From Desulfobacterales bacterium (GTDB lineage Bacteria > Desulfobacterota > Desulfobacteria > Desulfobacterales > DTYH01): a stretch of DNA of 42,092 nt. A model generated the notes under the pieces. The model was given only the letters and a program-made list of their open reading frames with translations. It did no database searches and was not told where the DNA came from. Below are positions 1 to 42,092 of the stretch, one piece after another. The stretch covers positions 1-42,092 of the forward strand of contig DTYH01000248.1 of the NCBI GenBank assembly GCA_012961955.1, written 5' to 3'. Every line of letters begins with the position of its first letter. Position 1 is the first letter of the stretch. A program made the translations under genes and the position numbers.

Positions 1-1
1 G

Positions 2-826
2 CATCGAGAGGTGGTGATTCTTGGGGATCAAGAGATGGAGATAGGAGAAGCAGTCTTTGACGCGGATTTTGTAATCAATATTCCTGTCATGAAGACCCAT
101 GCACAGACCCGGGTTACCCTGGGGTTGAAAAACCTGAAGGGATGTCTCGCCCCTGAGTCCAAGAAGAAATGTCACATAGAACTTAACCTACATAATGCCA
201 TTGCCGAATTTAATACTCATATTCCCTGCGACCTTGTTGTTCTGGACGCCCTCACAGCCATGGAGACAGGCCCCACACCGGTAAAAGAAGATTCCGTAAA
301 AGAGATGGGGCTGATACTAGCTTCCAAGGATCGGCTGGAGTGCGATGTGGTAGGTAGTTATCTTTTGGGATATGAAGCCGCAAGTGTTCCACATATAGCA
401 AGATATGCAGAACTTGTTGGCAGATCAGCAGATTTAGAGAAAGTGGAGGTATTGGGTGAGGACATTGACCAATATCGTCTTAAGCTTGATTATTATTTCA
501 ACTGGGCCGAACATATGATAGAAAATTTCGATATTAAGGGACTCAGGATGCCGTATTATGGCGATCATCTCTGCTCGGCCTGCGGATTTAATCTATATGC
601 AGGATTGTTGTACTTTTGCAGGGAAAACAGGGGGGCATCATTTGACAATGTAGAGTTTTGCTCTGGTTTATCCGTAAGACCATCAAAGGGAGCCAAGAAG
701 GTAGCACTTCTGGGGAAATGTGCAGTAAAGGCAAACAAGGGATTAAAAGATGCGATCAAGATCGGTGCCTGTCCACCTGACCCGAAAAAGATGGCTGAAA
801 AACTAACTGAGGCCTTGAATAAATGA
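2..826 (+). CDS. DUF362 domain protein (5' partial)
   Basis: The reading frame is open from the first bases of the window, so the true start lies upstream; the GTG at position 11 is probably internal. The N-terminal part carries the DUF362 signature of hydrophobic strands followed by NIPVMKTHAQTRVTLGLKNL and a CHIELNLHNAIAEF stretch. The C-terminal part has several cysteines (CSACGFN, GKCAVKAN, ACPPDP) that could bind metal or a cluster. DUF362 proteins often lie beside redox and acyl-CoA genes in anaerobes, but their reaction is mostly unknown. It sits 21 bp upstream of a thiolase in the same direction, so the two are probably co-transcribed. Family assignment is fairly secure; function is not. 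Confidence 0.75.
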   Translation, partial: HREVVILGDQEMEIGEAVFDADFVINIPVMKTHAQTRVTLGLKNLKGCLAPESKKKCHIELNLHNAIAEFNTHIPCDLVVLDALTAMETGPTPVKEDSVKEMGLILASKDRLECDVVGSYLLGYEAASVPHIARYAELVGRSADLEKVEVLGEDIDQYRLKLDYYFNWAEHMIENFDIKGLRMPYYGDHLCSACGFNLYAGLLYFCRENRGASFDNVEFCSGLSVRPSKGAKKVALLGKCAVKANKGLKDAIKIGACPPDPKKMAEKLTEALNK

Positions 827-847
827 GCTAAAAAAAGGAGAAGAGGT

Positions 848-2059
848 ATGAAAAGTGACATAGTTATTATAAGTGCTTGTAGGACCCCTTTTGGACGTTT
901 TGGAGGATCCCTCAAAGATATCGATGTGTACGACCTTGCTGCAATAGCTATGAAAGAATGCGTGGAGCGGATCAAGATAGATAAGAAGGAAGTCACAAAT
1001 GTCTTTTGGGGCGTTGGAGATACAAGCCAGTGTAAGGATGTCTATACCCCTGTACTGGCAAGACAGGCCTTACTTAAGGCCGGCATGCCAGCAGAGACTA
1101 CCTCTTTGAGTCTGGATAAGGCCTGTGTCTCAGGTACGAGTGCGGTACAACTCGGCCTTTGGGCACTCCGGTTAGGTGAAGCGGATATAGCCCTTTGTGG
1201 TGGGTCGAATTCATTCTCCCGGGAACCGCTTATCTACCGTGGCCCTCGCTGGAGCGGTTTTCGGATCGGAGACGTTAAGCTTGAGGATCCCCTATTCGAA
1301 TTGGGATATAGGGATTACAATCCTGTCGCAGTAGATGCCGGGGAAGTGGCACTTGAATATGGAGTGACTCGCGAAGAACAGGACGAATGGGCATTTTATA
1401 GCCATAAGAAATATGGAGAGGCGCATGCTGCTGGAAAGTTCAAGGATGAGATGATGCGAATGGAGATTCCTCAAAAAAAAGGCGAGCCCATAATCTTGGA
1501 GATAGACGAACAATACCGGCCCAATGTTTCATTAGAAAGGCTGGCTGCTCTACCCACCATATATGGAAGCCCTACCATAACCGCAGGTAATGCCCCGGGA
1601 CTAAACGATGGCGCGTGTGCCATACTCATTGCCACTCGAGAGAAGGCTAAAGAACTTGGGTGTGAGCCTATAGCCACATTGGTGGACATCACAAATGCCG
1701 CGCTTGACCCGAGGATGATTGCCGCAGTCCCCGCCCCTTCCATTGAAAAGGTACTGAAGCGAAATAACTTGGCGCTAAGGGATATGAAGGTAATCGAGAT
1801 CAATGAGGCATTTGCGGCAATGCCATTGGTTTCAAGTAAAATACTCTCCGATCATGGCCATGGCGATCTGGAAGAGATCCGTTCTAGGATCAATCCCAAT
1901 GGTGGAGCCGTAGCTATTGGGCATCCAAACCCCGCTTCCGGGGCACGTTTGATCATGACCATGGCCTATGAGCTCAGACGTCGCGGCGGTGGTTATGGAG
2001 TCGCTGCTATCTGCGGTGGTTTGGCCCAGGGAGATGCAGCCATTATCAAGGTAGAATAA
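848..2059 (+). CDS. Thiolase (acetyl-CoA C-acyltransferase)
   Basis: This 403-residue protein has the full thiolase layout. The nucleophilic Cys lies at residue 93 in LDKACVSGTSAV. NEAFA is near residue 319, the catalytic His is at 359 in AIGHPNPASGAR, and the second Cys is at 389 in ICGGLAQGDA. It should cleave a 3-oxoacyl-CoA with CoA, or run the reverse condensation, in the cytoplasm. A strong ribosome site (AAAAAAGGAGAAGAGGT) precedes the ATG. It follows the DUF362 gene closely and lies in a plus-strand block rich in CoA-metabolism genes, which suggests the terminal step of beta-oxidation or aromatic-acid degradation. The G-to-P change after GHPN differs from the commonest GHPxGASG form. 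Substrate chain length cannot be read from the sequence. Confidence 0.93.
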   Translation: MKSDIVIISACRTPFGRFGGSLKDIDVYDLAAIAMKECVERIKIDKKEVTNVFWGVGDTSQCKDVYTPVLARQALLKAGMPAETTSLSLDKACVSGTSAVQLGLWALRLGEADIALCGGSNSFSREPLIYRGPRWSGFRIGDVKLEDPLFELGYRDYNPVAVDAGEVALEYGVTREEQDEWAFYSHKKYGEAHAAGKFKDEMMRMEIPQKKGEPIILEIDEQYRPNVSLERLAALPTIYGSPTITAGNAPGLNDGACAILIATREKAKELGCEPIATLVDITNAALDPRMIAAVPAPSIEKVLKRNNLALRDMKVIEINEAFAAMPLVSSKILSDHGHGDLEEIRSRINPNGGAVAIGHPNPASGARLIMTMAYELRRRGGGYGVAAICGGLAQGDAAIIKVE

Positions 2060-2161
2060 GTTGTAACGCATCTACGATACCCCGCGAAAGGATTAAGGCA
2101 GATGCCAATACACCTTTTTTTGCATGAGTGCAAACCCGAAAACTCGGCCTGTTAACTTTGA

Positions 2162-2223
2162 GGGTCTCCTAAAAAGTCTAATTTCTCTCTCAGCGTGAAC
2201 AAAAATGAGTTTTTACGAAACCA
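2162..2223. repeat. Palindromic repeat with TCGTAAAAAGTC arms
   Basis: The left arm reads GGTCTCCTAAAAAGTCTAATTT and the right arm is the inverse form ending TTTTTACGAAACC. Single arms of the same unit (TTTCGTAAAAAGTCTAATTTT) recur at about 11260, 16792, 17068 and 38568. A complete hairpin form is at 9464-9517. No coding potential. Confidence 0.6.
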
Positions 2224-2544
2224 CCAACTTTGAGGAGCAACGAAAAAGTTTTCTACGCACGCCTGTGCGCTCGGCTGTGGCACCCAGGGCTCCTGGAGTT
2301 CCGGCATACGGTAATGTCATTGTGTCAGTACTCTTTATACTGGCTATACAAAATGTTTCCTAAATTGAGTGTTACAGGTTTTGATGTCATTACCAATCTA
2401 GTGTAATTTCAGCCACTTGTATTGCCTAGTTCTCCGAACCAGAGTAACCCACTCGGTGGAAATTCCCAAATTGTAACTCTTTAGCTCCTTGAAAGGAGTA
2501 GTAATCAGTCAATTTTTACAAAACGGGAAATTGTTACCCTTTTT

Positions 2545-2592
2545 GTAACTGTTCACGAGGAAAAGAAGAAGCTTCCTCCGTGTGACAGTTAC
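2545..2592. repeat. GTAACTGTTCAC hairpin repeat
   Basis: An inverted repeat begins GTAACTGTTCACGAGGAA and ends with the inverse TTCCTCCGTGTGACAGTTAC around a short purine-rich loop. Related palindromes lie at 17118-17175 and 31003-31048. The GTAAC termini match those of the longer inverted-repeat elements in this window. Confidence 0.6.
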
Positions 2593-2819
2593 AAATTTTT
2601 TACTAATGGAAAAGATGTATTGGCGCCTACTTGAACCTTATTATTGCCTTGAAAGACGGAACGGGATAAGCGAATATTTACGGTTGTAGGGCGAACATTT
2701 TAGTTAGTTATAGATCAAGATGAGGCGTGCGAAGGAGATTATCTGAGGGTTTGACGCGTCAGAAGACCACCGACGTGGTCGGAGGAAGCCTATTTGCCAG
2801 CAGACATAGGGGGGATCTA

Positions 2820-3383
2820 ATGAAAATACTCGGTTTTTTAGGTAGTCCAAGGAAGGAAGGAAACACCGCTATATTGATGAATGAAGTACTATCTGAGGCT
2901 AAAAAGGGAGGGCATGAGGTAAATATTTACTACCTAAACGAAACGAATATCCAGGGTTGTCAGGGTTGCCTGCACTGTAAAAAACATGGTGGGTGCCGCA
3001 TAGATGATGATATGCAATCTATATATGACGAGATTCAAGCTGCCGATTCCATTGTATTCGGAACTCCCGTGTACTGGGGAGGCGAGTCAAGTCAATTTAA
3101 AACCTTCTTTGACCGCTGGTTTGCCTTTATTATTAGCCCACCACCCAACTACGTGGTTTCCTTAAGACCTGGTAAAAAAGGGGTATTCTTTATTACCCAA
3201 GGGAGAGAAGAAGAGGATATGTTTCAATATTTACCAAAAAGATTCTCTTCTATCCTGAAGGGGATGTTAGGGTTTTCTGCTGTATACACCTTTGTCGCCC
3301 CTGGGTTGAGAAAGGTGGAGGCAAAGGAAAGACCTGAGCTTTTAGCTAAGGCAAGGGAAGCAGGAAAATTCTTAATCTCATGA
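2820..3383 (+). CDS. Iron-sulfur flavoprotein / NADPH-dependent FMN reductase family
   Basis: I chose the ATG at 2820, preceded by AGGGGGG, because the protein then begins MKILGFLGSPRKEGNT, the flavodoxin-like phosphate-binding loop typical of this family. A longer frame to 2727 only adds residues that look like intergenic sequence. The 188-residue protein carries a compact CX2CX2CX5C cluster (Cys 47, 50, 53, 59), which in iron-sulfur flavoproteins binds a 4Fe-4S centre next to FMN. VFGTPVYWGG and FFDR follow, as expected for the flavin face and dimer interface. A role in electron transfer for the neighbouring anaerobic acyl-CoA enzymes is plausible, but is inferred from position only. Confidence 0.88.
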   Translation: MKILGFLGSPRKEGNTAILMNEVLSEAKKGGHEVNIYYLNETNIQGCQGCLHCKKHGGCRIDDDMQSIYDEIQAADSIVFGTPVYWGGESSQFKTFFDRWFAFIISPPPNYVVSLRPGKKGVFFITQGREEEDMFQYLPKRFSSILKGMLGFSAVYTFVAPGLRKVEAKERPELLAKAREAGKFLIS

Positions 3384-3392
3384 GAGATTCTT

Positions 3393-3428
3393 AGCCGTTT
3401 ACCGGGTGTGGCATCCCGGTGAACGGCT
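3393..3428. terminator. Strong hairpin after flavoprotein gene, possible terminator
   Basis: AGCCGTTTACCGGG pairs with CCCGGTGAACGGCT over 14 bp (one G-T pair) with an 8-nt loop. It starts 9 nt after the stop codon of the flavoprotein gene. There is no U-tract behind it, so it may instead be an RNA-stabilising hairpin or a copy of the intergenic GCCGTTA-type palindromes. Confidence 0.5.
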
Positions 3429-3452
3429 GAAAAACTTAGGATTCACGACGTT

Positions 3453-4436
3453 ATGTCGAGACTCACTCTTAACGGAGTACACAAGATCGAGATCCCTACC
3501 AGTTTTTCAGTTGGTAACATTAACGTCTATATCCTGGACGGTCCCTACTTATCAATGATTGACGCAGGGATAAAGACTGATGAAGCCCTTTTCACTCTAG
3601 AGAGAGAACTTTACAAAATGGGCCGCAGGATAGAGGATATCAAAAAGATATACCTTACACATTCCCATGTGGATCATTGTGGTCTTTCGCAGAGGATCTC
3701 TCAAATCTCGGGTGGAAGGGTGTTTCTCCATAGATATGATCGATACAAGGCTGTATCAAGTTTTAAAGAGTTGTTTGACATAGAATACAGATTGTATAAG
3801 TCCTATTTCCATGAAGCAGGGCTATCCCCATCCTTCTGGCAAACGTTCGTAAGGGAGATGGAAGAGGTATGGACGACCTTTTCTGAGCCAGCATCCTCAG
3901 TGGATACGATCGAACACGGTGAGATTGTAGAGTGTGGAGAACGGAAACTAAAAGTCTTACACCTTCCTGGCCATTCCCGAGGTTCTCTGTGCTATCTCGA
4001 TGAGGATTCCCGAATCCTGTTTTCCGGTGATCATTTACTGGACAGGATCTCTCCAAACCCACTACTTGAACTTTATTCCAAGATAGAATACGGCTACAGA
4101 AGTCTTGAGACGTACCTGAATTCCTTACATATAACCAGAAGGTTGGATGTGGATCTGGTATTGCCAGGACATGGTGATTTTATCGAGGATCATCGTAAGT
4201 TGATTGACCATATACTAAAGCATCATCAATATCGGGCAGAGAGGATATTGGATACTCTGGCAGAAGGGGAAAAGACAAAATCAGAAATCTGTGATATCCT
4301 TTTCGGACGGCTCGAAGGGCGAGAGGTTCTACTGGGACTTTCCGAAGTGGAAGGGCATCTAGAACTCCTTGAAACAAGAGGCGATATAATTAAAAGAAAG
4401 AAGAACGGGCATCTTCTTTTTTATAAAAAGGGCTAA
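3453..4436 (+). CDS. Metallo-beta-lactamase-fold hydrolase
   Basis: This 327-residue protein has the MBL metal motif THSHVDHCG (His70, His72, Asp74, His75). Next come the third-ligand region PGHSRGSLCY near residue 174, the bridging Asp in LFSGDHLLD, and the last His in LPGHGDF near 240. The C-terminal 80 residues form a helical, winged-helix-like tail, as in MBL hydrolases of the GloB/LACTB2 type. Likely substrates are thioesters or phosphoesters. Its place between a flavoprotein and an acyl-CoA synthetase-like gene suggests CoA-thioester hydrolysis, but this is inference. The ribosome site is weak (TTAGGA about 13 nt upstream). A second MBL gene of similar size follows at 11461. Confidence 0.88.
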   Translation: MSRLTLNGVHKIEIPTSFSVGNINVYILDGPYLSMIDAGIKTDEALFTLERELYKMGRRIEDIKKIYLTHSHVDHCGLSQRISQISGGRVFLHRYDRYKAVSSFKELFDIEYRLYKSYFHEAGLSPSFWQTFVREMEEVWTTFSEPASSVDTIEHGEIVECGERKLKVLHLPGHSRGSLCYLDEDSRILFSGDHLLDRISPNPLLELYSKIEYGYRSLETYLNSLHITRRLDVDLVLPGHGDFIEDHRKLIDHILKHHQYRAERILDTLAEGEKTKSEICDILFGRLEGREVLLGLSEVEGHLELLETRGDIIKRKKNGHLLFYKKG

Positions 4437-4553
4437 GAAATCATGCCTATCCTAAATCCCTCCCCACGTTACCAACTATCGCTAACTTCAGCACTTTAGC
4501 TCCTTGAAAAAGGTTATAGCCGCTAACTTAATCTGAGAGGACAATAGTAATAA

Positions 4554-5963
4554 ATGGAAAAATTCTTAAATCCCGAATCTGTTGCGCTTATTGGTGTCCC
4601 GAGTAGGACAGGCGTGGGGGCGTATAATAACCTGGAGATGTTACTCCGCTTTGGTTACAAAGGAAGAATATATCCTGTAAATCCAAAGGTCAAGGAGTTG
4701 TGCGGTCTTAAATGTTATTCAAATGTTAACGAAATACCGGATGTCCCTGAGCTGGCAGTGATCTCAGTCGGAAGGGACAGGGTAATGGATGTTTTACTTC
4801 GATGCGTGGAGATGAAGATTCGTCGTTTCGTCATTATAACTCAGGGGTTTGCTGATGCTGATGAACAAGGAAGGAGGCTTCAGAAGAGCTTTTCAGAACT
4901 AGCAAGGGCTCGGAATGTCAAAATTGTAGGCCCGAATACCATAGGGATCTACAATGCTTTTACGGGTTTTACCACCGCATTTGTAGAACTAAAAAGGCCC
5001 TCTCAGCCTCCGCCCGTGACAGTGGTAACTCAGACTGGTGTCATCCATGGGGCCGTGGACTCATTCTGTGAGGATGGTCTTGGAAAGGCGATCGACCTTG
5101 GTAACATGTGTGATGTCGATTTCGTAGACGTACTGGAATACCTGGAACACGACCCTCAAACCAAGGTCATTGCCCTGCATATGGAAGGGATGAAACGGGG
5201 TAAGGAGTTTGTGGATATTGCTCGACGGGTATCGCGTCGGAAGCCGATCCTGGTTCTTAAAACGGGAAGAAGCAAATTGGGAGCAAAAGCGGTCCTATCT
5301 CATACAGGGTCACTGGTGGGAGAGGACGTCCTATTTGATGCCGCGTTTGAGCGTGCCGGTTTACTCCGTGTAATGGATACTATGGGGTTCAAGGATGGAA
5401 TAAAGGCATTACTCCATTTACCCCCTATGAGGGGTAATCGCATTGCCGTCATTACCACTACTGGCGCGGTAGGAATCATGGCAGCCGATATTGCGGAAGA
5501 GCTGAACTTAACCTTTGCCAAACTCCCTCCGTCTCTGCCGGAATTGATCCTAAGAGGCACGCCTGGTTGGATACAGCTTAACAATCCTGTTGATATCTGG
5601 CCAATAGGGATGATCAGAGGGAAGTTCATGGAGACATACGAAACCACACTTCGTGAACTTGTCCGATCACCGGATGTGGACGGTGTTGTAGGAGTAGCAA
5701 TAGCTACCAAGTCCCGCATTCATGCAGACCTCGACCTGGTAGAGAGGGTGGGTCGCATTCAGGCGGAGAGTGGGTACAAGAAACCGGTTGCATTCTGGCT
5801 TTACATGGACGACGTTGCTCGGGCAAGTAAGCGTTTTGAAGGGATACGAGGTGTGGCCTGTTTTCCATCCATTGAGAGGGCGATCAAGGCTCTCTACTTC
5901 TGTTATCGGTATCATATTCTTTCGTCTCAGGCAGGACCGGTGACTAGGGGGACCAGGGCTTAA
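4554..5963 (+). CDS. CoA-binding protein, NDP-forming acyl-CoA synthetase-like, no ATP-grasp
   Basis: This 469-residue protein begins with a CoA-binding Rossmann domain (LNPESVALIGVPSRTGVGAY, then GRIYPVNPK). Two succinyl-CoA-ligase-like flavodoxin domains follow. The phospho-His of the family is present at residue 250 in AVLSHTGSLVGED, and a GAVGIMAAD loop is near residue 307. Full acyl-CoA synthetases (ADP-forming) continue into an ATP-grasp domain of about 220 residues. Here the gene stops after the ligase domains, as in alpha-subunit-only (AcdA-like) proteins. It therefore needs a separate beta subunit, which is not in this window, or has another role. The gene lies in the same direction as the thiolase and reductase genes. 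Confidence 0.88.
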   Translation: MEKFLNPESVALIGVPSRTGVGAYNNLEMLLRFGYKGRIYPVNPKVKELCGLKCYSNVNEIPDVPELAVISVGRDRVMDVLLRCVEMKIRRFVIITQGFADADEQGRRLQKSFSELARARNVKIVGPNTIGIYNAFTGFTTAFVELKRPSQPPPVTVVTQTGVIHGAVDSFCEDGLGKAIDLGNMCDVDFVDVLEYLEHDPQTKVIALHMEGMKRGKEFVDIARRVSRRKPILVLKTGRSKLGAKAVLSHTGSLVGEDVLFDAAFERAGLLRVMDTMGFKDGIKALLHLPPMRGNRIAVITTTGAVGIMAADIAEELNLTFAKLPPSLPELILRGTPGWIQLNNPVDIWPIGMIRGKFMETYETTLRELVRSPDVDGVVGVAIATKSRIHADLDLVERVGRIQAESGYKKPVAFWLYMDDVARASKRFEGIRGVACFPSIERAIKALYFCYRYHILSSQAGPVTRGTRA

Positions 5964-6149
5964 AGGTTACTGGCATCCCTCATCAGCCTGCGGACCTTAT
6001 TCCATGATCAATATGTGGGGCTTTGTTTCAATCCGAGAGCTTTGTACAACCTCTCTGGGGGTTTCCCCCGCTCTCAAGTGACAGAAAACCTAAAGGTTTC
6101 CGCCCAGTCGTTTCAAGAAAACCTCACCCCGTAAACAGTTATATTTTGT
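5964..6149. other. Intergenic repeat sequence before long inverted-repeat element
   Basis: No gene is seen. The end of the stretch (about 6092-6142) is one copy of a dispersed unit beginning AAGGTTTCCGCCCAGTCG and ending with a CACCCCGTAAACAGTTA-like arm. It recurs at 11385-11443, 32201-32252 and, more degenerate, at about 41907. Confidence 0.5.
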
Positions 6150-6557
6150 GTAACATTTTAACATTTTGAAACAAGCCGGTTCCATCAGATTCAAGCTATA
6201 GTTACGAGACAGGATACAGGACGTAGGATCCATGACGCACTGGCCGGGAAGACTTTACAGGTAAGTATAGTTTGCGCGCAAGCCTTTTATAAGCAAAACC
6301 AAATATAGTGTGGCATTTCATATGTTATATGTCACCGAAACTGCGAGTGGGCGTAAAACCGCCTTATAAACATTGTCAGCGCACGGAGGTTAGGGCTGTT
6401 TACTCTATATCGGTTTTTGCACCCAGCCCATAATTATAACGAGTTTTGCCTGATGCTATACAATCTTGCATCCTGCGTCCCGTATCGTATGTCGCATATT
6501 CAGTATTCGAGTGGTCCTTTGATCGGGCCGGTCTTGTTTCAATAGGCTAAATTGTTA
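6150..6557 (-). mobile_element. Long terminal-inverted-repeat element, copy 1 (MITE-like)
   Basis: This 408-bp element starts GTAACATTTTAACATTTTGA and ends with the inverse of GTAACAATTTAGCCTATTGA. Read on the minus strand it aligns from end to end with the copy at 18826-19227. Shared internal blocks include GGCAAAACTCGTTATAATTA, CCGATATAGAGTAAACAGCC and the subterminal TATCCTGTCTCGTAA. The subterminal blocks are themselves inverse of each other, so the element can fold into one long imperfect hairpin. I see no open frame with transposase features, so it looks non-autonomous. Confidence 0.75.
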
Positions 6558-6570
6558 CCCTCGGTTTTTA

Positions 6571-6694
6571 TTGTTGACAACAATCACTGTTTAAAGTACG
6601 TTTGCATAGTAAAATATTGTATATAAGTAAAATGAATAACGGATGGATAACTAGGGATATATATACATCTCTTTCTGGGCATTAGGCCCAGAAA
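6571..6694 (+). promoter_or_regulatory. Candidate promoter and operator palindromes before the reductase operon
   Basis: A perfect palindrome TTGTT-GAC-AACAA at 6571-6583 contains a consensus -35 box (TTGACA, 6574-6579). Seventeen bases later there is a weak -10 (TACGTT, 6597-6602). Further on, TTTCTGGGC-ATTAG-GCCCAGAAA at 6672-6694 is a perfect 9-bp inverted repeat followed by TATTATACTTTA. It lies about 70 bp before the first reductase subunit. It could be an operator or a leader hairpin. Repression over the -35 box is plausible but not shown. Confidence 0.4.
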
Positions 6695-6766
6695 TATTAT
6701 ACTTTACGAGTAACTTTAGATAACCTGTATTGGTAACTACCTAAAACCAAAAAGGGGGTTAGTAAG

Positions 6767-8125
6767 ATGGAAGCAGAAAGGAAGAAAAAGAAAAGGACCT
6801 CTGCAAAGACCTTGCAGACGGCGCGCGAGGCGGGGTATTTTGGTAAAAAGATGTTACAAAATGCCCTAAAGGCTAGAGAGGAAGGTCGACCGACAGCATG
6901 GTCTATGGTTACCTGGTGGGAAGGTGAGCTGATTGCAAAGGCTATGGGTGTTGAGTTGGTCTTTCCAGAAAACTGGGGGGCATTTTGTGCCTCTGTTCGT
7001 GCTGCAGAACCCCATCTGGATCGAAGTCACGGAGAGGGCTTTCCTTCCACCCTTTGTGGCTATGCCAGAAATTGTCTAGGCTATGCCAGAAATATGGCAG
7101 ACAACAATCTGGAAGTCCCTCCGGACGCCCCTGGCGGAGGCTTAGCAAGGCCAACATTCCTTTTGAGTTCTGGTGCCGCATGTGATGCCCGTTATAAATG
7201 GTTTCAGGCACTGGGGCGCTATCTAGAGGTCCCTGTATGGACACTTGAACTCCCTCATACAGGGGTCAAGGAATACTTTCTGCCGGGAAATAAAGAGCAC
7301 AATATAAGATTCATCGTGAGCGAGTTAAAAGAATATGTTGCTTTTCTAGAAAATCTCCTTGGTAAAAAGTTGGATTGGGACAGATTGAGCGAGATAGTGG
7401 ATCAGACCTTTAAGACACTCCGTATAGCCTATGAGGTGGATCTCCTCAGGAAGGCTGTGCCTTCTCCTATGGTTGCACAGGATTTCTGGTCGATTATGAT
7501 CCCTCACCTTTACCTTCCAGACGATCCGGAAGCCTATGAATTCTATAAAAGGGTATACGATGAGGTAAAATACAAAGTGGATAATAAGATCGCTGCTATC
7601 CCCAACGAAAAATACAGGATGATGTTCTCTGAACTTCCACCTTGGCATACCCTTGGCTTCTTTGATGAGATAGCTGAAAGGTATGGAATAGCCTTGGTGA
7701 TTGAAAGCTGGAGTTATCACGCCATCCCTCCCATTCCCGAGGAGGAACTTGAGGGAGTCACAGATCCATTAGAACTGATCGCCCGGCTTACATACAGGAT
7801 GTGGACCGGATATAACGAGACTGCCCTTGAATATGGTGTGGACCCCGGCTTTTTTATGTCAGCATATCTTAAGTGGGCCAAGGAATATCGAGCAGACGGC
7901 CTGTTCTGTCATCCCCTCATGTCATGTCGTCCAGCCACGTATACGTTATTGCACACAGGAAATGTATTAATGGATAAATTTAAGGTTCCGTCGGTTGTAA
8001 TCGATGGTGATATTGTTGATCTGCGCGTATTTAACGAGGAAGAGGCCTTTTCAAAGGTGGAGGCGTTTGTTGAAACCATGGACCACTACAGAGAAGTAAG
8101 AAAAAAAGAAGGACTTCCGTGGTAA
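6767..8125 (+). CDS. Benzoyl-CoA reductase / 2-hydroxyacyl-CoA dehydratase subunit, BcrB/BzdO-like
   Basis: This 452-residue protein matches the larger FeS subunit of the family in length and in Cys placement. Cys97 and Cys103 are in LCGYARNCLG, Cys139 in GAACDARYKWFQ, and Cys381 and Cys387 in FCHPLMSCRP. In this family such cysteines hold a 4Fe-4S cluster that delivers low-potential electrons to a CoA-thioester substrate. The N-terminus is strongly basic (MEAERKKKKR). An AAAAAGGGGGTTAG ribosome site precedes the ATG. The partner subunit follows after 21 bp, with two activases downstream, giving the four-gene composition of class I ATP-dependent benzoyl-CoA reductases. A 2-hydroxyacyl-CoA dehydratase cannot be excluded; no downstream ring-cleavage genes are in the window. 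Confidence 0.85.
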   Translation: MEAERKKKKRTSAKTLQTAREAGYFGKKMLQNALKAREEGRPTAWSMVTWWEGELIAKAMGVELVFPENWGAFCASVRAAEPHLDRSHGEGFPSTLCGYARNCLGYARNMADNNLEVPPDAPGGGLARPTFLLSSGAACDARYKWFQALGRYLEVPVWTLELPHTGVKEYFLPGNKEHNIRFIVSELKEYVAFLENLLGKKLDWDRLSEIVDQTFKTLRIAYEVDLLRKAVPSPMVAQDFWSIMIPHLYLPDDPEAYEFYKRVYDEVKYKVDNKIAAIPNEKYRMMFSELPPWHTLGFFDEIAERYGIALVIESWSYHAIPPIPEEELEGVTDPLELIARLTYRMWTGYNETALEYGVDPGFFMSAYLKWAKEYRADGLFCHPLMSCRPATYTLLHTGNVLMDKFKVPSVVIDGDIVDLRVFNEEEAFSKVEAFVETMDHYREVRKKEGLPW

Positions 8126-8146
8126 TAAAGAAAGGAGATTTTACCC

Positions 8147-9307
8147 ATGACAGGAGAGAAAAAGAATAAAGGACTGGCCAGGGCTGCAGAGATATATCAG
8201 AGCCGTGACAAACGTGCCAGAGAACTGAAGGCCGACGGCAAGAAAGTGTTCGGGTATTTCTGTTGTTATCCCCCAGTAGAGTTGATGACAGCACTGGATA
8301 TCTTGCCCTTTCGAATCATGGGGGATATGGATGAGCCTATAACTGTTGCGGATGCCTATCTGCCAACAATAATGTGTATCTTTTACCGGAGCTGTTTTGA
8401 CATTGCTAAGAAGGGTCGATACGATTTCTTTGATGGTTTTATTGGCGCCCATGCCTGCGACGGAGCTGAAAGGGTAAGTCATATCTGGAGATATTATATC
8501 AAATCCCCGTGCAGTTTCTTTCTGGATATTCCTCACACATCACATTCTGCTGCGATCGATTTTTTCAAAGTACAGCTGAACTATTTCAAGGAGACCTTAG
8601 AGGAATTTATGGGTAAAAAGACAAGCCCTGAGCGTCTTAAGGAAGCCGTCTCCCTACACAACCGTCAGAGGGCCCTGGTAAGAGATCTGTATGATCTGAG
8701 GAAATCCGATCCTCCCCTCATTACTGGATCTGAGACCCTGCAGGTCTTGATTTCTTTAATGTGTGTTCCGGTAGAAGAAGGGAATACTATCTTGGAAGAG
8801 GTGATTGAGGAGGTCAAAGAACGTAAGGAACTTCCAGAAAAGAAAGCGTGCCGGTTACTCATATGGGGATCCCTAATTGATAATACTGCCTTTACAGATC
8901 TTATCGAAAGCTCTGGTCTGAACGTAGTTATTGAAGATACAGCTATTGGAACACGCCCATTCTGGCATGACGTGGAATTGACAGAAGACCCCATGGACGG
9001 GTTGGCTCTACATTATTTGAAAGAGTTCAGGTGCCCTCGCACCTTTAGAGAGACCGGTCCTTCCTACAGGGAAGATTTGGAGAGCAGGTTTGGCTATCTG
9101 AAAGAGTTTGTAAAGGATTGGAATGTCAACGGCGCATATCTGAATATTATCAGAAACTGTGACATCCATGGTTATGAGGTTCCGGCGGTCAGGGATTATC
9201 TAGAGGGGCTGGGCCTGCCAGTACTTGTTATAGAGCAGGATTATTCGACTGCTGCGTTAGAGCCTCTCAGGACAAGATTCCAGGCTTTTGCGGAGTCGAT
9301 TGGGTAA
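8147..9307 (+). CDS. Benzoyl-CoA reductase / 2-hydroxyacyl-CoA dehydratase subunit, BcrC/BzdN-like
   Basis: This 386-residue protein is the expected partner of the preceding subunit and is close in size to BcrC and BzdN. Family cysteines are visible: Cys39/Cys40 in YFCCYPPVEL, Cys104 in HACDGAERV and Cys338 in NCDIHGYEVP. It ends with the typical VIEQDYSTAALEPLRTRFQA tail, where the family binds the second FeS cluster and CoA. The ATG has a good ribosome site (AAAGGAGATTTT). The two subunits should form the catalytic heterodimer that receives electrons one at a time from the ATPase component. The order here (O-like then N-like) differs from the N-O order of the Azoarcus bzd cluster as I recall it. 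Confidence 0.85.
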   Translation: MTGEKKNKGLARAAEIYQSRDKRARELKADGKKVFGYFCCYPPVELMTALDILPFRIMGDMDEPITVADAYLPTIMCIFYRSCFDIAKKGRYDFFDGFIGAHACDGAERVSHIWRYYIKSPCSFFLDIPHTSHSAAIDFFKVQLNYFKETLEEFMGKKTSPERLKEAVSLHNRQRALVRDLYDLRKSDPPLITGSETLQVLISLMCVPVEEGNTILEEVIEEVKERKELPEKKACRLLIWGSLIDNTAFTDLIESSGLNVVIEDTAIGTRPFWHDVELTEDPMDGLALHYLKEFRCPRTFRETGPSYREDLESRFGYLKEFVKDWNVNGAYLNIIRNCDIHGYEVPAVRDYLEGLGLPVLVIEQDYSTAALEPLRTRFQAFAESIG

Positions 9308-9337
9308 TGATATATTTTTCAGAGTGCATTGATTTTT

Positions 9338-9369
9338 CCCTCCCCTGGCCCTATCCTACAAGGGGAGGG
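9338..9369. terminator. GC-rich hairpin between catalytic and activase genes
   Basis: CCCTCCCC pairs with GGGGAGGG around a 16-nt loop, starting 30 nt after the stop of the BcrC-like gene. There is no U-tract on the plus side; on the minus side it is followed by AAAAATC. It could reduce read-through into the activase genes or act as a processing site. Confidence 0.35.
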
Positions 9370-9463
9370 AGAAATAATCGAGTGACGGACAGAAACAAAC
9401 GGTTATTTTGAAGTAAGACTTTTAAAGAGTGAAAAAGGGGTTGTGTAAAGGTCTTGAGAATTA

Positions 9464-9517
9464 ATAGTCTCGCAAAATGCCCACTTAGTGAACTAAATGG
9501 ACTTTTTACGGGACTAT
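9464..9517. repeat. Palindromic repeat, complete hairpin form of the GTAAAAAGTC unit
   Basis: The left arm ATAGTCTCGCAAAATGCCCA and the right arm, ending GGACTTTTTACGGGACTAT, are imperfect inverse copies. The centre TTAGT-GA-ACTAA closes the stem. The unit lies 30 bp before the first activase gene, so it may affect its expression. Its arms match the single-arm copies found in other gaps. Confidence 0.55.
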
Positions 9518-9547
9518 GAAGTTTTGGAAAGGGGACAGTAATAATAA

Positions 9548-10414
9548 ATGTTTTTCGCCGGATTAGATATTGGTTCGACCATTACAAAGATAGTGATTAA
9601 GACAGAAGATGAGATCTGGACTTCTGTTATAAGACCTACTGGTGCGGAGCACCGCCGCTTAGCACATAAGTTAATGGAGGAGGCCCTCCAAAAAGCAAAC
9701 CTGACTTTTGGACAACTCGACTATATCATAGCCACCGGTTACGGGAGGATAAACGTCCCTTTTGCGGACAGGCAGGTGACTGAAATAAGCTGTCATATGC
9801 GTGGTATAAACTGGTTCTTCCCTGGAGTGAAGACAATAATAGATATTGGGGGGCAGGATTGTAAAGGGATAAAGGTAAACAATGGCAAACTGGTCAATTT
9901 CGTGATGAACGATAAGTGTGCGGCAGGGACAGGAAGATTTCTGGAGGTGATATCTGAAGCGCTCGGAGTTAAGGTGGAAGAGATAGGAGATATATCTTTA
10001 CGGTCCACCAACCCCGCAAAGATTAGCAGCCTATGCACTGTTTTTGCAGAGCAAGAGGCCTTACTGAGGTTGTCTGAAGGAGTGTCTATTGAAGACATCC
10101 TTGCTGGTATTCATAGGGGTATTGCCACCCGAATCTATTCGATGGTGGAAAGGATAAATATAGAAAAGGAAGTGGCCCTTACCGGAGGCGGTGTTAAGAA
10201 CGTTGGGTTACGAAAAGCGCTGGAAGAAAGGATAGGGTTTCCTGCTGTTGTTCCCCCAGAGCCGCTGATCACAGGTGCCCTGGGTGCAGCACTCTTTGCG
10301 CAGGAATATGTCGGAAGGATTGATAAAAAGGAGCTGGAAACAAGGAAAAAAGAGCGCCGACTGGAAGCAGTTACATTTTTTGGTGAGGGACCGACAAGAG
10401 GACAGAACGGGTGA
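9548..10414 (+). CDS. BadF/BadG/BcrA/BcrD-type activase (ATPase subunit), canonical
   Basis: This 288-residue ASKHA-fold activase has all the family landmarks. Phosphate-1 is GLDIGSTITKIVI at the N-terminus; phosphate-2 is DIGGQD at residues 99-104. The bridging-cluster cysteines are Cys124 (DKCAAGTGRF) and Cys163 (LCTVFAEQE). The adenosine motif is ALTGGGVKNVG. In HgdC and BcrAD two such subunits share one 4Fe-4S cluster, and ATP hydrolysis drives electrons into the catalytic dimer. Its stop overlaps the start of a second activase, so the pair is translated together and probably forms a heterodimer, as in benzoyl-CoA reductase rather than in single-activase dehydratases. Confidence 0.88.
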   Translation: MFFAGLDIGSTITKIVIKTEDEIWTSVIRPTGAEHRRLAHKLMEEALQKANLTFGQLDYIIATGYGRINVPFADRQVTEISCHMRGINWFFPGVKTIIDIGGQDCKGIKVNNGKLVNFVMNDKCAAGTGRFLEVISEALGVKVEEIGDISLRSTNPAKISSLCTVFAEQEALLRLSEGVSIEDILAGIHRGIATRIYSMVERINIEKEVALTGGGVKNVGLRKALEERIGFPAVVPPEPLITGALGAALFAQEYVGRIDKKELETRKKERRLEAVTFFGEGPTRGQNG

Positions 10415-11199
10415 TGAATTCCAAGGAAACGTTATACTCAGCAGGTTTAGATATCGGTTCTGCACTGTCGAAGGCAGTGATAATGAAGAATAGGACCGTC
10501 TTATCATCAAGCGTCAGACCAACTGAAGGGAACTTCTCTCATGCGGCAAATACGGTACTTAATGATGCTCTTGAGAAAGCCGGATTATCTCACTCTGACC
10601 TCGCGTCAATTGGGGCTTGCGGCTTGGGTGCCTCGTTTCTTGCATACCCGTTTACTAAGATAACAGAGATTTCCTGCCACAGCAGGGGTGTAAACTATTT
10701 CTTCCCTTCAGTACGAACGGTCATTGAGGTCGGAAATCAGGCAAGCAGGGTTATCAACGTAACAAAAGAAGGAAAAGTAGCAGATTGTATAGTCAGCGAC
10801 AGGTGTGCGGCCGGAAGTAGTCGAATCTTACAGATTATCGCTAAGGTTTTAAAAGTGGACTTAAAAGACATGGGACCGCTATCCCTTAAATCGACAAATC
10901 CTGTTAGGTTCACAACTGGTTGTGCTGTCTTTGCTGAAACAGAGGCAATTTCAAGGGTGGCCGAAGGGATGCGCAAGGAAGATATTATTGCAGGCCTCCA
11001 TCAGGCTCTGGCAGCAAGAATTTCCGCTATGGCTCAGCGGATAAAGCTCAAAGAGGAGTGTGCAATCACTGGTGGAGGTGCCAAAGATATCGGACTCGTA
11101 AGGGCAGTGGAAGGAAAGATAGAAAAAAAACTCCTTGTATCGGATGATCCATTCATAACAGGTGCTATCGGCGCTGCCCTGATTGCTGTCGAGAAGTGA
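10414..11199 (+). CDS. BcrA/BcrD-type activase, degenerate phosphate-2 motif
   Basis: I chose the ATG at 10414, which shares one base with the TGA of the first activase (TGATG); a GTG at 10411 is also possible. The 261-residue protein keeps phosphate-1 (GLDIGSALSKAVI), both cluster cysteines (Cys131 in RCAAGSSRI, Cys170 in GCAVFAETE) and the adenosine motif (ITGGGAKDIG). The phosphate-2 motif, DIGGQD in its partner, reads EVGNQA here (residues 105-110). It therefore lacks the acidic residue expected to help hold Mg-ATP. This suggests an asymmetric activase dimer in which only one subunit hydrolyses ATP efficiently. A sequencing error would have to hit several codons, so real divergence is more likely. 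Confidence 0.85.
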   Translation: MNSKETLYSAGLDIGSALSKAVIMKNRTVLSSSVRPTEGNFSHAANTVLNDALEKAGLSHSDLASIGACGLGASFLAYPFTKITEISCHSRGVNYFFPSVRTVIEVGNQASRVINVTKEGKVADCIVSDRCAAGSSRILQIIAKVLKVDLKDMGPLSLKSTNPVRFTTGCAVFAETEAISRVAEGMRKEDIIAGLHQALAARISAMAQRIKLKEECAITGGGAKDIGLVRAVEGKIEKKLLVSDDPFITGAIGAALIAVEK

Positions 11200-11384
11200 T
11201 TATTCGTCGCGATGGAGCTTTTTTCTGCTCGTTTACGCATAGAGGTAAAATATGATGGTTTCGTAAAAAGTCTAATTTTGATCCTTCCGTGAGTAGTTTT
11301 GGCATCGGTAGATCTTTCGCTATAGTAACAGATAGCCTATAGGCCGTCATAAAGAAGTTCCGGCATGGTGGCCTAAACCCTAAT

Positions 11385-11443
11385 AAAGGGTGTCCGCCAA
11401 GCTGTTCTCGTTTCGGGAAAGACTTCACCCAGCGAATGGTTAA
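11385..11443. repeat. Dispersed AAGGTTTCCGCC-type repeat copy
   Basis: AAAGGGTGTCCGCCAAGCTG followed by GACTTCACCCAGCGAATGGT matches, with changes, the copies at 6092-6142 and 32201-32252. The 11200-11460 gap also contains one TTTCGTAAAAAGTCTAATTTT arm at about 11260. No gene is seen in the gap. Confidence 0.5.
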
Positions 11444-11460
11444 AAAGGAGGACCTATTCC

Positions 11461-12372
11461 ATGTGGATCAAGGAACCAGGAAAGGTAACGGCCCGGATCG
11501 AATTGATCGGAAGTTGGGAAAACAGCATGTATCTGGTAAAAGGGGAAGACATCATGATCATAGGGGGTGGCATGTCATTTATCATCCCCGAGTTGGAGAA
11601 ACAGCTGAATCAGCTTGAGATTGACCCTGAAAGGGTTAAATATCAGCTTGTCTTACATTCCCACTTTGATCATTGTGCTGCTGTTCCGTTCTGTAAAGAC
11701 AGATTCCCGAATATAGAGATCCTCGCCTCACCCATTTCAAAAAAGATCCTTTCAAAGCAAAAGATCATAGACCTCATCGAGTCATTGAACAATGAGGCGG
11801 TGGAATTAATGGGATTGAACAAAGAATATGGATCCGCGAAGTTCAAGATCGAGGCCATCCCTATAGACAGAGTGGTGAAGGAAGATGATGTGATCCACCT
11901 TGGGGATGGTGTGACAGTAAGAATCATAGAGACGCCAGGGCATAGCAAATGCTCAATTGCAGCCTACGTTGAATCTGAGAAGGCCCTCTTCCCGTCCGAT
12001 TCTTTCCCCATACCCGTAGGTGAGAGCCCAAAACAACTCCTTCCCATGGCCAATGATAATTTTCCCCAGTATTTAGAGTCTTTGAAGAGGATAAGCACTC
12101 TGGACGTAGAGATCTGCTGTTTATGTCATCGTGGCGCTCTCACAGGGGGGGAGGCCAAGGAGATATTGAAAGAGGGGTTAAAGGCAGCGGAATCGTACTA
12201 CAAATTGATTATTGACAAATATAAAGAGTTAGGTGGACTTGAAAATTCCGTGCCTTTCTTCGCGGAGGATATCACAAACAAGTTGAACCTGGGCTTCATA
12301 AAGGTAGATCTTATGAAGTCAGTCGCTCAAAGGATGATTGAGAGTGTGATTGAAGCAGAAGGGCTCAGATAA
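11461..12372 (+). CDS. Metallo-beta-lactamase-fold hydrolase
   Basis: This 303-residue protein has the MBL signature VLHSHFDHCAA, followed by ETPGHSKCSIAAYV, an SDSFP segment where the bridging Asp is expected, and a late His in CLCHRGALTG. A very good ribosome site (AAAGGAGGACC) precedes the ATG. It is the last gene of the plus-strand block. It is a different subgroup from the MBL gene at 3453, since the N- and C-terminal parts do not resemble it. A thioesterase or lactonase role linked to the upstream CoA enzymes is a reasonable guess only. The gene has no signal peptide and should be cytoplasmic. Confidence 0.85.
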   Translation: MWIKEPGKVTARIELIGSWENSMYLVKGEDIMIIGGGMSFIIPELEKQLNQLEIDPERVKYQLVLHSHFDHCAAVPFCKDRFPNIEILASPISKKILSKQKIIDLIESLNNEAVELMGLNKEYGSAKFKIEAIPIDRVVKEDDVIHLGDGVTVRIIETPGHSKCSIAAYVESEKALFPSDSFPIPVGESPKQLLPMANDNFPQYLESLKRISTLDVEICCLCHRGALTGGEAKEILKEGLKAAESYYKLIIDKYKELGGLENSVPFFAEDITNKLNLGFIKVDLMKSVAQRMIESVIEAEGLR

Positions 12373-12513
12373 TAATTTCAATTTTGGTAAAAGGTGTGTC
12401 AGTTTACGGCCTATTCCTGTTCTTCTGCGATATCCGGGACATTGCTGTCCCGCCATTAATGCTCAGCTTGTGGCCAAAAACAGTTAAGGATATGCCGCTG
12501 CCGTGGCCCGTTC

Positions 12514-12554
12514 ACCCCGTTAAGTTTTCCGATAGGAACCGTGTTTAACGGGGT
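12514..12554. repeat. ACCCCGTTAA palindrome, possible bidirectional terminator
   Basis: ACCCCGTTAA and its exact inverse TTAACGGGGT enclose an inner hairpin (TTCC-GATA-GGAA). The element sits between two convergent genes (the MBL gene ends at 12372, the enoyl-CoA hydratase at 12645). Similar palindromes occur at 13753-13798, 32020-32048 and 34685-34737. Confidence 0.6.
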
Positions 12555-12644
12555 AAACTTTGCCCGGACGGGTGCCCCAAAAAGCTCATAGTGATTGTTC
12601 CCCTATCTCTCTCGTGACGAGAACGCTGTGAGAAGTGTATCGTG

Positions 12645-13448
12645 TTAACGTCCCTGAAATCGTGCTTCTCGCTTTTCGAGAAAAGATTTTACTCCTTCCC
12701 TGTGGTCTTCAGTCTGAAACAGGACTGTCTGGGCATGGGCTTCATATTCGATCTCCATCTCCAGGGATGAGGACTGACCTCGATTTAGGGCAATCTTGGT
12801 GCATGCAATCCCCAGGGGTGGGTTGTGAGCGAGCTTTTCTGCCATTGTCATGGAGGCTGACATTAGTTCGTCATGGGGAACTACGCTGTTTACATAACCT
12901 ATCCGTAAGGCTTCTTCTGCATCAATGATGTCGCCAGTAAGAAGAAGTTCAGTGGCCTTGGATAAGCCCACGATTCGGGGGAGGAGATATGTAGCCCCCA
13001 TGTCTGCACAGGTCAGGCCTCTACGGATAAACACCCAGCCAAACCGGGCCTTTTCTGATGCAATCCTGATATCTGCTGCCATGGTCATGGCCGCCCCTGC
13101 ACCAACTGCTACACCATTGACCGCGGCAATAATTGGTTTTTCTAAATTGCGCATCTCTACTGTAATATAATTAAAATTTCTGCACATCTGACGTAGTTCG
13201 CGTGGACCAATATCGTCCCGTGTGGTGATCTCTAAGAAGTCATCCAAGTCTGCACCGGCACAAAACACTTTTCCTGCACCGGTGAGTATTATAACCCGTA
13301 CATCATCATCCTGGCCCAATTCACGAAGCAAAGAAATCATCTGCTCAGGGAATTCCCATATCCGAACTGCGTTCATCTTTTCAGGTCGGTTGATGGTTAT
13401 CGTTGCAACATAATCCTTTTTCTCTAAAAGTAGATTTTCATTGCTCAT
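12645..13448 (-). CDS. Enoyl-CoA hydratase/isomerase (crotonase superfamily)
   Basis: This 267-residue crotonase has the CoA-binding and oxyanion-hole strands GKVFCAGADLDDF and AAVNGVAVGAGAAMTMAADI, then FIRRGLTCADMGATYLLPRI. The first catalytic Glu of classical hydratases is replaced, and an Asp sits in the ADMG position, as in isomerase-like or PaaG-like members. It may therefore isomerise or hydrate unusual enoyl- or dienoyl-CoA esters. A good ribosome site (GGAGGTAGGTC) supports the start. It faces the reductase block across a palindromic repeat and could serve the same pathway, although it is transcribed in the opposite direction. Confidence 0.9.
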   Translation of the reverse strand: MSNENLLLEKKDYVATITINRPEKMNAVRIWEFPEQMISLLRELGQDDDVRVIILTGAGKVFCAGADLDDFLEITTRDDIGPRELRQMCRNFNYITVEMRNLEKPIIAAVNGVAVGAGAAMTMAADIRIASEKARFGWVFIRRGLTCADMGATYLLPRIVGLSKATELLLTGDIIDAEEALRIGYVNSVVPHDELMSASMTMAEKLAHNPPLGIACTKIALNRGQSSSLEMEIEYEAHAQTVLFQTEDHREGVKSFLEKREARFQGR

Positions 13449-13832
13449 GACCTACCTCCGATCTCTTTTTCCAGGTGGTTTCGTTCATTACTTTCTTATT
13501 GTTTTCCCCTCTAATACATAGACTTCTGAACCTCCCGCAACCGCATGGACTTGTACGAGCCTGAGGACTGTTCAAGCCCTATTTGCAACACCGGATATCC
13601 ATATGGTAGCAGGTTACCCCAAAGCTTATCTCTTTTTATGATTCTTACGATAGAATTTAGCAGACAGAGTGCTTGACGGTTTTTATCTTTACCCCGTTGA
13701 AAAAGCCCCATGCGTAACCACGGGGTCAAAACGATATATTCTACCTTGTTTTCACCCCGTTGTTAAATTTCTCGAGGGGAGCCCTGTTTAACGGGGTGAG
13801 GTATTAACGGGCTTTACTTCAACCTGAAATCT
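13449..13832. other. Intergenic stretch with hairpin repeats
   Basis: No gene is seen. An 83-codon minus-strand frame (13511-13729) lacks a ribosome site and recognisable domain. The stretch holds two GGGGT-type palindromic pieces: ACCCCGTTGAAA with CCACGGGGTCAAA near 13690-13730, and the CACCCCGTT/AACGGGGTG hairpin at 13753-13798. Confidence 0.45.
13753..13798. repeat. CACCCCGTT/AACGGGGTG palindrome
   Basis: A 9-bp perfect stem with a TCGAG-containing interior lies 35 bp beyond the stop codon of the HesB-like gene on the minus strand. It is the same family as 12514-12554 and may serve as that gene's terminator, although it has no clear U-tract. Confidence 0.5.
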
Positions 13833-14141
13833 TCAACAACTGCAGTCCGTTCCACATTCCGATCGATTAGAAGCAATAATGGTAAATCCTCCCTGCCAAC
13901 CGTAATCCCTGTAGTCGATAGTGACACCACCACAAGCCTGAAGTAGTTTTTGATTCATCACCAGCTTTAGATCATCCTGTTCGAGTACGTGATCATCGAT
14001 CCTAGGTTCATCCAGAACCATGCCCAATCTGGGCCCCCCTCAGCCGATCCGAATGATATCGATCCTGATCGCACAATCAAGATCTCTATCACGCAGGTAT
14101 TCTTCGAGCTTATCCTTTGCCTCTTTTGTAATGTTTAACAT
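13833..14141 (-). CDS. HesB/IscA-like selenoprotein (in-frame UGA = Sec34)
   Basis: Read through the TGA at 14042-14040, this frame gives a 102-residue HesB/IscA-fold protein. It begins MLNITKEAKDKLEEYL, reaches IRIDIIRIG-U-GGPRLGM at residue 34, and ends SECGTDCSC. The UGA takes the place of the first conserved Cys of the HesB family (normally CGGP). Both sides are intact and the reading frame does not shift. AAAGGAGAAAT precedes the ATG. A stem-loop suited to a bacterial SECIS follows the UGA. Without read-through, neither half would make a sensible protein. HesB-like selenoproteins are a recognised family in anaerobic bacteria. The product probably binds or transfers an FeS cluster or metal; its partner is unknown. 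Confidence 0.85.
14005..14019 (-). promoter_or_regulatory. Candidate bacterial SECIS element (HesB-like gene)
   Basis: On the mRNA, GGUUC-UGGAU-GAACC spans nucleotides +21 to +35 after the UGA: five perfect base pairs and a 5-nt loop with G at the second position. Distance and loop G fit the known SelB-binding bSECIS pattern. A second small stem (GCCCA-GAU-UGGGC) lies between it and the UGA. Confidence 0.6.
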
Positions 14142-14258
14142 ATTTCTCCTTTCAAGATGCTTATTTATTTCTAAGGGTAATAAGCCCCATCAGAAAGCTC
14201 CGTGCTCCTGTACTGGGCTTTCTAACCGGGGTAGATAAGAGATTCAAGCACGACACAT

Positions 14259-15098
14259 CTACAGCTCGATCTCCATCCCTTCATAAACCGCTAAACATTC
14301 TAAACTTGCCTTATGACCGTCGATTATATTTTGACAGTCCTGTACCATCTCCTCCAGAGCCTCATCCGTCCTTTCCTGATTATGATGAAACAACCCAAAC
14401 CTGGTCACCCTGGCCTCCAGAGCCAATCTTAAAGCATCCTTATAAACAGTATGCCCCCACCCCTTTTTTGTCTTGTATTCTTCTTCTGTGAATTCAGAAT
14501 CGTGTATAAGGAGGTCAGCCCCATTACAAAAATCTAAGTAATCTTGATAACCGAGTCCTCCCGGGTGTTTAAACGTGAGTTCATTGTCTGTTAGAAAAAC
14601 AAAGCACTTGTTATCTTCTACAAATTTATACCCCAAGCCCTGGTTTGGATGACTCAAGAATATTGGAGTAATCGTGATGGAGTCTATCCAAAAACTAGTC
14701 TTGCACACTTCATGGTACGAAATTTCAGCTTTAATATCCTCAAAATTTACGGGGAAGTTGGGAAATGTCATCGTCCTCGACACCATCTTTTTTAAAGTCC
14801 CCTGTGCGAACGGCCAGCCAAATATATTTATATGTGTGTCTCTGATATAGATTGGTTTGAAGAATGGAAATCCGATGAGGTGGTCCCAATGAGAGTGGGT
14901 AAACAGCATGCTGTATCTATACCGGTTTTCCTCGATCAGCATATTTCCCAATTTTCTTACACCTGAACCTGCATCAATTATAATTATATCGTCATTTTTC
15001 GATCTTATCTCTATACATGTAGTTGCGCCCCCATATTTTATGTATTCTATCCCTGAAACAGGTATTGAACCCCTGGCCCCCCAGCATCTAATAATCAT
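14259..15098 (-). CDS. MBL-fold metal-dependent hydrolase (RNase Z-like/phosphodiesterase type)
   Basis: This 279-residue protein opens with RCWGARGSIPVSG, typical of the MBL group that includes RNase Z-like and cyclic-nucleotide phosphodiesterase-like hydrolases. The metal motif is FTHSHWDHLIG near residue 87. ILSHPNQ-like and LIHDSEFTEEEY segments follow, with a late His in FGLFHHNQERTD. GAGGAGGTAG upstream of ATG is a strong ribosome site. The group is often found beside sensor or signalling domains, but this one is stand-alone. The substrate is unknown. It is unlike the two MBL proteins in the plus-strand block, which have thioesterase/lactonase-like layouts. Confidence 0.85.
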   Translation of the reverse strand: MIIRCWGARGSIPVSGIEYIKYGGATTCIEIRSKNDDIIIIDAGSGVRKLGNMLIEENRYRYSMLFTHSHWDHLIGFPFFKPIYIRDTHINIFGWPFAQGTLKKMVSRTMTFPNFPVNFEDIKAEISYHEVCKTSFWIDSITITPIFLSHPNQGLGYKFVEDNKCFVFLTDNELTFKHPGGLGYQDYLDFCNGADLLIHDSEFTEEEYKTKKGWGHTVYKDALRLALEARVTRFGLFHHNQERTDEALEEMVQDCQNIIDGHKASLECLAVYEGMEIEL

Positions 15099-15235
15099 TA
15101 TCTACCTCCTCAGGTCTAGAGACCCACTTCGAGCCCTTTGACCGGAATAGGTGCATTTCCGATTCAGCGCCACCCTTTCTAATCTTACTTAACTCCCATT
15201 ATCTTATATAAATCTTATCGTGTCAACTCCTCAAT

Positions 15236-16639
15236 TTAATCACTCCTTTCTAGGCTGTATTTTGAGACCGTTTCGGTGATTTCAGTTGGATAGTTACCGT
15301 CAAAGCAGGCCAGACAAAAGCCTTCCTTTTTCATCCGGGTGGCCTTAAGAAGCCCTTCGAGGCTGAGATAGCCCAGACTATCCAGACCAATATAATCTCT
15401 GATCTCCTCCACAGAGTTCTGTGCCGCAATGAGTTCACCCTTGGTGGAAAAGTCGATACCGTAGAAACATGGGAACCGATGGGGTGGACAACTTACAAGC
15501 AGGTGTACCTCTTTTGCTCCAGCCTCACGTATACTCTTTATTCTGCTGCGTGTAGTAGTTCCTCGAATGATGGAATCTTCAATGAACAAAATACGCTTTC
15601 CTTGAAGTAGATGCTTCACCGGATTGAGTTTAACTCGTACACCAAACTCCCGCATGGATTGCGAGGGCTGGATAAATGTCCGTCCCACATAATGATTTCG
15701 GATCAGTCCCATCTCAAAGAGGATTTTCGATTCTTCAGCAAAACCGAGTGCGGCACAGTTCCCCGAATCAGGAAAAGGCATGATCAGATCTGCCGAAACC
15801 GAATATTCCCTGGCCAGTTGTCTACCCTGCCCTTTACGGATCATGTACACATTATTTCCAAATATGTTGCTGTCAGGGCGCGCAAAATAGATGTATTCAA
15901 ATATACAAAACGCTGTTCTTACCTTTGGAAACGGCTTTAACGAATTAATACCATTATCATCAATAATAATGATTTCACCGGGTTCTACGTCTCTAATGTA
16001 CTGGGCCTCTATCAGATCAAGGGCACATGTCTCTGAGGCAATTACAAAAGAATCGTTTAGAGAGCCTAGGCACAAGGGTCTAAATCCATAAGGGTCACGG
16101 GCTCCTACAAGCTTGTTCTGTGTCATTATAACCAACGAGTATGCACCCTTTACCTCACCTAGAGCCTTTATGAGCGCGCTCTCAAACCCTTCGCGAATAT
16201 ATTTGGCCATGAGCTGAATGATAATCTCACTGTCCATGGTCGATTGAAATATGTGACCTTCATCCTCTAGGCGAGCACGAAGACTTCGAGTATTGACAAG
16301 GTTCCCGTTGTGTCCGATGGCCAGGTTAAGCCCGCCATGCTGAACCAAAAATGGCTGAGCATTTTTTAAAAGGGAAGAGCCAGTTGTGGAATAACGAACA
16401 TGCCCAATGGCTATGTGGCCTTTAAGGCTATCAAGAATAGGCTCGTCAAAGACCTCTGAGACTAAACCCATCCCCAGATGCTGTGTAACCTCTCTTCCAT
16501 CGGAAGACACAATCCCTGCGCTTTCCTGGCCCCGATGCTGGAGGGCATACAGTCCGAAGTAGGCCAGTTTCGCGGCGTCCTCGTGACCATAAACTCCAAA
16601 GATTCCGCAATATTCTTTTGGTCTGCTATTCATGATCAT
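15236..16639 (-). CDS. purF: Amidophosphoribosyltransferase
   Basis: This is the first committed enzyme of purine synthesis: it transfers glutamine amide nitrogen to PRPP. The protein begins with a 10-residue propeptide followed by Cys11 in KEYCGIFGVYGHED, the nucleophile of the Ntn glutaminase domain exposed by self-cleavage. The PRPP-binding loop is ILFIEDSIIRGTT. Cysteines in the C-terminal half (SCPPHRFPCFYG and CLACFDGNYP) match the 4Fe-4S, oxygen-sensitive Bacillus-type enzyme, fitting an anaerobe. Length (467) is normal. It is isolated from other purine genes here; the neighbours are repeats and an MBL hydrolase. Confidence 0.96.
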   Translation of the reverse strand: MIMNSRPKEYCGIFGVYGHEDAAKLAYFGLYALQHRGQESAGIVSSDGREVTQHLGMGLVSEVFDEPILDSLKGHIAIGHVRYSTTGSSLLKNAQPFLVQHGGLNLAIGHNGNLVNTRSLRARLEDEGHIFQSTMDSEIIIQLMAKYIREGFESALIKALGEVKGAYSLVIMTQNKLVGARDPYGFRPLCLGSLNDSFVIASETCALDLIEAQYIRDVEPGEIIIIDDNGINSLKPFPKVRTAFCIFEYIYFARPDSNIFGNNVYMIRKGQGRQLAREYSVSADLIMPFPDSGNCAALGFAEESKILFEMGLIRNHYVGRTFIQPSQSMREFGVRVKLNPVKHLLQGKRILFIEDSIIRGTTTRSRIKSIREAGAKEVHLLVSCPPHRFPCFYGIDFSTKGELIAAQNSVEEIRDYIGLDSLGYLSLEGLLKATRMKKEGFCLACFDGNYPTEITETVSKYSLERSD

Positions 16640-17292
16640 ATACTAACCTGACTGAATACTTACACAAGGCCTACTTGCAGAGGAGAGGGAAAGGTGAATT
16701 CTTGTACACAGTTGGCTCTTTGCAACCTGTGTGACCGTGAGAGACATACCCATAACAGCTCTTAAATTGCATGGAGCAAAGAGTAATGGTCTCGTAAAAA
16801 CTCATCTTCCGAAAGTGAGCAAGATTGACTGATTACAACTTATCGGTCAATTCTTCAAGACACTGAGTTGCCACCAAATTTTTTGTGTTTAACCCGTTAG
16901 AAAGGTCCCGCGCGGAACATAGAGATCAAGATCGATACATCACCCTTTTTTCAGATAGGGTTTAATGCCCCCCTGCGTGAAGCTCTAACGGGGTTTACAA
17001 TTGTGCTTATAAATTAAACTGAAGCTAAAAATCAAGGATATATACAACTGCGCGAAAGAATTTTGATCGTTTCGTAAAGAGTCTTTTTGCGAAGGACATT
17101 GAGCAATTTTGGTAGAGTTTAGTAACTGTTCACAGGATAGAAACTGTTCTTCTTGCCCTGGGAATGGTTACTAAAACTTGGAGAGGTCGGTTTTCACAAT
17201 AGGCAGCCACTTCATTCATATTGATCGATGCACATAAACTGTTAAGGTTGGAGAACAGGAGAATATTTCGCAGGTTCTTGTACATGAAAAAC
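16640..17292. other. Intergenic repeat-rich stretch upstream of purF
   Basis: No gene is seen. It contains repeat arms TCTCGTAAAAACTCATCTTC (about 16792) and CGTTTCGTAAAGAGTCTTT (about 17066). Half-palindromes AACCCGTTAG (about 16889) and CTAACGGGGTTTA (about 16984) are also present, with a complete GTAACTGTTCAC hairpin at 17118-17175. The purF promoter should lie just below 16800, but no clear -35/-10 pair stands out. Confidence 0.5.
17118..17175. repeat. GTAACTGTTCAC hairpin repeat
   Basis: TTTAGTAACTGTTCACAGG on the left and CCTGGGAATGGTTACTAAA on the right are imperfect inverse arms around a TTCTTCTTG-containing centre. It is the same type as 2545-2592 and 31003-31048. Confidence 0.6.
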
Positions 17293-17326
17293 AAGACCCC
17301 GAAACAGTCCGTTTCGGGGTCTTTTT
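17293..17326 (-). terminator. Rho-independent terminator of speD-speE
   Basis: A perfect 13-bp stem AAGACCCCGAAAC / GTTTCGGGGTCTT with a 5-nt loop carries T-runs on both sides, so it can work in both directions. It lies 32 bp beyond the stop codon of the SpeD-SpeE gene. A smaller hairpin, AATCGGC-TTG-GCCGATT, lies between them at about 17327-17344. Confidence 0.9.
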
Positions 17327-17357
17327 GAATCGGCCAAGCCGATTTGACTTGTTTCAG

Positions 17358-18638
17358 TCAATGCCTCAGAGGAACGCCGACTCGGAGCCTCTGTTTGAGG
17401 AATGTGGGGAGGCAAAAGGCATTGCAGTGAATATCAGGATTGTAATAGCGGCAGCGTTCAGAGATCCGAGTTGCGTACGGCCTATCAAAGGATGTCGGCT
17501 CCAACGGACGATCTGACCCAATGGCAAATGTCCACAGCCCTCCAGGATAAGTGGGGATGGTTGCGACATAAGGAAGCACGATTTCCCACACTTTCCAAAG
17601 GTTAGAGAACATCTCTAGTTGGTCCTTTTCCTGCAACCACGCAGACAAGGCCTGGGCGGCAAAGATTCCCCTATCTTTCAAAGCCTGTCGGCAATCCTGA
17701 AAAAATTTGACCTGGAATAGTACCTTCCCTGGGCCTATTGGATCTGTGGAGTCGACCAGGATGACGTCGTAGCGATCCCTAACACCGTTAATGAACTGCG
17801 CCCCGTCCTCAAAGTAGAGATGCAGACGCGGGTCTTCGAACGCGCTACCAATAGCAGGTAGATGCTCACGTGCCACCTCTACCACCTTTGAATCGATCTC
17901 AACCATGTCAACGTTCTCCACCATTGGATGTCTCAGCACCTCACGCAGGAGGCCGCCGTCGCCACCACCTATTATGAGGACATCTCTTGGAGCGCCATGG
18001 AGGACAAGAGGGATATGGGAAAGCATTTCGTGATATGCAAACTCGTCCTTCTCTGTCGTCATGACAAGACCGTCAATGAAAAGCATGCGGCCATAGACAG
18101 GATTCTCTACTACAGTAATATCCTGATACTGACTTCGCACCCGGACGAGTTCCCTATCTATTGCATATTTGAATCCGAGAAGTAGATTTTCAGGTTCTTC
18201 TCCCTCCCAATGGTATTCCGTAAACCATCGTGTCCGTCCCTTGGCCCTTGCCTCTTGAGGCACAATCCAATCCTTTTCATTAAGCTCCTTACCTCTCGCA
18301 TGTCTGCTTTTGACCACTCTCTGAGGCGAGAGCTCATCTTCAAAATATGAAATGGTTGCATCGATATCGATACGGCTACCGCACGTGAAATAGTCTAAGG
18401 CCATGTACGAAAATTCAGGCCATGAATGTAACGAAAGGTGGCTTTCTGCTATGATGATTATCCCGCTCACACCCTGGGGTTGAAATTGCTTGAAGTAGTC
18501 ACCCATAATGGTTGCTCCCGACCGTCTCACCCCTTCCAGGGAGATCTTGCGCAGGAAGTCCAAGTCATTGAGACGGTCGGGATCGCACCCATAGAGGTCG
18601 AGCAAAATGTGGGTCCCCAATTGGTTCATTTCCCTCAC
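17358..18638 (-). CDS. Fused S-adenosylmethionine decarboxylase-spermidine synthase
   Basis: Residues 1-130 are a bacterial-type AdoMet decarboxylase. The self-cleavage site is at Glu65-Ser66 in IIAESHLSLHSWPEF, which creates the pyruvoyl group, and Cys86 is in DYFTCGS. Residues from about 135 on are a spermidine-synthase fold, with the AdoMet-binding GGGDGGLLREVLRHP, EIDSKVVEVAR and the catalytic-Asp segment VILVDSTDPIGP. One chain should therefore make decarboxylated AdoMet and use it to aminopropylate putrescine or a related amine. Such SpeD-SpeE fusions are known in some bacteria. Internal processing after Glu65 would leave the small N-terminal beta chain separate. The gene is single, with a strong terminator behind it. 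Confidence 0.93.
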   Translation of the reverse strand: MREMNQLGTHILLDLYGCDPDRLNDLDFLRKISLEGVRRSGATIMGDYFKQFQPQGVSGIIIIAESHLSLHSWPEFSYMALDYFTCGSRIDIDATISYFEDELSPQRVVKSRHARGKELNEKDWIVPQEARAKGRTRWFTEYHWEGEEPENLLLGFKYAIDRELVRVRSQYQDITVVENPVYGRMLFIDGLVMTTEKDEFAYHEMLSHIPLVLHGAPRDVLIIGGGDGGLLREVLRHPMVENVDMVEIDSKVVEVAREHLPAIGSAFEDPRLHLYFEDGAQFINGVRDRYDVILVDSTDPIGPGKVLFQVKFFQDCRQALKDRGIFAAQALSAWLQEKDQLEMFSNLWKVWEIVLPYVATIPTYPGGLWTFAIGSDRPLEPTSFDRPYATRISERCRYYNPDIHCNAFCLPTFLKQRLRVGVPLRH

Positions 18639-18825
18639 CCTCCACTTTTAGTAATGTTTATGAGTCTTTGATGACCACGTCCCTTCACAAACGAAGTCCC
18701 TCCTTGCTAGGGAACATGCTAATTCAAAATATTTAAGTATACTAGAAAAAATCTTTTCCGTCAACAGAAAATTTACGATATTTTAACTTCGCTCAACCCA
18801 AGCTCCGTCACCTGCATATTTTCTA
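18639..18825. other. Upstream region of speD-speE, AT-rich
   Basis: No gene is seen. The AT-rich stretch near 18720-18785 (for example TTCAAAATATTTAAGTATAC) is where a minus-strand promoter for the polyamine gene would be expected, but I could not fix a single -35/-10 pair. A long inverted-repeat element begins at 18826. Confidence 0.35.
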
Positions 18826-19227
18826 GTAACATCTTATTCTATTGAAACAAACCCGGCATCATCAAAAGCCAAGCCGAATACTGAGTACACGACAGGGGAT
18901 GCAAGATACAAGACTGTGTAGCACCAGGCAAAACTCATTACAATTATGGGCTACGTGTGAACCCCGATATAGAGCAAACAGCCATAACCTTCGTGAGTTG
19001 ATAATATTTGTAGGGGGTCTTACGCCCCACAACAATTTGGGTGCCGTATGAAATCCCACCCTGCACTTGATTTTCCTCATGAAAGGTTAGGCTGATAACT
19101 ATATTTAGGTGCGATATCTTCCGGCCCAGTGCATCATATATCCTCCATCTCGCATCCTGTAGCCTGTATCGTAATTCCAGCTTGAGTTGTGATGCAACCG
19201 ACTCGTTTGAGAATGCTAAAATGCTAC
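18826..19227 (+). mobile_element. Long terminal-inverted-repeat element, copy 2 (MITE-like)
   Basis: About 402 bp, beginning GTAACATCTTATTCTATTGA and ending with the inverse of GTAGCATTTTAGCATTCTCA. It is collinear with the inverted copy at 6150-6557 and with the shorter one at 21061-21366. The subterminal segments GATGCAAGATACAAG and CATCTCGCATCCTGTAGCC are inverse of each other, so most of the element can form a long hairpin. No transposase frame is visible. Confidence 0.75.
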
Positions 19228-19399
19228 TTTTTAAAAGCGAGACGAGCGCTTTCCAAAGTAAGAGCCAGCTACGCTGGCTTAACCTCTTCTTTAGAAAATG
19301 TGTCCAGCCCCCACACAAGTTACAAACTGCAAGATAAATTTAAAAGATAATACCTCTCCAGCCGAATGTCAAACCATAGGGTGTGCCTACCCTTGTGGC

Positions 19400-21031
19400 C
19401 TACCATCTCCTTGAATATTCCCGGTATATGCCAGCCAGCTTCTCTCTTACCTTTGTTCTTAGGATCTCGAGTTGTTCCGTGTTCGGAGGTTCAGTCTCCG
19501 GCACGCTGGAAGGAACCTCTATTTCGAACCCTGTATTCTCGACAACCTTCCGAGGCGAAACACCAGGATGAACCGATTCAAGGATAACCCTTTTCCGCTC
19601 CCTGTCCGCCCTCATCACGGCCAGGTTTGTTATTATTTTATATGGCCCACCAGGCCTCTGCCAATCGTTGAGACCGGCATTGAACCCCGAGCACGTAATA
19701 AAGTCGACTTTTGAGACGAAATCCCTCTTCGTATGGCTCATCTTGAACATAATAATCTTTTTTGCCATATGGTAAAGCATGGAGCTACCAGCACCGCCAG
19801 GAAACCGTATCAGAGGTTTCTGGTGTTCCCCTATAACTGTAAGGTTAAGATTACAATCCCCATCCATCTGAACGAAGGATAGAAAGAACAGGTCAATCAG
19901 TCCTCTCTGGGCCATGTCAAACAACTGAGAAGACCCTCTGTCCAACGGAGAATCTGGATCACCCAGTATAATCAATTTGACATGAGGCGCTGTGGTAAGG
20001 GAAGCCAGAATGCACCCGGCAGCTGGTACCGGGGAGAGAGTGCCAATAGCTACACAAGTGCCGTCATTCACCTCTCTTGCAATGAGTGTCATAATGAGTT
20101 CATCCAACGTATAGTCTCCTTTGCCAGGACTCATTGAATGTTTGTCTCGATCATCCCGGTATTGTGGTCTCCACCCTTCCTGCTTCACAAGCCTTATGTA
20201 GTCGTCGTGGCCGGTGAGGTCATATATATAGTTTTTTAGATAGGTCCTGAACAGCTCTTCATCAGCCGCCATCTTCACATATCGGGTCATGTGATCTCGG
20301 TCTATACAATAGTATCCTGGACAACTCACAGGATGTGCACCAAAAGGAACATGAACTATGGCATAAAAATTGATCCATGAGATCAAGCGGGTCTTTTCAT
20401 CTCCTACGAGCTCACCTTCTTTCACGACCTCTTCCACAGTTGCGATAGCCTTTTTTGCAGCTTTGACGGCGAGGTCGACATCCGAATGCCTTTCGATCAG
20501 CACATTCCCTCTTTCGTCGGCCTTTAATGCGTGGATAACAGAAACATCTGGCGTTATGGCCTCTACTACAACTGTTTGATGGCCTGAAAATGGGCACCTT
20601 ATCACCTTGAATCGTGGTTGAACCCTCAGATAATCTGAGCCGAGTATGCCGCGCACCGGAATAAACGGTATTCCCATAGCTCCAGCCCGGAGCCCCGACA
20701 ATATTGCCGGTCAGACCTGTTCTGATACCTTAACCTTTCCCTTTTGGACTTGCCGCCGGAAGTTGGGCGCCTGGCCAAACTCGTTTAGTACCACCTGAGG
20801 GGTCTCCACAGACTCCACGCAACCAGCACCTACTAGCATGTCAACGTTTATACCACCACCGGGGACGGTAAGGAGTCTAAGCCTCTTCCTGCCTTGTCTC
20901 ACAAGTTCCCTTACAAAGGCCACGGGTTCCATCTGCATACGTCCTCCAACAGCCAGAAGCGAACCATCAACCACCAGCCTTGCGGCATCCTTGAGTGACA
21001 AAAAGGACGGCCCAGAGGGTCCTCCGGTCAT
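19400..21031 (-). CDS. Single-chain CoA-transferase-fold protein with in-frame UGA (candidate Sec107 or pseudogene)
   Basis: One frame of 544 codons carries a complete alpha domain (residues 1 to about 290: AARLVVDGSLLAVGG, LRAGAMGIPFIPVRG, GSDYL, DVSVIHALKADERGNV). A beta domain follows (about 310-543: ELIMTLIAREVNDGTCVAIG, FITCSGF, HPGVSPRKV). These normally form two glutaconate-CoA-transferase-like subunits. A TGA at 20713-20711 interrupts it at codon 107 without a frameshift, between VSEQV and PAILSGLRAG. A SECIS-like stem follows. AAAGGAGGAG precedes the ATG. The usual catalytic Glu of the beta subunit (ExG after the APH strand) reads LGDPDSP here, as if hydrolase-like (compare IpdAB) or inactive. 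Selenocysteine, recent nonsense mutation and sequencing error all remain possible. Confidence 0.6.
20679..20693 (-). promoter_or_regulatory. Candidate bacterial SECIS element (CoA-transferase gene)
   Basis: On the mRNA, GCUCC-GGGCU-GGAGC spans +18 to +32 after the UGA: five perfect pairs (plus a flanking G-U), with a 5-nt loop that starts with G. Size, spacing and loop G closely match the element after the HesB-like UGA in the same window. A tight stem CCGGCAA-UA-UUGUCGG directly follows the UGA. Confidence 0.5.
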
Positions 21032-21060
21032 AACTCCTCCTTTGGTATTGAGCTAAAATC

Positions 21061-21366
21061 GTAAGACTTTAGCCTCTTGAAACAAACCCGGCCACATCAG
21101 AAGAGAAGCCGAATACCATATATATACGATCCAGGATACACGACGCAAGATACAGGATCATATAGCGTCGGGCAAAACAATTTCGGTGGCACATGAAATC
21201 CCACCCTACATTTGGTTATAAAAGGTTATGCTCATAACTATATTTAGGTTCGATATGTTCCCGCTGAATGCATCATATATCCTACATCTTGCATCCTGTA
21301 GCCTGTATCGTAAGTTTACCTTAAGTCTGATGCAACCGGTTCGTTTCAGAATGCTAAAATCTTACC
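21061..21366 (+). mobile_element. Long terminal-inverted-repeat element, copy 3 (internally deleted)
   Basis: This 306-bp copy begins GTAAGACTTTAGCCTCTTGA and ends with the inverse of GTAAGATTTTAGCATTCTGA, about 40 bp of terminal inverted repeat. Compared with copies 1 and 2 it lacks about 100 bp of the centre (the CCGATATAGAG...CATAACC block). It lies just upstream of the CoA-transferase gene, so it may carry or disrupt its promoter. Confidence 0.75.
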
Positions 21367-21554
21367 TAAAATGTCGTAACTGTTCACAGCGTGAAGTTCT
21401 TCTTGGAACGACTTGGCGGGAACCTTTACTTTTCCGTATCCCGACCTTTATAACCCAGCAGATTGGATAGGATTTCTTGGCCTTTCGCCTTCTCCGTTCT
21501 GGAGTATAAGCGCCTTTGGTTTCGTGAGTAAAGAGTTGAGAGTTAAGTTGAAGG

Positions 21555-22811
21555 TTAATGATCAACATGGCCTTCCTCAACTATTGACTGGAGTATGGGT
21601 AGCAGTTTCGAGTGATATATATTGTCCCACACATAGTTACGGATGACCCTTCGAAACATCCGTTGCGGTTTTAGAACATGTAGAAAATCGAGTATCTTCT
21701 GGGCGATCATCTCCGGGGGATCGTTCAGATCGAACACGCACACATCATCGCCACCAATCTCCATAAATGGCGGAATGTTTGAACACACCACTGGCAACTT
21801 AATCATACCAGATTCAAGCAATGGAATACCAAAGCCTTCCTGCCAGCTGGGCAGGAAGAGAATGTCGGCGATCAGGTAGAGGTCGCGGATCAGGATACGA
21901 TCCGGGGTGATTCGTTCTCCGCTCTTATACCTATACTCTGCAAGGACTATAATATCCTTTTCTATCCTCAGCTTTCGTGCCAGCTGCTGAAGTTTATGAT
22001 AATATTCCATTGTACTAGGTTCATGATGATCATACGCCCCAGTTAGAAGTAACCTCGCATTTATATTCCGATCCTGTAATGCGCGCGTAACACGAATAGA
22101 TAGCTCGATATTCTTACGTGGGTGAAGTCGCGAGGGTTGTACCATTAAGAAGTCGCTTTCAAACAGATTCTGTTCCTGTATAAGCCTAACGGTGTTCGGG
22201 TCCAGCCTGAAAAACCTGATAGGATCGATCCCATTGGGAACGACATACAATCGTTCCCCCGTGCCGTATAGGTTTGAAAACTGTACTCTTCGACTCTCAG
22301 ATATGACTACATAATGGATCCTCGAATTGCTACGTTTCAGAATATCCCAAGGAGTTCTATTCAGATAACTCGGATAATCGTGGTAGAAATACGGCGAATC
22401 GTGGTTCCAACTCACAATAGGTATGGAACCATCCTGTGCCAGTTGATGCAAGGCGCGTGTCAGAGGCAGGTTGAAAGGCATGGTAAGTACATTATGTGCA
22501 ATAAGCAGATCGAACCTGTTAAGGACGTGGTTAAGGTAATCATGGATACGTTGAGACAGCACCTCCATCTCCTTAAGATCGTTTTCGAGTATCAGTTTGT
22601 GGGCATGCAATATGTGGTCGTTTCTGGAGTCGAGCAGCGGGTTTATTTCTACTTGATAGTCCTTTGTGAATTGATCGCCAGCACCTGTAAAGATCTTGAC
22701 TTTGTGGTGATAACGGTGAAATAGGGAGGCCTGTTGACGAAGCACCTCTTCCACTCCGCCCACAACCGGCGGACACGAATAGTGCAAAAGAGCAATGTTT
22801 AAATTCTTCAA
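21555..22811 (-). CDS. Glycosyltransferase family 4
   Basis: This is a GT-B glycosyltransferase of about 418 residues. It begins MKNLNIALLHYSCPPVVGG (glycine-rich acceptor loop) and has the donor-side motifs FLMVQPSRLHPRKN and PSWQEGFGIPLLE (the E-x7-E of GT4 enzymes). I chose the TTG at 22811, which overlaps the stop of the upstream gene (TTGA) and has GGAG 6 nt ahead of it; a TTG at 22823 is the alternative and no ATG is available. The tight overlap with another GT4 gene indicates translational coupling and a shared product, perhaps a compatible-solute glycoside or a surface glycan. Donor and acceptor cannot be told. Confidence 0.85.
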   Translation of the reverse strand: MKNLNIALLHYSCPPVVGGVEEVLRQQASLFHRYHHKVKIFTGAGDQFTKDYQVEINPLLDSRNDHILHAHKLILENDLKEMEVLSQRIHDYLNHVLNRFDLLIAHNVLTMPFNLPLTRALHQLAQDGSIPIVSWNHDSPYFYHDYPSYLNRTPWDILKRSNSRIHYVVISESRRVQFSNLYGTGERLYVVPNGIDPIRFFRLDPNTVRLIQEQNLFESDFLMVQPSRLHPRKNIELSIRVTRALQDRNINARLLLTGAYDHHEPSTMEYYHKLQQLARKLRIEKDIIVLAEYRYKSGERITPDRILIRDLYLIADILFLPSWQEGFGIPLLESGMIKLPVVCSNIPPFMEIGGDDVCVFDLNDPPEMIAQKILDFLHVLKPQRMFRRVIRNYVWDNIYHSKLLPILQSIVEEGHVDH

Positions 22812-24091
22812 GCTGTTCTCCAAGTTTGGGTCTGCAATGTATCGATGAGATACAAAAGCGACCTCTCCAGGGTTTCGTATGAAAAATACTTGAGACCAAG
22901 CCGATAATTCTTTTCCACCAACTCGTTACGCAGTTCTTGGTTTTCCAGGACTTCGAATATCCTTCGGATGGTCTCCTTAGTCACAAATCCGTCTATTGTA
23001 ATCACATCAAAACCTTTTGGCTCGATGTCTGAGATATAAATAGAATAGCGGTTGACCACGATTGGTCTGCGGTAATATATGGCTTCCAGAAACGCATTTC
23101 CAAAACCCTCGTAGCCAGATGGATATGTGACCAGGTCAGCACAATTATAGATATCTCCTATGGTATAGACCTTTTCTCCATTAGCCCCTATTCTCCTTTC
23201 AGTTCCGACCATGTGATCGATCGAGATAATCTCCACCCCCAGGTTTTGGGCATACTCCCGTATGCGTTCATGATAAATATCACCCTCATCACTAGATGAA
23301 TGTGAGATTATAAGTTTTGGATTCTTCAGGTTCATTTGGTGGACGATCTCTATTGCTCGTTCAATCCACTTGCGGGGAACTACACGGGTAGGTTGCAAGA
23401 TAAAGAGATCATCCTTTCCAATACCTATACGCTCCCTTAGGTCTGAGCAATATTCATCCGGAGGCGGAGGTGGCGAGGCAAAATTGTACACATTTGGAAT
23501 AATCGTTTTGGATATGCCTTTGCGGTAGCTCAGTTCTTGACCTGCCATGGAGTTGATGACCACGTGCTGAATAGATGGGAGGTCTGGCGGGAAGGCCCAG
23601 TGCAGATAGTCGGTAACCCCGTTTACCAGGAAGCGGTTCCGTTCCCAGTAAAAATCGTGATGGTGGGCAATGGTTGGAAAGCCGGTTTCAGCAATAAACT
23701 CCGTTATGGCTAAGCCTAGGGGGAGGTTCATGGGTATGGCGAGCGCATTTTCGGGGATGATAATATCGATGTTGAAGTCTTTAACAAACTTGTAAATCTT
23801 CTGTTTAAGATAATCCTTCAAACCCTGAATCAATTCACTGATCTCCCGCGGACGAGTATGCTTGCCAAAACAATACCGATTGATTTCCACAATTTCGGGG
23901 TGATCGAAATGTGCTTCACTCACAATCTGGCATTTCTCCGGAGGTCGATCGCTCTCTCCAGCAAGATAGAAACATCGGTACTTGTTACGTTCCAGCACTT
24001 CAGCCCACTTTTCAGTCTCAAGAGAAACACCGTCTGTACCGGCGAGCCTTGTGGATATAAAACCCATGTTCTTAAAGCGTTTCCGTTTCAT
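22808..24091 (-). CDS. Glycosyltransferase family 4 (mannosyl/glucosyl transferase-like)
   Basis: I place the start at the ATG at 24091 because GCAGGAGGT precedes it and the protein then begins MKRKRFKNMGFISTRLAGTD; the longer frame to 24211 adds an unlikely N-terminus. The 427-residue product has the N-terminal GT4 loop (STRLAGTDGVSLETEKWAEVL), an IAHHHDFYWERNRF segment, the donor motifs LQPTRVVPRKW and YEGFGNAFLEA, and a GANGEKVYTIGDIYNCADLV stretch. The N-terminal pattern recalls sucrose-phosphate-synthase and mannosylglycerate-type transferases. It overlaps the next GT4 gene by 4 nt, so the two form one unit. Confidence 0.85.
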   Translation of the reverse strand: MKRKRFKNMGFISTRLAGTDGVSLETEKWAEVLERNKYRCFYLAGESDRPPEKCQIVSEAHFDHPEIVEINRYCFGKHTRPREISELIQGLKDYLKQKIYKFVKDFNIDIIIPENALAIPMNLPLGLAITEFIAETGFPTIAHHHDFYWERNRFLVNGVTDYLHWAFPPDLPSIQHVVINSMAGQELSYRKGISKTIIPNVYNFASPPPPPDEYCSDLRERIGIGKDDLFILQPTRVVPRKWIERAIEIVHQMNLKNPKLIISHSSSDEGDIYHERIREYAQNLGVEIISIDHMVGTERRIGANGEKVYTIGDIYNCADLVTYPSGYEGFGNAFLEAIYYRRPIVVNRYSIYISDIEPKGFDVITIDGFVTKETIRRIFEVLENQELRNELVEKNYRLGLKYFSYETLERSLLYLIDTLQTQTWRTA

Positions 24092-24272
24092 CTGATACCT
24101 CCTGCTAATCCTTCTTTCTCTTTCTTCTGGCATTATAGCTTTATCCAATTGAAGAGTATAGGACGTACCGAGCCGGAAAGTTTGAACCGCTGGAAGGTGA
24201 CAGGCACCCACTGTTAGTTTAACGTGCTGGTATATAAAAACACCCTAAAGCTCTCAATCCAGTTTGAGTTAG

Positions 24273-25946
<1,674 letters not shown>

Positions 25947-25985
25947 TTACCTCATAGGAAACTTACAATATGTGTTGCATGACTT

Positions 25986-28900
25986 CTATTTCTTGATACG
26001 ATGATAGTAGTCCTGAATAGCAAGTATGCTAATGCTCTCCTTTTTTATAGCCTCAATGGCACTTACCGTGGCGCGGGCACCAGAAATGGTTGTGGTATAG
26101 GGTATATTGTATTCAAGGGCGGTACGTCGGATGGAGAAAGAATCCGCAACAGACCTGGAGCCAAAGGTGGTATTGATAACCAGTGCGACCTCATTGTTTT
26201 TCATCCGATCTACTATATGGGGTCTTCCCTCTCGCACCTTTTTTACCTCCTCGTTCTCAATACCGTAGGCGGTAAGAAAACGAGACGTACCTTTGGTTGC
26301 CAATATCTTGAATCCCAAATCCAATAGGCGATTTGCCAGAGGTAGGATATCCTTTTTGTCCTGATCCTTAACGCTGATAAATATATTTCCGTCATGAGGT
26401 AACATCTGGCCCGCCCCAAGTTGGGCCTTGGCAAAGGCAGCGCCAAAGGTGAGGTCGATTCCCATCACCTCTCCAGTGGACTTCATCTCAGGCCCTAAAA
26501 GTGTGTCCACACCCGGAAATCTTACGAACGGAAAGACCGATTCTTTTATTGCTACATGGCTGAGAGAGACTTCTTCTGTAATACCGATCTCCTCTAAGGT
26601 CTTTCCTAACATGATGTGGGTGGCTATCTTGGCCCAGGGGGTGCCTGTGGCTTTACTGACAAAAGGGACAGTTCGAGAAGCCCTGGGGTTGACCTCCAGG
26701 ACAAATATCTGCTCGTCCTTAACCGCGTACTGAATATTCATTAATCCCCTGACTTGCAGCTCAAGAGCAAGAGCCTTTGTATGCTCCTTTATCCTCTTTT
26801 GGATCTCTTCATCCAAGGAGTAGGGGGGTATGACGCAAGCGCTGTCTCCAGAGTGAATACCTGCCTGTTCGATATGCTCCATGATGCCGCACAAGACAGT
26901 CCTTTTTCCATCACAGACTGCGTCTACATCGACCTCAATGGCCTCCTCAAGGAACTGATCGATAAGTACGGGGTGCTCAGGGGAGATCAGGGCAGCCTTT
27001 TCCATAAATTCTTTCAAGCTCTCCTGATCGTACACGATTTCCATAGCCCTGCCGCCGAGTACGTACGAGGGCCGGACTACAACAGGAAATCCGATTTCGT
27101 CTGCAACATTTAGGGCCTGGTCTACAGTAAATGCGGTCCCGTTTCTGGGTTGGGTCAGATTAAGCTTATTTAAGAGCACCTTGAAGCGTTCCCTATCTTC
27201 GGCCCTATCGATGCTGTCTGGGGATGTGCCCAGGATTGGAATTCCTGCTTGTTCCAAAGGCACTGCGAGATTTAGCGGGGTCTGACCACCAAATTGCACC
27301 ATTATCCCCTTTGGCCTTTCCTTCTCAACTATATTTAATACCGTCTCCCTGGTGAGCGGCTCGAAATAAAGCTTATCTGAGGTGTCATAGTCTGTACTTA
27401 CTGTTTCCGGGTTGCTGTTCACCATGATGCTTTCCAACCCTTCGGACCGAGCGGCCATGGAGGCGTGAACACAACAGTAGTCAAACTCTATTCCCTGACC
27501 GATTCGGTTCGGTCCTCCGCCCAAGATCATCACCTTTTTTCTTTGAGATGAACGAACCTCATCCTCTGTCTCGTAAGTGGAATAGTAATATGGCGTATAG
27601 GCCTCAAATTCGGCGGCGCAGGTATCTACGAGCTTGAACGTGGCTGATATTTTATGAAGTTCCCTTTTTCTTCTTACTGTATCCTCGTCTGTACCGTAAA
27701 TTTTTGCAATATACAGGTCTGAAAAGCCCCATTCCTTGGCCTGCCGCAGGAGATCCGGATCAATAATATCGAACTCTTTAAAAGATCTGAGCTCCTTTTC
27801 CAGGTCCACCATCTGTTCTATCTGGGTCAAAAACCAGGGGTCTATTCCTGTGATACGATTCAACTCAGATATCTCCATCCCCTCTCTTATGGCTGCAGCC
27901 AGGTAAAAGAGACGTTTGGAATTGGGCTTAACCAGTTTTTCTCCAATATCTTCAACCTTGAGCTCTGGGTCGATTCCGTCAAGAAGACCGTACCGTCCGA
28001 TCTCCAAGGAGCAGATCCCCTTTCCCAGCGCCTCTTTAAATGTTCTACCGATAGCCATTACCTCTCCCACAGATTTCATAGACGTGGTGAGCAGGTCTTC
28101 TGTGCCCGGGAACTTCTCAAAGTCCCATCTGGGTATCTTAACAACACAGTAATCGATGGAAGGCTCAAACGAGGCAAGTGTCTCCCTAGTAATATCATTG
28201 GGTATTTCGTCTAGGGAATACCCCACGGCCAGTTTGGCTGCAATCTTGGCAATCGGGAAGCCAGTAGCCTTAGAGGCCAAGGCAGAAGAGCGAGACACCC
28301 TCGGGTTCATCTCGATCACCACCATCTCTCCGTCTCTGGGGTTAATCGCAAACTGGATATTACACCCTCCAGTGTCAACACCTATTTCTCGCATGATCGC
28401 AATGGATGCGTCCCTTAATGTCTGATATTCCCGATCCGTTAATGTCTGGGCTGGGGCGACGGTGATACTATCTCCGGTATGGACTCCCATAGAATCGAAA
28501 TTTTCAATAGGGCAGATGATAATAACGTTGTCCTTATAATCACGCATAACTTCGAGCTCGTACTCCTTCCAACCCAGAACAGATTCTTCCAGCATGATCT
28601 GGTGGATGAGGCTCATCTCCAGGCCGCTAGCAGCAAGTTCCCTGAGTTCGTCCACATTGTAGGCTACTCCTCCACCCGTTCCTCCAAGGGTAAAGCTGGG
28701 ACGTACAATGATTGGATAGCCGATCTCCTGCGCTATCTTCAGAGACTCCTCAAGGTCTTTTGCAATTCCGCTTCTGGGAACCCGCAATCCTATTCGAGTC
28801 ATCGATTCTCTGAACAGGTCCCTGTCTTCAGCCTTCCGGATGACGTCAGGCGATGCGCCGATCACCTCAACCCCGAAGCGCTCAAAGACGCCCATGGAAT

Positions 28901-29207
28901 CCACACTGATAGCAACGTTCAGACCTGTCTGTCCGCCCAGGGTAGGCAGACACGCATCAGGCCTCTCTTTTTCAATAATCTTAGCCACGATTTCCGGTAT
29001 TACCGGTTCGATGTAGGTACGATCGGCCATTTCAGGATCGGTCATAATGGTCGCGGGGTTACTGTTTACCAGTATGATCTCGTAACCTTCCTCTTTTAGG
29101 GCCTTACACGCCTGAGTACCGGAATAGTCAAACTCGCAGGCTTGACTGATAATGATCGGTCCAGAACCTACAACAAGTATCTTACGTATATCAGTCCTTT
29201 TGGGCAT
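25986..29207 (-). CDS. carB: Carbamoyl-phosphate synthase large subunit
   Basis: This 1073-residue protein has the expected tandem repeat of two ATP-grasp halves. Each opens with the phosphate loop [18 protein letters not shown] (residue about 12) or [18 protein letters not shown] (about 560) and has a [18 protein letters not shown] loop. A C-terminal MGS-like allosteric domain follows ([18 protein letters not shown] onward). It makes carbamoyl phosphate for pyrimidine and arginine synthesis together with CarA. The start lies 2 bp after the carA stop, with AGAAGAG inside the end of carA as ribosome site. Pyrimidine regulation is likely from the gene order, but no attenuator is obvious. Confidence 0.98.
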
Positions 29208-29209
29208 AA

Positions 29210-30319
29210 CTAACTTAAACTCTTCTGTATCATATGGATAAAACGTTCAAAAAGATAGGTGGTATCATGGGGTCCGGGGGATGCCTCAGGGTGAAACTGC
29301 ACGGAGAATACGGGCAGGGTGCGATGTCTCATCCCTTCCAAGGTACCATCATTTAGATTGACATGGGTTATTTCCAAGCCTTGTCCCTTTAATGAATCGA
29401 TATCAACGCAAAAGCCGTGGTTCTGGGACGTGATCTCGATCTTCCCCGTGTGCAGGTCCTTAACTGGTTGGTTACTCCCCCGATGGCCGAATTTGAGCTT
29501 ATAGGTACGACCACCAAAGGCCAATCCTAAGAGTTGATGACCAAGACATATGCCGAATATGGGAAACATTGGGATAAGTTCCCTTACCGTGTCTATGGCA
29601 TACGTTACTCCTGCTGGATCGCCTGGCCCATTGGAGAGGAATACGGCATGGGGGTTTAAGGACTCTACAGTCGAGGAGGGGGTATCTGCCGGCACAACCA
29701 GAACCTCGCAGCCCCGATATTCTAAGTGTCGCAATATGTTGAACTTGATACCATAATCGTAGGCTACCACTTTATACGGCTTATCCGTTGTCCATTGTAG
29801 CGCACTATCACCTTCAGGCCAGCGATAGGGGCGTTTTGTGGTTACCTCTTTTACCAAGTCCTGACCAACCAGGCCGGGCCAGGCACGAGCTCTGGCTACC
29901 AGATCTTCAGGGTTCAGGATCGAGGTACTTACAGCCCCTTTCATTGCCCCCGAACGACGAATATGTCGTGTGAGGGCCCGGGTATCTATCCCCTCCACGC
30001 CTAGTACACCCGCTTCCCGAAGATAGGTGCCGAGATCCTTTTTGGCCCGCCAGTTGCTTATGCAGGGGCTGTATTCCCGTATCAGGAAACCCTGGACACA
30101 GACAGCTAATGACTCGATATCTTCGTCATTGACTCCGTAGTTTCCTATCAATGGATAGGTCATAGTTACGATCTGGCCCTTGTAGGAAGGATCAGTCAAT
30201 ATCTCCTGGTATCCGGTCATGGAAGTGTTAAAGACTACTTCGCCGACTGCTTCCCCTGGGCCGGTAAATGATCGACCCCATAAGAAAAAACCATCTTCTA
30301 AAGCAAGTAGCGCCTTCAT
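29210..30319 (-). CDS. carA: Carbamoyl-phosphate synthase small subunit
   Basis: This 369-residue glutaminase subunit provides ammonia to CarB. The N-terminal half is the CarA-specific domain ([43 protein letters not shown]). The C-terminal half is a class I amidotransferase: [11 protein letters not shown], the nucleophile Cys in [15 protein letters not shown], and the catalytic His and Glu in [12 protein letters not shown]. It is the first gene of the carA-carB-pyrG series. The ribosome site before the ATG is weak. The 1.1 kb upstream is repeat sequence without a gene. Confidence 0.97.
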
Positions 30320-30698
30320 TAAACTACGTTTCCACCCGTTATGAATTTTGATGATGTTTTAGCTCACTGAAAAGTTTAAGCCGCCTTACATCTTGGGCCT
30401 GGGTAACTGATGGCCCGCCACACGACTCCACCCCAAATTCAGCGTTAGCAATCTTGACATCATTAGCAAAAAAGCAATTGCAGTTACTTGTCAAGCTAGC
30501 ACTGCTAGGCAGAAGAGCAAATTGGGTAACAAGTCTTGTATTAGAAGAATATCAAGATTTGCAATCCTTCGGGGTTGCCGATCTTACCCCGTTAGACATC
30601 TGCACCCTCCCGCAGGATACACGATAGTTACTTATCAATCTGCTTTATTCAGGAGGTGAGAATTTAATTCTTTGGTCTTCCAACCCCGTTTACCGGAT
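30320..30698. other. Intergenic repeat sequence upstream of carA
   Basis: No gene is seen. The stretch contains a TTTTAGCTCACTGAAAAG motif (about 30357), like the element ends described elsewhere. CACCCCAAATTCAGCGTTAGCAA (about 30429) also recurs at about 34571 and, inverted, at about 38470. The carA promoter should be here, on the minus strand; I did not find a convincing one. Confidence 0.4.
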
Positions 30699-30800
30699 CT
30701 CCTGGGTTGGCAAGGGCTTGAGGCACACAAGCACGTCTGCGTCCTTGCCGTCATGCATCTTCGGCGAACTCGAGAATCGCTCAATTTAGGTTTAAGTTAC
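30699..30800 (+). repeat. Dispersed 95-bp repeat, copy 1
   Basis: TTGGCAAGGGCTTGAGGC through GCATCTTCGGCGAACTC and ATCGCTCAATTTAGGTTTAA aligns over about 95 bp with the inverse complement of 38231-38330, keeping GCGTC, CCTTGCCG and CATCTTCGGC blocks. It has no coding frame. Confidence 0.7.
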
Positions 30801-30830
30801 AACAAGCAGCTGAGAAAATGCAGTTTTTTT

Positions 30831-30971
30831 GTAACCATTTAGCGTCTTAAAAAAAATTGTCGGAGCAGGAGGGTGCTCCTTCTGGGGAGCTAGATGTGAC
30901 CGTAGATATGACGGTAGGAGCGGCTTCCAGCCGCGACCGAATAGTGGCCTTTCAAAGAGCTAGACTGTTAC
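30831..30971. mobile_element. Short GTAAC-ended element with REP-like interior
   Basis: This 141-bp unit begins GTAACCATTTAGCGTCTTA and ends with the inverse of GTAACAGTCTAGCTCTTTGA. These are the same terminal sequences as the 300-410 bp elements, but the interior is unrelated. It holds a GGAGCAGGAGGGTGCTCC hairpin and the REP-like TAGGAGCGGCTTCCAGCCGC. Confidence 0.6.
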
Positions 30972-31002
30972 ACTTTTTGAAGAGCTAAAGCCTTGCAAAT
31001 TT

Positions 31003-31048
31003 ATTAACCATTCACGAAGGTTCTCTTACCGGTCAACGGTTACTGAAT
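31003..31048. repeat. GTAAC-type hairpin repeat
   Basis: ATTAACCATTCACGAAGG and CCGGTCAACGGTTACTGAAT are imperfect inverse arms. The unit resembles 2545-2592 and 17118-17175. Confidence 0.5.
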
Positions 31049-31212
31049 TTTTATCCTTTTAATCTCTTGATGTCACAAAAGTCAAGTTAATAGAACAAGC
31101 AATAGAGGTTTACGGACGAATATGCTGAAAGTTGTAGACTCCACGTATAAAAAAACAGATATAGCCGGGGCCTAATAGCCTAAAGCTATACCTGTTTCTG
31201 TATCATATGAGA

Positions 31213-31447
31213 AAGATGTTATTAACTCAACTTTCTGAGTTGAATTAACCAATTGTAATAAAATAAAATTTATTCCATACTCTAAATGTACTTCAGAAGA
31301 ATCCAGAAGAGAATTGAATCAAATCCAATCATTCTATATTCTGAATTCTAGATCTGGGTTCTCACGAGAGGATGCAAGTAGATAATATTTTCTAAAGTAC
31401 AACACAAATTCGTAGAGATGCGTCAACTCAGAAAGTTGAGTATTAAT
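31213..31447. repeat. AT-rich segment flanked by inverted CTCAACTTTCTGAGTTGA
   Basis: TAACTCAACTTTCTGAGTTGA at about 31215 is repeated in inverse orientation at about 31423-31445, enclosing some 180 bp of AT-rich DNA. Each arm is itself a 6-bp hairpin (TCAACT-TTCTG-AGTTGA). The right arm begins at the stop codon of the methylmalonyl-CoA epimerase gene and may act as its terminator. Confidence 0.5.
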
Positions 31448-31877
31448 ATTTGGCGCCAGGTAGTTTGCAGGTTGCCTTTTCCACCACTTCAATCAACACG
31501 TTGCCCGTATCCTTAGGATGGAGGAATAAAACCTTCTCAAAACACGGAGTATGCTGTGGTTCGCCTGTAACAGAGCGAACATTCTTCTTTTTCAGCTCCT
31601 CCATGGCTGCATCTATATCCTCGACCTCATAGCATATATGATGCATTCCCCCTCCACGCTTCAAAAACTTGCCCAGCCCATCCTCAGGATTGGTAGGCTG
31701 TACCAGCTCTATATAGGTGTTTTTTACAGGTAGAAAGGCCACTTTTGCCGAAAAGGCCTCCACATCGAATACATTCACTACCTCTAACCCGAAGACCTCC
31801 TCATAGGTCTTCTTGGCCTCATCGATGTCTTCTACTACGATTCCGATATGATGAACCTGCCAATCTTTCCAATCCAT
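31443..31877 (-). CDS. mce: Methylmalonyl-CoA epimerase
   Basis: This 144-residue VOC-fold protein has two beta-alpha-beta-beta-beta modules. The metal ligands fall where the family has them: His10 in WQVHHIGIVVED, a Glu/Gln site around 57-60 in YIELVQPTN, His79/80 in GGMHHICYEVED and Glu130 in VLIEVVEK. It interconverts the R and S forms of methylmalonyl-CoA, linking propionyl-CoA to succinyl-CoA. CAGGAGGTGAAAT precedes the ATG. The mutase and carboxylase genes are not in the window. In this setting it would serve propionate or odd-chain/branched-chain acid oxidation, or propionyl-CoA formation. Other VOC enzymes are possible but less likely. Confidence 0.9.
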   Translation of the reverse strand: MDWKDWQVHHIGIVVEDIDEAKKTYEEVFGLEVVNVFDVEAFSAKVAFLPVKNTYIELVQPTNPEDGLGKFLKRGGGMHHICYEVEDIDAAMEELKKKNVRSVTGEPQHTPCFEKVLFLHPKDTGNVLIEVVEKATCKLPGAKY

Positions 31878-32019
31878 ATTTCACCTCCTGGTTTGAGTTG
31901 TAAAAGTTTCGTCACCACTTACAGGACGGAGACGGTTCCAAAAAGGTCGTCACAAAAAAACACCTTAAAATGCTTACAAAAAATTTTTACCCGGTTTGAT
32001 AAAGCGACCGTCAGCTCAG

Positions 32020-32048
32020 GCCGTTAGAGGACGTTGCCCGCTAACGGC
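32020..32048. repeat. GCCGTTAG/CTAACGGC palindrome
   Basis: An 8-bp perfect stem encloses AGGACGTTGCCCG; it belongs to the CCGTTA family of intergenic hairpins. It is followed by a copy of the AAGGTTTCCGCC unit at 32201-32252. No gene is seen between 31878 and 32414. Confidence 0.5.
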
Positions 32049-32200
32049 GTTTACCACATCACATCTGAAGTAACTCTCCGCGTGGTCAAGCTTTTCTCTA
32101 GACCCCGATGTCTCCAACCTTTGTTTTTCGTGTGAGTTGAAGCGGGGACGGAAAGACTATTGTCTGTCTGGTCAACCGGATAGAGGAAATAGACCGGATA

Positions 32201-32252
32201 AAGGTTTCCGCCTAGTCGTTTTAAGAAAAGCTTCACCCCCCGTGAACGGTTA
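32201..32252. repeat. Dispersed AAGGTTTCCGCC-type repeat copy
   Basis: AAGGTTTCCGCCTAGTCG, then AAGAAAAGCTTCACCCC and CGTGAACGGTTAC. This is the best match to the copy at 6092-6142. Its end, GTGAACGGTTAC, again terminates in the GTTAC motif. Confidence 0.6.
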
Positions 32253-32414
32253 CAAAAAACTACTATACGACACCCTAAATATGATCCAAAAAGTCTCCGT
32301 GGGAGTTACTCTGGTAAAAGTCTAGTAAAGAACTTGTGGGTATGTTATGCCACAAAGTTTTTTTGGATGTTCTTTGAAAATTCGGTAAAACCTACGAACA
32401 TGGTCCTACATATG

Positions 32415-33813
32415 TTAAGTTTTGTGTGGGAACGGGGGCAATGATCCCGCCTTTAGTGTCGTTATGACTATGGGCCTACTTCGGTTCCTTGGTTCCGAGG
32501 TTTTGGCTTCTGGATATTGGGGCGTTGGAATCAAAAGCTTGATAACGGCGGTTTTTGTCTTTTGGTACCCTTTATGGTCTCTCGAAATCTTTCTCTCTAT
32601 TTTTATGATCAATTTCCGGGTCAGACGTTCTCTTGTGGCTCGGTGGGCCATATAAATCATCCGCAGGATTTTTGTCGTATACAACCCTACTGCAGCCATC
32701 TTTTCCAACCCTTTTTGAATACGACCAAGACAAATGCTGCGAATAAGAGGGTTGGATCTAATTGCGGTAAAAGCCACCATGAATAGAATATGCCTAGGTT
32801 CTTTGCGTCTTTCTTGCTCATTCGAAAGCGGCCGGTGCCATCCCGGCTGATTTTGTATACTGGATAAAGCCCGAAGAATGAGGCTAGCTTTTTAAAAGAC
32901 GGAAACCGTCTGACCGTTTGTATCTCGAGTATTAGCCCATTGGCCGAAAGATTACTGACTCCGAATAAAGGTCTTCAACAGCTCTACTTCAGGTACCCAA
33001 GATTGTTTAACCATCATTTCTGGTTGAGATGCAATGACTTCCTTGACTTGAAGGACTTCCTTCACTATTGCCTTGATCAGCCATTCCGTGATTTCGTCCG
33101 CAGTGGAGGGAACGCTGTTTTTAGCTTTAGGGACTAGTTCTTGGGCACGATCGGATCATATGCAGGGGTATGGGTATCCGGGCTACAAGATACTACCTTG
33201 GCCTCGGAAAGCGTGGAGGCCGTAGGGTTAACGTGCCAATAGCTTCAAGACTCATGCTTGAATGCCATCTTTCCAATAGGTCAAAAGCTCTGGATTGGCA
33301 CTCTAAACCAGAGGTTCCAACTGATTGAAAAGCCGACTCCTCTGCTTGGTCAGCATCTGGATAAAGCTTCCATTCCCTTCTGAAGCTCGCCAGGTGGTCT
33401 TATTGTTGATACGATACTTTTTCAGGGTGAGCGATCATATAGTCGGGAACGTTTTGAGCGCTGATTTTATCAGTGACATAACGTTGCAGATCAGGCTTCC
33501 TATCGGCGTTGACCTCTAAAGGATTCAAACTTGGCTGTCTTGAGATTTAAGGTTTCCCGGAAGCTCATCAGATAGTTGAACCAGTTATTCTCGTTCACCA
33601 GTCCTTTCTCCCGATCCATAGAAGATGCGTTCAGGGTGATTTTCAAAAAATCTACAAAGTATTTCGTAAAGACGGCAATGGCCATCAAAGGTGGCGTCAA
33701 CTCGCAAATCTTCTTCAGCGGGCTGTTTTTTTACCATCTACAATAAGAAAATCTGCATAGCCTTTACTCACATCGATACCTAAACAGTGTTCTTGGAGGA
33801 AGCTTCCTTATCG
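32415..33813 (-). pseudogene. Decayed IS110-family transposase
   Basis: Fragments of an IS110-type transposase lie in order on the minus strand, separated by stops and frameshifts. The N-terminal DEDD-domain start LGIDVSKGYADFLIVDG lies at about 33790-33730. The middle reads ENNWFNYLMSFRETLNLKTA (33500-33700), followed in another frame by RYVTDKISAQN. The C-terminal domain has FPSFKKLASFFGLYPVYKIS and GTGRFRMSKK, then VAFTAIRSNPLIRSI and a KILRMIY tail (32415-32780). At least four disruptions make it non-functional. No intact ends could be defined. It is the only recognisable transposase remnant in the window, and nothing ties it to the GTAAC-ended elements. Confidence 0.8.
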
Positions 33814-34060
33814 GTAAAAAAAGAATCTGAAAATGCCAGGAATCATCAGCCTTGTCGAGATCCGGTGTCGTTACACCACGTTATTCTCCGACTTAAACCT
33901 AGCGGAAGGAAGAAGCTGCCCCACGGGTTTGAAGAACAAGGCTGGGATCTCCTCTTCCAACCTCTTGATAGTTTTACCGAATAAAGAAGGCTTTTAAACT
34001 ATTATTTTCAAAGAACTCTTATTATACTTTAATAAACATACAAGGCCCCAACATGAAGCG
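33814..34060. other. Intergenic, probably outer part of the decayed IS110 element
   Basis: No gene is seen. It lies between the N-terminal end of the transposase relic and the siroheme-decarboxylase-like gene, and includes an AT-rich stretch at 33985-34035. Confidence 0.35.
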
Positions 34061-34546
34061 TTACTCTTTTCCCCGATCACAGGAGAAATAGATCATTGAT
34101 GTCTTTTTGAGTTCCTCACAACTGAAAAGGATCACGTAATCCTTTATCCCAGTCGTAGAAGACATGCTTTTGATGGTCTCGAGACACTCCTGTTCTGTTT
34201 TCCCATGCACCATGGTATAGAGATTATACGGCCATTTTTTGTTCGATTTTCTCCGATAACAATGGGATACAGAGTCGAATCCGGTCATTATCTTACCCGC
34301 CTCGTCTATCCTATCTTCCTCTACCATCCATGCTACCATGGCATTGGCACAAAATCCGGAGATCTGATGTCGAATAGTAGCTCCAAAACGACGAATCACC
34401 CCTTCACGGCAGAGCTTCCGAATGGTTCTTATCAGGACATCCTCAGACACTCCAAGCTGGTTGGCGATTTCTAAGAAAGGATGTTTTACGATCGGAAGGC
34501 TCTTCTGAATGCGTGCAATTATCTTCTTTTCTAAAGAAGTTAGCAT
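34061..34546 (-). CDS. ahbB: Siroheme decarboxylase subunit, AhbB-like (AsnC/Lrp family)
   Basis: This 161-residue AsnC-family protein has an N-terminal helix-turn-helix (EIANQLGVSEDVLIRTIRKL) and RRFGATIRHQISGFCANAMVAW. It has the haem-pathway signature VSHCYRRKSNKKWPYNLYTM with a late MVHG His. These His and Arg residues are those used by AhbA/AhbB and NirDLGH proteins to decarboxylate siroheme to 12,18-didecarboxysiroheme in the alternative haem pathway of anaerobes. That pathway is typical of sulfate reducers and methanogens. It lies alone here; the partner AhbA and the radical-SAM AhbC/AhbD are not in the window. AhbA versus AhbB is my best guess from the RRFGA..H pattern. Confidence 0.82.
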   Translation of the reverse strand: MLTSLEKKIIARIQKSLPIVKHPFLEIANQLGVSEDVLIRTIRKLCREGVIRRFGATIRHQISGFCANAMVAWMVEEDRIDEAGKIMTGFDSVSHCYRRKSNKKWPYNLYTMVHGKTEQECLETIKSMSSTTGIKDYVILFSCEELKKTSMIYFSCDRGKE

Positions 34547-34684
34547 AATCCTATCTTACGTACCGCCTTTAACTTCACCCCAAATTGAGCATTCGCAAGT
34601 TTGACGGTCTTGCAAGAAAGTCTAATTTTGCTCAGTGTCGTTTGCAAGATGACCTTTTGCAAAACCATCGACTTTTGACATAAG

Positions 34685-34737
34685 TAAACCCCGTCAGAGA
34701 ACTACGTCCTCGAACGGCCTGCGCTGACGGTGGTTTA
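34685..34737. repeat. TAAACC(A/C)CCGTCAG palindrome
   Basis: The arms TAAACCCCGTCAG and CTGACGGTGGTTTA pair over about 13 bp with one extra base; the loop is 26 nt. It could terminate transcription from either side, but no U-tract follows. Confidence 0.5.
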
Positions 34738-34812
34738 AAGCCACCGCCAGCTGTAAGGGGTAATAACTACCGATTGAAATGGGTTGCTTTCTCTAGCGGG
34801 GTAAATATTCGG

Positions 34813-34901
34813 TTATCCCGTACCGTTTGAAAAAATTCGTCGCAGCGGGATTCTGCATTCATTCTTCACTCTTAGCAGGAGCGGCTTCCGGCTGCAACCC
34901 A
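34813..34901 (+). repeat. REP-like repeat copy
   Basis: CGTACCGTTTGAAAAAATTC, then GCAGCGGGATTCTGC and AGCAGGAGCGGCTTCCGGCT. It aligns with 40479-40562 in the same orientation and with the inverse of 38117-38215. The GAGCGGCTTCCGGCTGC core is a REP-type imperfect palindrome. Confidence 0.65.
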
Positions 34902-34934
34902 AGAGTTGTTGTCCAAACAAATAATTGATGATCT

Positions 34935-37103
34935 TTAGCTGCACCTGGAAAAGCCGCAGGAGTGACATACAATACACCCTCCATCGTGAGCTATAGCTCC
35001 TCCGCACTCCGGGCAGGCTCCAATCATCATACGTGTCTCTGGTACAGACACTTGGGTGTAGTTCCTGATCACATGACTGATGGCGTCCGGACAGGAAAGT
35101 ATCTGTTTCCCGCTCTCCCAGATAGGAGCTGGACAGCGTATCCCGCTTAGCTGTTTAATTATTGACTCTACCTTCACCCCTGATCGCAGGGCGAGTGAGA
35201 TTAGGCGACCCGTGGCCTCAATCTGAGAAGAGGCGCAACCACCAGTCTTCCCCATTTGAGCGAATACCTCGCATATTCCTTCCTGATCAGAGTTTATGGT
35301 AACATAGAGCTTGCCACATCCCGTCCTAATCCTTTCTGTTATACCATATGTCCGAACTGGACGGGTACGAGGGGTTATCTTTGGCTCGGGCTGTCTTCCT
35401 TTCCCGATATTGAGCACCTGACGATCCCGGGTGCCATATCGATAAATAGTCACTCCCTTACAACCGCTCGCGTAGGCCATCTGATAGACCTTTTCAATGT
35501 CTTCCAGAGTAGCATCATTGGGAAAATTGACGGTTTTGGATACGGCGTTATCAGTGTATTTCTGAAAGGCTGCCTGGATTCGGATATGCCATTCTGGTTC
35601 GATGTCGTGTGAGGTGACAAATATTCGTTTCAAGGCATCCGGAACCTGATCCAGGTGTTGAACGGAACCTGTCTGCGCAATCTTCATGGCCAGGTCTTTA
35701 TAAGAAAAGCCAGACTTGCTCACCATCTCAAGAAATAGTGGATGAATTTCCGGGAGCGTGTCTCCGTCCAGTACATGACGGACGTATGCTACAGCAAACA
35801 GGGGTTCTACACCGCTTGAACACCCTGCAATAATACTGATGGTTCCAGTAGGCGCGATGGTCGTTGTGGTCGCGTTTCGCATTCTGGGGGTTTTTGGGTT
35901 GTCAAACATACTACCGGGATAAGCAGGAAAGTTCCCCCGTTCCCTCCCAAGTTCGATCGATTTCTGCCTTGCCTCGGCAGATATGAACGCCATTACCCGT
36001 TCTGCCATTTCAACAGCTTCTTCAGAGTTGTATGGGATTCCGAGCTTGATTAGCATATCGGCAAAGCCCATTACGCCGAGCCCGATCTTGCGTGTCTTCC
36101 TGCTCATTTCTTCAATACGCTTCAATGGGTATTTGTTCACCTCAATAACGTTATCCAGAAAGTGGATTCCAGTACGTACAGAACTCCTCAGCTTCGACCA
36201 GTCTATACTTCCCCCTGATACCATCTTAGAAAGATTGATCGAGCCTAAATTGCACGATTCATAGGGAAGTAGGGGTTGTTCACCACACGGGTTCGTGGCC
36301 TCGATTTGGCCCAGGTGGGGAGTAGGGTTTGATCGATTTATATGATCCAAAAATATGACTCCCGGCTCTCCGCTTTCCCATGCAGCATCAACAATCTTCT
36401 CAAAAATCTCCCTGGCCCGGACAGACCGCACCGGTCCTTTTGTCCGTGGATTGACAAGGTCGTACTCGATATCGGCAGCTAACGCCTCCATGAATTCTCC
36501 GGTGATAGCCACAGAAATATTAAAATTGTTCAACCTTTTTAAGTTGGTCTTTACATGTATAAAATCTTCAATATCAGGATGGTCCACCCGGAGGATTCCC
36601 ATATTTGCTCCCCTCCGCGTTCCTCCCTGCTTGATAGTCTCGGTAGCGATATCGAATACTGTCATAAAGGATATAGGGCCACTGGAAATACCGTGTGTGG
36701 AAAGCACGGTATCATTTGCCGGTCGAACCCTGGAAAAGGAGAACCCTGTCCCTCCACCGCTCTTGTGTATCATCGCCGTGTGCTTTAACGTCTCAAATAT
36801 ACCCTCAATAGAGTCCTCCACAGGAAGGACAAAACAGGCTGAAAGTTGCCCCAGCCTTCTTCCAGCGTTCATCAGGGTCGGAGAGTTGGGCATGAATATG
36901 AGATCAGCCATTAATCTATAAAACTCTTCTTCTGTCCTTTTTAGATCGGCACGGGGATCAAATACCGCATCGGCAGAGGCCACCGACCTTGCTACCCGCC
37001 TGAAGAGATCCTCCGGACCCTCTATTAGATTCCCCTCTTCATCTTTTTTTAGGTAACGACGCTTCAATACTACCTCTGCATTGGGAGACAGCGAAATGGG
37101 CAT
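34935..37103 (-). CDS. nrdJ: B12-dependent (class II) ribonucleoside-diphosphate reductase
   Basis: This 722-residue class II reductase makes deoxyribonucleotides with adenosylcobalamin. Visible landmarks are [19 protein letters not shown] with the first redox Cys, then [36 protein letters not shown] (catalytic Cys, Glu and Asn loop), and [22 protein letters not shown]. The C-terminus ends in a cysteine-rich zinc-ribbon tail (CPECGG and CHSCGFSRC), as in B12-dependent TIGR02504-type enzymes. There is no N-terminal ATP-cone. The class needs no oxygen and fits an anaerobe. A GGGAGGGCT ribosome site precedes the ATG. Confidence 0.95.
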
Positions 37104-37147
37104 AATGAGAGCCCTCCCTACCTTTATAGACCCTCTACGTTTGATAT

Positions 37148-37588
37148 TTATGTCCTTGCAGAGACTTTGTTATCAGGACGGAGGCCTGTTTTCTTGTATG
37201 AGAAATAATCCCTCAGTATCTTCTTGTGATCGAATGCCAATTCTTCCGGGATCTCGTCCTCTTGAAAAACCTTTACCTCGCAGGCATCATCTAAAGCCTT
37301 TGGTATTCCTGATGCACTCGCAATAAAGACAGTGCTGATAGTATGCTGGCGCGGGTCACGGTCAGGCTCGGAATACGTATGAAATTGCTCAACGAGATGT
37401 ACGCTCAACGAAGTCTCTTCTCTAGCCTCCCTGAGAGCAGCATCTTCTAATGACTCCCCGTAGTCGACAAATCCTCCAGGGATGGCCCAACCATAGGGTG
37501 GATTCTTCCTCTTGATCAATACAATCCCCCCTTCTTCCATTTCAATGATGATATCAACAGTCGGGATCGGATTTCTGTAATTCTTCAT
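37148..37588 (-). CDS. Nudix hydrolase
   Basis: This 146-residue protein has a full Nudix box: [21 protein letters not shown] then TSL, matching Gx5Ex7REUxEExGU except that the last Gly is Ser. The N-terminal strand [19 protein letters not shown] and YGWAIPGGF are typical of ADP-ribose or nucleotide-sugar pyrophosphatases. It lies 44 bp upstream of nrdJ (transcription runs right to left) and 16 bp downstream of the small gene at 37605-37928, so it may share their transcript. It could cleanse or recycle nucleotides, but the substrate is not readable. Confidence 0.9.
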
Positions 37589-37604
37589 CTTAATAAACCG
37601 GATC

Positions 37605-37928
37605 TTAAGTGTTATCGGTCAATTTTCTCAATCGAATAGGCCTCTTTACAAACTCATACTTCTTGCTTTTTAACAGGTTCTTTAACGCGACCTTAGCGGC
37701 TTTTGCGTTTTCCAGATTGTCGTAATACGATCTCAGCGTTTCTATCTTGGGGTAGACCTTATGAACCGATTCCCAACGATTGGGTGAAACCTTTGCCTCA
37801 AGTACGTAGATGCTTTCTGCTTTCTTGACCGCCAGAAGGCATACATCGCCTAGCTCTTTCTCAAGCTCTTTTATCTTTTCTACATGCTCATGGGGTATGT
37901 CAGCGAACTCCATCTTGCTTCTACTCAT
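37605..37928 (-). CDS. Small conserved-looking protein of unknown function
   Basis: I do not recognise this family. With the ATG at 37928, preceded by GAAGGACCTG, it encodes 107 residues starting [19 protein letters not shown]. The longer TTG start at 37940 is less likely. The composition is acidic at the N-terminus and lysine/arginine-rich at the C-terminus ([20 protein letters not shown]). Secondary structure looks mixed helical with a central strand pair ([18 protein letters not shown]). It is 16 bp upstream of the Nudix gene, suggesting a three-gene unit with the Nudix hydrolase and nrdJ. The ribosome site, spacing and normal codon use argue that it is real. Confidence 0.6.
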
Positions 37929-38116
37929 CAGGTCCTTCAAAACTGAGTTAAAATGATTTTGCCATAGGATTTAATCAATCAAGACACTATCTATTTAGTA
38001 AGAATCTAAGCAAATATTCGGTTACCCGTTCCGTTCCTCAGGCGATCATGGGGAAAGAAGCTGGCGGAAATAGATCTATTTTTTGAAACACGTTAGCCCC
38101 CTGCAAGGCCACCTTT
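37929..38116. other. Intergenic, upstream of the small unknown gene
   Basis: No gene is seen. A TTCGGTTACCCGTTCCGTT fragment (about 38019) resembles the start of the REP-like unit (TTCGGTTATCCCGTACCGTT at about 34809). Confidence 0.35.
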
Positions 38117-38215
38117 GGTCGCGACCGGAAGGCGCTCCTATTTCACTCGTCACTATTTTTAGCCCCCCTGCAGGAGCAGCATCCTGCTGAGACGAATTTT
38201 TTTAAACGGTACGTG
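38117..38215 (-). repeat. REP-like repeat copy (inverted)
   Basis: On the minus strand it reads ACGTACCGTTTAAAAAAATT, then CAGCAGGATGCTGCTCCTGC, ending GGAGCGCCTTCCGGTCGCGA. It is a fuller version of the copies at 34813-34901 and 40479-40562. The GCAGGATGCTGCTCCTGC part is a strong hairpin. Confidence 0.65.
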
Positions 38216-38230
38216 ATAACGATATGATTT

Positions 38231-38330
38231 GATAACCTAAATTGAGCGATTGTTGAGTTTGCCGAAGATGAAAGGCGGCAAGGGCGCAGACGCACCAAAG
38301 TACTTCAGGCCCTTGCCAAGACAGCAGATT
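38231..38330 (-). repeat. Dispersed 95-bp repeat, copy 2 (inverted)
   Basis: It begins AACCTAAATTGAGCGATTG and ends CCTTGCCAAGACAGCAG. The inverse complement aligns with 30699-30800, with CATCTTCGGC, GCGTCTGCG and CTTGCCG blocks shared. Confidence 0.7.
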
Positions 38331-38479
38331 CAGTAAAACCCACAATTCCGAAGGGTTACAAATTTTGATTTTTTAGTTCGACAGCGGCCACCCAATGGGT
38401 TACTTTTGCATAGCGGGGGTAAGCAACACATCTATTTGAGACTAAACACTTTTGCTAATCATATCAAGATTTGTAACGC

Positions 38480-38682
38480 TCAATTCAGGGGTAGTATTTG
38501 TAGGGTGGACTTTTTTACCCAACCCGATCTAGGTGGCATATGAAATGCCAGCCTACGTTTCCCAGTCTCGTAAAAAGTCATTTTTCAAAGGTCTCGTATC
38601 CTGCATCTTGCATCCTATACCGTGAGTTCAGCTTGAGTCTGAGACAATCGGCTTGCTACAGAATCCTAAAATGTCACAAACC
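38480..38682 (+). mobile_element. Long inverted-repeat element, copy 4 (truncated and interrupted)
   Basis: From TATTTGTAGGGTGGAC through GGCATATGAAATGCCAGCC it matches the centre of copy 2. It is then interrupted by a CTCGTAAAAAGTCATTTTTC arm of another repeat. It resumes at CTGCATCTTGCATCCTATACC and ends ACAGAATCCTAAAATGTCAC. The left third of the element is missing. Confidence 0.6.
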
Positions 38683-39699
38683 TTATACCATATTAGCTCC
38701 AACAAGTCTACTCTTTGTTGAGCTGGATAAGATCAGATCGGAAACAGCCTCTAACGCCATCTCCGAAGATATATTATTTAAACAGGGAGACGTTGCACAG
38801 TTTTCTTTACTTATCTCAAAGCACGGCTCACAATCGAGCTCGAGCCTGACCACCTTTACGTGTGGACCAACAGGCTTCCAACGTATGGGATCTGACGGGC
38901 CGAATATGGCGAGTGTTGGGATTCCCAGGGAGGCTGCAAGATGAGTAACCCCTGAGTCGTTTCCTAAGAAGATGCTCGCTTCTTTCAAGATAGATATGAG
39001 GAGACGAGACTCTGGGTTGCAATATAAAGAAGAAGGGCCTACATTTGCGTGGTCCTCAATATCCTTTCGTAGTCCGATCTCGGCCGGTCCCAGAATAAAG
39101 ATAGGCTCATATGAGTGGATCTTTCTTATCAGAAGACTCAACTCCAAAAAGTTTCTAAGCGCCCACCACTTTCTTCTGCTCCCGCTTCCGGGGTGAATCA
39201 CTATCCTTTTTTTTTCTCCATTGAAGGGTTCGATATGAGACAGGCCAGGGATAGATAGCCTGAAGTTCGAATCAAGATCAAGACTATTCTTCAATAATCT
39301 TGTAGCCTTAAATTGATCTATTATGTACCGAGACACATGTATTCTCTTTCTTATTGGGGGACGAGGCGGAATCCTATACACCTCCTTCAACCCAATTCGT
39401 GTTATATTCTTTGGAACCATGTCAGAAAAACTGAAGACAATAATCCTTTCGTAGCGTCTTAAGAAGTCACAAAGACTCGAATCTATCTCGTCTGAAAACA
39501 ATAGGGAAAAACAGGCACGTTCTATAGAAAAACACTCTACCACAATTCCAAGTGTCTGTATAAGTCTTCCAAGATGATGAGGACACAGGAGCGCCAAATC
39601 TGTCTTCTTCTCGATCTTTAACTTTAGGATGGCAGGGAGGGAAAGTATGAGGTCTCCCAGGGCTCCCTGATGAATGATCAATGTTTTTGTTCTTTCCAT
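38683..39699 (-). CDS. Glycosyltransferase family 9 (heptosyltransferase)
   Basis: With the ATG at 39699 the protein has 338 residues and begins MERTKTLIIHQGALGDLIL, the GT9 opening. The donor-domain signatures VIHPGSGSRRKWW and FLGNDSGVTHLAASLGIPTLAIFGPSDP are present, followed by a cysteine-rich tail (DCEPCFEISKENCATSPCLN) seen in many ADP-heptose:LPS heptosyltransferases. It would add heptose to the lipopolysaccharide inner core at the cytoplasmic membrane, which implies a Gram-negative envelope. No ribosome site is evident before this ATG. A GTG at 39723 extends it by 8 residues. No other LPS gene is adjacent. Confidence 0.88.
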   Translation of the reverse strand: MERTKTLIIHQGALGDLILSLPAILKLKIEKKTDLALLCPHHLGRLIQTLGIVVECFSIERACFSLLFSDEIDSSLCDFLRRYERIIVFSFSDMVPKNITRIGLKEVYRIPPRPPIRKRIHVSRYIIDQFKATRLLKNSLDLDSNFRLSIPGLSHIEPFNGEKKRIVIHPGSGSRRKWWALRNFLELSLLIRKIHSYEPIFILGPAEIGLRKDIEDHANVGPSSLYCNPESRLLISILKEASIFLGNDSGVTHLAASLGIPTLAIFGPSDPIRWKPVGPHVKVVRLELDCEPCFEISKENCATSPCLNNISSEMALEAVSDLILSSSTKSRLVGANMV

Positions 39700-40099
39700 A
39701 ATTAAAAGTGAATAGGTTAACACTACAGCGGCATTTTACGGCTAACTATCTGAAATTCAGCCCAAATTATGTGAGATGCTTATTTCTAATGTCATTCACG
39801 CTAAGGCTCGTCCTCGACCCCGATCGGGGGAGGCAATCTGCCCTGTTTTCAATGGGGCTGGGATTTTGGATGCCCGGCCTCGGGGGGCATGACGTCAAAA
39901 AGTGACGCTGTGGTATTAATCCATATTAATTCTTTAAGTCAGCTTTCTGACTCGATTTAAGGCTTTGATTTTTCAGTATATACTCCTCCATGACCCTTGA
40001 AATAATGGTCTCTCAAGAATAGTGTAGGGTAACGCGGTCAAAGAACCACGTTACAATCTATTTACAGGTTAAGAACGTTACACCGATCGTGAGCGAAGT

Positions 40100-40255
40100 A
40101 TCTCAGGAGATTCTTCTCTCGCTTTCGTTCCGTTCACACTGACGTGAAGAAAGCTACATCCAGAATGACGGAGAAACAAACTTCTTTTAGAATGGCGAAA
40201 AGCAAGCTCCGTCCAGGACGACGCAGAGGATACTCCGTTTCAAATGACATGGAAG
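40100..40255 (+). repeat. Degenerate tandem repeats of about 27 nt
   Basis: Successive units are recognisable by CAGAATGACG-like ends: ACACTGACGTG, CCAGAATGACGGAG, TTAGAATGGCGAAA, CCAGGACGACGCAG and TCAAATGACATGG. They are spaced about 26-28 nt apart and preceded by TCTTCTCTCGCTTTCGTTCC. This resembles the GATTCTTCGCTCCGCTCAGAATGAC type of intergenic repeat found in many bacterial genomes, here strongly decayed. Confidence 0.5.
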
Positions 40256-40478
40256 AACCGACTGCCATTCCTGGAATCCTTGTTAATAGAATAAAGGGAA
40301 CAGCAAAAATAATCTTATCAAATGAACCGCTTAGGTTCAATGCTGTATTTCAATGTCTGGAATGGGTTACTCTATTGCCGCAAAGGGTCGGGAAATAAAA
40401 AAGGCCGGTTCAGTTCTGCTGAAAAGGGATGGAAAAAGCTCATATTATATGATATAGAATTTCTTACATATAAATTAG

Positions 40479-40562
40479 TTACGTTTTGAAGAAATTGTTG
40501 CAGCAGGATGGTCCTTTTACTTTATTCTTCACTTTTAGCAGGAGCGGCTTTCAGCCGCCTCC
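40479..40562 (+). repeat. REP-like repeat copy
   Basis: GTTACGTTTTGAAGAAATTG, then GCAGCAGGATGGTCC and AGCAGGAGCGGCTTTCAGCC. It belongs to the same family and orientation as 34813-34901. Confidence 0.6.
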
Positions 40563-40703
40563 AAATACTGGAAAAAAGTTGTAAGAAGCCAATTTTTTCA
40601 AAATGTTCAAGTGTTATAATTAAATATGTTTTTGCCTCTTACAAAAGCCCGGTGCGCAGGGGCGGGGTTAAAATCGAAGTATTATGCCTTGTTTTCAAAC
40701 GGG

Positions 40704-40730
40704 CCCGTAAGAGACCGACGGTCTTACGGG
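40704..40730. terminator. Hairpin in the leader of the MetF-like gene
   Basis: CCCGTAAGA(GA)CC pairs with GGTCTTACGGG around a GAC-containing loop, with a 2-nt bulge. It is followed by two GGGGTTTAC repeats. Position and strength suggest a leader hairpin or attenuator, but there is no clean U-tract and no known riboswitch core was recognised. Confidence 0.35.
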
Positions 40731-40837
40731 GCGGGGTTTACGTCCCGTGTAAAATTCTAACGGGGTTTACTTGGCTAAACAGTTACTATGTCTTGCAACT
40801 TCGTCCATTCTTTTTCTAATTGTACAGGAGGGGGGAG

Positions 40838-41719
40838 ATGAGTTTAATCCAAAAACTGGGCAAGGATTTTGTTATTACCACTGAGCTCGGTCCTGTAAAG
40901 GGAGCGTTGTTTAAAGACTCTCTTGATAAGGCCCGGGAATATCTAGCATTAGATGCAATCAATATCCACGACTGCCCTATGGGGAATCTTAGGATAAACT
41001 CCATTGCCATGGCTCATGTGATTCAGAGCGAGCTGGGTGTGGAATCTATTCCTCATTTCACATGTCGCGATCGCAGCCTGCTCGGTACTCAGGCCGATCT
41101 TTTGGGTGCCCATGCACTGGGTATCCGATACGTTCTTGTCACCACTGGGGATCCACCCAAACATGGACCCTATCCCTCAAAGCCTGTTTATGACTATAAC
41201 GTGTTTGAACTCATAAATCTCATAAAAAAGATGAACAGCGGCTTGGATTACAATGATAAGGAATTTGGAGGAAATACTGATTTTAATATATCGTGTACTG
41301 CTCTACCAACGGCAAGGGATATAGATCAGGAACTGAAAAAGATGGAACGGAAGATCAAGGCCGGAGCCGACTTCTTTCAGACTCAGGTTGTTTATGATGC
41401 AGAAAGGACTATTACATTTATCAATAGTGCCAAGGTGTTAGGCAAACCTATCCTGATCGGGATAATGCCTCTAAAGAGTTTAAAGATGGCCCGCTACATG
41501 AAGGAGAAAGTAGAGGGTATTGATGTCCCTGACGAAATAATCTCAAGGATGGAAAAAGAAGGCGTTTCCGGGATCCAGATCGTATGCGATGTTATCCGTG
41601 ACATATACGAATATGTTGACGGTATACACATTATGGCCCTCGGAGATGTAAAGGGTACCAACCAGATTATCGAGTACGTCAAGGGCCTCAGTAGTGGTAC
41701 ATCCGTCGCCAGGTCGTGA
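40838..41719 (+). CDS. metF: Methylenetetrahydrofolate reductase family protein (MetF-like)
   Basis: I chose the ATG at 40838, preceded by AGGAGGGGGGAG. The 293-residue TIM-barrel protein matches MetF-type reductases: FVITTELGPVKGA at the first strand, HFTCRDRSLLGTQADLLGAHALGIRYVLVTTGDPPK (the folate and flavin strands), ADFFQTQVVYDAERT and GIMPLKS. It reduces methylene-THF to methyl-THF for methionine synthesis or, in anaerobes, for the methyl branch of the Wood-Ljungdahl pathway. No partner gene (MetV, acetyl-CoA synthase) lies in the window, so the role stays open. The leader contains a hairpin at 40704-40730. Confidence 0.88.
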   Translation: MSLIQKLGKDFVITTELGPVKGALFKDSLDKAREYLALDAINIHDCPMGNLRINSIAMAHVIQSELGVESIPHFTCRDRSLLGTQADLLGAHALGIRYVLVTTGDPPKHGPYPSKPVYDYNVFELINLIKKMNSGLDYNDKEFGGNTDFNISCTALPTARDIDQELKKMERKIKAGADFFQTQVVYDAERTITFINSAKVLGKPILIGIMPLKSLKMARYMKEKVEGIDVPDEIISRMEKEGVSGIQIVCDVIRDIYEYVDGIHIMALGDVKGTNQIIEYVKGLSSGTSVARS

Positions 41720-41973
41720 AATATACGGTTAATCCGTACGATAAGCCAAAGGGCCTTTGTGTTTAGATGATCGTAAGTTATAGATTAGGCACGATGTTAG
41801 GAATTTGCCCTTATGCAAAAAAATAGATTCTAGCTGGTCTTCCAAGGAGTAAGCTATTACCTCTAATGGGATGACCGAACATTTACCCCAAGTCATAGTA
41901 AAACTTAAGGTTTCCGCCAAGTCATTCCAAGGGAAATTCCATACGTTATAATTGCTACTATTTTTTATTCCGC
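41720..41973. other. Intergenic, with degenerate repeat copy
   Basis: No gene is seen. A decayed copy of the AAGGTTTCCGCC unit starts at about 41907 (AAGGTTTCCGCCAAGTCATT). Confidence 0.4.
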
Positions 41974-42002
41974 TTGACAGAAAAATTGTAAAGTGCTAAA
42001 TG
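41974..42002 (+). promoter_or_regulatory. Sigma70-type promoter
   Basis: TTGACA (41974-41979), a 17-nt spacer and TAAATG (41997-42002) make a near-consensus promoter. It ends 16 nt before a tRNA-like sequence, the usual arrangement for a stable-RNA gene. Confidence 0.6.
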
Positions 42003-42018
42003 TGTCTGGGAAGCGGTT

Positions 42019-42092
42019 CGGGGCGTGGCGCAGTCTGGGAGCGCACCTTTATTGCGTCTGAAGGCCACATGCGGCTGCTCGAACTGCTGGAC
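42019..42092 (+). tRNA. tRNA-like sequence at window edge (partial or atypical)
   Basis: CGGGGCG-TG-GCGC-AGTCTGGGA-GCGC-A reproduces the acceptor 5' strand and a perfect D-arm, as in bacterial tRNA-Pro genes. The next stem, CCTTT/GAAGG, encloses a 9-nt loop instead of 7. The T-arm region CGGC-TGCTCGAACT-GCTG is also irregular, and the window ends before the acceptor 3' strand. It could be a tRNA with an interruption, a damaged tRNA, or an assembly edge. The promoter just upstream favours a real stable-RNA gene. No anticodon is assigned. Confidence 0.35.

Follow-up and report, generated by a model that had tools for sequence, protein, structure and literature searches.

A predicted selenoprotein family with a class I CoA-transferase fold and selenocysteine in its putative active site

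We analyzed a 42,092-nt stretch of DNA from a Desulfobacterales bacterium (contig DTYH01000248.1; hereafter the window), in which a previous reading made from the letters alone (the sequence-only reading) had proposed a new selenoprotein with a CoA-transferase fold. Reading of the open reading frame (ORF) confirmed that the frame is open on both sides of one TGA at codon 107; this is the only TGA in the ORF, and there are no further stops or frameshifts. The span that had been given for the gene also held, with the refinement that the gene lies on the minus strand, where a strong ribosome-binding site is found 5′ of the ATG (Table 1). The product matches the Pfam CoA_trans family, and the host genome has only distant paralogues of the gene. 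It had been described as encoding a single chain, which is correct for the window, where alpha and beta domains are fused, and is the exception among the UGA loci examined: in the others, alpha and beta are separate genes or, in one family, there is no adjacent beta gene. Two genomes of this family (f79) have the UGA-bearing alpha gene by itself, and its partner, if any, lies elsewhere. Because standard gene calling would split UGA-type genes in two at the UGA, the enzyme is likely mis-annotated in all of its genomes.

Table 1. Coordinates of the features of the predicted selenoprotein locus and of a second UGA-containing gene in the window.
Feature	Position	Strand	Details
Fused alpha-beta CoA-transferase-fold gene, predicted selenoprotein	19400..21031	-	543 aa, predicted Sec at residue 107; PF01144 E=1.8e-41; AF2 pLDDT 88
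UGA (predicted Sec) codon 107	20711..20713	-	UGA at identical codon in 25 distinct genomes
SECIS-type hairpin	20678..20694	-	core 5-bp stem 20693-20679, outer G-U pair, apical loop GGGCU
Alpha (GctA/IpdA-like) domain	20177..21031	-	about residues 1-285
Beta (GctB/IpdB-like) domain	19403..20143	-	about residues 297-543; without catalytic Glu and its loop
Ribosome-binding site AAGGAGGAG	21034..21042	-	precedes ATG
HesB-like (Fe-S_biosyn) gene, IIRIG-U-GGPRLG	about 14138-13788, UGA 14042-14040	-	in-frame UGA and downstream hairpin

A scan of GTDB genomes with an alignment of four relatives as the query retrieved two Desulfarculaceae loci (L069 and L070) that are 62-64% identical to the window gene and have UGA at the identical codon; a plain single-protein query against genome contigs gave no matches. 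When 395 genomes of the phylum were sampled, 22 had an in-frame TGA inside this gene, and in all loci retrieved from this sample, 18 of them beyond the Desulfarculaceae pair, the TGA was codon 107. Four more genomes with UGA at codon 107 brought the number verified at the codon itself to at least 25 distinct genomes from many families across the phylum, a count that leaves out two of the 22 TGA genomes (G445 and G582). The nearest relatives that do not have the UGA carry Cys at column 107 (n = 10); they include the nearest ones within the order (three loci, 44-46% identical), and Cys-type sequences come from Desulfobacterales, Rhodospirillales, other Alphaproteobacteria, Methanomassiliicoccales and Archaeoglobaceae. 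The sequence-only reading had guessed that relatives might have Cys at this position and had proposed to look for Cys or UGA there in other genomes; both were found, with the Cys in a sister subfamily that spans bacteria and archaea. Trp or Arg was never found at column 107 in the sister clade. IpdA-like members have Glu at this column, and in distant CoA-transferase relatives of the order it is mostly Asn or His, which taken alone would argue against Sec. A reading of the column as Asn was discarded, as it came from distant paralogues only and the nearest relatives have Cys. The in-frame stops of many distant relatives were also rejected as extra UGAs, being alpha/beta junction stops that comprise TAA, TAG and TGA alike.

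A tree built from 99 alpha sequences placed the UGA and Cys types together in one clade (support 99/90), with Glu-type sequences branching just outside it. All UGA sequences fell within a subclade (99/95) whose only Cys members are two long-branched, weakly placed sequences from Alphaproteobacteria. Among 390 genomes sampled from its own class, that of the window alone carries the UGA gene. The gene is bounded on both sides by direct repeats of about 80% identity (18826-19227 and 21061-21365); these are copies of a dispersed repeat, about 180 bp long, that matches the genome at some 46 places. Given the sole occurrence in the class and the flanking dispersed repeats, we infer that the window gene was likely acquired by horizontal transfer.

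Downstream of the UGA, a 5-bp stem (GCTCC/GGAGC) with a 5-nt loop (GGGCT) occupies positions +18 to +32, exactly as had been claimed. Its fold as a single sequence (z = -2.2; 4 of 200 shuffles equally good) is modest evidence when taken alone and decisive when joined with the comparative data. In an ungapped alignment of 21 UGA genes over 60 nt, the stem was paired in 99% of cells, and pairing fell to 32-66% when the partner was slid by one to three bases. Eight double-sided changes were seen in the stem, with GC/CG (15:5) and CG/GU (17:3), and the covariation score was 0.367 vs. 0.164 in shuffled alignments, with neither the score nor the paired percentage matched in any of 500 shuffles; these counts track families, and independent events are fewer than cells. 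An independent measure agrees: synonymous conservation in the UGA genes is highest at codons 112-119, the site of the hairpin (0.68 vs. a mean of 0.45, sd 0.06; first of 234 codon windows), while the same codons rank 229 in the Cys genes, where the peak is absent. The sequence-only reading had kept as its counter-hypothesis that the TGA is a sequencing error or a recent nonsense mutation, which would make this an ordinary CoA-transferase gene; a draft assembly of 308 contigs and a single stop in an otherwise open frame might suggest as much. This is excluded by the identical UGA in so many families, the covarying hairpin and the Cys of the sister clade. Since the UGA and the conserved hairpin recur in at least 25 genomes, we regard the family as real and not as a broken gene.

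Among the genes for selenocysteine insertion that it had been suggested to look for, the host genome has a tRNA-Sec (77 bits, UCA anticodon), SelA (626 bits, above cut-off) and a SelB fragment that is cut at a contig end and scores 220 bits, below the curated cut-off. tRNA-Sec sequence lies at the ends of two host contigs (C299 and C18), probably because the assembly is broken across selC or because the gene is duplicated. A tRNA-Sec above 67 bits was detected in 19 of the 22 UGA genomes; a strong one was not found in the other three (G733, G676 and G445), perhaps because these are incomplete drafts. An in-frame UGA is also present in a HesB-like gene of the window, and HesB-like proteins are a recognised selenoprotein family (PMC13188914). 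The hairpin of this gene had been said to have nearly the same geometry as that of the CoA-transferase-fold gene; its stem is likewise of 5 bp (GGTTC/GAACC, at +21 to +35), but its loop (UGGAU) starts with U instead of G. UGA readthrough is known to occur in bacteria, and UGA-107 might be read as Trp or Arg, whether by a changed code or by near-cognate readthrough, or might serve as a regulated stop at which the subunit is split. We consider this very improbable in view of the Cys, and never Trp or Arg, of the sister clade, the SECIS-type covariation, the UCA anticodon of the tRNA-Sec and the presence in the window of a HesB-like gene, whose family is an established selenoprotein one. The candidate selenoprotein is thus supported by UGA recurrence, the Cys sister clade, hairpin covariation, the synonymous peak and the selenocysteine machinery, and these comparisons indicate that residue 107 is almost certainly a real Sec.

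In a phmmer alignment that is ungapped through the region, U107 is matched with a residue of IpdA for which 6CO6 has Glu and 6COJ has Ala, 6COJ being, we assume, the E105A active-site variant of IpdA. Residue 107 starts a helix (residues 107-119) in the AlphaFold model (pLDDT 88, pTM 0.86), and a Foldseek search with the model matched CoA-transferases at the level of fold. We found no CxxU or UxxC motif and no nearby partner Cys for U107 in the selenoprotein. Judged from the sequence alignment to IpdA, Sec107 is likely to lie in the active site. True class I CoA-transferases have a catalytic Glu in the beta domain (Glu54 of GctB). This residue is missing from the beta domain of the window protein and from both the UGA and the Cys families; its loop has also been lost from the UGA family and from part of the Cys family. 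Glu54-beta has a catalytic role in CoA-transferases, where the glutamate of the beta subunit forms the CoA-thioester, and IpdAB, which has no Glu54-beta, did not transfer CoA (PMC5380842). Set against class I CoA-transferases, the protein has the fold and the domain pair but not the beta catalytic Glu; set against IpdAB-type hydrolases, it shares the loss of the beta Glu but has Sec at the position aligned with alpha Glu105. The enzyme is a CoA-transferase by fold and probably not by mechanism.

In both Desulfarculaceae loci, the alpha and beta genes are preceded by those for a VOC protein, an AMP-dependent acyl-CoA ligase and an acyl-CoA dehydrogenase and followed by those for a TAXI-TRAP importer, and the neighbors in L069 include an FrhB-like Fe-S flavoprotein. 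Two of the Cys-type relatives (L074 and L075) are paired with an acyl-CoA ligase, DUF169 and an MtaA-like protein. In another genome (G652), the UGA-type genes have as neighbors a pair of Asn-type paralogues and genes for an enoyl-CoA hydratase-like protein and an amidohydrolase. One cluster (L173:561-5888) holds a UGA-type alpha/beta pair and a paralogous one of Asn type, and it also contains an amidohydrolase and a gene resembling enoyl-CoA hydratases. No steroid catabolism cluster was seen at the loci examined, which is a difference from IpdAB. The neighbors differ between genomes and f79 has no adjacent beta gene, so the members of the UGA family may not all share one function.

We consider it very likely that the UGA genes are a genuine selenoprotein family within the class I CoA-transferase superfamily, and we propose for it an IpdAB-like, acyl-CoA-cleaving function. 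SelB and Sec-tRNA would decode UGA-107 with the assistance of the hairpin, and Sec107, placed at the N-terminus of its helix with no CxxU/UxxC partner, would serve as catalytic nucleophile, or as acid/base, by attacking or activating an acyl-CoA thioester or its beta-carbonyl. The outcome may be hydrolytic or retro-Claisen cleavage, or acyl transfer via an acyl-Se-enzyme. In the Desulfarculaceae, the Sec enzyme could complete a pathway for imported carboxylates that leads from the TAXI-TRAP importer through the acyl-CoA ligase and the acyl-CoA dehydrogenase. Acyl-CoA cleavage with Sec as the nucleophile is favored because of the alignment with IpdA, the loss of the beta Glu, the lack of CxxU/UxxC and the acyl-CoA genes nearby. 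Selenium use by Sec107 is probably non-redox, and we put the chance that Sec107 is the nucleophile in acyl-CoA cleavage, in neither a redox nor a structural role, at about even. The full proposal of a first CoA-transferase-superfamily selenoprotein, in which Sec as a non-redox nucleophile forms an acyl-selenoenzyme and cleaves acyl-CoA thioesters or beta-keto C-C bonds in anaerobic bacteria, is more tentative, with a chance slightly below even.

Alternatively, the selenoprotein may be real and Sec107 may have a redox or sensing role (reversible oxidation, persulfide, metal handling) instead of one in acyl-CoA chemistry. Most known selenoproteins are oxidoreductases (PMC13188914), the host organisms appear anaerobic and an Fe-S flavoprotein is encoded near the gene in L069; however, such a role is unlikely given that U107 has no partner Cys nearby and is aligned with the Glu of a hydrolase, and that the operon in the Desulfarculaceae is one of acyl-CoA catabolism. 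The enzyme might also still be a CoA-transferase in which Sec107 stands in for the beta Glu and carries the acyl group or CoA, as would suit its fold and the chemical possibility of a selenoester between Sec and an acyl group. We judge this improbable as well, as IpdAB, likewise without the beta Glu, gave no CoA transfer (PMC5380842), and as the Desulfarculaceae loci have their own acyl-CoA ligase adjoining, which makes a transferase less needed. If Sec107 is the nucleophile in acyl-CoA cleavage, as we favor, it would represent a rare non-redox use of selenium and would offer a testable reason why the enzyme pays for Sec.

The 2026 review of the prokaryotic selenoproteome, which cites Haft and Tolstoy 2025, covers 119 families/subfamilies, and a CoA-transferase selenoprotein is absent from it as well as from the 2022 review, deep-Sep 2025 and the GOS survey, in agreement with the earlier statement that no selenocysteine member of this family is established. 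No report of a Sec CoA-transferase was found in the literature searched, and NCBIfam (June 2026) has no dedicated model for the family, which is apparently undescribed so far. The bacterial selenoproteome would gain one family, for which the comparative evidence is very strong, and Sec would be placed in a fold and a chemistry (CoA-thioester catalysis) that are off the current list.

Like known bacterial selenoproteins such as the HesB-like family, the UGA family combines a UGA and downstream hairpin with Cys homologues and with SelA, SelB and tRNA-Sec; unlike them, it has no CxxU/UxxC and no Trx fold. Glutaconate CoA-transferase (GctAB, 1POI) shares the fold and both domains, with a clear alignment over alpha and beta, but the selenoprotein lacks the equivalent of Glu54-beta along with its loop and has Sec at 107. 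AibAB of Myxococcus (glutaconate CoA-transferase family, 5MZW series), presumably a decarboxylase, is a CoA-transferase-fold enzyme and, among PDB sequences, matches the alpha domain best (1.8e-30); it differs in having Gly at the U107 column, and the residue varied in its mutant series is in the beta subunit. The COCHEA-CoA hydrolase IpdAB (6CO6/6CO9/6COJ) resembles the selenoprotein in its alpha/beta fold, in the absence of a catalytic beta Glu and in having a catalytically important alpha residue (Glu105) at the column of U107, although identity is low, Sec or Cys takes the place of the Glu, and the two domains are fused in the window.
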